This document shows positions 1 to 53,116 of a stretch of 53,116 nucleotides of DNA, one piece after another. The stretch's first letter is position 1; each line of letters begins with the position of its first letter. Location: NCBI RefSeq assembly GCF_002843425.1, contig NZ_NKXO01000026.1, positions 1 through 53,116 on the forward strand. The letters are read 5' to 3'. The notes under the pieces are model-generated. The model was given only the letters and a program-made list of their open reading frames with translations. It did no database searches and was not told the origin of the DNA. A program made the position numbers and the translations under genes. The stretch comes from Raineya orbicola (GTDB lineage Bacteria; Bacteroidota; Bacteroidia; Cytophagales; Thermonemataceae).

Positions 1-77
1 AGCTCTGCTATTTTGACCTGTTTCAGACCTTCTTTCCGTAATTTGAAAACCATATCATATAAAATTGCTCTATCCAT
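1..77 (-). CDS. Partial protein, N-terminal 25 residues only (helix-turn-helix-like)
   Basis: The reading frame opens with ATG at 77 and runs off the left edge, giving about 25 residues that begin MDRAILYDMVFKLRKEG and end KQVKIAEL. The pattern 'x-L-R-x-E-G-x-x-x-x-x-I-A-x-L' resembles the first helices of a helix-turn-helix domain, as in some transposases and regulators, but too little is present to name a family. A TATATTTG element on the minus strand (96-103) lies just upstream and could be its -7 promoter box. No function is claimed. Confidence 0.35.
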   Translation of the reverse strand, partial: MDRAILYDMVFKLRKEGLKQVKIAE

Positions 78-110
78 AATTTTCTCTTTTTTCTGCAAAT
101 ATAAATCTTA

Positions 111-974
111 TTATTGATTATCTATAACCTCCCAACGAATGGCAAGTAGCGGCACATTGGTAGTATAAACTACCTCTTCGGTGCGACTGCCGTCAAAGAT
201 TTTATCCCAAAAACTGCGTTTGTGTGTGAACATTACAAGCATATCAGGCTTATACACGCGTACAAACTCCTGCAAACCGCCGTGAATATCATTTTCTTTG
301 CGGGTTTGCATAAAAAAGAGTTCTATTTTAGAATAAGCTAATTTTTCTCGCAATTCTGCAATAAAACGCCGATTAGGGAAACTATCTAATTTCACCATTT
401 CAGGATAATTGGGATATACGTGTACCAGTTGAAGTTGAGCTTCAAAAATTCGAGTAAATTCCAAAACTTTACTAATTTTAGTTTCAGGGTTGATTAAGTC
501 GGTGGCAAGAGCAATTTGTTCAATTTTCCCACCCCGATAAGAAGCTGGCACAGCAATTACAGGAACTTTTGAGTTTTGAATGGTATTAGAGGCATTGCTA
601 CCGAAAAAAAGTTTTTTCATTCCGCTTGCCCCTGTAGTTCCCATTACAATCAAATCGGCTTTGTACTGCTCGGCTACTTCGGCAATGCTTTCACTCACAA
701 GAGGGCTTAGTCGTACTACATAAGCAACTTCTCTTTTGGTAGAGGCTTGTACGCCAAGAGCTTCTATGTGTTTTTGGAGCTTATCTTTTTGCAAAATAGT
801 ATAATTTTCCAAAGCCTCGCTGTGTTGCTGTCCTGTGAGATTGACAGGAATTTCGGGTTGCGAAACATTTACAAACACAAAACGGCAAGGTTCTTCCTGA
901 TTGATACGCAAAGCAAGTGTTACAGCCAAATCGGCATTGGCAGAAAAATCCGTAGGAATGATAATGGTCTTCAT
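111..974 (-). CDS. Universal stress protein, tandem UspA domains
   Basis: A 287-residue protein made of two UspA-fold halves (about 1-145 and 150-287). The first half starts with MKTIIIPTDFS, the usual first strand and Asp, and keeps the ATP-binding signature G-x2-G-x9-G-S near residues 112-126 (GTTGASGMKKLFFGSNAS). The second half is more diverged but ends in the typical last strand (NVPLLAIRW). Proteins of this form are cytoplasmic and are linked to stress survival in other bacteria; the ligand here is not known. It is a single gene; the next minus-strand gene upstream is the collagen-like protein, about 220 bases away. Confidence 0.9.
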   Translation of the reverse strand: MKTIIIPTDFSANADLAVTLALRINQEEPCRFVFVNVSQPEIPVNLTGQQHSEALENYTILQKDKLQKHIEALGVQASTKREVAYVVRLSPLVSESIAEVAEQYKADLIVMGTTGASGMKKLFFGSNASNTIQNSKVPVIAVPASYRGGKIEQIALATDLINPETKISKVLEFTRIFEAQLQLVHVYPNYPEMVKLDSFPNRRFIAELREKLAYSKIELFFMQTRKENDIHGGLQEFVRVYKPDMLVMFTHKRSFWDKIFDGSRTEEVVYTTNVPLLAIRWEVIDNQ

Positions 975-1193
975 TGCTCAAAAGGGTTTGGGGTAAAGTT
1001 ATTAAAAAAACACAAAAGCCCAAGATAACTTTTCTCATTTTTTTGGCTGATTTTGTAACTATATCTAAACTTACGCCAAATTCTTACTTCTTATTTCTAC
1101 TTCTCAAACACAAAAAAATAAAGCATACCCATAAGGTATGCCCTATTTGTATTCCTTCGTTTTTTTTCTTGTTTAGCTATGCTTATTATTTTC
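975..1193. other. Intergenic stretch between the Usp gene and the collagen-like gene
   Basis: I see no credible gene here on either strand. It is very AT-rich and holds the leader of the universal stress protein gene (minus strand) and the terminator of the collagen-like gene at 1111-1141. Short open frames in it lack family resemblance. Confidence 0.6.
1111..1141 (-). terminator. Intrinsic terminator of the collagen-like lipoprotein gene
   Basis: Read on the minus strand, the 7-bp stem GCATACC / GGTATGC (1123-1129 with 1135-1141, loop of 5) is followed by the T-rich stretch TTTATTTTTTTG. It lies about 50 bases past the stop of the minus-strand gene at 1194, as expected of a Rho-independent terminator. 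Confidence 0.7.
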
Positions 1194-1577
1194 TTATAGA
1201 GTGCGAGAAGTTGCGTTAGTTACAGGAATTTGCATATTAATAGTACCACTGGCAGCTCCTGTGTTGCCATTGAGGACTTGAGCTACTGCATTACCATTGC
1301 CATCGGCATTGCCACTATGGTCTTGTAATTGCAAATTAAGTGTTAGAATACCTGTACTAGAGTTGTAGCTGATAGAGGTGATATTGATAGTATCAGGGTT
1401 ATTGAGCTGGGTATCCGCTAACCCCCCCAAACTTTTTATGTGCAAACCACCTGTTACAGAGAAACGAAGTTGCCCACCTATAATTATTTGTGAAATATTT
1501 GAGGCATTCATCGCTCCTATATTAGCCGCAGATGATTGTATAAAAATGTTCAGTGTGGAACCTAAATTATTAGTCAA
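1194..1577 (-). CDS. C-terminal part of a frameshifted collagen-like surface protein
   Basis: A 127-residue frame with no ATG: the only start is TTG at 1577, immediately preceded in frame by TAA and overlapping the TGA of the upstream collagen-like frame. The sequence is rich in Ser, Asn, Thr and alternating beta-strand patterns (for example IIIGGQLRFSVTGGLHIKSL), like the C-terminal domain of a secreted or surface protein. Joined to the upstream frame by adding one base near 1577, it gives a continuous chain of 245 residues (IIN-LTNNLGSTLNIFI at the join). I therefore read it as the 3' part of one broken gene, not an independent protein. Confidence 0.6.
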   Translation of the reverse strand: MTNNLGSTLNIFIQSSAANIGAMNASNISQIIIGGQLRFSVTGGLHIKSLGGLADTQLNNPDTINITSISYNSSTGILTLNLQLQDHSGNADGNGNAVAQVLNGNTGAASGTINMQIPVTNATSRTL

Positions 1578-1930
1578 TTAATTATGAGAGAGCCATTACT
1601 ACTGTTTGTATTGTAATTGTACATCACCGGTTGAGTTAATCTATTCAGTGTAGTATTATCATCAGCGGGGCTACCTCCTAAATGGGTAGAATTATCGTTC
1701 AATTTTGCTCCACTCAAAGTAATGCTTACAGGAGTAGCCAAAGTAATAAAGGCATCTTGTCCGTTAGAGCCATTAGCTCCTGCGGGGCCTTGAGGTCCTG
1801 CGGCACCATCTTGTCCTGCAGGTCCTGGGTCGCCTTTGTCCCCTTTGGGTCCTTTACAAGCTCCGAACGTGAGTAACAAGCCGAAAAATACGGCTACAAA
1901 AATGCGAGTTGTGTAAGTGAGTTTTTTCAT
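1574..1930 (-). CDS. Collagen-like lipoprotein (N-terminal part, frameshifted)
   Basis: 118 residues. The first 25 form a lipoprotein signal peptide ending in FGAC, so the mature protein should be anchored by lipid at Cys25 or so. Directly after follows a run of about eleven Gly-X-Y triplets (GPKGDKGDPGPAGQDG and on), the collagen triple-helix pattern, then a Ser/Thr/Asn-rich region. The frame stops at TGA 1576-1574 inside what looks like a beta-strand, and the adjacent frame continues it. Collagen-like stalks of this type occur in predicted surface lipoproteins of Bacteroidota. Function is unknown; the stalk probably holds a C-terminal domain away from the membrane. Confidence 0.75.
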   Translation of the reverse strand: MKKLTYTTRIFVAVFFGLLLTFGACKGPKGDKGDPGPAGQDGAAGPQGPAGANGSNGQDAFITLATPVSITLSGAKLNDNSTHLGGSPADDNTTLNRLTQPVMYNYNTNSSNGSLIIN

Positions 1931-2095
1931 AATTTTTGTTGGTTTTAAGTGAAAAATTAAAAAATCTAATTTCTTACCTTCAAGTATTGTTCCAAAAAAT
2001 TAAAAGTTAGGTTGCTATTGAGTAAATGGTAAAAGATTTTTCGCAAATGGAATAAAATAAATTTTTATTGATATTTAGAAGGAGATTCTTTGTGT

Positions 2096-2112
2096 TTGCA
2101 ACAATATTGCAA
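2096..2112. repeat. TTGCAA-N5-TTGCAA inverted repeat upstream of the LytTR gene
   Basis: Two TTGCAA hexamers, each its own reverse complement, are separated by CAATA and lie about 115 bases before the ATG of the LytTR gene. The placement suits an operator or a short leader hairpin. The surrounding 1931-2228 holds no gene that I can support; it carries the divergent leaders of the collagen-like and LytTR genes. Confidence 0.3.
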
Positions 2113-2228
2113 GTTTCGTGAGTGGCTACTTTTTTTGCGTAAAAGGTAGTTACCTTTTTATGATGTTTTGTATAAATAAGTACAAAAAACACTTCTGTAT
2201 GTTTCACTCACTAAAAAGTATTTTGCCT

Positions 2229-2642
2229 ATGAAACAACTTGTACAATTCATTGTAGATTTAGAGGAAAATTGCCCCTTGCATACGGCATTTGAAAAAATC
2301 AGGAATTTACCTTTTGTGAAAACGGTGTATCTGAACACTAAAAAATTTTTAGAAATCGCCGACCGCAAGCAAACCTATCAAATTCCTTTTGATGAAATCA
2401 TTTCCTTGCAAGCAATGGGCAATTACACGCAGGTATTTACTACCGAAAAGACGTATTGTTTTTCGTGTTCCCTGAAAAAGCTATTACAAAAGTTACCTGA
2501 CGAATTGTTTGTACGTCCTCATCGATCCTTTGCAGTAAATAGAATGTTTGTAAGAACTTGGGGAAAAGACGTTTTGGAAATTTCCACAGGAGAGAGTATT
2601 CCTATTTCAAGGCGGAAAAAAACTGAATTAAGCGTTGCTTAA
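2229..2642 (+). CDS. LytTR-domain DNA-binding protein without receiver domain
   Basis: With the ATG at 2229 (MKQLVQFIV) the protein has 137 residues. Residues about 45-135 fit a LytTR DNA-binding domain: the strand 'FDEIISLQAMGNYTQVFTT' region, then KLPDELFVRPHRSFAVN (about 88-104), which is the family's most conserved segment, and a C-terminal 'IPISRRKK'. There is no receiver domain and no membrane segment; about 40 residues precede the LytTR part. Stand-alone LytTR proteins act as transcription regulators, often near a sensor kinase, but none adjoins it here. In-frame starts further upstream exist (ATG at 2198, GTG at 2118), but 2229 gives the natural N-terminus. Confidence 0.8.
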   Translation: MKQLVQFIVDLEENCPLHTAFEKIRNLPFVKTVYLNTKKFLEIADRKQTYQIPFDEIISLQAMGNYTQVFTTEKTYCFSCSLKKLLQKLPDELFVRPHRSFAVNRMFVRTWGKDVLEISTGESIPISRRKKTELSVA

Positions 2643-2650
2643 ATACCCTT

Positions 2651-2678
2651 AAAAAAGCCTTCTTTGAAGGCTTTTTAG
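2651..2678. terminator. Bidirectional terminator between the LytTR gene and ftsY
   Basis: An 11-bp stem AAAAAGCCTTC / GAAGGCTTTTT (2652-2662 with 2666-2676) has a 3-base loop and A/T tracts on both sides. It lies between two convergent genes and abuts the ftsY stop codon at 2677-2675, so it can serve both strands. Confidence 0.85.
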
Positions 2679-3631
2679 TTTTTCTTGAAAAGCGAATCTA
2701 CAAACTCGGCTCGGTTGAACACTTGCAAATCTTCAATTTTTTCACCCACTCCAATATATTTCACAGGAATTTTGAACTCATCAGAAATGCCAATCACTAC
2801 ACCACCTTTGGCAGTGCCGTCTAATTTGGTAATCGCAAGAGCTGTAACATCGGTAGTTTTAGTAAATTCACGAGCCTGCATAACGGCATTTTGTCCTGTA
2901 CTGCCATCAAGTACAAGCAAAACTTCGTGAGGAGCATCGGGAATAAACTTCTGAATAGTTTTTTTCATTTTGGCAAGCTCGTTCATCAGATGCAATTTGT
3001 TGTGCAATCTACCCGCTGTATCAATAATAAGCACATCTGCTTGCATTTCAGAGGCTTTTTTAGCCGCTTCAAATACTACACTGGAAGGCTCTTTGCCCAT
3101 ACCCAACTCAATAACAGGCACGCCTACGCGTTCCCCCCAAATTTTCAGTTGCTCTACTGCCGCCGCCCTGAATGTATCCGCCGCTCCCAAAACTACTTTT
3201 TTGCCTTTCAAATGATATTGAGCCGCTAACTTACCAATTGTTGTAGTTTTTCCCACGCCATTTACGCCTACTACCATTATTACGTAAGGGTGATTGAGCT
3301 TGGGAATTTCAAAATCTGCCAAATCTGCGGATTTGTTTTCTTGCAAAAGAGCCATAATCTCTTCACGTAAAATCTTATCCAGCTCTTCGGTATTAAGGTA
3401 TTTATCGCGTTTCACACGCTCCTCTAAACGTTCTATAATTTTCAGGGTTGTTTGCACGCCTACATCTGCCGAAATCAAAATGTTTTCCAGTTCGTCTAAA
3501 ACCTCTTCATCAACTTTGGATTTACCCGCAATGGCTTTGCCTAATTTGGAAAAAAAATTCGTCTTGGTTTTTTCTAAACCCTTATCCAGTGCTTCTTTTT
3601 TTTCTTTGGAAAACCAACCAAATAGTGCCAC
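2675..3631 (-). CDS. ftsY: Signal recognition particle receptor FtsY
   Basis: 318 residues; the GTPase that docks SRP-ribosome complexes at the inner membrane. The N-terminal part (MALFGWFSKEKKEALDKGL, to about 30) is a short amphipathic membrane-targeting helix rather than the long acidic A domain of E. coli. An NG domain follows: P-loop GVNGVGKTTT at 122-131, the ADTFRAAAVEQL insertion-box motif, DTAGR and TKLDGTAKGG for nucleotide binding. Length and motifs suit the short FtsY form common in this phylum. It stands alone, convergent with the LytTR gene. The SRP RNA gene is also in this window (43695-43778). Confidence 0.97.
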   Translation of the reverse strand: MALFGWFSKEKKEALDKGLEKTKTNFFSKLGKAIAGKSKVDEEVLDELENILISADVGVQTTLKIIERLEERVKRDKYLNTEELDKILREEIMALLQENKSADLADFEIPKLNHPYVIMVVGVNGVGKTTTIGKLAAQYHLKGKKVVLGAADTFRAAAVEQLKIWGERVGVPVIELGMGKEPSSVVFEAAKKASEMQADVLIIDTAGRLHNKLHLMNELAKMKKTIQKFIPDAPHEVLLVLDGSTGQNAVMQAREFTKTTDVTALAITKLDGTAKGGVVIGISDEFKIPVKYIGVGEKIEDLQVFNRAEFVDSLFKKN

Positions 3632-3705
3632 AATCGTAAAATTTTTGATAAAACTTTGGCAAAAATAAGGTTTTTTTGAATTTTTGAGAAAAAAATAAGC
3701 GGTTT

Positions 3706-5409
3706 ATGCTGAAAAAAAGAAACTTTTTGCCCGAAAACTTTCAAGTGCAATCTTGGGAAACTATTTTACCTTTTTATCAAAATCTTTTAGAAAGAAAAGT
3801 TACGAGTGTATATGATTTGCGTCAATGGTTCAGAGATAGGAGTGAATTAGAAAGTATGCTTTCCGAAGATTTGGCTTGGCGTTATATCCGAATGACTTGC
3901 AACACGGCTGATGAAGCACTTGCCCAAAGTTTCAATGATTTTGTCAGCCGTATCCAGCCCCACGCTACCGAATACACACACAAACTCAACGAAAAATGCT
4001 TGCAAAGCCCTTTTCTTGATGAATTGCAAAATCTTGAACCTGCTTTTCGTATTACGATTCGCTCCTTGCGTAAGCAAGCCGAAATTTTCAGACAAGAAAA
4101 TATCCCTTTACTCACCGAACTGCAAATAAAAGAGCGTGAATACGGAGCTATTGCAGGAGCTATGACTATCACTTGGGAAAATGAGGAACTTACCCTACAA
4201 CAAGCCTCCAACTTACTTGATGAGCAAGACCGCAATATCCGTGAAAATGCTTATCGGGCTATTCAGAATCGCCGTCTGTCTGATAAAGACAAATTAGACC
4301 ATTTGCTTTCTGAACTTATTCGTTTGCGTCATCAGGTTGCAGTAAATGCAGGTTTCAAAAATTTCAGAGATTATGCTTTTGCCTCTTTGGGTAGATTTGA
4401 CTACACCCCCCAAGATTGTTTCGCTTTTCACGAGGCTATCAAAAAAGAAGTTATGCCCCTTGTCAATGAAATTTTTGAAAGACGTAAAAAGATTATGCGT
4501 TTGGATAGCCTCCGCCCTTGGGATTTGCAAGCTGATGCTAACGGCTTACCCCCGCTTAAAGTCTTTGAAACTACTGATGAACTTACCGAAAAAACCATTG
4601 CTTGCCTTGATAAGTTAGACCCATTTTTAGGCAACTGCCTTCGTAGAATGAAAGAAATGGGGCATCTGGATTTGGCTTCTCGCAAAAATAAAGCCCCTGG
4701 TGGCTACAATTATCCGCTTGCCGAAACAGGCTATCCTTTTATTTTTATGAATGCCACTTCTAACTTACGAGATTTAACTACTTTGCTTCACGAAAGCGGA
4801 CACGCCGTTCATTCTGTTTTATGCAAAGATTTGGAAATCAATGCTTTCAAAGACCCCACTGCCGAAGTTGCCGAACTGGCTTCTATGAGTATGGAACTCA
4901 TTACGCTTCCTTTTTGGGATATTTTTTTCAAAAATGAACAAGAACTCAAAAGAGCAAAAAAAGAGCATTTAGAGGATATTTTGAGCGTGCTTCCTTGGAT
5001 TGCCTGCGTTGATAAATTTCAACATTGGCTCTACGAGAACCCCGAACACACCATAGAACAAAGAAAAGAGGCTTGGGTAAGCATTTACAATGAATTTTCG
5101 CCTCAAATTGTAGATTGGCAAGGTTTAGAGCATTTCAAAGCCTACCATTGGCAAAAACAACTGCATATTTACGAAGTGCCTTTCTACTACATTGAGTACG
5201 GCTTTGCTCAACTTGGTGCTATTGCCGTATGGCAAAACACCCAAAAAGACCTTAAAAAAGGCTTAAATGCGTATTTAGATGCCCTTGCCTTGGGTTATAC
5301 GAAAACAATCCCTGAAATTTACCAAACCGCAGGTATTTCGTTCAATTTTTCAGCAGAGTATATCAAAAATCTGGTGCGTTTCGTTCAGCAAGAATGGGAA
5401 ACCTTATAG
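3706..5409 (+). CDS. M3 family oligoendopeptidase (PepF-like)
   Basis: 567 residues, the usual length for oligoendopeptidase F-type enzymes, which cut short peptides in the cytoplasm. The zinc site is clear: LLHESGHAVHS with His362, Glu363 and His366, and the third ligand Glu near 387-390 in DPTAEVAELAS. The C-terminal part has the family's 'YYIEYGFAQLGAIAVW' region. No signal peptide is present. It is divergent from ftsY (74 bases between starts) and convergent with the MoxR gene. Assignment to the M3B branch is from motif and length only; substrate is unknown. Confidence 0.92.
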   Translation: MLKKRNFLPENFQVQSWETILPFYQNLLERKVTSVYDLRQWFRDRSELESMLSEDLAWRYIRMTCNTADEALAQSFNDFVSRIQPHATEYTHKLNEKCLQSPFLDELQNLEPAFRITIRSLRKQAEIFRQENIPLLTELQIKEREYGAIAGAMTITWENEELTLQQASNLLDEQDRNIRENAYRAIQNRRLSDKDKLDHLLSELIRLRHQVAVNAGFKNFRDYAFASLGRFDYTPQDCFAFHEAIKKEVMPLVNEIFERRKKIMRLDSLRPWDLQADANGLPPLKVFETTDELTEKTIACLDKLDPFLGNCLRRMKEMGHLDLASRKNKAPGGYNYPLAETGYPFIFMNATSNLRDLTTLLHESGHAVHSVLCKDLEINAFKDPTAEVAELASMSMELITLPFWDIFFKNEQELKRAKKEHLEDILSVLPWIACVDKFQHWLYENPEHTIEQRKEAWVSIYNEFSPQIVDWQGLEHFKAYHWQKQLHIYEVPFYYIEYGFAQLGAIAVWQNTQKDLKKGLNAYLDALALGYTKTIPEIYQTAGISFNFSAEYIKNLVRFVQQEWETL

Positions 5410-5417
5410 GCTCTTTA

Positions 5418-5448
5418 TGGCAAGCTCATCAAAGCTGTGGGCTTGCCA
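5418..5448. terminator. Possible bidirectional terminator hairpin between the M3 peptidase and MoxR genes
   Basis: An 8-bp stem TGGCAAGC / GCTTGCCA (5418-5425 with 5441-5448) with a 15-base loop sits between two convergent stops. No good T tract follows on either strand, so termination is a guess from position. Confidence 0.4.
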
Positions 5449-5475
5449 CTTGCTCCTACAACAAATTACAATTAT

Positions 5476-6441
5476 TCACAACAAAGCCTCAATAATGTTA
5501 TCTACGCTAATTCTTTCGGCTTCGGCTTTGAAATTGCGTACAATCCTATGGCGTAAAATTGGTTTGGCTACTGCTTTTACATCTTCTATATCAGGCGAAT
5601 ATTTGCCGTGAAGCAAGGCGTTGCATTTAGCCCCAACAATCAAATATTGCGAAGCTCTGGGACCTGCCCCCCACTCCAAATATTCATTGGCTTCTTTGGA
5701 AGCGTTTTGTGTATGCGGACGTGTCTTTTGAACCAATTTTACAGCGTATTCTACCACATTATCTGCTACAATTACTTTCCGAATAAGTGTTTGGAAATAT
5801 AAAAGCATTTCCGCATTCAATATTTTTTCAAGTTCTACTTTTTGCCCCGAAGTAGTGTTTTTCACTACTTGTACCTCGTCCTGATAGCTCGGATAGTCTA
5901 AAATCACATTGAACATAAACCTATCCAATTGGGCTTCGGGCAAAGGATAAGTTCCTTCTTGCTCAATGGGATTTTGAGTGGCAAGCACAAAAAAAGGTTT
6001 AGGCAGTTCGTAGCGTTTGCCCGAAATAGTTACGGCATATTCCTGCATTGCTTCCAAGAGTGCCGCTTGCGTTTTGGGGGGAGTACGGTTGATTTCATCA
6101 GCCAAAATAATATTGGCAAAAATGGGACCTTTGATAAATTGAAAATTGCGGTCTTTATCCAAAGTTTCAGAACCCGTAATATCCGAAGGCATTAGGTCGG
6201 GGGTGAACTGAATGCGATTGAAACTCAAATCCAGCACCGAAGCAAGCGTTTGCACGAGTAAAGTTTTGGCAAGCCCAGGAACTCCAACCAGCAAACAATG
6301 CCCTTGTGAGAATATAGAAGTGAGCAAAAGTCTTACGGTTTCCTCTTGACCTATGATGACCTTCCCGATTTCTTTTTTGAGCTTTTGGTACGATTGAGCA
6401 ATAGCATCGGCGGCTTCTACATCAGACTGAAATGGTGTCAT
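5476..6441 (-). CDS. MoxR family AAA+ ATPase
   Basis: 321 residues. Walker A is GVPGLAKT (53-60), Walker B is IILADEIN (111-118) and a sensor segment ATQNPIEQEGTYPLPEAQ follows, all typical of the MoxR/RavA group of chaperone-like ATPases that help assemble or activate other proteins. MoxR genes in this phylum usually stand next to a DUF58 protein and von Willebrand factor A proteins. None is present here, since the downstream neighbour is the convergent M3 peptidase. About 45 bases separate it from the deacetylase upstream, so it may be the last gene of that operon or have its own promoter. Confidence 0.93.
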   Translation of the reverse strand: MTPFQSDVEAADAIAQSYQKLKKEIGKVIIGQEETVRLLLTSIFSQGHCLLVGVPGLAKTLLVQTLASVLDLSFNRIQFTPDLMPSDITGSETLDKDRNFQFIKGPIFANIILADEINRTPPKTQAALLEAMQEYAVTISGKRYELPKPFFVLATQNPIEQEGTYPLPEAQLDRFMFNVILDYPSYQDEVQVVKNTTSGQKVELEKILNAEMLLYFQTLIRKVIVADNVVEYAVKLVQKTRPHTQNASKEANEYLEWGAGPRASQYLIVGAKCNALLHGKYSPDIEDVKAVAKPILRHRIVRNFKAEAERISVDNIIEALL

Positions 6442-6486
6442 AGCTTTTTGGATTGTGAAACGTAAAAGTATAAAATTTCGTATTCC

Positions 6487-7146
6487 CTACAAACTACTGC
6501 AAGCAGATTTTGTTTGTACGGAAGGCAATTTGGCGAATTGAAAACCTTTTTCAGAGAAATGCTGTAAAAAACGGGGCAAGGTATAAATTAAATTCCGAGT
6601 TGCCTTAATGTTGTCGTGAAAAACCACAATAGAGCCGTTTTCAGCGTGTTGAATGGTGTTTTGCAAACAAACTTCTGGGTCAAGGTCTGGGTCAAAGTCA
6701 TAAGAAAGCACGTCCCAAAGAACAATTTTCAATTTTTTTTCAATTTCTTTTCTTAAACCATAAGCCAATTTTCCGTAAGGCGGGCGAAAAAGAGTGTTTT
6801 CTGCTTTTTTTTCTTGCATCACATTTTGGCAAAGTTGAATATCCTCTAAATATTCATTCTTTCCGACCTTCCAAGCATTGAGGTGATGATACGTATGATT
6901 GCCTATTTGATGATTTTCTTGCAAAATAGTTTTGAAAATGGAAGGGTGCTTACGAATATTATCACCTACGCAAAAAAAAGTAGCTTGGGCTTGATACTTT
7001 TGCAAGGTTTCCAACACAAAAGGGGTAAGTTCGGGAATGGGACCATCATCAAAAGTGAGGAAAATCGTAGGTTTTTCTTGAGGCAACCGCCACCAAAAAG
7101 ATTGAAAAATTTTGGGTAAAATAGCAGGAACTTTGAAATATCGCAT
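6487..7146 (-). CDS. Polysaccharide deacetylase (NodB homology domain)
   Basis: 219 residues from the ATG at 7146, chosen because it forms a TGATG overlap with the stop of the phosphatase gene upstream. The NodB domain fills most of the protein: motif 1 TFDDGP (31-36) with the catalytic base and metal Asp, motif 2 HTYHH (metal ligands His84 and His88), motif 3 RPPYG (121-125), then a late 'VVFHDN' segment with a conserved His. Such enzymes remove N-acetyl or O-acetyl groups from peptidoglycan, chitin-like or exported polysaccharides. No clear signal peptide is seen, so its cell location is uncertain. A membrane glycosyltransferase in the same gene run suggests a shared role in envelope glycans. 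Confidence 0.9.
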   Translation of the reverse strand: MRYFKVPAILPKIFQSFWWRLPQEKPTIFLTFDDGPIPELTPFVLETLQKYQAQATFFCVGDNIRKHPSIFKTILQENHQIGNHTYHHLNAWKVGKNEYLEDIQLCQNVMQEKKAENTLFRPPYGKLAYGLRKEIEKKLKIVLWDVLSYDFDPDLDPEVCLQNTIQHAENGSIVVFHDNIKATRNLIYTLPRFLQHFSEKGFQFAKLPSVQTKSACSSL

Positions 7147-8351
7147 CAAGGTAAAATTTTGCAAGAAATCATTGTAATATCATCTTGAAGCGGTGTTTCT
7201 TTCCGAAAATCGTTCAGTGCCAAAATAAATTCGCTGTGCAATTTTTCCAAAGGATAATATGCCCATTTCTTGAGCAAAAGAGCTATTCGCTCATCACCAA
7301 ACAATTCATCTTGGGCATTGGCGGCTTCACTTAAACCATCAGTGTAAGCAAAAATAAGGCTTTCCTCTTTTAGAATCATTTGGGCTTCTGCTACAAAAGG
7401 CAGGGGGTCAAAAATACCCAAAACCGTAGTACCTTGTTCCAAGCGTTGCAAGTGCCCGTTAGCCATAAGGAAAGGTGGATTATGCCCTGCATTGATGTAG
7501 TGCAAAAGATAACTTTGGTAATCGTAGGTAGCTACAAAAAAAGTAATAAAGTTTTCGCCTTGTGCGTTCTGTAAAACCAAATAGTTTAGCTCGGCAACTA
7601 TATCTCGTAAGTTTTGTGTTTGGCGGGTAATGGTACGCAAAGAAGCCTGAAAGTTAGCCATCATCATAGCCGCCGCAATACCTTTTCCCGAAACATCAGC
7701 TATGCAAAACAAAAATTTTTCTTTCCCCAAAGGAATAAAATCGTAATAATCGCCTCCTACGGTGAAGTGTGGGGCATAATACGCCGAAATCTGCAATTTT
7801 TCGGTTTGTGGTAAATTTGTAGGACAAAGCCTTTGCTGAACTCTGGCGGCAATATCCAACTCTTTACGAAAAACTTCTTGTTCTAATTGCTTTTGGGCAA
7901 GTTTTTTGTTTTCAATCGCCACAATCAGAATATTGGTAAGTGTGCGGATAAAATCCGTATCCAGCTCATTATTTTTACTTGCCGAAGCAAACAAAAAAGC
8001 AAGTGAATTACCTTTATGAAAAACAGGTATCACCCATTCAAATTCATTAAAGGTTTCTGCAAATACACTTTCTTGCACGGGTAAAACATTTTGAGGTGCT
8101 TCTGGTAGGAAACGCTCAAAATCAAGAGTTGCTACAAGATTTTTTGTACCAAAATGCGTTTTGCAGTACCAATTACCAAAATCATTTACCCAAAGAGCCA
8201 TTTTCTGAAGGCTCAAATTACCTCGCAAAATAAAGTGATAAATGCGGTACAAATGGTCTTCGGGCATATTGTTGTTGATAGCCTGCGTGATTTCTAGCAA
8301 AGCCCCCAGCGAAAGTTCCTTTTTTTGCAGAAGAGTATTTAAGGCAATCAT
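7146..8351 (-). CDS. SpoIIE/RsbU-type PP2C phosphatase with GAF-like sensor region
   Basis: 401 residues. The first 155 or so look like a GAF-type sensor domain. A short helical linker with the 'ELDIAARVQQRLCP' motif found before RsbU-type phosphatases leads into a PP2C domain (about 190-400). The metal-binding residues are visible: GGDYYDF (Asp201), IADVSGKG (Asp219), FAYTDGLSEA and 'DDITMI' near the end. Such enzymes dephosphorylate anti-sigma antagonists or other Ser/Thr-phosphorylated partners. No partner STAS or kinase protein is in view. Its start overlaps the permease stop by ATGA and its stop overlaps the deacetylase start, so translation of the three is probably coupled. Confidence 0.9.
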   Translation of the reverse strand: MIALNTLLQKKELSLGALLEITQAINNNMPEDHLYRIYHFILRGNLSLQKMALWVNDFGNWYCKTHFGTKNLVATLDFERFLPEAPQNVLPVQESVFAETFNEFEWVIPVFHKGNSLAFLFASASKNNELDTDFIRTLTNILIVAIENKKLAQKQLEQEVFRKELDIAARVQQRLCPTNLPQTEKLQISAYYAPHFTVGGDYYDFIPLGKEKFLFCIADVSGKGIAAAMMMANFQASLRTITRQTQNLRDIVAELNYLVLQNAQGENFITFFVATYDYQSYLLHYINAGHNPPFLMANGHLQRLEQGTTVLGIFDPLPFVAEAQMILKEESLIFAYTDGLSEAANAQDELFGDERIALLLKKWAYYPLEKLHSEFILALNDFRKETPLQDDITMISCKILP

Positions 8352-9637
8352 TTGACAAGCGTTTTAGGGTCGTAGGCATCGCGTAAGCCATTCCCTAATA
8401 AATTGAAAGCAAGCACTAAAAGACAAATCGCCATACTCGGATAAAAAATCAGATGCACTCCCAAACCTGTATCCGAGCCAATGAAATCTTTGCCTTCGGA
8501 AACCATCATTCCCCACGAGGGCGTTGGTGGTTGAGCACCCATTCCTAAAAAGCTCAACCCTGCTTCGGTAAGAATAGCGGCGGCAAAATTTGAGCTAATC
8601 ATCACAATCAGCGGACCAAAAAGGTTAGGCAAAATGTGCCTGAACACAATACGGAAATTGCTCAAACCCAAAGCACGAGCCGCTTCAATATACTGCTTTT
8701 CCTTGATAGCCATAATTTCGCCACGCACCAAGCGAGCAATTTCTACCCAAGTGGTAAGTCCCAAGGCAATAAATGCCCCCAAAACCCCTCTCCCCAAAGC
8801 CAAACTAATGACAATCACCAGCATAATTTGCGGAATAGACCACACGATAGTCATTAGGAAATTGATAGCATAATCTATTTTCCCACCAAAAAAGCCTGCA
8901 AGCGAACCCAAAGTTACCCCCAATATCACGGAAATAAATACTGCCACCAACCCAATTCCCAAAGAAATTCGCGTGCCTAAAATCAGACGGCTAAGCAAAT
9001 CTCTGCCCTGTTTATCTGTACCCAAAAGAAAAGTACGTTTTTCAATATTTTTTTGCTCAAACTCGCTGATAATTTCAGCCTTAGTGGTCTGATTGATTTT
9101 TCCCTCGTAATCAATATAAAAAACCTTTTCTCCCTCCGTATAATAGGGCTTCCCATTGAATTTTTCTGCATTAGATAGATTTTTAAGCCCATTCAATTCA
9201 CCTACATACAAAGACTTTACCGCAGCAACAAGGCTGTATTTTTCCTTCTTGGGCGAATCGTCTTTGTTAGTTACCCCTTCCATAATGTAGGTAACTTCCA
9301 AAGTTTCTCTATTCACCTGATAGCTTTTGATAGGTACAATGGTGTATTCGCTAGGCAAGCCAAAAAGCATTTTTTCAAAAAACGAAGGCTTGTGTTGAGG
9401 AATATTTTTATGCTTTTTCAGAAAAGTAACTTCATAGCCCGGGGGTTTGAGCTTTACATATACCGAGCCGTCATCGGCATTAGGTGTACTATCGGGCATT
9501 ATCAAATAGCCCAAAATAGCCACAATTACCGCAATAATTACCACCACTAAGCCCGCAACAGCAGTGATATTGCTAAAAAAACGCTTCTTTACGTAATATC
9601 CGGGCGAATGATGTACTTCTTCTTTTACAGCTTGCAT
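8348..9637 (-). CDS. ABC transporter permease, OppC/DppC type, with large extra loop
   Basis: 429 residues, longer than the usual 280-300. A first membrane helix (about 25-47) is followed by an insertion of roughly 140 residues, then the usual OppC core beginning LLGTDKQGRDLLSRL, several membrane helices, and the ATPase-contacting EAA loop (EAARALGLSNFRIVFRH). It ends in 'NLLGNGLRDAYDPK', a typical OppC tail. The insertion should lie in the periplasm. The family imports peptides, nickel or other solutes with an OppB partner, ATPases and a binding protein. None of these is in this window, so the partners must be encoded elsewhere. Confidence 0.9.
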   Translation of the reverse strand: MQAVKEEVHHSPGYYVKKRFFSNITAVAGLVVVIIAVIVAILGYLIMPDSTPNADDGSVYVKLKPPGYEVTFLKKHKNIPQHKPSFFEKMLFGLPSEYTIVPIKSYQVNRETLEVTYIMEGVTNKDDSPKKEKYSLVAAVKSLYVGELNGLKNLSNAEKFNGKPYYTEGEKVFYIDYEGKINQTTKAEIISEFEQKNIEKRTFLLGTDKQGRDLLSRLILGTRISLGIGLVAVFISVILGVTLGSLAGFFGGKIDYAINFLMTIVWSIPQIMLVIVISLALGRGVLGAFIALGLTTWVEIARLVRGEIMAIKEKQYIEAARALGLSNFRIVFRHILPNLFGPLIVMISSNFAAAILTEAGLSFLGMGAQPPTPSWGMMVSEGKDFIGSDTGLGVHLIFYPSMAICLLVLAFNLLGNGLRDAYDPKTLVK

Positions 9638-9638
9638 A

Positions 9639-9893
9639 CTAACGGCTATTATGAGCTAAAAGTCCTTCTTTGGTAGCTAAATAATAATAATTGCGAAAAT
9701 TTTCCTCAAAGCCTTCGGTACTGCTTACCACTTCTGAAAACTGATTCAAAAAACATTTTACCCAACCTTTTTCAATCATTATTTTAAGAGTATTTTTTAA
9801 TGTTGCTTCGTCAATTCCTGTGGCTTGCTGTATCTTGGCAAAACTTTCAACGAAGTAAATTTGGTCAAGCACTTCAAATTCAAGTTCGTTCAT
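9639..9893 (-). CDS. Small winged-helix-like protein of unknown function
   Basis: 84 residues from the ATG at 9893 (MNELEFEVLDQIYFVESF). An earlier in-frame ATG at 9914 would add seven residues and lengthen the overlap with the glycosyltransferase gene. The pattern of helices with 'FAKIQQATGIDEATLKNTL' and then 'IEKGWVKCF' is what a winged helix-turn-helix looks like, with a recognition helix followed by a wing. It sits one base from the permease start and overlaps the glycosyltransferase end by 14 bases, firmly inside the operon. It may regulate it or serve as an adaptor; I do not recognise a named family. Confidence 0.7.
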   Translation of the reverse strand: MNELEFEVLDQIYFVESFAKIQQATGIDEATLKNTLKIMIEKGWVKCFLNQFSEVVSSTEGFEENFRNYYYLATKEGLLAHNSR

Positions 9894-11049
9894 AATGTCG
9901 GCTTTTCCATTCATAGCTTTTCAATCGGCTTATCAGGGCAAAAAAAACTGCATAAACAGGGTACAAAACAAATAGAATAGGTATCCAGAAAGCTAGCTTT
10001 TTTTGCTGAAAAAAACGTAAAACGGCTGTCAAAAATACAAATTCTGCCACAAATTTGAAAACAAGTAAGCCCAAAACTACCCAAGTTTTTTCAAAAATCC
10101 AAAAAGGAAGCACCAAAACAGAAAGGTTTGCAAGAAAAACAAATACTGCAAGCATTTTGGCAAAAGAATTTTGGTAATGCTCCCACTTGCTCGCCCAACG
10201 CTTGCGTTGATGAAAAAACTGATGCCAGTTTTCATTAGCTTGCGTACTTACAAGCACTGCTTGTGATTTGAGAAATTGTACTTTCAGGGGAAATTGCTTT
10301 GCTATTTTGTGCATCAAAAACTCATCATCTCCCGAAGGAATATGCTCCGAGCCTGCAAAACCACCAACTTGCTCAAAAATAGCTTTGTTGTAAGCAATAT
10401 TTGCCCCATTGCACATCGTAGGTTTTCTCAAAGCCACGCAAACTGCCCCCGTACCTATGAGGCTGGCAAACTCAACAGCTTGCCATTCTTGAAAAAAACT
10501 ATCTTGGGCAAATATACGTACAGGCATACTTACAAAATAAGCGTCTGTCTGCTGAAAGTAGTTCAAAATAGTACTTAACCAAGAAATAGGCACTTGGCAG
10601 TCGGCATCAGTGCAGACAATCCATTTTCCTTCTGCCCGACTGATAGCTTGTGTAATAGCCCGTTTTTTGGGTGAAAAAATATGAGAAAATGTATCATTTC
10701 GTAAAATTTGGCTATTGGGCAAAGAATTCTGAGCCTTTTTTACAATTTCTAAGCTTTCATCTTCCGAAAAATCATCAACCCACAAAATTTCCCAGTATTT
10801 TTGGGGCAAATCTTGCCGAACCAAATCTGCTATTAGTGCAGGTAAATTTTTCGCTTCATTCCGAAAAACAACTACTACTGATAAGCATTTACTCTCTGCT
10901 TCTTTGGAGAAAGGTATAGGGTGTGAGATTTCTCCCCTGTTTTTTTGGAGCGATGCTTGGGCAGAAAGGTTTGCCCACACCCAACTAAAATAAAGCACCA
11001 TTCCCGCATAAGCCAGAATAAGCAAGGCAACAATTGCCAAAAAAAACAT
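9880..11049 (-). CDS. Membrane-bound family 2 glycosyltransferase
   Basis: 389 residues from the ATG at 11049, which overlaps the upstream stop as TGATG; a GTG at 11052 is the only other choice. One N-terminal membrane helix (about 1-28) precedes a GT-A fold: LSVVVVFRNEAKNLPALI, WVDDFSEDES, the metal-binding CTDADCQVP, the GDDEF acid segment and the QRKRW motif of processive inverting enzymes. Two or three further helices close the protein. This is the plan of bacterial synthases and mannosyl- or N-acetylglucosaminyl-transferases that build lipid-linked or secreted glycans. Donor and acceptor are unknown. Confidence 0.9.
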   Translation of the reverse strand: MFFLAIVALLILAYAGMVLYFSWVWANLSAQASLQKNRGEISHPIPFSKEAESKCLSVVVVFRNEAKNLPALIADLVRQDLPQKYWEILWVDDFSEDESLEIVKKAQNSLPNSQILRNDTFSHIFSPKKRAITQAISRAEGKWIVCTDADCQVPISWLSTILNYFQQTDAYFVSMPVRIFAQDSFFQEWQAVEFASLIGTGAVCVALRKPTMCNGANIAYNKAIFEQVGGFAGSEHIPSGDDEFLMHKIAKQFPLKVQFLKSQAVLVSTQANENWHQFFHQRKRWASKWEHYQNSFAKMLAVFVFLANLSVLVLPFWIFEKTWVVLGLLVFKFVAEFVFLTAVLRFFQQKKLAFWIPILFVLYPVYAVFFALISRLKSYEWKSRHYERT

Positions 11050-11951
11050 CACAAATTACGCAATTTGAGTTCTTTCAGAAAGTCGGCAAGAGCTTTTTGA
11101 TAAGTTTTGCCGTCTTTTTCTTTGATTTGTTGCAAATTTTTTTTCAATGTAACGATTTTTTTTTGCTCTGACGCAGTTTTTTCGTAAAGTATCTGCGTGT
11201 GCCGAAAAGGAAAGGTTTCGTCTTTTAGAGAATTGAAAAAGAGAATAGGTTTATCCAAGTCTGCTATTTCTTTTTCCACATTTAGCCAATTTGGTACTAC
11301 CCAACGAACATTAAATATCGGGTATAAATCTTGCAAATAGCTTTGTAAAGATACAAAACCATTTTCAACAACAATTCCCGCCAAACTCATTTCATTACCA
11401 AGTCTTATAGCAGAGTACGTCCCAACGCCTTCGCCATAAAACAAAATTTTATCAGAAGGAACGTCTAATGTACTTGTCAGGTAGTTGTAGGTAACCAGTG
11501 CCGTTTGATACAATTTTTCAGGATTTTCAACAGATTGAGTTTGCTCATTGAGAATATAGTTTGGTGTTATTACATTCATTCCCAAATAGTTCCAAATTTT
11601 ATATCGCCAGATATTTTTTTCTGAATGATACAACTTATCCGAATTTTGCAGATACAAAAGCCAAATTTTATTTTCCGACTTACTCGGAACAATACAGGCT
11701 TCAATATTTCCATAAGAACTTGGCAAAGAAACTTTCTCATATTCCAAGCCAAACTGCTTCATTTTTTCAGAAAAAAAGAAGGTTGGTACTTCTACAAGGC
11801 TCGGAAAAGCAAGTTTCTGAAAACTACTCTTTAGCCAAAAATAGCCTCCAACATAAGCTCCAAAAAGCAAGATAAATAGTCCTATGAAGGCTTTTGTTCT
11901 TAAATTTTTCAAGGATTGCTCAAAATTTTTGAGTAAAAACGAAATTGGCAC
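11049..11951 (-). CDS. Alpha/beta-hydrolase-fold protein, probably catalytically inactive
   Basis: 300 residues starting at GTG 11951; no in-frame ATG fits. One N-terminal membrane helix (about 20-42) anchors a domain whose layout matches small serine hydrolases with a cap-less fold. The nucleophile elbow, normally G-x-S-x-G, reads GEGVG (in KILFYGEGVGTYSAIRLG), so Ser is replaced by Gly. The Asp of the triad may survive in NSLKDETFPF, but the C-terminal tail has no clear His. Overlap of its stop with the glycosyltransferase start suggests a structural or binding role in that envelope operon. It could also bind rather than cleave a lipid or peptide. Confidence 0.75.
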   Translation of the reverse strand: MPISFLLKNFEQSLKNLRTKAFIGLFILLFGAYVGGYFWLKSSFQKLAFPSLVEVPTFFFSEKMKQFGLEYEKVSLPSSYGNIEACIVPSKSENKIWLLYLQNSDKLYHSEKNIWRYKIWNYLGMNVITPNYILNEQTQSVENPEKLYQTALVTYNYLTSTLDVPSDKILFYGEGVGTYSAIRLGNEMSLAGIVVENGFVSLQSYLQDLYPIFNVRWVVPNWLNVEKEIADLDKPILFFNSLKDETFPFRHTQILYEKTASEQKKIVTLKKNLQQIKEKDGKTYQKALADFLKELKLRNL

Positions 11952-12012
11952 GAATTTATGAAAAATTTTACGTAAATTGCCAAAATTTTTGATACACTAA
12001 ATAAAATTCCCA

Positions 12013-12597
12013 ATGCTCATTGTTGAAAACACCTATATCTCTGACGATATTGCCGAATATTATTTCAAATGTGATTTAGAACGTTGTAAGGGTGCTTGCT
12101 GTGAAGCAGGCGATTTGGGTGCTCCGTTAGAAGAAAGCGAGCTTTCTATTTTAGAACAAATCTTTGAACAAGTAAGACCCTATATGTCTGAAAAAGGCAA
12201 AGAAATTGCCGAAAAACAAGGTTTATACATTTTAGATAGCGACGGCGATTTTTCTACAACTACCATTGAAGGAAAAGAATGTATCTTTGCTGTAAAAAAT
12301 GAAAAAGGCACTTGGTCTTGTGCCATTGAAAAGGCTTACCAAGAGGGTAAAACCGAATTCCAAAAGCCTATTTCTTGCCATTTATATCCCGTACGCATCA
12401 CCAAATACGACCAATATGAGGCTATCAATTATCATCAGTGGCACATATGTTCGCCTGCTTGCGTATTGGGTAAAAAAATGCAAGTAAAAGTATTTGAGTT
12501 CCTTAAAGAGCCGCTAATTCGCAAGTATGGAAGTCAATGGTACGAAAAGCTCAATCAAGAAGTAATGGAATGGGAAAAAAGACGAATAAACCACTAA
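12013..12597 (+). CDS. DUF3109 family cysteine-rich protein
   Basis: 194 residues. The N-terminal CDLERCKGACCEAG cluster and further cysteines (C in GKECIF, WSCAIE, ISCHLYPVR, CSPACVLG) match the DUF3109 family, found widely in Bacteroidota and related to YkgJ-type proteins thought to bind zinc or an iron-sulfur cluster. No signal peptide is seen, so it should be cytoplasmic. Its biochemical role is unknown. The gene is divergent from the alpha/beta-hydrolase gene and 51 bases upstream of the PorW/SprE-like gene, with which it may be transcribed. Confidence 0.9.
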   Translation: MLIVENTYISDDIAEYYFKCDLERCKGACCEAGDLGAPLEESELSILEQIFEQVRPYMSEKGKEIAEKQGLYILDSDGDFSTTTIEGKECIFAVKNEKGTWSCAIEKAYQEGKTEFQKPISCHLYPVRITKYDQYEAINYHQWHICSPACVLGKKMQVKVFEFLKEPLIRKYGSQWYEKLNQEVMEWEKRRINH

Positions 12598-12648
12598 CTA
12601 TGGCTTGATTTTCGCTTGTGAATTTACCAAATTCAACAACCCTACCTT

Positions 12649-14796
12649 ATGAAGCAGACCGCTTTTCTTTGGTTTATACTTTTTTCTTTGTCTGGCTGTA
12701 AGCATTACCACAATGTTACGGCTCATTACAACGCTTATTTTTTGGCAAAAGAAAAAATGTTAGAAGCTGAGAAAAAAATTTTTAGCAGTCGTAAAGATAA
12801 TTACAATCGAATTCTGTACGTCATTCCGCTTTTAGATACCAATATGCTCAAAGGAATGAAAACTGACTTTGACGATTGCATCAAAAAAGCCGCCTATGCC
12901 ATAGAACGCCACGAAATTAGCAACTGGACTGATGACTCTTACCTGCTTGTGGGTAAAGCACGCTTCTATAATCGCGAGTTTTCTGATGCTACCAATACTT
13001 TCAAGTACATCAATGGCACTTCCAAAGATAAAGTAATGCAAGAAAAAGCACTCATTGAGCTAATGCGTACTTACATAGAAACCAATCAGTGGAATGATGC
13101 CGATATGGTTAAGAATTATTTACGTAAGTTTGAAGTAAGTAAATCCAACTTATCTCAGTACTATTTGGTTCAGGCTCATCTATACCGCCTTCGTAAAGAT
13201 TATGAACGCACTGCTAAAAGCCTAGATTTGGCTTTGCCCGATATAAAAAGAGGCGAAAAAAAAGCACGGTTACTCTTTTTACAAGGACAACTCTACCAAA
13301 AACTGAAAAATGATAAAAAAGCCTTTGAATACTATGCCCAAGTTATTAGAAATAAGCCCCCTTACGAGCTTGAACTACAAGCGAATTTGGCTATGATGCT
13401 TACGGGCGATTCTGCTAAAATTTTTTCTCTCAAAACGCAAAGAAAACTTGAAAAAATGCTCAAAGATTTCAAAAATCAAGATTACCTTGATGAAATCTAT
13501 TACGATTTGGCTATGCTTGAACTCAAACGTAACGATTTACGCAAAGCTGTAAGTCTGCTCCAAAAATCTGCCCAAGCCAAAGGTACAGGCGGGCAAAAAC
13601 CTTATACTTTTTTGCGTTTGGCGGAAATTCATTTTGATAAATTACGTGATTATGAAATGGCTAAGCTATATTACGATAGCACAATGGCTCTTTTGCCCAA
13701 AGATGAGGAAGGTTATGAAAAAATTGCCAAGCGTTATGAGGTGCTTGATGAGTTTATCAAATATTTGCGTATTGTTCAGCTAGAAGATAGCTTACAAAGA
13801 ATGGCAAAAATGCCTGAAAATGAATTAGACGCTTATTTAGAAACAAGCATTGCCAAGCAGGTAAAAGTTGAAAAGGATTTACAAAAAGCTCGTGAAAAAG
13901 CCAAAAAGCAAGCTGAAGCCGAAAAGGAGCTTTTAGGCAAAAATACCTTGCAAGAAGAAAAAAACCGCCAAAATAGCGAGTGGTACTTTGATAATACCGC
14001 CCAAGTAGAGGCAGGCAGAAAAGAGTTTCGTCAAAAATGGGGAAACCGCCCGCTTGCCGATAATTGGCGTATTTTGAGCCGTATCTCCAATGAAATTGAT
14101 GAAACTATTCCCAAAGAAAACCTAACCGCCAAAGAACAAGCCATTGCAGAACAAGAACAAATCCGTGAGGAAGTAAATAACCGAAAAAGAGCAGTAAAAT
14201 CACAAATTCCACGTAGCCCAGAGGCTTTACAAAAATCTTTGCAAAAATGGGAAAATGCTTCGCTCAATTTAGCCAAGCTGTACCATTTCCAACTTGATGA
14301 ACTACCCGATGCCGAAAAAACTTATTGGAGCATACCGCAAAGGGTACAAAACTCCGAATATGAACCCGAAGTGTATTATTTGCTGTATTTGCTCTATAAT
14401 CAGCAGAAAAACACTTCAAAAGCTCAGGAATTGCGAAACCTCATTTTCCAAAAATTTCCTAATTCTATTTATGCCAAACTCATTGAAAACCCCAATTATT
14501 TAGCTGAAAGCCAAGCTCAAAACGAGATTACACAGAAAGAATATGCCGAAATTTACGAGAACCTCTACGAAAAACGTCAGTATGAAGCAACTATCAAGGC
14601 ATTAGACGAATTGCAAAAAAAGTATCCTGAAAATTCTATTCCTGATAAAATTGAAGCTCTAAAAATCATTGCTACAGCCCGTTTGCATAAAAAACAAGAA
14701 AAATTAGCCGAAGAATTGGAAATGTTTTTCCAAAAATATCCTGATAGCAAAATTATTCAGCATTTCAAAAAAATTGCTGGACTAAAAAAAGAGTGA
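12649..14796 (+). CDS. PorW/SprE-like TPR lipoprotein of type IX secretion and gliding
   Basis: 715 residues. Residues 1-17 form a lipoprotein signal (LSGC, lipid on Cys17). Directly after, KHYHNVTAHYNAYFLAKEKM matches the conserved start of the PorW (Porphyromonas) / SprE (Flavobacterium) family. About ten TPR-like helical repeats fill most of the remainder, interrupted by a charged coiled-coil stretch near 400-450 (KVEKDLQKAREKAKKQAEAEKELL). PorW/SprE proteins are needed for type IX secretion and surface motility in those organisms and are placed in the periplasm. This fits the sorting-domain protein encoded at 38867-40904. Low sequence conservation in the middle is normal for the family. 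Confidence 0.85.
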   Translation: MKQTAFLWFILFSLSGCKHYHNVTAHYNAYFLAKEKMLEAEKKIFSSRKDNYNRILYVIPLLDTNMLKGMKTDFDDCIKKAAYAIERHEISNWTDDSYLLVGKARFYNREFSDATNTFKYINGTSKDKVMQEKALIELMRTYIETNQWNDADMVKNYLRKFEVSKSNLSQYYLVQAHLYRLRKDYERTAKSLDLALPDIKRGEKKARLLFLQGQLYQKLKNDKKAFEYYAQVIRNKPPYELELQANLAMMLTGDSAKIFSLKTQRKLEKMLKDFKNQDYLDEIYYDLAMLELKRNDLRKAVSLLQKSAQAKGTGGQKPYTFLRLAEIHFDKLRDYEMAKLYYDSTMALLPKDEEGYEKIAKRYEVLDEFIKYLRIVQLEDSLQRMAKMPENELDAYLETSIAKQVKVEKDLQKAREKAKKQAEAEKELLGKNTLQEEKNRQNSEWYFDNTAQVEAGRKEFRQKWGNRPLADNWRILSRISNEIDETIPKENLTAKEQAIAEQEQIREEVNNRKRAVKSQIPRSPEALQKSLQKWENASLNLAKLYHFQLDELPDAEKTYWSIPQRVQNSEYEPEVYYLLYLLYNQQKNTSKAQELRNLIFQKFPNSIYAKLIENPNYLAESQAQNEITQKEYAEIYENLYEKRQYEATIKALDELQKKYPENSIPDKIEALKIIATARLHKKQEKLAEELEMFFQKYPDSKIIQHFKKIAGLKKE

Positions 14797-14820
14797 AAAG
14801 TATGCCGTAAAACACTCTCC

Positions 14821-14853
14821 GAACAAAAAAAAAATCAAAATTTGTTCTTTTTT
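14821..14853 (+). terminator. AT-rich terminator after the PorW/SprE-like gene
   Basis: GAACAAA (14821-14827) and TTTGTTC (14841-14847) form a stem that the flanking A-rich and T-rich bases can extend, followed by a T run. The right arm carries the TTTG that I read as the -33 box of the glyA promoter, so terminator and promoter overlap. Confidence 0.5.
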
Positions 14854-14872
14854 CAGAATTTGCTTACTTTTG
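14841..14872 (+). promoter_or_regulatory. Promoter of glyA (Bacteroidota type)
   Basis: TTTG at 14841-14844, 20 bases, then TACTTTTG at 14865-14872. This agrees with the TTTG / TAnnTTTG form of the main sigma factor in this phylum. The glyA ATG follows 19 bases after the -7 box, leaving a very short leader. Confidence 0.7.
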
Positions 14873-14891
14873 GACAAAAACCGCAACGCAA

Positions 14892-16187
14892 ATGAATTCT
14901 ACTGCAACACATTCGTACAAAGATACGACTATTTTCAACCTCATTGAGCAAGAATATAAACGCCAATTGCACGGCATAGAACTCATAGCTTCCGAAAATT
15001 TTGTTTCTGAGCAAGTAATGCGAGCTATGGGAAGCGTACTTACTAACAAATATGCCGAAGGTCTGCCTAAAAAACGTTATTACGGCGGCTGTGAAGTAGT
15101 TGATGAAATTGAACAAATTGCCATTGATAGAGTAAAAGAACTTTTTGGAGCAGTTTGGGCAAATGTGCAACCTCATTCGGGGGCTCAGGCAAATGCGGCG
15201 GTGATGCTGGCGGTTCTAAAGCCCGGTGATAAAATTTTAGGTTTTGACCTTTCTCACGGCGGACATCTCACACACGGCTCACCTGTCAATTTTTCGGGTA
15301 AGCTCTATCAGCCTTCTTTTTACGGCGTAGAACCCGAAACTGGGCTTATCAATTGGGATAAAGTAGAAGAAATTGCTATGCGAGAAAAACCCAAACTCAT
15401 TATTTGCGGGGCTTCAGCTTATTCTCGCGATTGGGATTATGCTCGTTTGCGTGCCATTGCCGACCAAGTAGGAGCTTTGCTAATGGCAGACATCTCACAC
15501 CCTTCGGGGCTAATTGCCAAAAAACTGCTAAACGACCCCTTGGAATACTGCCATATTATTACCACTACTACCCACAAAACCCTTCGCGGTCCTCGTGGAG
15601 GCTTGATAATGATGCGAAAAGATTTTGAAAACCCTTTTGGTTTGAAAAATCCCAAAGGAGAATTGCGAATGATGTCTGAACTTTTAGATTCAGCCGTTTT
15701 CCCTGGTACGCAAGGCGGACCTTTGGAGCACGTCATTGCCGCCAAAGCAGTAGCCTTCGGCGAAGCATTAGAGCCTTCTTTTGCTGAATATGCCCAGCAA
15801 GTGCGTAAAAATGCCCAAACTATGGCACAAGAATTTATACGCAGAGGCTACAAGGTTATTTCTGGCGGAACAGACAATCACTTAATGCTCATTGACTTAC
15901 GCTCCAAAAATCTTACAGGCAAACTCGCCCAAGAAACCCTTATCAAGGCTGATATTACTATCAACAAAAATGCCGTTCCTTTTGATGATAAATCACCTTT
16001 TGTAACTTCGGGTATGCGTCTGGGGACGCCTGCTATTACTACACGAGGCTTGAAAGAAAACGATATGCTTCAAATTGTAGAATGGATTGATGAAGCTCTG
16101 CAAAATCACGATAACGACACCAAGCTCAACCAAATCCGTGAAAAAATAAATCTACAAATGCAGAAATATCCGCTTTTTGCTTACTAA
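14892..16187 (+). CDS. glyA: Serine hydroxymethyltransferase
   Basis: 431 residues, the normal length. The enzyme interconverts serine and glycine with tetrahydrofolate, the main cellular source of one-carbon units, using PLP. Visible signatures: [21 protein letters not shown] near the N-terminus, [20 protein letters not shown], and the PLP-lysine motif [15 protein letters not shown]. The C-terminal '[15 protein letters not shown]' folate-side motif is also intact. It is a single gene with its own promoter directly upstream. Confidence 0.98.
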
Positions 16188-16241
16188 ATAAGCTAATTTA
16201 AGCCTTATTTTTTGAATTAAAACCCTAATTTACAATGTAAT

Positions 16242-16586
16242 ATGAAAAAATTTGCTTTTCTTTTTGCTTTGATGTTTGGAGTAATGCTGGCTTTTGCCCA
16301 AGAAGCCTCAGACTTGCAAGAAGTACAAATCAAAACTTCGGCAGTATGCGGAATGTGTAAAAAGAAAATTGAAAAAGATTTAAGTTATGAAAAGGGGGTT
16401 GTTAGTGCCGATTTGAATGTAGAAACTAAAATCGTAACCATCAAATACAACCCTAAAAAAACAAATGTTACCAAAATCAAAAAGGCTATCAACAAAGCAG
16501 GCTACGATGCCGATGAGCTACCTGCCAACCCCAAAGCCTACAAAAAACTACCCGAATGTTGTAAAAAAGATAACAAAATACATTAG
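16242..16586 (+). CDS. Secreted HMA-domain (copper-chaperone-like) protein
   Basis: 114 residues: a signal peptide ending at about Ala19-Gln20, then a heavy-metal-associated domain (about 27-95). The metal loop reads AVCGMCKKKIEKDL with Cys36 and Cys39, the two ligands of Cu(I) in this family, although the usual order is GMxCxxC. A second cysteine pair, ECCKKD, lies near the C-terminus. Exported single HMA proteins could carry or sense copper or another soft metal in the periplasm. No copper ATPase or efflux gene lies beside it, so its partner is unknown. Confidence 0.85.
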   Translation: MKKFAFLFALMFGVMLAFAQEASDLQEVQIKTSAVCGMCKKKIEKDLSYEKGVVSADLNVETKIVTIKYNPKKTNVTKIKKAINKAGYDADELPANPKAYKKLPECCKKDNKIH

Positions 16587-16590
16587 AGAT

Positions 16591-16639
16591 GGGCAGAAAA
16601 TTTTAGCTTTGCAGGGGCTAAAATTTTCTGCTCCCTTTA
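16591..16639 (+). terminator. Strong intrinsic terminator after the HMA gene
   Basis: A long stem: GGGCAGAAAATTTTAGC (16591-16607) pairs with 16617-16635, which reads GCTAAAATTTTCTGC, one bulged T, then CCC. The loop has 9 bases and CTTT follows. It begins five bases past the stop codon and separates the HMA gene from pdxA. Confidence 0.75.
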
Positions 16640-16650
16640 CCAAATTATGA

Positions 16651-17682
16651 ATGACTATGCAAGTCAAAAAAGATGAAAAACCCATTTTAGGCATCACCTT
16701 AGGAGACTACAATGGCATAGGTCCTGAAATCGTATTAAAGGCTCTTGCCGATACTCGTCTGCTTGCTTTTTGCACACCCATTATCTATGGCTCTCTGAAA
16801 GTTTTGAGCAAGTATCGTAAAATTTTGCAGATTGAAGAATTTAATGCTATTCTTATCAAAGATGCCGAACAAGCAAACCCCCGCAAAATCAATCTTATCA
16901 ATTGTTTTGATGATGCCGAAGTGCAACCCGGACAAATAACTGCCGAAGCAGGCAAAGCCGCCTTTTTATGCCTTGAAGCCTGCACCAAAGACCTCTTGCG
17001 TGGCGTTTTACAAGGTGTAGTTACTGCTCCTATCAACAAATACAATATTCAGAATGAGCACTTTCAGTTTGTTGGGCATACCGAGTATTTTACTGAAAAC
17101 TTCGGTGTAAGCGAATCGTTGATGTGTATGGTAAGCGAAAAGCTAAAAGTAGCTCTGCTCACAGGGCATATTCCTTTGAAAGAGGTTGCGTCTAAAATTA
17201 CCAAAGAAAAATTGCAAAGCAAACTTGGCTTGCTCATTCGTACTTTGCAGAAAGATTTTGGGGTGCAGAAACCTAAAATTGCTGTACTTGGTCTAAACCC
17301 TCACGCAGGCGAAGAGGGACTATTGGGTACGGAAGATATTGAAATTATTGAACCCGTAGTGCGTGAAATTCGCAAACAAGGCAATTTAGTATATGGTCCT
17401 TTTCCTGCTGATGGTTTATTTGGTAGTGGTAAATACGCCTCTTATGATGCTATTTTAGCTATGTATCACGACCAAGGATTAGTTGCTTTCAAAACTTTGG
17501 CTTTTGAAGAAGGAGTAAATTATACGGCGGGTTTGCCCATTGTACGCACCTCACCCGACCACGGCACCGCTTACAATATTGCAGGAAAAAATCAGGCAAA
17601 TCCCAATTCTATGTTACAAGCCATTTACACGGCTTGTGATATTATCAAAGCCCGACAAGGACTGAAATTAGCAACGGCGTGA
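16651..17682 (+). CDS. pdxA: 4-hydroxythreonine-4-phosphate dehydrogenase
   Basis: 343 residues. PdxA oxidises 4-phosphohydroxy-L-threonine in the DXP-dependent route to pyridoxal phosphate. Signatures: ILGITLGDYNGIGPEIVLKAL at the N-terminus (usual form GDPaGIGPE; Tyr replaces Pro here), VGHTEYF with a metal-binding His, LGLNPHAGE, and AMYHDQGLVAFKTL with the second His. PLP is the cofactor of GlyA (upstream) and SufS (in this window). The stop is five bases from the peptidase gene, suggesting joint transcription. Confidence 0.97.
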   Translation: MTMQVKKDEKPILGITLGDYNGIGPEIVLKALADTRLLAFCTPIIYGSLKVLSKYRKILQIEEFNAILIKDAEQANPRKINLINCFDDAEVQPGQITAEAGKAAFLCLEACTKDLLRGVLQGVVTAPINKYNIQNEHFQFVGHTEYFTENFGVSESLMCMVSEKLKVALLTGHIPLKEVASKITKEKLQSKLGLLIRTLQKDFGVQKPKIAVLGLNPHAGEEGLLGTEDIEIIEPVVREIRKQGNLVYGPFPADGLFGSGKYASYDAILAMYHDQGLVAFKTLAFEEGVNYTAGLPIVRTSPDHGTAYNIAGKNQANPNSMLQAIYTACDIIKARQGLKLATA

Positions 17683-17686
17683 CGCT

Positions 17687-18949
17687 ATGAAATTGTGCAA
17701 GTTTTTGGTTTATTCCTTCACTTTACTCTTTTTTGCTCTCACAGGTTTTTCCCAAGATTTAGACCGAGTTCGTAAAAACCTTCAAAAGCTCTGTTCCCCC
17801 GAATTCAATGGCAGAGGCTATGTAAAAAAAGGTGATTCGCTGGCTTCCGCTTGGATTGCCCAAGAGTTTGAAAAAATTGGCTTACAGCGTTTTGAAAACT
17901 CTTATTTTCAAAATTTTAGCACAAGTATCAACACTTTTCCCAAAGAAATTCAATGCAGTTTGGATAACAAAAAATTGATTTTAGGGAAAGATTTTATTAT
18001 CAGTGCCGATAGTCCTTCGGCTTTTGGTAAAGTTCGGATAGTTTTATTGGATACGCTTCTCTTTTCAGACAAAGACCGCCGTAAAAAGTTTTTTGAGCAA
18101 GACTTCCGAAAAAAAGCCTTGGTCTATCCCATTCGTTGGTCAAAAAAATTTGCCGAATTGAGCCGTAGTGAAATGGAAAAATTAGAACAGGCAAGCGTAT
18201 GGATTTCTTTGCACCCCAAACTCACTGCAAGCGTTTCTGTATGGCAAGATAAAATACCTGAAATTCAAATTTTACAAAGCGTTTGGAAGCCTACTTACAA
18301 GCAAATCAATTTTCATATCCGCAATAAGTTTATTGAAAAATACAATACCCGTAATGTGATTGGCTACCTCAGAGGTACTATACAACCCGATAGCTTCGTA
18401 GTTTTTACAGCTCATTATGACCATTTGGGTAGTATGGGCAATATTTATTTCCCCGGTGCTAATGATAATGCCAGTGGTATAACTATGCTTTTAGAACTTG
18501 CTCATTATTATCAGCAAAATCCTGCTAAATATTCCGTAGCTTTTATAGCTTTTGCCGCCGAAGAAGCAGGACTCATAGGCTCACAATTTTACACACAAAA
18601 CCCTTTGTTTCCTCTTGCACAAATTAAAGTTTTGCTCAATTTAGATTTGGTAGGCACAGGAGATGAAGGGATTACGATAGTGAACGGAGCGATTTTTGAA
18701 AAAGACTTTGAAATCTTGCAAAAAATCAACGAAAAATATCAGTTACTACCCAAAATAGCCAAAAGAGGCAAAGCCGCCAATTCTGACCATTACTTTTTCT
18801 CAGAAAAAGGTGTAAAAGCCTTTTTTATTTACACAATGGGTGGCATAAAAGCCTATCACGATATTGATGATAAACCTGAAACACTACCCCTAACAAAGTA
18901 CAAAGAGCTTTTCAAGCTCATTACCGAGTATATCAAAGTATGTGAATAA
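17687..18949 (+). CDS. M28 family zinc peptidase, exported
   Basis: 420 residues with an N-terminal signal peptide (about 1-22, ending LTGFS). The M28 catalytic domain lies in the C-terminal half: His243 and Asp245 in TAHYDHLG, bridging Asp260 in GANDNASG, the catalytic Glu292/Glu293 pair in AAEEAGLIGS, an Asp in NLDLVG, and a His in SDHYFFSEKG. Such aminopeptidases trim peptides in the periplasm or outside the cell. The N-terminal 200 residues may be the PA-like or accessory region that often precedes this domain. Five bases separate it from pdxA. Confidence 0.93.
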   Translation: MKLCKFLVYSFTLLFFALTGFSQDLDRVRKNLQKLCSPEFNGRGYVKKGDSLASAWIAQEFEKIGLQRFENSYFQNFSTSINTFPKEIQCSLDNKKLILGKDFIISADSPSAFGKVRIVLLDTLLFSDKDRRKKFFEQDFRKKALVYPIRWSKKFAELSRSEMEKLEQASVWISLHPKLTASVSVWQDKIPEIQILQSVWKPTYKQINFHIRNKFIEKYNTRNVIGYLRGTIQPDSFVVFTAHYDHLGSMGNIYFPGANDNASGITMLLELAHYYQQNPAKYSVAFIAFAAEEAGLIGSQFYTQNPLFPLAQIKVLLNLDLVGTGDEGITIVNGAIFEKDFEILQKINEKYQLLPKIAKRGKAANSDHYFFSEKGVKAFFIYTMGGIKAYHDIDDKPETLPLTKYKELFKLITEYIKVCE

Positions 18950-18988
18950 ATTTTTGCTTTTTTTGGAACGTTTTTTGAAAAAAATTGT

Positions 18989-18996
18989 TACCTTTG
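18989..18996 (+). promoter_or_regulatory. -7 box of the DUF349 gene promoter
   Basis: TACCTTTG fits the -7 element TAnnTTTG. No TTTG at the right distance upstream is seen, so only half of the promoter is supported. The start codon lies 86 bases further on, leaving a leader long enough for the hairpin at 19037-19066. Confidence 0.45.
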
Positions 18997-19036
18997 TTAC
19001 CTAACCTCAATAGCTTAAAACACTATTTTTCAACGC

Positions 19037-19066
19037 ATAGCCTTATATTTCTGATGTAAAGGCTAT
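19037..19066 (+). promoter_or_regulatory. Leader hairpin before the DUF349 gene
   Basis: ATAGCCTT (19037-19044) and AAGGCTAT (19059-19066) make an 8-bp perfect stem with a 14-base loop, ending 16 bases before the ATG. A-rich sequence follows, so it is not a terminator. It may affect translation start or RNA stability. Confidence 0.4.
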
Positions 19067-19082
19067 AAAAATTGAAACTGCT

Positions 19083-20393
19083 ATGAACATTACCTACAAT
19101 CACCCTTACGGCTATATTGCAGATGGCAAAGTTTTTTTGAAAGGCTATTTGAACTATCCTGATAGAGAAATTGGAGTAGTCAAAGAAACTGATGAAAAAT
19201 CTATTGAATATTTTGAAAAACGCTATGCCGAACTTTGTGAAAAAATCAATAAACTTGAACAAGATATTCATCAAGCCGAAAACAAAGGCTCTTATCTAAT
19301 GAAATTGCTCCACCTTCGCGAATATACCCTACAATTCAAAGGATTGGGCGATTTTCCTGTATTACTTTCTCGATTAGATGAATTGGAGAAGTTTCTACGT
19401 TCTTTGATAGAGCAAAACAGACAACGCAATTTGGATATTAAAAACCAAATTCTTGCCGATTTGGCTCTGCTCGTAGATGAAACCGATTGGAAAACAACTG
19501 ATGCCAAAGTAGAAGAACTCAAACAACGTTGGATTCGTACAGGGGCAGTGGAGGAATCGCAACAGGCAGAAATGGAAGATCATTTTACAAGACTCATCAA
19601 GGCGTATTATCAGCATAAAAAAGAGCATTTCAAGCGAAAAGCCGAGGAGGTCAAGAATAGGCTTAATCAATATCGCCTGCTTGTGGATAAAGCCAGCATT
19701 CTTAAACTTTCTGACGATTTTGAAGCTACGGCATTAGCTTTCAAAGAAATGCAACAACAATGGAAAACCATTGGGAAAGTACCTCAAAAAAAATTAGAAA
19801 AATATTGGGAACGCTTCAAAAAAATCAATAATGAGTTTTTTCACCGATACAAGCAGTTCAAGGAAGGAGTACCTGTGGAGCAAATCAAACCATTAGACCC
19901 TTTGGAGCAAGCTCGTATCATTCAGGAAAAACTTTGCAAGCGTGCTGAAAGTCTGATTGGTGTAAATACTGAAGCTAGCGTAAATGAAGCCAAACAGCTA
20001 CTTGTAACTTGGAAAAACGAAGTCAATAACCCTCGCTACTTGGATAAAAATCTTGCCAATCGTTTTCGTTATGCTTGCGATAGAATTTTTGAAGAAAGCT
20101 ACCTAATGAAAGTAGTAATGCGAAAGTACCCCGATTTTTATCAAAAACCCAAATTAGACCAGTTCCGTATCAAAACCAGTTTCCTACGAGAACTTATCCG
20201 TAAAGATGAGCAAGAAATTCATATTGCAGAAAGTAGCGATAACTATAAACCCGAACACAAAAGTTTCAATTTAGCTACACAAAAGCGTAAGGTTCAGGTG
20301 AAAAATATAATGCTTGAAGAGTTTGATAAAGAACTCAAAAAACTTTATACACCACCCAAAAATTTTCAGAAAAACTATATTCCCAAAAAATAA
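19083..20393 (+). CDS. DUF349 domain protein
   Basis: 436 residues, strongly helical and charged. Repeats of the DUF349 type are visible: a W at the helix start followed by 'TGAVEE' or 'IGKVPQKKLEKYWERFKKINNEFF', the family's hallmark (W-x-x-I-G-x-x-P then L/Y-W-x-x-F). At least two or three copies lie between about 140 and 340. DUF349 proteins are cytoplasmic and found across Bacteroidota; no enzyme activity is known. No signal peptide or membrane helix is seen. It precedes the DUF2795 gene by 64 bases. Confidence 0.88.
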   Translation: MNITYNHPYGYIADGKVFLKGYLNYPDREIGVVKETDEKSIEYFEKRYAELCEKINKLEQDIHQAENKGSYLMKLLHLREYTLQFKGLGDFPVLLSRLDELEKFLRSLIEQNRQRNLDIKNQILADLALLVDETDWKTTDAKVEELKQRWIRTGAVEESQQAEMEDHFTRLIKAYYQHKKEHFKRKAEEVKNRLNQYRLLVDKASILKLSDDFEATALAFKEMQQQWKTIGKVPQKKLEKYWERFKKINNEFFHRYKQFKEGVPVEQIKPLDPLEQARIIQEKLCKRAESLIGVNTEASVNEAKQLLVTWKNEVNNPRYLDKNLANRFRYACDRIFEESYLMKVVMRKYPDFYQKPKLDQFRIKTSFLRELIRKDEQEIHIAESSDNYKPEHKSFNLATQKRKVQVKNIMLEEFDKELKKLYTPPKNFQKNYIPKK

Positions 20394-20457
20394 ACCCACA
20401 TATTTTTGTTTTTTGTACATTTTTGGTAAATTGTTGAACTATAAATTTTGATGCCTT

Positions 20458-20679
20458 ATGTATTGGACTCTTGAATTAGCCTCGTATTTGGAAGATGCTC
20501 CCTGGCCCGCTACCAAAGATGAACTGATTGATTATGCGATTCGTTCAGGAGCACCTATGGAAGTAATTGAAAATTTGCAAGAACTTGAAGATGATGGGCA
20601 ACCATACGAAAACATTGAAGAAATCTGGCCCGATTATCCAACTAAAGAGGATTTCTTTTTCAACGAAGACGAATATTAA
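20458..20679 (+). CDS. DUF2795 family small acidic protein
   Basis: 73 residues, very acidic. The sequence MYWTLELASYLEDAPWPATKDELIDYAIRSGAP and the following 'VIENLQELEDDGQPYENIEEIWPDYPTKEDFFFNEDEY' match the Bacteroidota form of DUF2795: a short helical domain with the 'LED-APWPATK-EL-DYA-R-GAP' pattern. Function unknown. A strong terminator follows at once, so it ends its transcript. Confidence 0.9.
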   Translation: MYWTLELASYLEDAPWPATKDELIDYAIRSGAPMEVIENLQELEDDGQPYENIEEIWPDYPTKEDFFFNEDEY

Positions 20680-20683
20680 AACG

Positions 20684-20713
20684 AAAAGCTAACCATTCAG
20701 GTTAGCTTTTTTA
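20684..20713 (+). terminator. Intrinsic terminator after the DUF2795 gene
   Basis: AAAAGCTAACC (20684-20694) pairs perfectly with GGTTAGCTTTT (20700-20710) around a 5-base loop, followed by more T. It starts four bases after the stop codon. Confidence 0.9.
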
Positions 20714-20776
20714 GTTCTGTGTCATTTTTAGCAAAATTCAAACTTTTAGATATTCATCTTACCCCTAACAACTTAA

Positions 20777-20784
20777 TATTTTTG
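20777..20784 (+). promoter_or_regulatory. Possible -7 box of the radA promoter
   Basis: TATTTTTG agrees with TAnnTTTG and lies 71 bases before the GTG start of radA. No clear TTTG is seen 19-20 bases upstream. Confidence 0.4.
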
Positions 20785-20791
20785 CAAAAAA

Positions 20792-20863
20792 ATGAGAAGC
20801 CTTAAAAATCTCCTGATAAAATATTCGTATTTTCAAGGCTCAAAAAGATTGTTCAGTGGCTAA
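20792..20863 (+). CDS. Possible 23-residue upstream reading frame overlapping the radA start
   Basis: ATG at 20792 opens a 23-codon frame (MRSLKNLLIKYSYFQGSKRL and three more residues) ending at TAA 20861-20863, five bases inside radA. It lies between the predicted promoter and the radA GTG. It could be a leader peptide that couples translation to the weak GTG start, or chance. No homology is recognised. Confidence 0.25.
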   Translation: MRSLKNLLIKYSYFQGSKRLFSG

Positions 20864-22226
20864 AACAAAAACAACCTTCTTTTGTCAGAGTTGTGGGTAT
20901 CAGTCGCCCAAATGGTTAGGCAGATGCCCCTCTTGCCAACAATGGAATACCTTTGTAGAGGAAATTTTAGAAAAAACCGAACCCAGCAAAGGCGAATGGA
21001 AAAGTAGTACTTCCACGAAAATCAGCAATAAGCCCAAATTGCTTGCAGAAGTAGATTTTGAGGCTCAACCGCGTATGCTCACACCTGATAAAGAACTCAA
21101 TAGAGTTTTGGGTGGGGGTATTGTGGCGGGTTCTTTGGTGCTTATTGGCGGTGAGCCGGGTATCGGAAAATCTACGCTAATGCTTCAAATCGCTTTGGGT
21201 TTGCGTGGAAAGAGAGTTTTGTATGTTTCAGGAGAAGAGAGCGAACAGCAAATTAAAATGAGAGCAGAACGCCTGGAACAAAAGGGGGCAGAGTGTTATT
21301 TGCTTTGCGAAACCTCCACACAAAATATTTTCAAGCAGATTGAAAATTTAGAGCCTGATATTGTGATCGTGGATTCCATTCAGACACTTCATTCTGCATT
21401 TATTGAATCTTCGGCGGGTAGCATTTCGCAAGTGCGAGAATGTACCGCCGAACTAATGAAATTTGCCAAAGAAACTGCCACCCCCGTTTTTCTCATAGGA
21501 CATATCACCAAAGAAGGGACACTTGCGGGTCCGAAGGTTTTGGAACATATGGTGGATACGGTTTTGCAATTTGAGGGTGATAGACATTTGGCATATCGCA
21601 TTTTACGGACTACCAAAAACCGCTTTGGTTCTACTTCTGAATTAGGCATTTACGAAATGCTTGCCACAGGTTTGCGAGAAGTAAGCAATCCTTCGGAAAT
21701 ACTTATTTCGCAAAGAGAGGAAACTTTAAGCGGCGTGAGCATTGGGGCAACGATGGAAGGAAATCGCCCTTTACTGATTGAAGTGCAATCTTTGGTAAGT
21801 CCTGCCACTTATGGCACGCCTCAACGCAGTAGCACAGGCTTTGATAGCAAACGGCTCAATATGTTGCTGGCTGTTTTGGAAAAAAGAGGAGGCTTTCGGC
21901 TAAGTACGCAAGATGTTTTTCTGAACATTACAGGCGGTTTGCGTATAGAAGACCCCGCTATTGATTTGGCAGTGTGTTGCTCGGTAGCTTCCTCTTATGA
22001 AGATATTCCTATTTCGCCGAAGATTTGCTTTGCCGCCGAAGTGGGCTTGGGAGGAGAAATTAGAGCCATTAGCCGAATAGAAAATCGCATCAGCGAAGCT
22101 GAAAAGTTAGGCTTTGAAACTATTTTTATCTCTCGTTACAACCTTAAAGGCTTACAAACCTCTAATTTCAAAATTCAAATCAAGGCAATGAGCAAACTTG
22201 ATGAGGTATTTAGAGCCATTTTTTGA
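20856..22226 (+). CDS. radA: DNA repair protein RadA (Sms)
   Basis: 456 residues. RadA helps branch migration and resolution of recombination intermediates. In order: a four-cysteine zinc finger (Cys10, Cys13, Cys24, Cys27 in FFCQSCGYQSPKWLGRCPSC), a RecA-like ATPase with Walker A GGEPGIGKST (98-107), the RadA-specific TKNRFGSTSE motif, and a C-terminal Lon-protease-like domain (from about 290). The start is GTG at 20856, fixed by the family's usual N-terminus MAKTKT. Confidence 0.98.
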   Translation: MAKTKTTFFCQSCGYQSPKWLGRCPSCQQWNTFVEEILEKTEPSKGEWKSSTSTKISNKPKLLAEVDFEAQPRMLTPDKELNRVLGGGIVAGSLVLIGGEPGIGKSTLMLQIALGLRGKRVLYVSGEESEQQIKMRAERLEQKGAECYLLCETSTQNIFKQIENLEPDIVIVDSIQTLHSAFIESSAGSISQVRECTAELMKFAKETATPVFLIGHITKEGTLAGPKVLEHMVDTVLQFEGDRHLAYRILRTTKNRFGSTSELGIYEMLATGLREVSNPSEILISQREETLSGVSIGATMEGNRPLLIEVQSLVSPATYGTPQRSSTGFDSKRLNMLLAVLEKRGGFRLSTQDVFLNITGGLRIEDPAIDLAVCCSVASSYEDIPISPKICFAAEVGLGGEIRAISRIENRISEAEKLGFETIFISRYNLKGLQTSNFKIQIKAMSKLDEVFRAIF

Positions 22227-22229
22227 AAA

Positions 22230-22883
22230 TTATTCTTGTTGAGGTTCGGGGAATTTCATCGTAAAACGAGGCACAGCAATTGCCGCAAGCAATTTTTGCC
22301 GACTAATATCAGGAAACAAATCAGAGCCGACTTGAATATTTTGCACTTTGCAGAGTTTTGCCCAGCCTTTCCCTTGTGGGGTAGTGTGTAAAAGTGTTTC
22401 TTTTCGCCACTGGTAAAAATGAAACGGAAACCACGCTGTATTTACATAAAAAGGCAAGCCGTAAGGTTTGATTTCTGCACTGAAAAAGTTTCTCTCGTCT
22501 TTGCTTACCACGAAACGTTCAAAACCTTTTTCTACTTTTTCCCAACGAAAATCAGCAAGTTCTTTGGGAATACCCCAGTTTTCAATGCCATTCCATACGC
22601 TTTCGTAGGTAGAAACGTAAATTTTGGAAATATGAAAAGCCTTTCTTTGTCTGAACTGAAAAAGACCTGGAATGAAAAGCAGTTCTTTGTACGCCCCCAC
22701 AGGTGATTCAGCATAATCTACAAGCATAACACTGCCCACAATACCCTTAAATTTATCTAACAAGTGCTTGGGTAAAAAGCCATTTTGTTCTATAAAAGTT
22801 TTTTCAAAACGATACAGCAAGATATAACCTTTTCCATACAACACCCAAGGCGGTCGGGCAATAGTGTTGGGAATTTTATCCAT
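22230..22883 (-). CDS. Acetoacetate decarboxylase-fold protein
   Basis: 218 residues from the ATG at 22883 (MDKIPNTIARPPWVLYGKGY). Two regions point to the acetoacetate decarboxylase superfamily: AESPVGAYKELLFIPG (58-73), the substrate-cavity segment, and WGIPKELADF (103-112), where Lys107 lines up with the Schiff-base lysine region (usual form 'xGxPKxxA'). Family members decarboxylate or condense keto acids, and many have unknown substrates. It is convergent with radA (3 bases between stops) and divergent from typA. Naming it Adc would overreach. Confidence 0.65.
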   Translation of the reverse strand: MDKIPNTIARPPWVLYGKGYILLYRFEKTFIEQNGFLPKHLLDKFKGIVGSVMLVDYAESPVGAYKELLFIPGLFQFRQRKAFHISKIYVSTYESVWNGIENWGIPKELADFRWEKVEKGFERFVVSKDERNFFSAEIKPYGLPFYVNTAWFPFHFYQWRKETLLHTTPQGKGWAKLCKVQNIQVGSDLFPDISRQKLLAAIAVPRFTMKFPEPQQE

Positions 22884-22960
22884 AAATGAATATTTTGCAA
22901 ACAATTTATCAATTCTTTGATAAAAACACAAGTACGCAAACAAGTTTCCGTCTTTTTTTG

Positions 22961-22968
22961 TATCTTTG
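22961..22968 (+). promoter_or_regulatory. -7 box of the typA promoter
   Basis: TATCTTTG followed by CA is the commonest form of the -7 element in this phylum and stands 25 bases before the typA ATG. The -33 TTTG is not evident at the right distance. Confidence 0.55.
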
Positions 22969-22992
22969 CACCTTCAAAAAATACAAGCCTCT

Positions 22993-24795
22993 ATGAATAT
23001 CCGAAATATTGCGATTATTGCTCACGTAGATCACGGAAAAACTACTTTGGTAGATAAAATGATTCACTCTGCCAAACTTTTCAGAGAAAATCAGCAATTT
23101 GATGACCTGATTTTAGACAACAACGAACTTGAACGTGAGCGTGGTATTACAATTGTTTCTAAAAATGTTTCCATTCGCTACAAAGATACTAAAATCAATA
23201 TCATAGACACACCCGGACACGCCGATTTTGGAGGCGAGGTAGAGCGTGTGTTAAAAATGGCTGATGGCGTATTGCTCTTGGTAGATGCCTTTGAGGGTCC
23301 TATGCCTCAAACGCGTTTTGTACTTACCAAAGCCATTCAGTTGGGCTTGAAACCTGTTTTGGTTATCAACAAAGTAGATAAACCCAACTGCCGTCCCGAT
23401 GAAGTACACGAAGCTGTTTTTGATTTGATGTTCAATGTAGGTGCTAACGAAGAGCAGTTAGATTTCGTAACCCTTTATGGTTCTGCCAAACAAGGCTGGA
23501 TGAGCTATGACTGGAAACAGCCTACCACCGATATTACACCGCTTTTAGATACCATTTTGAAGGTTATTCCTCCTCCTAAAACCGAGCAAGGTTCTTTGCA
23601 GATGCAAATTACCTCTCTGGATTACTCCAACTTTTTAGGCAGAATTGCCATTGGGCGTGTGTATAGGGGTGAAATTGCCGTGGGTATGCAAGTGGCTTTG
23701 TGTAAAGCCGATGGTTCTGTGAAAAAGATGCGTGTGAAAGAATTGCAAACCTTTGAAGGCTTAAACCGAGCCAGTGTAGAAAAAGTGCAAGCAGGTGATA
23801 TTTGTGCCGTAGTTGGTTTGGAAGAGTTTGAAATTGGCGATACTATTGCAGATGTAGAAAAGCCCGAAGCTCTGCCAAGAATTGCCATTGATGAGCCTAC
23901 AATGAGTATGCTTTTCACTATCAATAACTCACCTTTTTTTGGTAGAGATGGCAAATTTGTTACTTCTCGCCATTTACGAGATAGATTGCTCAAAGAAACA
24001 GAAAAAAACCTTGCTTTGCGTGTAGAATTCACCGACCGCGAAGATACCTTTATTGTCTATGGCAGAGGTATTTTGCATCTTTCTATACTGATTGAAACGA
24101 TGCGTAGAGAAGGTTATGAGTTGCAAGTAGGACAGCCACGCGTGCTTTTCAAGGAAATAGAGGGGCAAAAACACGAACCTATTGAAACGCTTGTGGTTGA
24201 TGTTCCTGAAAATGTAGCAGGAAAAGTAATAGAACTCGCCACCCAACGCAAAGGCGAACTAATGGTAATGGAGCCCAAAGGCGATTTGCAACATTTGGAG
24301 TTCAAAATTCCTTCTCGTGGGCTAATTGGCTTGCGAAACTTGGTGCTTACTGCTACCCAAGGCGAAGCCGTGATGACACACAGGTTCATTGGTTATGAAC
24401 CCTACAAAGGCGATATTCCTGAACGTACCAGTGGTTCGCTGATTTCCAAAGATACAGGTCCTGCTACGGCTTACTCCATTGATAAATTGCAAGATAGGGG
24501 CAAATTTTTCATTGACCCCGGCGAGGAAGTCTATGGTGGGCAAATCATCGGCGAACATACACGCGGCTCTGATTTGGTTGTAAATGTTCAAACAGCTAAA
24601 AAACTGACAAATGTGCGTGCCGCAGGCTCTGACGAAAATGTAAAAATTGCTCCCAAAGTGCAGTTTTCTTTGGAGGAAGCTATGGAGTACATTCAGAAAG
24701 ATGAGTACGTGGAAGTAACCCCCACGGCTATTCGTATGCGTAAAATTTACCTCGACGAAAACGAAAGAAAACGAATGGAAAAGGAGTTCAGTTAG
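22993..24795 (+). CDS. typA: Ribosome-associated translational GTPase TypA/BipA
   Basis: 600 residues from the ATG at 22993 ([18 protein letters not shown]). A TTG at 22966 would add nine residues but lies in the promoter. The EF-G-like GTPase domain carries the P-loop AHVDHGKTT (10-18), the switch region [19 protein letters not shown], and NKVDKP. The two beta-barrel domains and the TypA-specific C-terminal domain (about 500-600) are present. TypA helps 50S assembly and growth at stress temperatures. It ends three bases before pth, so the two are probably co-transcribed. Confidence 0.98.
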
Positions 24796-24797
24796 GT

Positions 24798-25367
24798 ATG
24801 CAAAAATTTCTGATTGTAGGATTGGGTAATATTGGCTCGGAGTATGCTCTTACTCGGCACAATATTGGTTTTATGGTAGTGGATAAACTTGCCTCTATGC
24901 AAGAAGCTAATTTCCAAACCGACCGCCTTGCTGATGTTGCCGATTTTAAGCATAAAGGAAAGCATATTTTTTTAATCAAACCCTCAACTTATATGAATTT
25001 GAGTGGCAGGGCGGTTAATTATTGGAAACAAGAACTTAAAATCTCGCAGGAAAACATATTAGTCATTACCGATGATGTGGCTTTGCCTTTTGGAAAAATC
25101 CGTTTGCGTAGCAAAGGCTCTGACGGCGGACACAACGGATTAAAAAATATTCAAGAAGTGCTTCAAAGTCAGGAGTATGCTCGTATGCGTATTGGGGTAG
25201 GTAACAATTATCCCAAAGGTATGCAAGCGGAGTATGTACTTAGTCCTTTTTCTACTGACGAGCAAAAAGAGTTACCTAAGATTTTAGAAACAGCTTCTCA
25301 AGCAGTACTGACTTTTTGTTTGGAAGGTATTAGCAATGCAATGAATAAGTTTAATAGCAAAGGCTAA
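24798..25367 (+). CDS. pth: Peptidyl-tRNA hydrolase
   Basis: 189 residues, normal length. Pth frees tRNA from peptidyl-tRNAs that drop off ribosomes. Signatures: VGLGNIGSEYALTRHNIGF with Asn11 and catalytic His21, KPSTYMNLSG, ITDDVALPFGKIRLRSKGSDGGHNGLKNI with the conserved Asp and the tRNA-binding GGHNGL. It follows typA by two bases and is convergent with the SDR gene, whose stop is only eight bases away. Confidence 0.98.
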   Translation: MQKFLIVGLGNIGSEYALTRHNIGFMVVDKLASMQEANFQTDRLADVADFKHKGKHIFLIKPSTYMNLSGRAVNYWKQELKISQENILVITDDVALPFGKIRLRSKGSDGGHNGLKNIQEVLQSQEYARMRIGVGNNYPKGMQAEYVLSPFSTDEQKELPKILETASQAVLTFCLEGISNAMNKFNSKG

Positions 25368-25375
25368 ATATCAGA

Positions 25376-26095
25376 TTAAGACGCTTGCGAGGTTGCAAAC
25401 TGAGCAAAGCGTTCTTCGTCATAGATAGTTTGTAAGAAAGAAGACTCAAAAATTTTGAAACCGCCCTGCAATTTGCAAGCATCTTTACCTAACTGATACA
25501 TCGCTACTGCTACGGCTTTGGCTTCTATGGGGCGATACTTTTTTAAGCCTCCTACCATCATAAATTCAAGCCCTTTGGCAATTACTTTGCCAATCTCTTC
25601 GCCCAAACGAAACTCCGACCTTTCGCCAAGAAGCAAAGAAGGGCGAATAATATGCGTACTTTTGAATTGCAAATGTTCAATAGCCTCCTCCACTTCACCT
25701 TTTACGCGATTGTAGTAAAAAGTGGAGCTTTTGCACGCCCCCATAGCAGTAACTATGGAAAAGTGGCTTGCTCCATTGAATTTAGCAATTTTGGCAATTT
25801 CAGTAGGATAGACGAAATCTACTTGGTAAAATTGTTCTTTCGTTTTTGCCTTTCTGATAGTTGTTCCCAAACAGCAATACACATCATTGGCTTTGATGAG
25901 ATGAGCGTAAGCCTCCAAGTTTTCAAAATCAATAATATGTTGGCTAAGTTTGATATGTTGTAGAGAAATAGGCTTGCGGGTGAGAACAATAACTTCCTGA
26001 TAGTAGTCATCTGCAAGCATTTGCTCCAAAAGGATAGACCCTACCAAACCCGTAGCACCTACGAGTAAGGCAGTTTTTTTATACGAACAGCCCAT
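25376..26095 (-). CDS. TIP30/HTATIP2-like atypical short-chain dehydrogenase
   Basis: 239 residues. An N-terminal Rossmann motif GATGLVGS (13-20) binds NAD(P), and Tyr and Lys of the YYNRVKGEVE segment (YxxxK) fit the SDR active site. The segments VYCCLGTTIRKAKTKEQF, HFSIVTAMGA and IIRPSLLLGERSEFR match the TIP30-like group of atypical SDRs found in many bacteria. Substrate unknown. It is transcribed alone from the box at 26141-26148. Confidence 0.85.
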   Translation of the reverse strand: MGCSYKKTALLVGATGLVGSILLEQMLADDYYQEVIVLTRKPISLQHIKLSQHIIDFENLEAYAHLIKANDVYCCLGTTIRKAKTKEQFYQVDFVYPTEIAKIAKFNGASHFSIVTAMGACKSSTFYYNRVKGEVEEAIEHLQFKSTHIIRPSLLLGERSEFRLGEEIGKVIAKGLEFMMVGGLKKYRPIEAKAVAVAMYQLGKDACKLQGGFKIFESSFLQTIYDEERFAQFATSQAS

Positions 26096-26136
26096 TAGAA
26101 CAACCTGGTTGAATTAGCACTTTTTCGTAAAAATAG

Positions 26137-26180
26137 CTTGCAAATCTAATCATTTTTTGTGAAAAATCTAAATTTGCAAG
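26137..26180. repeat. Inverted repeat spanning the SDR gene promoter
   Basis: CTTGCAAAT (26137-26145) and ATTTGCAAG (26172-26180) are perfect 9-base inverted copies 26 bases apart. The left arm covers part of the TAGATTTG box (minus strand, 26148-26141), so a regulator bound here would sit on the promoter. It could instead be the end hairpin of the nitroreductase transcript, though no T run follows. Confidence 0.4.
26141..26148 (-). promoter_or_regulatory. -7 box of the SDR gene promoter
   Basis: On the minus strand TAGATTTG matches TAnnTTTG and lies 45 bases upstream of the ATG at 26095. A weak TTTA sits near the -33 place. Confidence 0.45.
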
Positions 26181-26199
26181 AAAATTTATTGCCAAACAT

Positions 26200-26772
26200 C
26201 TATTCTATCCAAGTAACTTTTTCTTGAATAGGTTTGCGAGAAGCATCAGGAGAAGGTTTAGCGATATGACCTACATACAAAAAGCCTAAAAATTTATCAT
26301 TTTCGCCTAGCCCGAAAAAAGATTTGGCTTCGGGGTAATACGTAATACCACCACTCCCCCAATATACTCCCAGTTTGTAGGCAGTAGCAGTAAGATACAT
26401 ATTCTGAACTGCACAGGCAACCGCTTCAATTTCTTCTATTTCAGGTACTTGTTCGTGGCGTTTCATTCCAATAGCGATGATGTGCGAGGCTTTGAGGGGT
26501 TTCGTGAGCAACATTTGATAAGTTTTTTCACTGAAAGCCTCTCCTTGATTTTTTTCTTTATACAAATTTGCCTGAAATTCAGCTAATTTTTTAAGCCCCT
26601 CGCCTGTAAAGACTACAAAACGCCAAGGTTCAGTTTTTTTATGTGTAGGTGCCCAATTAGCATTTTCAAGCATTTGCCAAATGATAGCATCATCAACTTT
26701 TTTGCCTACCTCAAATTGCTCGGGATAAGTAGAACGTCTGTGGCGAATAATCTCATTGATTTGCGTAATCAT
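26200..26772 (-). CDS. Nitroreductase family flavoprotein
   Basis: 190 residues, the common size of FMN-dependent NAD(P)H nitroreductases. The N-terminal IRHRRSTYPEQF (Arg residues that hold FMN phosphate), the 'ENANWAPTHKKTEPWRFVVFTG' segment and the C-terminal 'LGFLYVGHIAKPSPDASRKP' are typical. Ser/Gly-rich GSGGITYYPEAKSFFG is the second FMN-contacting part. The physiological substrate is unknown. It begins five bases after the FKBP lipoprotein gene and is probably the last member of the operon that starts with the DHH phosphoesterase. Confidence 0.9.
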   Translation of the reverse strand: MITQINEIIRHRRSTYPEQFEVGKKVDDAIIWQMLENANWAPTHKKTEPWRFVVFTGEGLKKLAEFQANLYKEKNQGEAFSEKTYQMLLTKPLKASHIIAIGMKRHEQVPEIEEIEAVACAVQNMYLTATAYKLGVYWGSGGITYYPEAKSFFGLGENDKFLGFLYVGHIAKPSPDASRKPIQEKVTWIE

Positions 26773-26777
26773 AGTGT

Positions 26778-27704
26778 TTAATCGTTGGTAACATTAAGAA
26801 TTTCTATCTCAAAATAAATGGGGTCAAAGGGGAAAACTACGAAAGAGCCTGAGTTATTCGCCGAGCCAGTTCCTTTATAGGCTTGACTGGAAGGGATAAA
26901 CAAGTAACCCTTTTCTCCTTTTTTCATCAAAGGAATGCCTATTCGCCACCCATTGATAACATTACCAATAGGTTTGAAAGTAAAGCTTTGGTTAGCATCA
27001 AAAATGGTATTATCAATCACTCGACGTCCAATGTATTTCACGGTTACCGTGGAAGAATCCCGTATTAGATCGGTAGTGCCTACATCAGTAAGACTAAAAA
27101 TTACACCATCTTTATTTTGTGTAACGGGAACATTCAGTTCAGTAATTTTATCGGCGATAAACTCTGTTTCACTTTTCACATCAACCAGTTCTAAATCTAC
27201 CCGAATAGCCGAATAAGGTGGCAAGAAAGGTGAAGAAGCCGTGCCATAGCCCATTGTGTGGTTCATCAACAAAATAGCTTTCTGCCCTTTGAATAGTTTT
27301 TCTTTACCAAGTTGCAAGAAAATATCTATTCCACGAGGCGTAATCAGGGTTCGGTTGTTACCTGTGGGGTTGAGCAGTGCAAAAGTTAGAGTTTTACTAC
27401 CCGATAGCTTATAGTTGGTATCTATGGGGGTTTCAGAAGGAATTAGGCGTGTTTCGTACTTAATAATCACGTGGCGAAAAGTGGTATCAGGCGTTTTGCT
27501 TTGGGGCGAACCAAATATTTGATAATAAATGCCATTTTCGTCTTTTTGCATTTGCAAACCTTTTTGAGCAATGTAGCTCTGAATTTCTTGCTCATTGCGA
27601 GAAAGTTGTTCTGCCAAAAAATCGGCATTAGGGTCTTTGCGTTTGCAAGACCCAAGCAACCCAAAAGTAAAAAAGATAAAAGCAAAGGTTTTCAATAGTT
27701 TCAT
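26778..27704 (-). CDS. FKBP-type peptidyl-prolyl isomerase lipoprotein (first of a tandem pair)
   Basis: 308 residues with a lipoprotein signal (LLGSC, lipid at Cys20). Two FKBP-like domains follow: a diverged one (about 85-185, with MGYGTASSPFLPPYSAIRVDLELVDV) and a C-terminal one (about 215-305) that keeps the usual pocket residues: VKYIG, IFDANQSF, VINGWRIGIPLMKKGEKG, QAYKG and YFEIEIL. It should assist folding of envelope proteins. GldI, a motility lipoprotein in flavobacteria, is of this general type, so a link to type IX secretion is possible but not shown. The gene lies 18 bases after its paralogue. Confidence 0.88.
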   Translation of the reverse strand: MKLLKTFAFIFFTFGLLGSCKRKDPNADFLAEQLSRNEQEIQSYIAQKGLQMQKDENGIYYQIFGSPQSKTPDTTFRHVIIKYETRLIPSETPIDTNYKLSGSKTLTFALLNPTGNNRTLITPRGIDIFLQLGKEKLFKGQKAILLMNHTMGYGTASSPFLPPYSAIRVDLELVDVKSETEFIADKITELNVPVTQNKDGVIFSLTDVGTTDLIRDSSTVTVKYIGRRVIDNTIFDANQSFTFKPIGNVINGWRIGIPLMKKGEKGYLFIPSSQAYKGTGSANNSGSFVVFPFDPIYFEIEILNVTND

Positions 27705-27722
27705 ATTTCGTATCGTACAAGT

Positions 27723-28670
27723 TTATTTTTTGTTTTCAGCGTTTTGCTTATTGGGTTTTATATCAATAAGTTCTACTTCAAAAAACAAAGTTGCAAAAGG
27801 TGGAATAACCGAGCCCCCACCCATTGCACCGTAGCCTAAATTAGAAGGTATAAGCAATTGGGCTTTTTCTCCTTTGCGAAGTAAAGCAATTCCCTCGTCC
27901 CAACCTTTGATTACACTACCCATTCCCAAGACAAACTGAAAAGGCTCGTTTCTGCTCAAAGAGCTATCAAAAACTTTGCCATCTAATAACTTACCTGTGT
28001 AATGCACATAGACGGTATCATATTTTTGAGCTTGGGGATTTTGAGGAGCAGTTTTGGTGATTTTATAGTAAAGCCCCGAAGCCGTTTTTTGCAAATCAAG
28101 TTTATTTTCCTTGATATAGGCTTCTAATTTAGTTAGCTCCTCGGCCTCTTTCTTTTTAAGGTCTTCTTGTTGCCTTTTTTCAGCTTCTTGAGCTTCTTTT
28201 TGCACTTGTTCTTTGGTTTTCTTTCCTGTAATTCTCACCCAATACTCAAAAAATACATTTTTTTTACCTTTCAACTCTTGGGCAAATTGATCAAAGAAAG
28301 GGTATCTTTTCACCAAAGTATCCAAAGAGATTTTAATTTTCACACTATCACCTACCTGCAAGAAAGGTAAAACTTCCGTAGGCATACCCTTTTCAGGTTT
28401 TACAAGCACAGAAAAGCCTTTACGAAAGTTTGTATCAATTTTAGCTCTTTTGTAGGTGTTATCTACTTCAATGGTATCTACTTTGCTGATAAGGTGCATC
28501 ATTGCATATTCTCCTTCCATCAATTTTTCTCCTTTGGGGTTGCGTTCAAGAATTTGAAAGATAACTCCCGAGGGTAGTTTTTCTTCATTGCTGGCGGTTC
28601 GGCGAGGCTTTTCACAAGCAAGTAATGCAAAAAGCGAAACGACTAATACAAAAATAGTGAGAGGTTTCAT
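27723..28670 (-). CDS. FKBP-type peptidyl-prolyl isomerase lipoprotein (second of a tandem pair)
   Basis: 315 residues from the ATG at 28670 (MKPLTIFVLV), with lipobox LLAC at Cys19. The N-terminal half is an FKBP-like domain without the full active site; a charged coiled-coil (about 145-190, KEQVQKEAQEAEKRQQEDLKKKEAEEL) links it to a canonical FKBP domain: VHYTGKLLDGKVFDSS, PFQFVLGMGSVIKGWDEG, LGYGAMG, FFEVELID. Isomerase activity is likely in the C-terminal domain. Place in the cell: periplasmic face of a membrane. It follows the DHH gene by about 35 bases. Confidence 0.92.
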   Translation of the reverse strand: MKPLTIFVLVVSLFALLACEKPRRTASNEEKLPSGVIFQILERNPKGEKLMEGEYAMMHLISKVDTIEVDNTYKRAKIDTNFRKGFSVLVKPEKGMPTEVLPFLQVGDSVKIKISLDTLVKRYPFFDQFAQELKGKKNVFFEYWVRITGKKTKEQVQKEAQEAEKRQQEDLKKKEAEELTKLEAYIKENKLDLQKTASGLYYKITKTAPQNPQAQKYDTVYVHYTGKLLDGKVFDSSLSRNEPFQFVLGMGSVIKGWDEGIALLRKGEKAQLLIPSNLGYGAMGGGSVIPPFATLFFEVELIDIKPNKQNAENKK

Positions 28671-28705
28671 AAGATTGTAGGTAAAATTGGAACTCATAAA
28701 ATAAA

Positions 28706-29731
28706 CTATGTTTTTACTTTGAGCAATTCTTCTTTTTTCTGTTTGATAATTTCTAAAAACTTCTTTTCAGTTTCTTGCAAGGAAAGATAGCAAGTACCTC
28801 CTGCGGCATTTTTATGCCCACCACCATTGAAATATTGAGCCGCCAAATCATTTACCGAAAAATCTCCTACCGAACGAAAAGAAAGTTTAATGTTTTCGCC
28901 TCTATCAATCATAATAGCAGCAAGTACAATACCTTCAATAGAAAGAGCGTAATTCACCACCCCTTCGGTGTCGCCTGTTTGTGAGTGAAATTGCTTTAAC
29001 TCATCAGCTGTAACCGTAATGTAAGCAGTGCGATATTCGTGTAAAACTTTGAGTTTTTGGCTCAAAACATAACCCAAAAAACGTAAGCGTTGCTCGGAAT
29101 TGCTATCATAGATGAGATTATGAACTTTGGTAGTATTTACGCCAATATCAATCAGTTCGCCTGCAATTTCGTGAACTCTACGAGTAGTAGTAGGGTGTTT
29201 GAACGAGCCCGTATCCGTGAGTATGCCTGCATACAAAGCCTCACCAATAGGAACATCAATTTTGTCTTTATCACCTAGTTCGGAGATAAGTTCATAAATC
29301 AATTGTGCAGTAGCGGCGGCTTTGACATTGTGGAAACTAAAAGTAGGTTGAATGGAAGGGTTGATGTGGTGATCTACAAGTAAAGTTTTAGCAGAACCAT
29401 TAACGCTTTGAAATATAGGAGCAATCTCTTCCAAACGAGGATAACAGGAAAAATCCAGATAACAAATCAAATCGGCATTTTTCACAGCTTGTTCTACTTC
29501 GGCTGTATTTTTTTGGTTGTAGATAAGTACCTCTTCGTTACCGGGCAACCAGTGTAAAAATTTAGGGTAATCACTTGGGCTAATAACTTTTACATTATGC
29601 CCTAATTTTTTCAAATATCCTGCCCACCCCAAAGATGAACCCAAAGCGTCTGCATCAGGTTTATAGTGTGTAGTAATAATGATATTTTTAGGCGTGGCTA
29701 AAAACTCCTTCAACTGACTTACATTTTCCAT
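28706..29731 (-). CDS. DHH family phosphoesterase (NrnA-like oligoribonuclease / pAp phosphatase)
   Basis: 341 residues from the ATG at 29731 (MENVSQLKEF); an upstream TTG at 29752 is less likely. The DHH domain has the metal sites THYKPDADALGSSLG (His22, Asp26, Asp28) and LLVDHHIN; the DHHA1 domain ends with GGGHKNAAGG. NrnA-type enzymes degrade nano-RNA and pAp in organisms without Orn. In flavobacteria a DHH gene often stands next to the FKBP gene gldI (recalled, not checked), which agrees with the order here. Confidence 0.92.
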   Translation of the reverse strand: MENVSQLKEFLATPKNIIITTHYKPDADALGSSLGWAGYLKKLGHNVKVISPSDYPKFLHWLPGNEEVLIYNQKNTAEVEQAVKNADLICYLDFSCYPRLEEIAPIFQSVNGSAKTLLVDHHINPSIQPTFSFHNVKAAATAQLIYELISELGDKDKIDVPIGEALYAGILTDTGSFKHPTTTRRVHEIAGELIDIGVNTTKVHNLIYDSNSEQRLRFLGYVLSQKLKVLHEYRTAYITVTADELKQFHSQTGDTEGVVNYALSIEGIVLAAIMIDRGENIKLSFRSVGDFSVNDLAAQYFNGGGHKNAAGGTCYLSLQETEKKFLEIIKQKKEELLKVKT

Positions 29732-29795
29732 CACTGCCAATTTGGAACGCAAAGTTGCAAAAAATCAATCCGAAAAACAATTTTTTCCAAAAAAA

Positions 29796-30122
29796 TTACT
29801 CATTTCGTAGCTTACGTGCCAATTCCTCTACTTGTTTTTGTAGGTCATTTTCTTTCTGAAGCGGTCTGAGAGAAAGCAAATCAGGCTCTATGCTGGTGAT
29901 AATCTGTTCCAAATTTTCAACCCGCTGACGCAAACGCTCGTTTTCTTGCAAAAGAAAATCAATGTTTTTGCGGTCTTTTTCTGAAACTCCTCCTTTTTCT
30001 AATTCCATTCGTCTTAATTTCACATAATAGCCTCCAATAATCGCTACCAAAGGGATAGAAAATACTAAAACAGAAGTTATGATTGCGGGATTTAGAAAAA
30101 CAAGCAGAACATTCATACGCAT
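29796..30122 (-). CDS. Single-span membrane protein with coiled-coil (PspB-like plan)
   Basis: 108 residues: one membrane helix (about 5-30, VLVFSIPLVAIIGGYYVKL), then a long charged coiled-coil with 'LLQENERLRQRVENLEQIITSIEPDLLSL'. The plan and the 'R-V-x-x-L-E-x-I-I' followed by 'E-P/H' pattern resemble phage-shock protein B and similar small Bacteroidota proteins, but no PspA or PspC gene is near. Function is inferred only. A good promoter lies directly upstream (30137-30168). Confidence 0.65.
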   Translation of the reverse strand: MRMNVLLVFLNPAIITSVLVFSIPLVAIIGGYYVKLRRMELEKGGVSEKDRKNIDFLLQENERLRQRVENLEQIITSIEPDLLSLRPLQKENDLQKQVEELARKLRNE

Positions 30123-30136
30123 ATGTAAAATTTAAG

Positions 30137-30163
30137 CAAAATTACGAAGTTTTTGGCTGAAAA

Positions 30164-30168
<5 letters not shown>
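30137..30168 (-). promoter_or_regulatory. Promoter of the PspB-like gene
   Basis: On the minus strand TTTG (30168-30165), 20 bases, TAATTTTG (30144-30137): a full Bacteroidota-type promoter whose -33 box overlaps the end of the yyaL-like gene. The ATG follows 14 bases downstream of the -7 box. Confidence 0.65.
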
Positions 30169-32203
<2,035 letters not shown>

Positions 32204-32225
32204 AGTTTTTGTAAATATTTGATTA

Positions 32226-32948
32226 TTAGATAGCTACCTGCGAAGTGAGCTTTACCAAACTACCATTTTGGAGTATAGGTACAATTTCGTACACATTTTT
32301 TTGCAAACAAAATTCTATATCTTTTTGTATGCCTAAATTTTTCAGGCGTTGTACGTGAGAACAGAGACTTACAAAAGCAAGTAGGTTGCCTTGATGAGTT
32401 AAATATAGCGATTGAGCTAATAAAGCGGAATCATTGGCGGTTGAAAACTCTTGTGAAAGTTCCTGTACCAAAGCCCCTGCAAAAAGCGTATCTTCTACAT
32501 TTACTTGCCCTTTCCAGCCTGCACAAGCTATTAAAACGTCCCCTTGTTGTTTTTTAAGATAATTTGCAATTGCAGATAAGTTCAGGAATGCCCCTACAAC
32601 GATTTGCTTGGCACTTTCGGAGAGTTTAATAACTTGTGTGCCATTTGTAGTAGTAAAAGCAATTTTTTTGCCCTGCAAGTGGGAATCCATATAGCTAAAA
32701 GGAGAATTGCCCAAATCAAAGCCTTCTACTTTTTTGCCGTCTCTTTCAGCGGCAACAAGATAGCCCTGCAATTGCATAGATTTACAGGTTTCTACATCTT
32801 GCAAGGGCAAAATACTTTCTACTCCACAAGCCAACGCAGTAACCATACAAGAGGTAGCTCGCAGAATATCTACCACTACCACGATTTTATCATTAAGGTT
32901 GTGCAGAGAAAGTAAATTAGGCGAAAAGCAGACTTCAATAGTAGGCAT
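32226..32948 (-). CDS. comB: 2-phosphosulfolactate phosphatase family protein
   Basis: 240 residues from the ATG at 32948, which overlaps the ybaB stop as TGATG. The family hydrolyses (R)-2-phospho-3-sulfolactate. Signatures: [47 protein letters not shown] and [19 protein letters not shown]. In methanogens this is the second step of coenzyme M synthesis. Bacteroidota have no known need for it, though some make sulfonolipids. No comA or comC is seen here, so the actual substrate is open. Confidence 0.9.
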
Positions 32949-33286
32949 CAAAGACCAAATTTTCCAAAGTCTAAATTGGGCATATCGGGCATAATACCAC
33001 CCGCTATATTCTGAAAGTGTTCGGCTATTTTATTTTCAATTTCTTGCATAGCTTTGTTGATAGCCGCTGCAATCAAGTCTTGTAACATTTCTTTTTCTTC
33101 GGGCTTGATAAGTTCATTATCAATTTCTATGCTGATAACTTGTCTATTCCCATTTACGGTGGCTTTTACCAAACCTGCTCCCGATTCGGCAGTTGCAGAG
33201 AGATGTTTCAATCCTTCCCGAGCTTCTTGAAGTTTAGTTTGCAATTCTTTTACCTTACCCACCAAATTACCCAAATTGAAATTCAT
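32948..33286 (-). CDS. YbaB/EbfC family nucleoid-associated protein
   Basis: 112 residues, normal length for YbaB, a DNA-binding protein that forms dimers shaped like tweezers. The pattern 'GNLVGKVKELQTKLQEAREGLKHLSATAESGAGLVKATVNGNRQVISIEID' and 'MLQDLIAAAINKAMQEIENK' matches. In many bacteria ybaB sits beside dnaX-recR; here it is beside comB and DUF420 instead. Its stop overlaps the comB start, so translation is probably coupled. Confidence 0.92.
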   Translation of the reverse strand: MNFNLGNLVGKVKELQTKLQEAREGLKHLSATAESGAGLVKATVNGNRQVISIEIDNELIKPEEKEMLQDLIAAAINKAMQEIENKIAEHFQNIAGGIMPDMPNLDFGKFGL

Positions 33287-33304
33287 AGCGAAAAGTTTTT
33301 GATT

Positions 33305-33841
33305 TTATGAATAATAAGGACTAATCATCAGATACACAATTACACCTGTAATTGAAACATACAACCACACAGGATAAGCGATTTTGGTCATTTTTTTATG
33401 CTTGGCAAAATCTTTTTGCAAAGCGTAATACAAAGCCAAAAGTACAAAACGTACCACTCCAATAGAAAGTGCAATATGGCTAATGAGCACAAATAAATAT
33501 ACAGGCTTCCAAGCATTGTCAGGGTAGGCGGTACTTTCGTTGGAAAAATGATACAATACATAGGTTACCAAAAATAAACTACCTAATGCAAAAGAAGTAA
33601 GCATCACGTTTTGGTGAGCCTTGATTTTTTTCTGTTTGATAAAAACCAACCCCAAAATGAGTAAAATAGAAGTAAGTGAATTGATAACAGCATTTAGATG
33701 AGGTAAAAATTTCGTCCATTCACCTAAATTTACTTTGATGCGAATGCCCAAAAGCACTGCTACCGCTACGGGAATAGCAATAGAAAATACATTTACCAAC
33801 GTTTTATTGAGCAGTTGAGGTTTGGTAGCTTCGGTTTGCAT
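33305..33841 (-). CDS. DUF420 family membrane protein
   Basis: 178 residues from the ATG at 33841 (MQTEATKPQLLNKTL). About five membrane helices and conserved His residues (KAHQNVMLTSFAL, YHFSNES, LISHIALS, KHKKMTKIAYPVWLYVSITGVIVYLM) match DUF420, which includes CtaM, a factor for cytochrome oxidase maturation in Gram-positives. A link to respiratory haem-copper oxidase assembly is possible; no oxidase genes are in view. It is 18 bases from ybaB and 45 from the lipoprotein gene upstream. Confidence 0.88.
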   Translation of the reverse strand: MQTEATKPQLLNKTLVNVFSIAIPVAVAVLLGIRIKVNLGEWTKFLPHLNAVINSLTSILLILGLVFIKQKKIKAHQNVMLTSFALGSLFLVTYVLYHFSNESTAYPDNAWKPVYLFVLISHIALSIGVVRFVLLALYYALQKDFAKHKKMTKIAYPVWLYVSITGVIVYLMISPYYS

Positions 33842-33886
33842 AGCTGAAAAATTTTGATAGAAAACAAAGAAAAGCCTCAAAAGGTT

Positions 33887-34480
33887 TCAAGACTTAGAAA
33901 CTTTGCTATTTTTGAGCTGAAAAGATTCTAAAAAGTTTTTTTGCTCTTCATTAGTAGGATTGCGTTTGGTATGAGAAATACCTAACTGATATAAGCGATT
34001 GCCCACCAAATAAATACGATACACCAAAAAAGTATTTTTTTGGCTACCCGCTTTCAGCGAAATGCCGGGAAAGCCACTAAGTTCAATCTCTTTGTTTTCA
34101 AAAATCTCTTCCTTCGGGAAACCCATTTTATCAATTACTTGTTTTTCCTGATTTTGCAAGAATTTTTTTTCTCCCATTTTTTGGATAACCCCTTCTTTGT
34201 AATCTCGGAAGTATAAAATGTAATTTACTGAATCTCCCATTTGCACAGAATATTCCACGTCTCTATCGGTAGAGTCTTCTACCCGTAAAGGCATAGCAGG
34301 GAAATTGATAACAAACTCTTCTTCTTCAATGGTAAAATGAGCAGGCGTAGCAAGTTCTGTGGTATCTGGTTGTATTTTGGAGGTTTGAGAACTATCTTTG
34401 GTGAGATTTGTAGGTTTTTGTTTCTGATTTTTACAAGCAAAAAGACTAAAAAAAGCTAAAAACAAAAAAAGAGGCTTCAT
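33887..34480 (-). CDS. Lipoprotein of unknown function
   Basis: 197 residues with a clear lipoprotein signal (FFSLFAC, lipid near Cys16), a Lys/Thr/Ser-rich linker, and then an alpha/beta region from about 45 on. The fragment 'FVINFPAMPLRVEDS' and the later 'SGFPGISLKAGSQKNTFLVYRIYLVGNRLYQLGIS' with 'FLESFQLKN' at the end resemble lipid-anchored proteins in which a strand-rich domain ends in F-x-x-S-F. I do not recognise a named family. It has its own promoter (34512-34543). Confidence 0.7.
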   Translation of the reverse strand: MKPLFLFLAFFSLFACKNQKQKPTNLTKDSSQTSKIQPDTTELATPAHFTIEEEEFVINFPAMPLRVEDSTDRDVEYSVQMGDSVNYILYFRDYKEGVIQKMGEKKFLQNQEKQVIDKMGFPKEEIFENKEIELSGFPGISLKAGSQKNTFLVYRIYLVGNRLYQLGISHTKRNPTNEEQKNFLESFQLKNSKVSKS

Positions 34481-34511
34481 ATATTTAGGTGTGAATGATG
34501 TATGATTATTG

Positions 34512-34543
34512 CAAAATTAGAAATTTTTATTTGAAAAACCAAA
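34512..34543 (-). promoter_or_regulatory. Promoter of the lipoprotein gene
   Basis: On the minus strand TTTG (34543-34540), 20 bases, TAATTTTG (34519-34512), 32 bases before the ATG at 34480. It lies in the gap after the histidine kinase stop and would drive the lipoprotein, DUF420, ybaB, comB and yyaL series. Confidence 0.65.
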
Positions 34544-34545
34544 AA

Positions 34546-36402
34546 TTAGATTGGCAAGTATAAATCAATGCGAGTATATTGGCTCTCTTCGCTGGAAAGT
34601 TCAATATAGCCTTTTAGTTTTTCTAATGCCTTTTTTACCATATAAAGTCCTAATCCGTTGCCTTGTGAATTTTCATTGCCTCTAAAAAACATATCAAAGA
34701 CTTTTGATTGCAAATTTTGGGGAATACCTTGTCCTTGGTCTGTAATGCGTATCAGGTAGTTTTTTTTCTGCTTTTCCGCAAAAAAATCAATGATAATGGG
34801 CTTTTTCGTAGAAAAAATAAGAGCATTTTCCAAAATATTTTCCAAAGAGATTTCTAAAAGAAACGCATCTGTCATAATATCACTTATCCCTTGAAAGGAA
34901 AAGTGTATCTGCTCTGGTTCAATGTCCCATTTCTGACGAACTTTTTCTAAAACTTCACCAACAAATTGCTTAATCGCTACCCTCTGATGCATTACTTGAT
35001 GATGATTGATTTGATAAAGTTGCGAGAGCTTTTTAAGCAGAGAATCCATCTTGATAAGCGTAAAATGGATTTTATCAAAGAGATTTTGAGTGTTTTCGGT
35101 AGTTGTATCCATTTTACCTAATAGGCATAATCCCATAATGGTTGTCAGGGGACCTCGCAAGTCGTGGGCAAAGCGATACATATAAGTTTCTAATTCTTGG
35201 TTGGCTTCTGAAAGTTTTTGAGTTCGCTCTTTTACAATGTTTTCTAAATTTTCATTGAGGGCTAAAAGTTCAGAGTTTTGTAGTTCAATAGTGGTTTTTT
35301 GAAAGTTGATTTCATCATTTTTTTGTTGGAGTGTTTCTGAAAAGCGTTGAATGCGTTTAGCTCTATGAATAGCGGCTACCGCCACTACCACAAAAAATAC
35401 AATAATGAGGACATAAATGATATTTTGCAATAAATCGTTTTTGCGATGCATTGAGATTTCTGCCTCACGCTTCTCTAAATCTCTTTTTCGTTTTTCTTCT
35501 GCTATGATAGAGGATTTGTCAATTTTTTCAATAGTATCTCGGATTTGCTTATGTTGCATCAAATACTTGAACGCATTGGGGTAGTCTTTTTGGGCTTCGT
35601 AAATTTCGGCAAGTGTGATAGTAGCTTCTTTTATTCTACGCTTTTGAGCATACTTGCGGGCTAATTTCAGGCTTTGTTCTGAGTAAAAAAGAGCCGTATC
35701 TAGTTTCCCTTTCTGTAAATAGGCTATTCCCAAATTGTTTAGCGTGGCAATACTTCTCTCTTCTAGGTTATATTTATCACGAATAGCTTTGGCTTTCAGC
35801 AAATATTTCAGGGCAGAATCAGGCTCTTTGAATTCGTTGTAAATCAAACCAATATTGTTGTAAGAAACGGCTATATCTTGCTCTAATCCCAATTTTTTTT
35901 GCAAAGCTAAATTTTTGAAAAATATACTAATAGCTTCGTGATATTTCTGACGTTCCCAGTAAATCACTGCAATACCATTGAGGCAATAAATTTGCTGTTT
36001 GGCTAGGTTGTTTTTTTCTGCAATTTCAGCTCCTTTTTCATACATCTCTATTGCTAAATCTTGCAAACCCTGTTCAGCATTGATAAAGCCTAAATTGATG
36101 TAGCTCTCCGCTACTCCTTTCCAGAATTGCAGTTTTTCAGCTTTTTCCAGAGCCTCAGTAGCTACAATATAAGACTGAAACTCATCAACTATTCGGTATT
36201 GTTTGCTGATGAGATTAAGTAAATTTACTTTTTCAGTATCTAAACGGGTACTTTCTAAAAGTTTTTGTAAGCTATCTATACGTTTGCGAGCAATGTGTAT
36301 GTACTCGCTACCTATGCCTACATCTTGGGAAAATAGTTTTGTACTACACAGCAATAGCAATGCGAAAATCAGCCATTGTTTATATTCCCCTTTTGTCGCC
36401 AT
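34546..36402 (-). CDS. TPR-containing sensor histidine kinase
   Basis: 618 residues. A signal peptide (1-25, ending KLFSQ) leads to about six TPR repeats in the periplasm (60-300), one membrane helix (about 325-345), a coiled coil, a HisKA-type dimer domain with phospho-acceptor His413 in YRFAHDLRGPLTT, and an HATPase domain with the N box (LENILENAL), G1 box DQGQGIP and GNGLGLYMVKKAL. This TPR-kinase design is common in Bacteroidota. No receiver protein adjoins it; the LytTR protein at 2229 lacks a receiver domain. The start overlaps the queE end by 23 bases. Confidence 0.92.
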   Translation of the reverse strand: MATKGEYKQWLIFALLLLCSTKLFSQDVGIGSEYIHIARKRIDSLQKLLESTRLDTEKVNLLNLISKQYRIVDEFQSYIVATEALEKAEKLQFWKGVAESYINLGFINAEQGLQDLAIEMYEKGAEIAEKNNLAKQQIYCLNGIAVIYWERQKYHEAISIFFKNLALQKKLGLEQDIAVSYNNIGLIYNEFKEPDSALKYLLKAKAIRDKYNLEERSIATLNNLGIAYLQKGKLDTALFYSEQSLKLARKYAQKRRIKEATITLAEIYEAQKDYPNAFKYLMQHKQIRDTIEKIDKSSIIAEEKRKRDLEKREAEISMHRKNDLLQNIIYVLIIVFFVVVAVAAIHRAKRIQRFSETLQQKNDEINFQKTTIELQNSELLALNENLENIVKERTQKLSEANQELETYMYRFAHDLRGPLTTIMGLCLLGKMDTTTENTQNLFDKIHFTLIKMDSLLKKLSQLYQINHHQVMHQRVAIKQFVGEVLEKVRQKWDIEPEQIHFSFQGISDIMTDAFLLEISLENILENALIFSTKKPIIIDFFAEKQKKNYLIRITDQGQGIPQNLQSKVFDMFFRGNENSQGNGLGLYMVKKALEKLKGYIELSSEESQYTRIDLYLPI

Positions 36403-37135
36403 AAATTAGAATATGCAGTCTGTCGGTGTAATTGAACTGATATTGCTTACAAATTTCTACAAGCCACTGCTGTTTTTTCCGCAAAATAGCAGGTTTTGTT
36501 CCTTGGGGCATCAAATATACTTTATCGTGAAAGATAGCATATTTTTGGATAATTTCCAAAATTTCATCAAGGTCTTTGGGGCTATCTACTACAAATTTGA
36601 AATTGGCTTTATCATTTTGGGCAAAAAAATGAATAGCTTTGGGCTTCAGTCGCTCTTGTAGCCGAACTTTTGAATTTTCTAATTTTAGCGAAACATTGTA
36701 TTGATTGGTAAGAGCCTCTAATTCGGGAATAGGAATAATGGTGCCGTTGGTTTCAAATTCTATATGATATTGCGGGTTTTGCTTTTTGAGCTGAGCCAGC
36801 AGGGACAAAAGTTTTTTTTGTTGAACAAGCGGCTCACCACCAGTAAAAATAAGACGATGGCAGTTATATTTTTGAATCTCTGCAATAATTTGCTTTTCAG
36901 TAAGTTTGATAATGCTATCCGCTTTATTGAATTTTTGATAGTTTGGATTTTTATCATTTAGATGAGGGTAATTTGTACCTTCCCAATTCCAAGTGTAATC
37001 GGTATCGCACCAAAAGCAGTACAAATTGCACAAAGAAAGGCGAATAAAGATGCTCGGCTTGCCTATGCTTTTACCTTCCCCTTGTATGCTGTAAAAAATT
37101 TCAGGCTTTTTGTCTAATTGGGCTATCTGCAACAT
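36380..37135 (-). CDS. queE: 7-carboxy-7-deazaguanine synthase (QueE)
   Basis: 251 residues. A radical SAM enzyme that converts 6-carboxytetrahydropterin to 7-carboxy-7-deazaguanine on the way to queuosine. FYSIQGEGKSIGKPSIFIRLSLCNLYCFWC shows the start and the 4Fe-4S cluster ligands Cys36, Cys40 and Cys43 with the CX3CX2C spacing of this branch; TGGEPLVQQ follows. Length and an insertion after the cluster (CDTDYTWNWEGTNYPHLN) are normal for the larger form. The other que genes are not in the window. Confidence 0.95.
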   Translation of the reverse strand: MLQIAQLDKKPEIFYSIQGEGKSIGKPSIFIRLSLCNLYCFWCDTDYTWNWEGTNYPHLNDKNPNYQKFNKADSIIKLTEKQIIAEIQKYNCHRLIFTGGEPLVQQKKLLSLLAQLKKQNPQYHIEFETNGTIIPIPELEALTNQYNVSLKLENSKVRLQERLKPKAIHFFAQNDKANFKFVVDSPKDLDEILEIIQKYAIFHDKVYLMPQGTKPAILRKKQQWLVEICKQYQFNYTDRLHILIYGDKRGI

Positions 37136-37169
37136 AGAATTTAGAAAAAAAATTTTTTTTGGATTGGGT

Positions 37170-37177
37170 TACTTTTG
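37170..37177 (+). promoter_or_regulatory. -7 box of the YtxH gene promoter
   Basis: TACTTTTG fits TAnnTTTG and stands 52 bases before the ATG at 37230. No matching TTTG lies at 19-20 bases upstream, so this is only half supported. Confidence 0.4.
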
Positions 37178-37229
37178 CAAGATTTTTGCATTAAAGTTAT
37201 CAGTACTTCTTTGAAAAATCCAATAATTT

Positions 37230-37415
37230 ATGAGTAACGGTCAAAAAATATTCGTGTCGTTTATAGTAGGAGCCGCCGCTGGCGTAGTAGCTGGGCTATT
37301 ACTTGCCCCTAAAAGTGGTAAAGAAACTCGCCAAAAAATTGCCAAAAAGGCAAGCGAAATCAAAGATGCTCTTGAAACCCGTCTGAAAAGTTTCAAAAAA
37401 GAAGAAACTTACTAA
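37230..37415 (+). CDS. YtxH domain small membrane protein
   Basis: 61 residues: one glycine- and alanine-rich membrane helix (FVSFIVGAAAGVVAGLLLAP) followed by SGKETRQKIAKKASEIKDAL, the usual YtxH/gas-vesicle-like pattern of a short span and charged helix. Such proteins are widespread, often induced in stress, with unknown action. A hairpin terminator follows at 37422. Confidence 0.88.
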   Translation: MSNGQKIFVSFIVGAAAGVVAGLLLAPKSGKETRQKIAKKASEIKDALETRLKSFKKEETY

Positions 37416-37420
37416 ATAAA

Positions 37421-37440
37421 AAGGGCAAAAGCCCTCTTTA
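37421..37440. terminator. Short bidirectional terminator between the YtxH and sufS genes
   Basis: A short stem AGGGC / GCCCT (37423-37427 with 37432-37436, loop AAAA), with T-rich and A-rich flanks, sits between two convergent genes and overlaps the sufS stop. Confidence 0.6.
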
Positions 37441-38670
37441 TTTCAACATTTTGAGAGCCCTTTCAAGAGCAGAAATAAATACATCTACTTCGTCAAAGGT
37501 ATTATAAACAGCAAAAGATGCTCGTGTAGTGCCTTCCAAGCCCAAGTATTTCATCAAGGGTTGGGTGCAGTGGTGTCCTGTTCTGACCGCTACTCCTTGC
37601 GTATCCAAAAGCGTACCTACATCTGAATGATGTATGCCCTCAACTACAAAAGAAAGCACACTGGCTTTGTGTAAAGCCGTACCAATAATTTTGACACCTT
37701 CAATCTTTTGGATTTTTTCGGTAGCGTAAGAGAGTAATTCTTGCTCGTGTGTGGCAATATTTTCTTTGCCAAGTTCATCTACAAAATCAAGAGCTTTGCC
37801 CAAGGCAATAACATCGGCAATATTGGGCGTACCTGCTTCAAATTTGAAGGGTAGTTCGTTGTAGGTAGTTTTTTCAAAAGTTACTTCTTTTATCATTTCA
37901 CCGCCACCGTGGTAGGGGGGCATCTGCTCTAAAATTTCTTTTTTGCCATACAAAGCTCCTATGCCCGTGGGGGCATACACTTTATGTCCTGAAAAAGCGT
38001 AAAAATCGCAGTCTAAATCTTGGACATCAATGGGCAGATGCACGGCTCCCTGAGCCCCATCTACTAAAAATTTTGCCCCTACACTACGAGCTTTGCGTAT
38101 CATTTCCCTGATTGGGTTGATTGTCCCCATAGCATTAGAAATATGTACCACCGAAACAAGTTTGGTGCGTGGAGAAAGCAGTTTTTCGTATTCGTTGAGC
38201 AAAATTTCGCCGTTTTCAGTAATGGGAATCACTTTCAAAACCGCTTTTTTCTCTTCGCAAAGCATCTGCCAAGGTACAATATTAGAGTGATGCTCCATTG
38301 TAGAAATGATAATCTCGTCGCCTTCTCCTATGAATTTTCTACCAAAAGTGCTTGCTACAAGGTTTATTCCTTCCGTGGTGCCACGCGTAAAAATAATCTC
38401 TTCACTGCTTCGGGCATTCAGAAACTTGGCTACTTTCTCGCGGACTTGTTCGTACATTTCAGTAGCCTTTGCCGCAAGGTAATGAGCACCCCGATGAATA
38501 TTGGCATTGTAAGAAGTGTAATATTCTCGTAAGGCATTGATAACCGAAAGAGGCTTTTGAGAGGTTGCGGCATTATCCAGATACACTAATTTTTTGCCGT
38601 GAACACTTTGCCCCAAAATAGGGAATTGCTCACGTATCGCCTGAATATCTAAACTGCTTGCAGATTTCAT
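37438..38670 (-). CDS. sufS: Cysteine desulfurase SufS
   Basis: 410 residues, the group II (SufS/CsdA) length. A PLP enzyme that takes sulfur from cysteine for Fe-S cluster assembly. Signatures: YLDNAATSQKPLSVINAL, TRGTTEGINLVA, EHHSNIVPWQ, VDGAQGAVHLP, FSGHKVYAPTG with the PLP lysine, and the active-site cysteine in VRTGHHCTQPLM. The sufBCD and sufE partners are not in view, so it is apart from its usual cluster or at its border. Confidence 0.97.
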   Translation of the reverse strand: MKSASSLDIQAIREQFPILGQSVHGKKLVYLDNAATSQKPLSVINALREYYTSYNANIHRGAHYLAAKATEMYEQVREKVAKFLNARSSEEIIFTRGTTEGINLVASTFGRKFIGEGDEIIISTMEHHSNIVPWQMLCEEKKAVLKVIPITENGEILLNEYEKLLSPRTKLVSVVHISNAMGTINPIREMIRKARSVGAKFLVDGAQGAVHLPIDVQDLDCDFYAFSGHKVYAPTGIGALYGKKEILEQMPPYHGGGEMIKEVTFEKTTYNELPFKFEAGTPNIADVIALGKALDFVDELGKENIATHEQELLSYATEKIQKIEGVKIIGTALHKASVLSFVVEGIHHSDVGTLLDTQGVAVRTGHHCTQPLMKYLGLEGTTRASFAVYNTFDEVDVFISALERALKMLK

Positions 38671-38866
38671 ACTTTACAATTTTTTGAAAAAACGTATTTG
38701 AGGGCGAAAGGGTTGCAAAAAATTCAATTTTCAAGAAAAAATTTGTTCAAATCAAGAAAAAATCATAGTTTCGGTTACCAAATCTTGCAAAAAAGTATAA
38801 ATGCAAAAAAGGTATAATTTTTGCTTTTTTGTTTTTTGTAGTTATTTCACCAAAATTTTGAAAACA
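38671..38866. other. Intergenic region between sufS and the type IX cargo gene
   Basis: AT-rich divergent spacer of about 196 bases. It must hold both promoters, but neither strand shows a clear TTTG / TAnnTTTG pair; TATAATTTTTG at 38811 is a loose match. No gene is seen. Confidence 0.5.
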
Positions 38867-39994
38867 ATGCAAAGAAAACTACTATCTACTGTCATAATTT
38901 TTTTACTTGTGTTTTTTCAAGTAAATGCCCAAGGCAACTTTGCCCGATTGAAGTTAGAAGCGGTCAGACAAGCACCTAATCTTATTATCAGAGATACTGA
39001 TACTGATGGCAGTGGAAACTTGTATGTTACGGGTTTTTTTAGTGGTACGGTATCTATTCCTACCTCACCAACTACTACCGATTTAGTTTCTGCTGGCGGA
39101 ACAGATATTTTTGTAATGAAAATAAACCCTTCGGGAAATATTGAGTGGGCTTTTAGGATTGGTGCTGGCTCTGATGATAGAGTCAATGCTATCAAAGTAG
39201 ATAAAATGAATAACCGTCTCATCGTAGCAGGGCATTTTGCGGGGAACGGAGTAGCGGTATCAGTAGGAGGTTCTTTGACAATAGGTTCTTATTTACCAAC
39301 AGATACAGATGCATTTTTTGTAGCCTACGATTTGAGCAAAGGTTTCAATGATACTGCATTTGCTATTGCCGCCAAAGTAATTGGTGGGGCAAATTTTCAG
39401 ACGCTCTACGCTTTGGAGGTAGATAATGGCGGGAGAGTATATGTAGGTGGGTATTACCAAAGTACCTGCACACTTGAAACATCCCCCTCACTAATTTCTC
39501 TTCCTAACCCTGGATCAGGCTTTGAGGGCTGGGTTGCTCGGTATGATTTTATCGCAGGTTCCTCTTTTCAACATCAATGGTCTGCTCGGATAGGAGCAAA
39601 TAATGCCAATGATAATGTATATGATATAGCCATAGAAGAAGGAAATTGTTATGTAGTGGGTTATGCTTCTTTTGGGGCAACTATCAGTGGGAGTCCTACT
39701 GTTTTTCCGGGAAGCTCAAGTGGAAATGCTTTTCTTGCAAAGCTATCTATAAGCGGAGGTGCAGTAACAGATTTTGTAAATATCGCATCGGGGGCTTCGG
39801 GCAGTGATGCACAGAAAATAAAATTAAGAGGCAATTACGCATTTATTGCAGGCACTTTCGGAGGAACAACCGACTTCAATCCAACTGCTGGAACTACGGA
39901 CTTGGCTTCAGCGGGGGGAAGAGATGTCTTTGTAGCAAAGTATGATGTTTCCTCTGCTCCTAATCTTTTGTGGGCGGCACGCATAGGGGGCTAA
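38867..39994 (+). CDS. Type IX-secreted repeat protein, N-terminal part (frameshifted)
   Basis: 375 residues from the ATG at 38867 (MQRKLLSTVIIFLLVFFQ), with a signal peptide ending VNAQ. The body is made of repeated blade-like units ending in 'GNLYVTGFFSGT', 'NRLIVAGHFAG', 'GRVYVGGYYQST', 'GNCYVVGYASFG' and 'NYAFIAGTFGGTTDF', the look of a beta-propeller of the SBBP type. The frame stops at TAA 39992-39994, just after five G (39986-39990). Removing one G continues as ARIGANNTIWDELGNIALQG, which also repeats the earlier ARIGANNANDNVYDIA. One 678-residue secreted protein is therefore implied by 38867-40904. Confidence 0.8.
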   Translation: MQRKLLSTVIIFLLVFFQVNAQGNFARLKLEAVRQAPNLIIRDTDTDGSGNLYVTGFFSGTVSIPTSPTTTDLVSAGGTDIFVMKINPSGNIEWAFRIGAGSDDRVNAIKVDKMNNRLIVAGHFAGNGVAVSVGGSLTIGSYLPTDTDAFFVAYDLSKGFNDTAFAIAAKVIGGANFQTLYALEVDNGGRVYVGGYYQSTCTLETSPSLISLPNPGSGFEGWVARYDFIAGSSFQHQWSARIGANNANDNVYDIAIEEGNCYVVGYASFGATISGSPTVFPGSSSGNAFLAKLSISGGAVTDFVNIASGASGSDAQKIKLRGNYAFIAGTFGGTTDFNPTAGTTDLASAGGRDVFVAKYDVSSAPNLLWAARIGG

Positions 39995-40028
39995 TAACAC
40001 TATCTGGGACGAACTCGGTAATATCGCT

Positions 40029-40904
40029 TTGCAAGGCGATGATGTAATTTTGGCTTGCTCTCACATAGGCAATGCCACCTACTCACGCAAATTAGGTGCG
40101 AATTTAGGTAGTAATTTCAATATGGCAGGAAGTAATTTTGATGGCACGTTGCTGAAAATATCAGGCGACAATGGTAATTTGCAATGGTATCATAGCATTT
40201 CGGGAGCGAATGAGGACAAATTAAGCTCTCTAGCTCTTTTTAATGATAACGATGACTGGTATTTGTGGGGCGTGGGAAGTTTTCAGGGTAACGTAGATTT
40301 TAATTTTGAACCCAATATCTCAGAGGTAATACAAGGTCATTCAGGTTCTACTTTTTACGCTAAATATCGTTTCAAATTGCCTCAAAGTATAGATATGGCT
40401 TCTTTTTCAACGAATACGCTCCCTGATGGCAGAATACAACTTTCTGCCCAAACAGATGCCAACCTACCTGAAGTGAAGTTTTTTTCTACCAATACAAAAG
40501 TAGCACAAGTAGATAATGCTAATATTCTTACTATTTTCCCTATTTTTGAGGAAGACGAGGCACTCATTCGGGCTTATCATTCAGGAAATACTTTATTTTT
40601 GCCTACTGATACGGTTACATTGATGAAAATAAATAGCTACTCGCTTGTAAATCACCTGCAAGGAGGTTTAGAAAATCAATTAAATATTTTCCCCAATCCT
40701 ACAAGCGATTATTTTATTTTGAAAAATAAAAACTCCTCTATTATTATAGAAAACATAGAAATTTTTGATACTTTTGGCAAAAAAGTTGCGTCTTTATTAC
40801 AACAAGATGAAAGATACAACATCAAGCATTTAAGCAAAGGCATTTATTATTTGTATATCCTCACCAATGAAGGAGGAATTAGGCGGAAACTAATCAAAAA
40901 TTAA
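40029..40904 (+). CDS. Type IX-secreted repeat protein, C-terminal part with sorting domain
   Basis: The 3' part of the preceding gene. On its own it could begin only at TTG 40029, inside a repeat unit, which is not credible. It carries further blade units (WYLWGVGSFQGNVDFN), a beta-sandwich region, and the C-terminal type IX sorting domain (about the last 75 residues: NIFPNPTSDYFIL, IEIFDTFGKKVASLL, LSKGIYYLYILTNEGGIRRKLIKN). That domain is cut off when the protein crosses the outer membrane. Loss of frame upstream would stop export of the whole protein. Confidence 0.8.
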   Translation: MQGDDVILACSHIGNATYSRKLGANLGSNFNMAGSNFDGTLLKISGDNGNLQWYHSISGANEDKLSSLALFNDNDDWYLWGVGSFQGNVDFNFEPNISEVIQGHSGSTFYAKYRFKLPQSIDMASFSTNTLPDGRIQLSAQTDANLPEVKFFSTNTKVAQVDNANILTIFPIFEEDEALIRAYHSGNTLFLPTDTVTLMKINSYSLVNHLQGGLENQLNIFPNPTSDYFILKNKNSSIIIENIEIFDTFGKKVASLLQQDERYNIKHLSKGIYYLYILTNEGGIRRKLIKN

Positions 40905-40918
40905 AGTTAAAAAATATT

Positions 40919-41710
40919 ATGCAAATCAGCGTTTTATTCTTTTTTCTTTTGGGCTTATGGCATTGGGGGTTGGCTCAAACACCGCCTTCTTTGAAGCAAG
41001 AACCTATTAAGCTACTGAAAGAACAGAAAAAAATCATTATTCCTTATCGTATTAGCGACAATAGTGATTTTAAGTATGAGTATGATGTCAAGGTATTTGT
41101 TTCGCAAGATAGCGGCAAAACCTACAAAGAATTAGAGAAAATCAAAGGGCATTATGGTAAAGACCTTTTAGCAGGAGAAAAGCAAATCTGGTGGTTTTAT
41201 GAAGAGGAAAATCCCGATTTTGATGGGTTGAACCTTAAAATAAAAGTCAAGGCAGACTACAAGCCAAGCGTATTTAATCTAATGAACGCCAATGCGATGA
41301 AATACTCGGCACTTTTGCCCGGTTTAGGACAAAATAAAGTCAAATATCCAGGGACTTGGAAAAACAGATGGGTGCTTACTCCTATTGTAGTCTATGGCTT
41401 AATTGGCGGAAGCATCTTGATGAATATCAAGGCTTATGAAACTTATGATAAATATTTAGCGGCTCAAACGCGTAGCGAAGCCCAAAATTTATTTTCAGAA
41501 GCCAAAAGACAAGAATGGCTTTCGTATGGTATGGCTTTTGCTTCTGCTGTAGTATGGGCTACCGATATTGTTTTGGTTGGCACAAGAGGCACGAAAAATG
41601 CTATTGAAAAAAAGCGTATCCTCAAAAAGAACCAAGAAAAAGATGCTGAAATAGGAATAGGTATAAATCAAACCTTTTTACCTCAGCTACACTTTCAACT
41701 AAAATTCTAA
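40919..41710 (+). CDS. Exported membrane-associated protein (DUF5683-like C-terminal region)
   Basis: 263 residues. A signal peptide (1-19, ending GLAQ) precedes a strand-rich domain with SQDSGKTYKELEKIKGHYGKDL, a pattern common in Bacteroidota envelope proteins ('ySxDGGxTwxx-L...v.GDvG'). Then ALLPGLGQNKVKYPGTW and two membrane helices follow, as in DUF5683. No named function. It is 14 bases from the type IX cargo gene and four bases from the next gene, so the group at 38867-43635 looks like one transcript. Confidence 0.7.
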   Translation: MQISVLFFFLLGLWHWGLAQTPPSLKQEPIKLLKEQKKIIIPYRISDNSDFKYEYDVKVFVSQDSGKTYKELEKIKGHYGKDLLAGEKQIWWFYEEENPDFDGLNLKIKVKADYKPSVFNLMNANAMKYSALLPGLGQNKVKYPGTWKNRWVLTPIVVYGLIGGSILMNIKAYETYDKYLAAQTRSEAQNLFSEAKRQEWLSYGMAFASAVVWATDIVLVGTRGTKNAIEKKRILKKNQEKDAEIGIGINQTFLPQLHFQLKF

Positions 41711-41714
41711 AACT

Positions 41715-42485
41715 ATGAAAAAACTTTACATTTTTATTTTATTATTGCAAGTGAGCTTTCTTTGGCTAACTTCTTGCTCGCTTATTGAGCGGATTAACGC
41801 TCTGCGTATTACGGAAATAAACTTTATAGGCAATGGTTTGCAAGCTACAGTAGTAAGCGAAGTGCTAGATACCGAAAAGAAAAAAACAGCCACTGAACAC
41901 GGATTTTGCTGGGCGATTGGGGTTGTTCCTGAACTTGGAACATCTTACACTGATAGCATTATGCTCGGCGAAAAAGCCAACGAAGACCAACTTTTCAGTG
42001 CAACCATAGAAAGATTGCTCCCCGATACCGACTACTACATTCGCTCCTTTTTGATTGTAGACGGGAAAATCAAGTACAGCTTGCCCGAAAAAATCCGCAC
42101 ACGCGAAATTCGTCCCGAAGATGTGCTGATTTCCATTACTAGTTCCGTAATGGGGCAAGATAGCGTATTTTTGTATGGCATTGTGAATAAAACACGCTTT
42201 GAGTTTTTAGCTCCTATTACAGTTACCCAGTATGGTACTATCATAGCCTCCGAACCTGATTCTACCAAAGGAATAAGTAAAACCGAAACTAACTTTGTAC
42301 CCAATGTTATCAATAATTTTCTGCATAAATATGCCATACCTAATATACCGCCTCCTACTATTACGTTACCCCAACCTTTGCAAGGGGCTTTATTTGCTTG
42401 GGCTTTTGTAGATTTTTACAGAAATGATACCCCCTCACAGATACGTCGTCTTTACACGCGAAGGATTATTTTAAGAAAAAGGTAA
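41715..42485 (+). CDS. Lipoprotein with fibronectin-like region
   Basis: 256 residues with lipobox WLTSC (lipid near Cys21). The segment 'EHGFCWAIGVVPEL...LPDTDYYIRSFLIVDGKIKYSLPEKIRT' is the fibronectin type III-like pattern seen in many Bacteroidota lipoproteins (G-F-x-W, then P-x-T-x-Y-Y-x-R-x-F). The second half is proline- and threonine-rich without a recognised family. It is cell-surface or periplasmic by signal. Function unknown. Confidence 0.7.
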   Translation: MKKLYIFILLLQVSFLWLTSCSLIERINALRITEINFIGNGLQATVVSEVLDTEKKKTATEHGFCWAIGVVPELGTSYTDSIMLGEKANEDQLFSATIERLLPDTDYYIRSFLIVDGKIKYSLPEKIRTREIRPEDVLISITSSVMGQDSVFLYGIVNKTRFEFLAPITVTQYGTIIASEPDSTKGISKTETNFVPNVINNFLHKYAIPNIPPPTITLPQPLQGALFAWAFVDFYRNDTPSQIRRLYTRRIILRKR

Positions 42486-42490
42486 CTTTT

Positions 42491-42889
42491 ATGCTCATAG
42501 CTTTTCAAATGTTTATTCTGTTTTTAGGTTTGCAAGAAGAACCGCAAAAATTGCTTATTCGCAAATGGGAACTCAAAGAAGTAGTAATGGGAAAAAATAA
42601 AATGATAATGCAAGCTGTACCCAATAGACGAGCAGTAGTGTATATGGAATTTTTTGAAAATGGCAAATGTGTAATTACCTCTCAACCCGCACAAAGCCCA
42701 CCCAAAGAAAACAAGTGGAGCGTTTTACAAGAAGAGAGTAATTGGATTTTGCATATTGAAGCTGAAAATGAGTTCGGCGGAAAAGTGAAACAAAAATTTA
42801 AGATAGAAAAAATTACTAAAAAAGAGTTAATTTTGAGCCTTGGTGAAAAAGATGATAAAGAAACCTATTTTTACAAGGCGATAAAATGA
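42491..42889 (+). CDS. Small lipocalin-like protein
   Basis: 132 residues. After a hydrophobic N-terminus (MLIAFQMFILFLGL, perhaps a weak signal), the pattern 'IRKWELKEVVMG...YMEFFENGKCVITS...NKWSVLQEESNWILHIEAENEFGG...FKIEKITKKELILSLG...TYFYKAIK' fits the beta-barrel layout of the lipocalin-like domain of Bacteroidota (W near the start, G-x-W/S, final F/Y). Ligand unknown. Its end overlaps the start of the next gene by ATGA. Confidence 0.6.
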   Translation: MLIAFQMFILFLGLQEEPQKLLIRKWELKEVVMGKNKMIMQAVPNRRAVVYMEFFENGKCVITSQPAQSPPKENKWSVLQEESNWILHIEAENEFGGKVKQKFKIEKITKKELILSLGEKDDKETYFYKAIK

Positions 42890-43635
42890 AAACAGAAACA
42901 ACTTCCAAACTTCCTTTTGATGTAATTTACGAAGACAATCATCTACTTATTGTCAATAAACCTTCGGGAATGCTCGTACAACCCGATGAAACAGGCGATA
43001 AGGCTCTTTTAGATTATGCCAAGGAATACATCAAGAACAAATACGAAAAACCCGGAGCCGTTTTTTTAGAGGCAGTTCATAGAATTGACCGCCCCGTAAG
43101 CGGCTTGGTAGTACTGGCTCGCACTTCCAAAGGTTTAGAGCGAATGAATGAACTTTTCAGAGAGCGAAAAGTTCAAAAAATTTATTGGGCGGTTACACGC
43201 CAAAAACCTCCTAAAAAAAGCGACAAACTCACGCATTGGCTTTTGAAAGATGAACAGAAAAATCTTGTAACAGCCTACGATTATCCTCACCCCAAAGCCC
43301 AAAAAGCCGAGCTACGCTACCGAACTCTTGGCTACCTGAATGGATATACCTTGCTGGAAATAGAACTGCTCACTGGCAGACCTCACCAAATTCGCACTCA
43401 ACTTGCTAAAATTGGCTCGCCGATACGGGGTGATGTCAAATATGGCTATCCCAGCCCCAATAAAGACCAAAGTATCAACTTGCATTCTCGCCGCTTGTAT
43501 TTTGAACACCCCATCAAAAAAGAAAAAATGGTTTGTGTAGCACTCTTGCCGAATGAACCTTTTTGGCAAGAATTTTTAAGCCTTGATGATGAAAAAATCA
43601 AGCCTAAAAATCTTGAGTTTCGCTATGAAGGCTAA
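42886..43635 (+). CDS. RluA family pseudouridine synthase
   Basis: 249 residues. The catalytic Asp is in VHRIDRPVSGLVVLART (usual HRLDxxTSG), and YWAVTRQKPP, LLTGRPHQIRTQLAKIGSPIRGDVKYG and the C-terminal LHSRRLYFEHP are typical. Members modify uridines in 23S rRNA or tRNA. There is no S4 domain, as in RluA or TruC types, so the target cannot be set. It overlaps the upstream lipocalin-like gene by ATGA. Confidence 0.93.
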   Translation: MKTETTSKLPFDVIYEDNHLLIVNKPSGMLVQPDETGDKALLDYAKEYIKNKYEKPGAVFLEAVHRIDRPVSGLVVLARTSKGLERMNELFRERKVQKIYWAVTRQKPPKKSDKLTHWLLKDEQKNLVTAYDYPHPKAQKAELRYRTLGYLNGYTLLEIELLTGRPHQIRTQLAKIGSPIRGDVKYGYPSPNKDQSINLHSRRLYFEHPIKKEKMVCVALLPNEPFWQEFLSLDDEKIKPKNLEFRYEG

Positions 43636-43660
43636 AAACATAAAAAGTTTTTAGAAAAAA

Positions 43661-43691
43661 TTTGACAAGAATAGCTTTTTTTGTACCTTTG
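43661..43691 (+). promoter_or_regulatory. Promoter of the SRP RNA gene
   Basis: TTTG (43661-43664), exactly 19 bases, then TACCTTTG (43684-43691): a perfect match to the phylum's main promoter form. The RNA begins a few bases further on. Confidence 0.85.
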
Positions 43692-43694
43692 CAC

Positions 43695-43778
43695 TGCCCA
43701 CGACCAGCTCCTGCTGAACTCCCCCAGGGTTGAAATACACAGCAAGGGTAGGTGGTTGAGCGGCGGTGGGTTTTTTTT
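43695..43778 (+). ncRNA. ffs: Signal recognition particle RNA, small bacterial type
   Basis: A GC-rich island of about 80 bases in AT-rich surroundings, between RluA and the cyclase gene. It contains the domain IV core in order: AACTCCCCCAGGG, a short apical hairpin with GAAA, then CAGCAAGGGTAGG, that is the CAGG and AGCA sides of the Ffh-binding loop and the AACTCCCCCAGG ... AGCAAGGGTA form of small bacterial SRP RNAs. The flanks (GCCCACGACC and GGTTGAGCGGCGGTGGG) can pair, and an eight-T terminator ends it at 43771-43778. It works with Ffh and FtsY. A covariance search with the Rfam small bacterial SRP model would settle the ends. Confidence 0.85.
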
Positions 43779-43794
43779 CTTGTAAAGTGTTGTA

Positions 43795-44556
43795 ATGATC
43801 AAGCAAGCTACCATTCAATTTGCAAATCAACTCTTTACATTTGACCTTTCTCAACCTTACGATTTATCGCTTCCTATTCAAGAAGGTTTTGAAAATCCCA
43901 ATTGTTACTGGGCTGAACCGCCGCATTTTGAAACTATCCGAGCAGGGGATTTTGTGGGCAGTGTGGCTTTGGGTGGTTCTTGCAATTATCAAAAAATTAC
44001 ACTCACTCCTCACGGCAACGGCACACATACAGAGTGTTACGGACATATTTCTGCTGAAAAGGCAACGATCAACAACTTGCATAAAAATTACTTCGCATTA
44101 GCTCTGCTCATTAGCCTTGCTCCTCAAGAACAAAATGAAGACAAAATTATTTCTTGGAAGCAGATAGAGCCTTTTTTAGACAAAGATATTCCCTTTGAGG
44201 CTCTCATTATTCGCACTTTGCCTAACGAAACAAGTAAAAAAACACGTAATTACAACCAAACCAATCCGCCTTATTTGGATAGCCTTGTAGGGAGAAAACT
44301 TGCGGAAAGAAACATTCAACATCTACTTGTAGATTTGCCTTCGGTAGATAGAGAAGTAGATGGCGGAAAACTCGCAATGCACAAAGCCTTTTGGCAATAC
44401 CCTCACGCTATTCGCCAAAACGCTACTATTACAGAGCTGATTTTCGTTGAAAATGATATTCCTGATGGCATTTATTTGTTAAACCTGCAAATTATTAGTT
44501 TAGAGACAGATGCTTCACCCAGCAAACCTATCATTTACCCGATGATACCCAAATAA
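43795..44556 (+). CDS. Cyclase family protein (kynurenine formamidase-like)
   Basis: 253 residues. The metal-binding motif of this family, H-x-G-T-H-x-D-x-x-x-H, is seen as HGNGTHTECYGH, with Glu for Asp and the start shifted by one. LVDLPSVDREVDGGKLAMHKAFW and the C-terminal strand fit PF04199-type enzymes, which hydrolyse amides such as N-formylkynurenine. Substrate is uncertain. No kynurenine pathway gene is next to it. It starts 16 bases after the SRP RNA terminator and is convergent with kdsB. Confidence 0.85.
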   Translation: MIKQATIQFANQLFTFDLSQPYDLSLPIQEGFENPNCYWAEPPHFETIRAGDFVGSVALGGSCNYQKITLTPHGNGTHTECYGHISAEKATINNLHKNYFALALLISLAPQEQNEDKIISWKQIEPFLDKDIPFEALIIRTLPNETSKKTRNYNQTNPPYLDSLVGRKLAERNIQHLLVDLPSVDREVDGGKLAMHKAFWQYPHAIRQNATITELIFVENDIPDGIYLLNLQIISLETDASPSKPIIYPMIPK

Positions 44557-44568
44557 TTGTTTGATTTT

Positions 44569-45330
44569 TTATTTCAAACCTTTAATAAAATCCTTAATAG
44601 CGGGGTGTTCCAAATCCTCGGGAATATCAATACAATAGCTTTCAATATCAGTAATGGCAATACGAATATTAAAACCATTTTCCAACCAACGCAATTGCTC
44701 CAATCCTTCGGCTTGCTCCAAATTAGAAGGTTCTAACTGCGTAATTTTTTCCAAAACATCACTGCGGTAAGCATACATACCGATATGTTTGTAATAGTCA
44801 AATTTTTGTAGCCATTCTTCTTGGGGAACTTGATGCAGGTAGGGAATGGGGTGTCTGCTAAAATAGATAGCCTCCATTTCGGCATCAAAAACAACTTTTA
44901 CTTCGTTGGGGTCAAAAAGAGTTTCTTCGTCTTCAATTTTTTTGATGAGCGTCGCAAGTTCTACGCCTTTTCTATCCAAAAGTACTTTGGCGAGTGTATC
45001 AATTTGTTCGGGCTGAATAAAAGGCTCATCACCTTGAATGTTCATCACATAGTCAAAGCTACCTTCAATTTTTTGGAGAGCCTCAAAACAGCGGTCTGTA
45101 CCGCTGGGGTGTTTGGTAGAGGTCATAATAGCTTGCCCGCCAAAATCTATCACGTGGTCGTAAATTTTTTTATGGTCGGTAGCTACAATGAGTTTAGAAA
45201 GCGAATTAGATTGTGCCGCTTGCTCATACACGCGTTGAATCATAGATTTCCCTTTGATTTCGTGTAAGGCTTTTGCAGGAAAACGTGTGGAAGCATAGCG
45301 TGCAGGAATAATTCCGAGTATGGAAGTCAT
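44569..45330 (-). CDS. kdsB: 3-deoxy-manno-octulosonate cytidylyltransferase
   Basis: 253 residues from the ATG at 45330 (MTSILGIIPARYASTRFPAKAL). It makes CMP-Kdo from CTP and Kdo for the inner core of lipopolysaccharide. GIIPARYASTRFPAK is the CTP-binding motif; 'NIQGDEPFIQPEQID', 'SRHPIPY' and 'HIGMYAYR' also match. The start is fixed by alignment to the family and by a promoter just upstream. Confidence 0.97.
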   Translation of the reverse strand: MTSILGIIPARYASTRFPAKALHEIKGKSMIQRVYEQAAQSNSLSKLIVATDHKKIYDHVIDFGGQAIMTSTKHPSGTDRCFEALQKIEGSFDYVMNIQGDEPFIQPEQIDTLAKVLLDRKGVELATLIKKIEDEETLFDPNEVKVVFDAEMEAIYFSRHPIPYLHQVPQEEWLQKFDYYKHIGMYAYRSDVLEKITQLEPSNLEQAEGLEQLRWLENGFNIRIAITDIESYCIDIPEDLEHPAIKDFIKGLK

Positions 45331-45356
45331 ATACCACAAATAAGTTGGTTTGGTTT

Positions 45357-45387
45357 CAAAGGTAAGCAAAAATGCCTTGTTTGCAAA
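45357..45387 (-). promoter_or_regulatory. Promoter of kdsB
   Basis: On the minus strand TTTG (45387-45384), 19 bases, TACCTTTG (45364-45357): perfect Bacteroidota form, 26 bases before the ATG at 45330. Confidence 0.8.
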
Positions 45388-45454
45388 ATTTTTGAGGAAT
45401 TTTGGATTTTTTTACTTTCGTAAATTGCTGTATGTTGTTATTGACTTGTATTGA

Positions 45455-46147
45455 TTATGCCATAGCAATTGCCGCCACGCTTACAGAAAGGGCTTCAGCT
45501 TCCAAAAGAGCTTTACCACAAGCCTCTAACGTAGAGCCTGTTGTGATTACATCATCAACTAATAAGATATGCTTATTTTTGATAGTTTCAGGTTTTTGTA
45601 CCTCAAAAACCCTGCTTACATTTTCCCAACGTTCCCAGCGACTTTTTTTCGTTTGTGTTTCAGTAGCAGTGTTACGAATGAGGGCAGATGGCTCAAAATG
45701 GCTTTGTAAATACGAGGCAAGCCCTTTGCCAAAATATTCGCTTTGGTTATAGCCTCTGATTTTGAGTTTTTTGGGGTGTAAAGGCACAGGTACAACTACA
45801 TCAAACTGATTTTTCAACTCGGAATTGTTCAGCTCACTACTGTACCATTCACCCAACATTTCGGCAAGTTCAGGCTTATTTTGATACTTAATTTGGTGTA
45901 ACATTCTTTGCACCTTTCCAGATTTGGTAAATTTCAGAAAAGCCAATCCGTAACGGATAGGCATTTTTCCATAAAATTTCTGACAAATTGGATTTTCTTG
46001 CGGGTTGATTTTATGAAAGTTAGTAAAAGGCAAATTGGCTCGGCAAGTTGTGCAAATTTTCTTTTCGCCTGAAAGCAAAATTCCCTGACAACCGTAACAG
46101 CAATCAGGGAAAAAAAGATGGAGAAAATCAGTCCAAAGTATTTTCAT
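45455..46147 (-). CDS. ComF family phosphoribosyltransferase-like protein
   Basis: 230 residues. A zinc ribbon near the N-terminus (CCYGCQG ... CTTCRANL), then a PRTase fold with the PRPP-binding loop LLVDDVITTGSTLEACG. ComF proteins support uptake and integration of transforming DNA in some bacteria and are widely conserved. It is the third gene of a small operon: two coiled-coil proteins come first, and the neighbour's stop overlaps its ATG (ATGA). Confidence 0.92.
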   Translation of the reverse strand: MKILWTDFLHLFFPDCCYGCQGILLSGEKKICTTCRANLPFTNFHKINPQENPICQKFYGKMPIRYGLAFLKFTKSGKVQRMLHQIKYQNKPELAEMLGEWYSSELNNSELKNQFDVVVPVPLHPKKLKIRGYNQSEYFGKGLASYLQSHFEPSALIRNTATETQTKKSRWERWENVSRVFEVQKPETIKNKHILLVDDVITTGSTLEACGKALLEAEALSVSVAAIAMA

Positions 46148-46833
46148 TTAGTTTCTAACTTTCCTAAGCGTAGTTGTTCGGAAGTCTGGCGTAAAATGCG
46201 ATAAGTCTCGGCTTTATTAGCTTGCAAGAAGGCTACTTCATTCATTTCGGCTTTGAACTCATTCTGGGCTTTTTCTAACTCATCGCTGATTCGTTTTTCC
46301 ATTTTATTGAGCCGTGCATATACTTCTTCTACTACGGCGTTCAGGTGGTTTTGGTCATTAGAAATAGCTTCATCAATTTCTTCGTAGAGTTTTTCTACTT
46401 TACTTCGCAAGTCTTTGGCATCTTTGCCAATAATAAATTCTTTGATAGCTCCGAGTTTGGTCATTTTAGCTTTGGTAACTCCTGAAATGCTGTCTTCATC
46501 ATTGATAGTGATGTATTCTTCCTGCCTGCGGAATTTTTCGGCTTCGGCGAGCAAACGAGGCAAGGCTTTGTAAATATCTTGCATTTGCAGTTGCATTTGT
46601 CGGCGGTTTTCTTCAATCACAGTAGAAAAAAGCGACTTTACTTCTGCGAGTTGCTTTTCGTAGTCTTTTCGGTTTTCGGAAATGATAGACGTAAAAAGGT
46701 CTTTCATTCCTTGAAATTTTACTTCCAATTCTTGCCTATCGGGGTTGATAACCGCTTCTTTGAAGCTATTTACCTCTTCGGTAGGGAAAACATCAGGTTT
46801 TTTGAAGCTATCGCTTTTGTTAATATCCTCCAT
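46144..46833 (-). CDS. Coiled-coil protein of unknown function, larger partner
   Basis: 229 residues, nearly all helical. Residues about 42-85 hold two similar units, 'GMKDLFTSIISENRKDY' and 'EVKSLFSTVIEENRRQM'. Then comes 'LGAIKEFIIGKDAKDLRSKVEKLYEEIDEAI', which has the same layout as 'LEEIKRIIFGEEIRTYNGEIENL' in the gene upstream. No signal or membrane helix is seen. Stop overlaps comF start and its start is four bases from the upstream stop. No named family is recognised. Confidence 0.75.
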   Translation of the reverse strand: MEDINKSDSFKKPDVFPTEEVNSFKEAVINPDRQELEVKFQGMKDLFTSIISENRKDYEKQLAEVKSLFSTVIEENRRQMQLQMQDIYKALPRLLAEAEKFRRQEEYITINDEDSISGVTKAKMTKLGAIKEFIIGKDAKDLRSKVEKLYEEIDEAISNDQNHLNAVVEEVYARLNKMEKRISDELEKAQNEFKAEMNEVAFLQANKAETYRILRQTSEQLRLGKLETK

Positions 46834-46837
46834 AGTT

Positions 46838-47173
46838 TTATTGAGCTAAAGTTTTAGAGATGTCCTCAAAAATATTACCCAAAGTGCTTTTGTAGATAGC
46901 ATTGCGGCGATGTTGTTCAAGTTCAGCACGTAAAGCATTTTGCGTAGCAATAATTTTTTCAATAAGACGAGCTTCAACGGCTTCAATAGATTTGAGCAAC
47001 TCTATTTTCACTTCATCAACTTTTACAGAAATTTGAGTGCGGTAATTTTCAACGGTTTTGCGTAGATTTTCTATTTCGCCGTTGTAGGTGCGGATTTCCT
47101 CGCCAAAAATAATTCGTTTGATTTCCTCTAATTTACTGCTTGATGAAGCGGAAGTATCGTTAAAATTTTCCAT
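46838..47173 (-). CDS. Coiled-coil protein of unknown function, smaller partner
   Basis: 111 residues, helical and charged. The part 'LEEIKRIIFGEEIRTYNGEIENLRKTVENY' is followed by a long heptad-like stretch with 'IEAVEARLIEKIIATQNALRAELEQH'. It resembles the C-terminal half of the next gene, so the two are probably paralogous partners. No signal or membrane segment. First gene of the operon with comF. Confidence 0.7.
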   Translation of the reverse strand: MENFNDTSASSSSKLEEIKRIIFGEEIRTYNGEIENLRKTVENYRTQISVKVDEVKIELLKSIEAVEARLIEKIIATQNALRAELEQHRRNAIYKSTLGNIFEDISKTLAQ

Positions 47174-47267
47174 ACTTGTTTGATTTAGTTGATTACTTGC
47201 CTAAGTAGTACGAAGGTTTGGCAAGTTACGAAAAAAAATTAAACAAAAAAAGTGTTTTCTAAAAAAC

Positions 47268-47295
47268 AAAAAAAATACCTTCAAGAAATGAAGGT
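47268..47295 (-). terminator. Terminator of the small basic protein gene
   Basis: On the minus strand ACCTTCA / TGAAGGT (7 bp, 47295-47289 with 47283-47277, loop 5) is followed by A and eight T, ending about 50 bases after the stop at 47345. Confidence 0.8.
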
Positions 47296-47344
47296 AAAGC
47301 TTTTTAAGTAAAAGACGATGCTATCCCAAAATGATAATGATAGC

Positions 47345-47506
47345 TTAACTTTGTTGTCCTTTTTTTGCCGCAAATTCTTTCTTGATAGCTTCTACATCTA
47401 CTTTTTTCATAGGAGGTAGAGCAATCAGGCGACTGATAGCCTTGTTGCGTGCTTTGGCACGAGCTATATTTTTGCGATTTTTTCTTTGTAATCTGGTAAC
47501 TGCCAT
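47345..47506 (-). CDS. Small basic protein, 53 residues
   Basis: A short gene: MAVTRLQRKNRKNIARAKAR at the start, then NKAISRLIALPPMKKVDVEA, ending FAAKKGQQS. Over a third of residues are Lys or Arg, mostly in the first half, which is the look of a ribosome- or nucleic-acid-bound protein. It has a promoter with good spacing at 47541-47572 and an intrinsic terminator at 47268-47295, so it is a complete one-gene unit. Similar small basic proteins seem to be present in other Bacteroidota, but I cannot name the family. A profile search would test conservation. Confidence 0.75.
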   Translation of the reverse strand: MAVTRLQRKNRKNIARAKARNKAISRLIALPPMKKVDVEAIKKEFAAKKGQQS

Positions 47507-47521
47507 TGCTGTAAATTTTAA

Positions 47522-47540
47522 TGCCTCTGAAATTGAGGCA
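47522..47540 (-). promoter_or_regulatory. Leader hairpin of the small basic protein gene
   Basis: TGCCTC / GAGGCA (6 bp, loop 7) begins directly after the -7 box on the minus strand, so it lies at the very 5' end of the transcript, about 15 bases before the ATG. It may be a 5' stabilising hairpin or an operator at the start site. Confidence 0.4.
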
Positions 47541-47572
47541 CAAAGGTAAAATAAAAATTCTAAATAAGCAAG
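47541..47572 (-). promoter_or_regulatory. Promoter of the small basic protein gene
   Basis: On the minus strand CTTG (47572-47569; one change from TTTG), 20 bases, TACCTTTG (47548-47541), 35 bases before the ATG at 47506. Confidence 0.65.
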
Positions 47573-47679
47573 TTTGATTTAATTTTTTGTTGCCAAGTCT
47601 TAAAAAATGAGCAAAATTTTTGAGTTTTATAGAGTACAAGCCAATTAAGGCTAAAATTTTTCAACTTCAAAAAATTCCC

Positions 47680-47708
47680 TTTGGGTCTGCAAATTTTCCT
47701 TATATTTG
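47680..47708 (+). promoter_or_regulatory. Probable promoter of pnp
   Basis: TTTG (47680-47683), 17 bases, TATATTTG (47701-47708). The -7 box is good, but the spacing is two shorter than usual. The ATG follows 44 bases later. Confidence 0.45.
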
Positions 47709-47752
47709 CAAAAAATGTTAGATGTTCAAAAAATTGTTGAAAACCTAAAAAA

Positions 47753-49885
47753 ATGATTCCCGAAGCAATTATTCAGAAAATTACCCTTTCCGATGGCAGA
47801 GAAATTACCATAGAAACAGGAAAATTAGCCAAACAAGCCTGTGGTTCAGTAGTGGTACGTATGGGAGGGACGATGCTACTAGCAACCGTAGTTTCTGCCG
47901 AAAAAGCCGATGAAAACCCGTCTTTTTTTCCTCTTTCCGTAGATTATCAAGAAAAATTCGCCGCCGCAGGGAGAATACCCGGTGGCTTTACTAAGCGAGA
48001 AGGCAAACTCTCTGACCAAGAAATTCTGATTAGCCGTTTGGTAGATAGAGCCTTGCGTCCTCTTTTTCCCGATGATTACTACAACGAAACGCAGGTTAAT
48101 ATTTTTCTCATTTCTCACGACCCCGAAGTAATCCCCGATGCACTCGCAGGATTGGCAGCTTCGGCAGCGATTATGGTTTCCGATATTCCTTTCAATGGAC
48201 CTATGGCAGAGGTACGTGTGGCTAAAATCAATGGGAAATTGGTCATCAATCCTACCCCCGAAGAACTGGAGCAAAGCACTTTGGATATAATGGTAGGAGC
48301 TTCGGAGAAAGATATTGTGATGGTAGAAGGCGAAATGAAAGAAATTTCAGAAGCCGAGATGCTAGAAGCTCTTAAATTTGCTCACGAAGAAATTAAAATT
48401 CTTTGTCAAGCTCAAAAAGCATTAGAAGCCAAAGTCGGTAAAACCCAAAAAAGAACTATTGAAGTAAAGCAAGACCTTGAACTTCGCGAAAAACTTTTTG
48501 CTGAATATTACCCTAAAATGTATGCGGCAGCTCGCCTACTGCAAGCTAATAAAGAGCTTCGCAAAAAAGCCTTCAAAGCCGTTGAAGAGGAGTTTTACAA
48601 TAGCTTACCCGAAGACCATTCAGTAGATTTGTATTTAGCAGATAAATATTTTCACGAAATACAAAAAACTGCCGCTCGTAATTTAGCTCTTGATGAAAAA
48701 TTACGCCTTGACGGCAGAAAAGCCGATGAAATTCGCCCTATTTGGTGCGAAGTAGATTATCTACCTATGGCTCACGGCTCTTCAATTTTCACTCGTGGTG
48801 AAACGCAATCTCTTACTACGGTTACTCTTGGAACAAAACTTGACGAAAAGCAAATAGACCTTACTACCCAACAAGGCTTTGAGCGTTTTATCTTACATTA
48901 CAATTTTCCTGCTTTTTCCACAGGAGAAATCAAACCTAATCGCGGTCCCGGTCGCCGTGAAATTGGACACGGAAATCTCGCTCAAAGAGGTTTGAAAGCC
49001 GTTTTACCCCCCGAAGACGAAAACCCTTATGTAGTTCGTATTGTTTCGGATATTCTGGAGTCCAATGGTTCATCATCAATGGCGACCGTATGTGCGGGTA
49101 CACTTGCTCTGATGGACGCAGGCATTCAGATTAAAGCCCCCGTAGCAGGAATTGCTATGGGTATGATTTCCGATAGCAAAACAGGCAAATATATTGTACT
49201 TTCTGATATTTTAGGCGATGAAGACCATTTGGGCGATATGGATTTTAAGGTAGTAGGTACAGAAAAAGGCATTACTGCCTGCCAAATGGATATAAAAGTA
49301 GATGGGCTTTCTTACGAAGTGCTTGCCGAAGCTCTGGAGCAAGCCCGAAAAGGTCGTTTGCATATCTTGGAAGTGATGAAACAATGTATCGCTGAACCTC
49401 GTCCTAATTTGAAGCCTCACGCTCCACGCATTGAGGTCATCAAGATTGACAGAGACCAAATTGGAGCAGTTATCGGACCCGGTGGAAAAGTAGTGCAAGA
49501 AATTCAAAAAGAATCAGGGGCTACGGTCGTATTGGAAGAAAAAGATGGTATCGGCATTGTCAATATTTACGCCAGCAACGAAGATTCTTTGAATAAAGCC
49601 TCGCATCGTGTAAAAATGATTGTGGCTATCCCCGAAGTAGGTGAAGTTTATACAGGTAAAGTGAAAGCTATTCAGCCTTATGGAGCATTCGTAGAGTTTT
49701 TGCCGGGCAAAGATGGCTTTTTGCATATTTCAGAAATTAAATGGGAACGCTTGGAAACCATTGATGGAGTGTTGGAAATCGGCGAAGAAATACTTGTCAA
49801 ACTCATTGAAATTGATAAAAAAACAGGTAAGTACAAACTATCGCGTAAAGCTCTTTTACCCAAACCCGAAAAAGCTAAAAGTTAA
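47753..49885 (+). CDS. pnp: Polyribonucleotide nucleotidyltransferase (PNPase)
   Basis: 710 residues, standard length. PNPase degrades RNA 3' to 5' by phosphorolysis. In order: first RNase PH domain (about 1-150, [20 protein letters not shown]), an alpha-helical linker, second RNase PH domain with [27 protein letters not shown], a KH domain ([23 protein letters not shown]) and an S1 domain ([34 protein letters not shown]). All key regions are intact. A long hairpin follows its stop at 49930-49974. Confidence 0.98.
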
Positions 49886-49929
49886 TTCTGAATAAGCCTG
49901 TTTTTTCATAAAATTTTGAAAAAGTAAAT

Positions 49930-49974
49930 TTGAAATTCAAGGTGCAAATTTGGTTTTGCCCCTTGAATTTTCAA
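49930..49974 (+). promoter_or_regulatory. Long hairpin between pnp and the LUD gene
   Basis: Arms 49930-49948 (TTGAAATTCAAGGTGCAAA) and 49955-49974 (TTTGCCCCTTGAATTTTCAA) pair over about 18 bp with one bulge and one mismatch; loop TTTGGT. No T run follows, so it is not a normal terminator. It lies 44 bases past the pnp stop and 24 bases before the LUD ATG, fitting an RNA processing or stability element. Confidence 0.6.
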
Positions 49975-49998
49975 GCGATTGAAATAGTAGTTTCTGAG

Positions 49999-50637
49999 AT
50001 GAATAAAGACCGAGAAAAAATTTTACAAGCCATTCACAAGGCTTTACAAACGCCTTCTGTGAAACCTGTCAGACCTGATTTCAATACTTCTATTTACAAT
50101 CCTGACGAAAAAAACGAAGACTGGGCTATCCTTTTTGCCCAAAACCTAAAAAAAGTGCAGGGTGAGTTCTGCTATTGTACCGATGAAAAGGATTTTATTG
50201 CTAATTTACTCGGACTTATTAAGCATAAAAAAGCAAATGAAATTTTTGTTTGGGAAAAAGAACTGCAAAATTTTTTAGAAATTACAGATGTTCCTTTTCA
50301 AAAAAACACCCAAAACCTAAAAAATGCAGAAATTGGTATAACTTCCTGCGAATATCTTATAGCTCGTACGGGGAGTGTTTTGGTGAGTAGCAAGCAAAAC
50401 TTGGGCAGAAGCCTTAGTATTTATCCCCCTATTCATATTGTTGTGGCATTTGCTTCGCAAATAGTGTATGATGTAGAAACTGCTCTTGCGAAAATGCGAG
50501 AAAAATACAAAGTTTTTCCCTCAATGCTTTCGTTTATTACAGGACCGAGCCGAACCGCTGATATAGAAAAAACCCTTGTGCTGGGTGCTCACGGACCAAA
50601 AGAATTACACGTTTTTCTCATTGACAATAACTCTTGA
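49999..50637 (+). CDS. LUD domain protein (LutC/YkgG-like)
   Basis: 212 residues from the ATG at 49999 (MNKDREKILQAIHKAL); an upstream TTG at 49930 lies in the hairpin and is unlikely. The LUD domain has 'AEIGITSCEYLIARTGSVLVSS', 'LSIYPPIHIVVAFASQIV' and the C-terminal 'FITGPSRTADIEKTLVLGAHGPKELHVFLIDN', a clear family match. LutC works with LutA and LutB in lactate oxidation; these are not here, so this may be a stand-alone form. Its stop is five bases before the DUF3467 gene. Confidence 0.9.
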   Translation: MNKDREKILQAIHKALQTPSVKPVRPDFNTSIYNPDEKNEDWAILFAQNLKKVQGEFCYCTDEKDFIANLLGLIKHKKANEIFVWEKELQNFLEITDVPFQKNTQNLKNAEIGITSCEYLIARTGSVLVSSKQNLGRSLSIYPPIHIVVAFASQIVYDVETALAKMREKYKVFPSMLSFITGPSRTADIEKTLVLGAHGPKELHVFLIDNNS

Positions 50638-50642
50638 ATATT

Positions 50643-50951
50643 ATGGCAAAGAAACCACCCTTTGAAAATGCGCCGCAAATAGATGTAGAACTTCCCGCTG
50701 AACTTGCCGAAGGTTCTTATTCTAATTTGGTAATGATTTCTCATTCTCCTACCGAATTTGTATTTGATTTTATCACGATGCTTCCGGGGCTTCCTAAACC
50801 CAGAGTAATTTCTCGGATTGTGATGTCTCCCGAACACGCTCAGAACTTTCTGAATGCTCTCAAAGAAAATATTGAAATGTATGAAAATAGCTTTGGGAAA
50901 ATTAGAAGCGGTAATATCACAATACCTTTCGGGAAAATCGGAGAAGCATAG
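50643..50951 (+). CDS. DUF3467 family protein
   Basis: 102 residues from the ATG at 50643 (MAKKPPFENAPQIDVELP). 'AEGSYSNLVMISHSPTEFVFDFITMLPGLPKPRVISRIVMSPEHAQNFLNALKENIEMYE' is the DUF3467 signature, a small conserved protein of Bacteroidota and others with unknown function. It is co-directional with the LUD gene, five bases after its stop. Confidence 0.92.
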   Translation: MAKKPPFENAPQIDVELPAELAEGSYSNLVMISHSPTEFVFDFITMLPGLPKPRVISRIVMSPEHAQNFLNALKENIEMYENSFGKIRSGNITIPFGKIGEA

Positions 50952-51008
50952 GCTAAATCGGATAGTTTCTTGAACTTTTTCCATACGAATAAAGTTATTT
51001 TGTAAATG

Positions 51009-51098
51009 TTGCAACGGGGTGCTTTGAAAGGCTTACTTTCAAGGCTGAGAATATACCCGAAACACCTGATGTGGATAATACCAACGAAGGGATTGCAA
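51009..51098 (+). promoter_or_regulatory. Thiamin pyrophosphate (TPP) riboswitch
   Basis: All landmarks of the THI element are present in order: P1 strands TTGCAA (51009-51014) and TTGCAA (51093-51098), GGGGTGC from 51016, a variable P3 hairpin (GAAAGGCTTACTTTC), the pyrimidine-binding CTGAGA (51045-51050), ATACCC (51053-51058), and the pyrophosphate side ACCTGATGTGGATAATACC with AACGAAGGGA (to 51092). It senses TPP. An intrinsic terminator 36 bases later (51134-51164) completes a transcription-attenuation design. The promoter should lie about 50970-51000; TTATTTTG at 50991-50998 is a partial match. Confidence 0.95.
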
Positions 51099-51133
51099 AT
51101 TGAAACGTGCCTTTGCATATTCAAATAGCATTT

Positions 51134-51164
51134 GCCCTTGTTGGTCCAGACAAGGGCTTTTTTT
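51134..51164 (+). terminator. Riboswitch-controlled terminator
   Basis: GCCCTTG (51134-51140) and CAAGGGC (51151-51157) form a 7-bp perfect stem around a 10-base loop, followed by seven T. It lies between the TPP riboswitch and the methyltransferase ATG (51185), so bound TPP should favour it and stop transcription. Confidence 0.9.
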
Positions 51165-51184
51165 ATTTACAACCTTCATCATTT

Positions 51185-51913
51185 ATGGAAAATACATCAA
51201 ACACCAAATTATCTGTTCTTATTCCTGCTCATTGGCAAAGTTGGCAGAATCGCCCTGAATGGTTTTTTAATCGTCAGCATACCGATACTTACGAGCTTTG
51301 GTACGAAGGACGCTACAAAAGAGCTGAAATTTGGCAAAAAAAAGTAATGGAACAATTAGTTTCCAAAGATAAACGTATAAAAACTTTACTGGAATTTGGC
51401 TGTGGAACAGGACGTTTTACGCGTTGGTGGAAAGATATTGGCATTGAAGCCACAGGAGGCGATATTTCACCTTTGATGCTTTCACAAGCTCTGCAACTCT
51501 TTGACGGCGACCTTGTAATGGCAGACTCTCACCATATGCCTTTCAAAGACCATACCTTTGATGCACTTGCTTTCATTACAACTTTTGAGTACTACAAAAA
51601 ACCTGTGCAGGTTATTCAGGAAGCGGCAAGAGTAGCCAAATACGGTATCGCAATGGGAATGATGAATCGCAACTCCTTAAAAGTAGTTCGCAGACGCATA
51701 CAACAATTTTTCGGTAAAAATCCTTTTTACGTTACGGCTACTTTCTACACTCCGCAAAAACTTATCAAAATTATTGATACAGCCCTCAAAGGACGAAATT
51801 ATAGCATTGAATGGACTTGTACAGGTCTGCCAAAATGGTTTCCTGTTCAGCAGTGGGGCTTGCCTTATGGCGATTTCTTTGGTTTATATGTGCAATTTAA
51901 CGATGTAGCTTAA
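51185..51913 (+). CDS. Class I SAM-dependent methyltransferase under TPP control
   Basis: 242 residues from the ATG at 51185 (MENTSNTKLSVLIPAHWQSW), since any earlier start would fall in the terminator. Motif I is LLEFGCGTGRFTRWW (about 69-81), followed by TGGDISPLML, 'VMADSHHMPFKDHTFDALAFITTFEY' (motifs II-III and the region of UbiE-type enzymes). The N-terminal 60 residues with WYEGRYKRAEIWQ are not typical. Substrate unknown. It directly follows a TPP riboswitch and is two bases from the PurM-like gene, so both are probably tied to thiamin metabolism. Confidence 0.88.
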   Translation: MENTSNTKLSVLIPAHWQSWQNRPEWFFNRQHTDTYELWYEGRYKRAEIWQKKVMEQLVSKDKRIKTLLEFGCGTGRFTRWWKDIGIEATGGDISPLMLSQALQLFDGDLVMADSHHMPFKDHTFDALAFITTFEYYKKPVQVIQEAARVAKYGIAMGMMNRNSLKVVRRRIQQFFGKNPFYVTATFYTPQKLIKIIDTALKGRNYSIEWTCTGLPKWFPVQQWGLPYGDFFGLYVQFNDVA

Positions 51914-51915
51914 TA

Positions 51916-52971
51916 ATGGAAAAGCATTTAGGAAAAGTTGAACAGAATTTTTTAGAAAATGTAATTGCCAAACAATGTGGTGCAGAGCAGGCGAGTTTGC
52001 GAGTAAAACCTCAATTTGGGGTAGATGTGGCGGTTATTGAGCTTGCAGGCGGTCAGGTGATGGCTATTACCAGCGACCCGCTCTCGCTTATTCCTTCTTT
52101 GGGGCTTGCCGAGTCGGCTTGGCTTTCAGTGCATTTGCTTGCTAACGATATGGCAACGACAGGCTTTTCGCCTATGTTTGCCCAATTTGTCTTAAACTTA
52201 CCTGATTGGTTTTCTAAAAGCGATTTTCAGACTTACTGGGGGCATATTCATCAATTTTGCAAAGAAATAGGCGTCGCTATTACAGGCGGGCATACGGGGT
52301 TTATTGAAGGACAAAATTCTACCATTGCAGGCGGTGGCACTTTTTGGAATTTCTGCCCTGCTGACCAAATTCTCACTACCACTCAATTACGCGAAGGAGA
52401 TGTGATTTTAGTTACTAAGCAAAGTGCCATTTCATCGGTAGCCATTTTGGCAATGAGCTTTCCGCAGACTATTCAAAATAAACTTGGTAAAGAAGTTCAG
52501 CAGAAAGCCGCTGAAATGTTCTACCAAACCAGTTCCTTAAAAGATGCTCTTGCGGCAAGTAACGGCAAACCGCAATCCGAGGGCATCTCTGCTATGCACG
52601 ATGTAACCGAAGGAGGCATTTTAGGAGCTATCTATGAAATGGTATCCGCCGCCGATAAAGGTGTTTTAGTCTATGACAATAAAATCCCCGCCGATGAAAC
52701 CATAAAGGCTGTTTGCGGTTTGTTTGAATTAGACTACCGCTATTGTGTGGGTGCGGGTTCTATGATTATTGCTTGCTCACCTGAAAAGGCAGAAAGCATT
52801 AGCAAACGCTTGCAAAGGGAAAATATCCCCTGTACGCAAGTAGGTGAAGTGAAAAACAAAAGTTTCGGTAAAAAATTACTGCAAAACGATAAACTGCTGG
52901 ATATGCCTTACTTTGATACAGACCCTTACTGGCAAGCGTTTTTCAAAGCCCTGCAAAGTGGTTGGAAGTAA
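51916..52971 (+). CDS. AIR synthase (PurM)-like protein, closest to the HypE type
   Basis: 351 residues. The PurM-like ATP-binding fold is indicated by FGVDVAVIEL, AITSDPLSLIP, LLANDMATTGFSPMF (Asn-Asp metal site), GVAITGGHTG and, in the second half, AMHDVTEGGILGAIYEMVSAADKGVLV, which resembles HypE and related proteins. ThiL, the thiamin-monophosphate kinase, has the same fold, but the second half looks less like it. The C-terminal Cys of HypE (PRICG) is missing; the chain ends YFDTDPYWQAFFKALQ. No hydrogenase gene is near. Under a TPP riboswitch, a thiamin-linked kinase or ATP-dependent step is my inference. Confidence 0.85.
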   Translation: MEKHLGKVEQNFLENVIAKQCGAEQASLRVKPQFGVDVAVIELAGGQVMAITSDPLSLIPSLGLAESAWLSVHLLANDMATTGFSPMFAQFVLNLPDWFSKSDFQTYWGHIHQFCKEIGVAITGGHTGFIEGQNSTIAGGGTFWNFCPADQILTTTQLREGDVILVTKQSAISSVAILAMSFPQTIQNKLGKEVQQKAAEMFYQTSSLKDALAASNGKPQSEGISAMHDVTEGGILGAIYEMVSAADKGVLVYDNKIPADETIKAVCGLFELDYRYCVGAGSMIIACSPEKAESISKRLQRENIPCTQVGEVKNKSFGKKLLQNDKLLDMPYFDTDPYWQAFFKALQSGWK

Positions 52972-53116
52972 AAATTTTGCGGTTTTTATCAATATGACCG
53001 CCAAGTTATGAATTAGTGGATATTGACGGCGTTTAATTTAACAAAATTAAGAAAGATTTCATCATTAAGAAAATCCTTATTGTTTTTTTGTGAGGTATAA
53101 AAAAAATACTTATAGC
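52972..53116. other. Right-edge sequence without recognised feature
   Basis: 145 AT-rich bases after the PurM-like gene. I see no gene start, no terminator and no clear promoter, so the end of this operon is not resolved. Confidence 0.5.

Follow-up and report, generated by a model that had tools for sequence, protein, structure and literature searches.

Why should a TPP riboswitch stand before a methyltransferase gene and a gene for a PurM/HypE-like protein? The question is raised by one end of a 53,116-nucleotide stretch of Raineya orbicola DNA (the window, by which we mean the whole stretch that was analyzed). A first-pass annotation had described there a riboswitch, a terminator and a pair of genes, and had proposed for the pair a thiamin-linked function that it could not place, such as precursor salvage or substitution for a missing step. 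The conservation of the riboswitch and the set of thiamin genes found in genomes that carry the pair support that proposal, and the locus as a whole suggests that vitamin B1 is obtained or processed in a way not yet described. Searches of open-licence papers returned no description of such an operon.

The riboswitch and the genes that follow it

A cmscan search of the window returned a single Rfam match at or above the gathering score, a TPP aptamer (Table 1) that encloses the element previously placed at 51009–51098 and scores above the covariance threshold, so that the assignment is not refuted. The terminator-like hairpin downstream consists of GCCCTTGT (51134–51141), an eight-base loop, ACAAGGGC (51150–51157) and seven T at 51158–51164; its site and T run are as first annotated, and its stem is one of eight base pairs, not seven. 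The two open reading frames likewise agree with the earlier reading, in which MT begins with the ATG at 51185 and the PurM-like gene, PM, follows two bases after MT ends.

Table 1. Positions of the features of the locus, numbered along the window
Feature	Position	Strand	Basis
TPP riboswitch aptamer (RF00059)	51005–51109	+	cmscan 67.3 bits, gathering score 54.3, full length
5′ strand of predicted antiterminator	51080–51091	+	ACCAAC 51080–51085, AAGGG 51087–51091; within the 3′ portion of the aptamer
Intrinsic terminator (terminator-like hairpin)	51134–51164	+	Perfect 8-bp stem and seven T; from sequence
MT, class I SAM methyltransferase, first gene	51185–51913	+	242 aa; Pfam Methyltransf_11 66.4 bits
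PM, PurM/HypE/ThiL fold, second gene	51916–52971	+	351 aa; Pfam AIRS_C 74.5 bits, AIRS 41.6 bits
Probable end of IS-like element	52990–53116	.	Inverted repeat 52990–53004; contig ends after element

In the ligand-free minimum-energy fold, the strand at 51080–51091 pairs with 51135–51145, and folding a longer sequence gives the same pairing. The 3′ strand of this predicted antiterminator shares bases with the 5′ arm of the terminator, and the two structures are alternative folds in silico. When TPP is scarce, pairing of the aptamer 3′ part with 51135–51145 would let transcription go on; when TPP is bound, the aptamer would keep its strand, the terminator would form and the operon would be off. 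The sister genome G004 has both antiterminator strands identical except for one base and retains the terminator stem with its first pair changed from G–C to A–T. Plain uninterrupted complementarity between the antiterminator strands of the window was reached by 87 of 300 shuffles, and across the 11 loci with a terminator the complementarity of its 5′ arm to the aptamer clearly exceeded that of shuffles only at L051 (2 of 300). Because complementarity is mostly not above that of shuffled sequences, the predicted antiterminator rests on the fold of the window and on the almost identical strands of G004. A loose scan for terminator-like sites gave six in this 2.6 kb, compared with 3.6 (s.d. 1.9) in shuffles, and the hairpin in Table 1 has the longest stem among the six together with a full T run. 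A loose terminator scan matched 18 of 42 operon loci; matches at L067, L192 and L194 overlap the aptamer or a coding region, leaving credible terminators at 15 loci at most.

The two genes first described make up half of an operon of four, with the fixed order MT, PM, TE, ZR. TE and ZR of R. orbicola lie on another contig, C20, where a repeat (L172:113–127) matching the one beyond PM abuts TE (L172:132–752), with ZR at L172:756–1031. In this genome an IS-like element seems to interrupt the operon between PM and TE. We found the four genes in 43 genomes, 33 from a sample of 390 of the host order and 10 from a 395-genome sample of the phylum. Carriers were identified through PM, and the counts are of genomes that have it. 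PM directly follows MT in all 43 (in G004, PM is broken by contig ends), and TE and ZR are likewise present in all 43, after PM in every case except that of R. orbicola. No fifth neighboring gene is widely conserved, the next cluster being present at 6 of 33 loci.

Of the 43 carriers, 41 have an aptamer above cut-off ahead of MT, or 42 when one sub-threshold match (47.8 bits) is counted, and it is kept there across families and classes; the association seen in the window thus recurs in homologous pairs elsewhere. In one genome, G049, the four genes are present and the operon has no riboswitch. The survey of TPP sites across genomes scored at most 74 candidates in each and may have missed weak ones. 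Families f11, f13 and f20 are intermixed in the trees of MT and of PM (the latter built without G004, whose PM is split), which suggests that the operon passes from lineage to lineage as one piece. MT had no match among plasmids, and a one-sequence search of genome contigs matched only a Raineya metagenome-assembled genome.

Four proteins related to known families

MT reaches no NCBIfam equivalog cut-off and is distantly related to a solved 18S rRNA guanine-N7 methyltransferase (E = 3e-6), which we take to be Bud23, a partner of Trm112. Among the three large proteins of the operon it is the best conserved, with a mean pairwise identity of 76% over 33 orthologs, compared with 55% for PM and 42% for TE.

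PM belongs to the PurM/HypE/ThiL/SelD superfamily by its AIRS and AIRS_C domains and by its whole-chain fold, and is probably an ATP-dependent enzyme. Its model (pLDDT 89.7) matches HypE (Z 33.5), ThiL (Z 28.4) and archaeal AIR synthetase (Z 22.6) over the whole chain. PM nevertheless reaches no NCBIfam equivalog cut-off, and those of HypE and ThiL are missed by a wide margin. Against the ThiL equivalog TIGR01379 it scores 64.4 bits (cut-off 184.15), and the ThiL motifs GGDT and GGEDYEL are replaced by GGHT and GAG in the seven PM sequences aligned with the ThiL of Escherichia coli and of their own genomes. The R. orbicola genome encodes a separate ThiL (314 bits), and a canonical ThiL (280–342 bits) is present in all 38 genomes tested, which rules out PM as a replacement TMP kinase. 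HypE carries a C-terminal cysteine; none of the seven aligned PM sequences has one (consensus end GWK), and the score of 75.8 bits against TIGR02124 lies far from its cut-off of 251.6. Score and C terminus together rule out PM as HypE.

TE is descended from ThiE/TenI: four proteins scanned match PF02581 at 88–106 bits, and the fold resembles Bacillus subtilis ThiE (Z 23.8) and TenI (Z 22.4). The first-pass statement that the riboswitch does not control known thiamin genes is therefore only partly right, TE being a ThiE-family protein. In all eight TE sequences aligned, from the 33 known, the equivalents of Gln57, Asn92, His107 and the GGI loop are kept (B. subtilis ThiE numbering). Arg59, Lys61, Asp93, Asp112 and Lys159, which we take to be the HMP-PP/Mg residues of ThiE, are present in five of five canonical ThiE sequences and replaced in eight of eight TE sequences, the change at Asp93 being to Asn or, more mildly, to Glu. 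Unlike ThiE and TenI, TE has an invariant Cys126, Cys137 and Asp82 (31 of 31). Scores against the ThiE equivalog TIGR00693 are 85–116 bits, below the cut-off of 145.1 in all 33 carriers of the order, and this shortfall and the altered active site rule out an ordinary ThiE. With its pyrophosphate/Mg site gone, TE would not be expected to couple HMP-PP with thiazole phosphate as ThiE does; a ligand of the thiazole-phosphate or TMP type is more likely.

ZR exceeds the PF03966 cut-off in the two proteins scanned, and its two best solved relatives are 6zxw and 6f5z, both archaeal. The family assignment is borne out by its CPxD-X23-CxxC pattern, which fits the archaeal Trm112 signature [C/D]PX[C/D]X19-36CX2C given in a 2017 review (PMC5372719). 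ZR differs from Trm112 in being longer (about 90 aa) and bacterial, and the two proteins score 58.6 and 65.1 bits against the archaeal Trm112 model NF038101, below its cut-off of 77. The same review describes the function of bacterial Trm112 as unknown, and the Trm112 partners that it treats methylate tRNA, rRNA or protein, not vitamers (PMC5372719). By analogy with Trm112, and from the shared operon, we infer that ZR binds and activates MT.

Thiamin genes in genomes that carry the operon

We surveyed ThiC, ThiD, ThiE, ThiG, ThiL and TPK in the 33 carriers of the host order. None of the 33 has ThiC, a ThiE above cut-off, or a ThiG or ThiD match above 300 bits. Weak partial matches to the ThiG family pass the Pfam cut-off in 14 carriers (about 23–28 bits), as do matches to the ThiD family in 24 (up to 64 bits); we read these as related families. 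ThiL is above cut-off in all 33, and TPK is also present in 11. In each of the 33 a further TPP site precedes a gene for a TonB receptor, and these receptors form a single family, although that site falls below cut-off in G049 and G307 and the receptor of G066 is only 28% identical. This regulon resembles that of Bacteroides thetaiotaomicron (thiSEGCHF-tenI, OMthi and pnuT-tnr3) in having TPP riboswitches before thiamin genes and before the gene of a putative transporter in the outer membrane; it differs in that the MT-PM-TE-ZR operon stands in for the biosynthetic operon (PMC5613172).

None of the 390 genomes of the order has both the operon and ThiC: ThiC is matched in 116 of 357 non-carriers and in none of the 33 carriers (Fisher P = 9.6e-6, uncorrected for kinship). 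Genera g36, g77 and g94 each contain species with ThiC and species with the operon. The operon is missing from 241 of the 274 genomes that lack ThiC. Two genomes of the same genus, G003 and G005, encode ThiL and a TonB receptor under a TPP switch and show no match to PM, ThiE or TPK; the operon is therefore not the sole way to feed ThiL, and the idea that genomes without TPK draw TMP from the operon alone is weakened.

Possible functions of the operon

We favor a TPP-repressed operon for vitamin B1 acquisition in which an imported vitamer is probably converted to TMP for ThiL, a reading that we regard as evenly balanced between right and wrong. The TonB receptor would import the vitamer, ZR would activate MT in the manner of Trm112, and MT, an ATP-using PM and a phosphate-binding TE would act in series to yield thiamin monophosphate (TMP), which ThiL would turn into TPP. 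The substrate may be a methylated or damaged precursor, one of several possibilities. Genomes are commonly scored as auxotrophic for B1 when thiC, thiG, thiE and the like are absent; if the operon makes or rescues TMP, some genomes so scored may not be auxotrophs, and models of vitamin exchange among Bacteroidota would need revision. The operon also puts MT forward as a possible partner of a bacterial Trm112 protein, and with four defined proteins and a predicted regulatory ligand the missing chemistry is directly testable.

The same gene content could instead reflect an undescribed biosynthesis that yields TMP, or half of the molecule, in place of ThiC, ThiD, ThiG and ThiE, with PM closing a ring in an ATP-using, PurM-type reaction, MT adding a methyl group and TE performing a ThiE- or TenI-like step. 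We consider this unlikely. It would account for 33 carriers without ThiC and full-strength ThiD, ThiG or ThiE, for the mutual exclusion of operon and ThiC even within three genera and for the descent of TE, and a ring-closing ligase is known among enzymes of the PurM fold. Against it, just three catalytic proteins would have to build two heterocycles from primary metabolism; TE no longer has its HMP-PP site; and all 33 carriers keep a TPP-switched TonB receptor, whereas the two ThiC-bearing relatives examined, G006 and G007, show a single TPP site each, ahead of a thi operon. Also unlikely is a new route to TMP that dispenses with ThiC, ThiD, ThiG and canonical ThiE: PM would carry out an ATP-driven, PurM-like cyclization (for example, turning an N-formyl precursor into a thiazolium ring), MT with its Trm112-like protein would supply a methyl group, and the rebuilt ThiE barrel with its two invariant cysteines would finish TMP for ThiL, the whole spreading horizontally with its own TPP switch.

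The operon might help the cell to cope with TPP shortage without making TPP, for example through a TPP-independent bypass or a modification that adapts it to low TPP, the riboswitch serving only as a sensor of shortage; the translation apparatus is what the Trm112 partners treated in the 2017 review act on (PMC5372719), and MT is conserved as if tied to a conserved partner. This is quite improbable, as a ThiE-derived member points to a thiamin-like ligand and the operon is confined, within the order, to genomes without ThiC. We are very doubtful that it makes or inactivates a methylated thiamin analog, as an antivitamin or in protection: the company of a methyltransferase with proteins resembling ThiE and ThiL, and a unit that seems to spread horizontally as a whole, would suit such a role, but TPP repression fits acquisition better than toxin production, and no widely conserved gene accompanies the four. 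The riboswitch could, finally, be a chance neighbor or decayed leftover that controls nothing here, as the aptamer-free genes of G049 and the apparent splitting of the R. orbicola operon by an IS-like element might suggest. That is extremely improbable, and we reject it on the conservation of the aptamer upstream of MT in 42 of 43 carriers.

A TPP riboswitch leader and its four-gene operon

In Raineya orbicola (genome of 3.07 Mb, 99.76% complete), the leader of the class I SAM methyltransferase gene (MT) contains a full-length match to the Rfam TPP riboswitch model (67.3 bits against a gathering score of 54.3), the sole RNA at that score within the window. The riboswitch proposed in the first-pass annotation is upheld, as are the MT start codon and the spacing to the gene for the PurM/HypE/ThiL-fold protein (PM); the proposed terminator and its T run also stand, with a stem of 8 bp rather than 7.

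Features of the operon in the source genome (L172 is the start of contig C20; other positions are those of the window, contig C26)
Feature	Position	Strand	Remark
TPP riboswitch aptamer	51005-51109	+	Rfam, full-length
Terminator	51134-51164	+	8-bp perfect stem, then seven T
MT	start ATG 51185	+	first gene, methyltransferase
PM	starts 2 bases past MT stop, ends 52971	+	second gene
Inverted repeat, 15 bases	52990-53004		opposite-sense copy at L172:113-127, just before TE
TE	L172:132-752		very start of C20
ZR	L172:756-1031		very start of C20

The leader fold beats those of 200 of 200 dinucleotide shuffles (z -3.65). In the predicted ligand-free fold, two strands within the 3' part of the aptamer, ACCAAC (51080-51085) and AAGGG (51087-51091), pair with 51135-51145, a segment that takes in the 5' arm of the terminator. 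The predicted layout is that of an attenuator, in which bound TPP would lead to the terminator and its absence to an antiterminator. The same-genus sister genome G004 has both antiterminator strands identical to those of the window save for one base, and keeps the terminator stem with its first pair changed from G-C to A-T. Two results count against the antiterminator as a general rule: for the majority of 11 loci, the window among them, simple complementarity between aptamer and terminator did not rise above the shuffled level, and no more than 15 of 42 loci showed a credible terminator.

PM was found in 33 of 390 genomes of the order, with E values of 1.5e-90 or better in all but G004, where contig ends cut the gene. 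MT lies directly 5' of PM on the same strand in 31 fetched regions, in G004 and in the window. Neighbour clustering over 33 loci identified two further conserved genes downstream of PM, and no other cluster in more than six loci. These encode a ThiE-derived barrel (TE; ~215 residues, PF02581 at 88-106 bits in the four scanned) and a Trm112-like protein (ZR; ~90 residues, PF03966 match in the two scanned), the latter seen first in 28 of 32 loci and recovered in the remaining four by translated search. A profile search of 395 genomes across the phylum returned PM in 13, three of them counted before; of the ten new carriers, nine come from a single family outside the class and one from a different order within it, and all ten share the MT-PM-TE-ZR order. 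All 43 carriers have the four genes. The succession of riboswitch, MT and PM first noticed in the window recurs, an aptamer over the cut-off preceding MT in 32 of the 33 carriers within the order and in 9 of the 10 beyond it. The tenth of the latter has an aptamer of 47.8 bits, below the cut-off; no riboswitch was found at the operon of G049, where MT follows closely behind another reading frame.

The window's contig ends at 53116, past PM. The 15-base repeat flanking the break (TTGGCGGTCATATTG) suggests, as the simplest reading, that an insertion element probably lies between PM and TE, its repeats breaking the assembly. The same 15-mer occurs at 13633-13647 of L040, a locus from another family of the order. 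TE and ZR are separated by ~240 bases or more, with no clear gene, in three genomes of family f43 (L195, L196, L197), unlike the tight spacing elsewhere. In G367, a second, incomplete copy of MT (L119:992-1396, contig C4; 135 residues that share 78% identity with MT of the window) has a TPP riboswitch of its own in front of it, an arrangement that would fit duplication of the switch together with the first gene.

No published description of the operon was found in our incomplete coverage of the literature. The TPP regulon of B. thetaiotaomicron includes thiSEGCHF-tenI, OMthi and pnuT-tnr3 (PMC5613172), and a 255-genome survey, whose taxon table has Bacteroidaceae and Chlorobiales among the groups of this region of the tree, divides TPP regulons into biosynthesis and transport (PMC3766115).

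Relationships of the four proteins

The TE model is confident (pLDDT 94.7) and matches the folds of B. subtilis ThiE (Z 23.8, rmsd 2.3, 202 aligned) and TenI (Z 22.4, rmsd 2.3, 193 aligned). We compared residues in 8 of the 33 TE proteins with five canonical ThiE proteins (E. coli, G001, G006, G007 and the B. subtilis chain). Like ThiE, TE retains the equivalents of Gln57, Asn92 and His107; unlike ThiE, it has Trp for Arg59, Asn or His for Lys61 and Asn (Glu in three) for Asp93, with Asp112 and Lys159 also replaced. As judged from this alignment, TE lacks the pyrophosphate-site residues of ThiE. Mutant entries 3o16 and 1g4p fix the positions of Lys159 and Ser130, and the other ThiE residues are given with their presumed B. 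subtilis numbering and roles. Invariant residues new in TE are Cys126, Cys137, Asp82, Thr104 and Asn107.

PM (model pLDDT 89.7) is closest to HypE (Z 33.5, rmsd 2.8, 321 aligned), followed by ThiL and SelD (Z 28.4) and archaeal AIR synthetase (Z 22.6). It reaches none of the equivalog cut-offs of these families, and its sequence departs from that of ThiL at the GGDT and GGEDYEL motifs. MT has an invariant EFGCGT stretch, presumably its SAM motif, and the highest mean pairwise identity of the three large members (76%, against 55% for PM and 42% for TE). The best structure matches of ZR are two short Trm112-like proteins (E 6e-13 and 8e-10); it matches the archaeal Trm112 signature given in PMC5372719, but scores below the NCBIfam archaeal Trm112 cut-off. 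Across 28 genomes, the distances measured for one of the four proteins correlate with those for the others (Mantel r 0.77-0.87). Families f11, f13 and f20 are scattered in the MT and PM trees, which suggests that the unit may have been transferred whole between lineages.

Thiamin genes of carriers and a proposed role

We searched thiamin families in 38 genomes, namely the 33 order carriers and five non-carrying relatives. The first-pass annotation had left a thiamin-linked function unplaced, a substitute for a missing step being one option, and the inventory agrees in part: neither ThiC nor a ThiE over cut-off was found in any of the 33 carriers, and ThiL is over cut-off in all 38 genomes. TE, at 85-116 bits, is the only notable ThiE-family gene of each carrier. 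Among the 38, ThiG exceeds 300 bits in G006 and G007 only, and ThiD in G001, G006 and G007 only. Partial ThiG-family matches (~23-28 bits, over Pfam's low cut-off of 23; 14 of 33 carriers) and ThiD-family matches (up to 64 bits, cut-off 27; 24 of 33) probably belong to related families, sugar kinases for example. The TPK catalytic domain occurs in 11 carriers, all of family f11.

Of the 390 order genomes, 116 have a ThiC match (112 over cut-off), and no carrier is among them (Fisher p 9.6e-6, uncorrected for kinship); genera g36, g77 and g94 each include both ThiC species and operon species. Two results argue against a simple replacement: 241 of the 274 ThiC-less genomes have no operon either, and G003 and G005 carry ThiL and a TPP-switched TonB receptor in the absence of the operon, ThiE and TPK. 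Neither of these two genomes gave a match to ThiC, ThiE or TPK, yet both keep ThiL, so that TMP would have to be imported or come from an unrecognised thiamin kinase.

In all 33 carriers, a further TPP site stands before the gene for a TonB receptor, always of the same family; two of these sites (G049, G307) score below cut-off, and the G066 receptor shares just 28% identity with its counterpart in the window genome. No fetched TPP site of a carrier has thiC downstream. The riboswitch (by covariance model), the gene content, order, conservation and co-occurrence, and the absence from TE of the ThiE pyrophosphate-site residues are shown by the analysis. The operon could be a new biosynthetic route, a response to TPP shortage or a system concerned with a methylated analogue; most likely, it serves TPP-repressed processing of an imported B1 vitamer to TMP. 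In such processing, TPP would repress the operon through attenuation, the vitamer would probably enter through the co-regulated TonB receptor, and MT, working together with ZR, would join PM and TE in converting it to TMP for ThiL. Enzymes of the PurM fold use ATP to activate the oxygen of amide or formyl groups. Ring-opened thiamin has an N-formyl group, to which PM could possibly apply the same chemical logic.

Additional TPP sites

Five carrier loci (L113, L121, L138, L139 and L140) have a third, weaker TPP riboswitch (41-50 bits) before genes for a PnuT-like permease and then an acyl-CoA-dehydrogenase-like flavoprotein, both named by reading the sequences; the flavoprotein is possibly a further TPP-regulated enzyme. 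At L116:6349-7469 in G356, a TPP site likewise precedes a PnuT-like permease, here with a NadR-like P-loop kinase (again named by reading), a candidate thiamin kinase for genomes with ThiL and without TPK. The same genome has tandem TPP aptamers 107 bases apart 5' of a TonB receptor gene (L115:8918-9014 and 9122-9216; G356:C36:73917-74013 and 74121-74215), one of which, at 52.2 bits, falls just under the Rfam cut-off.
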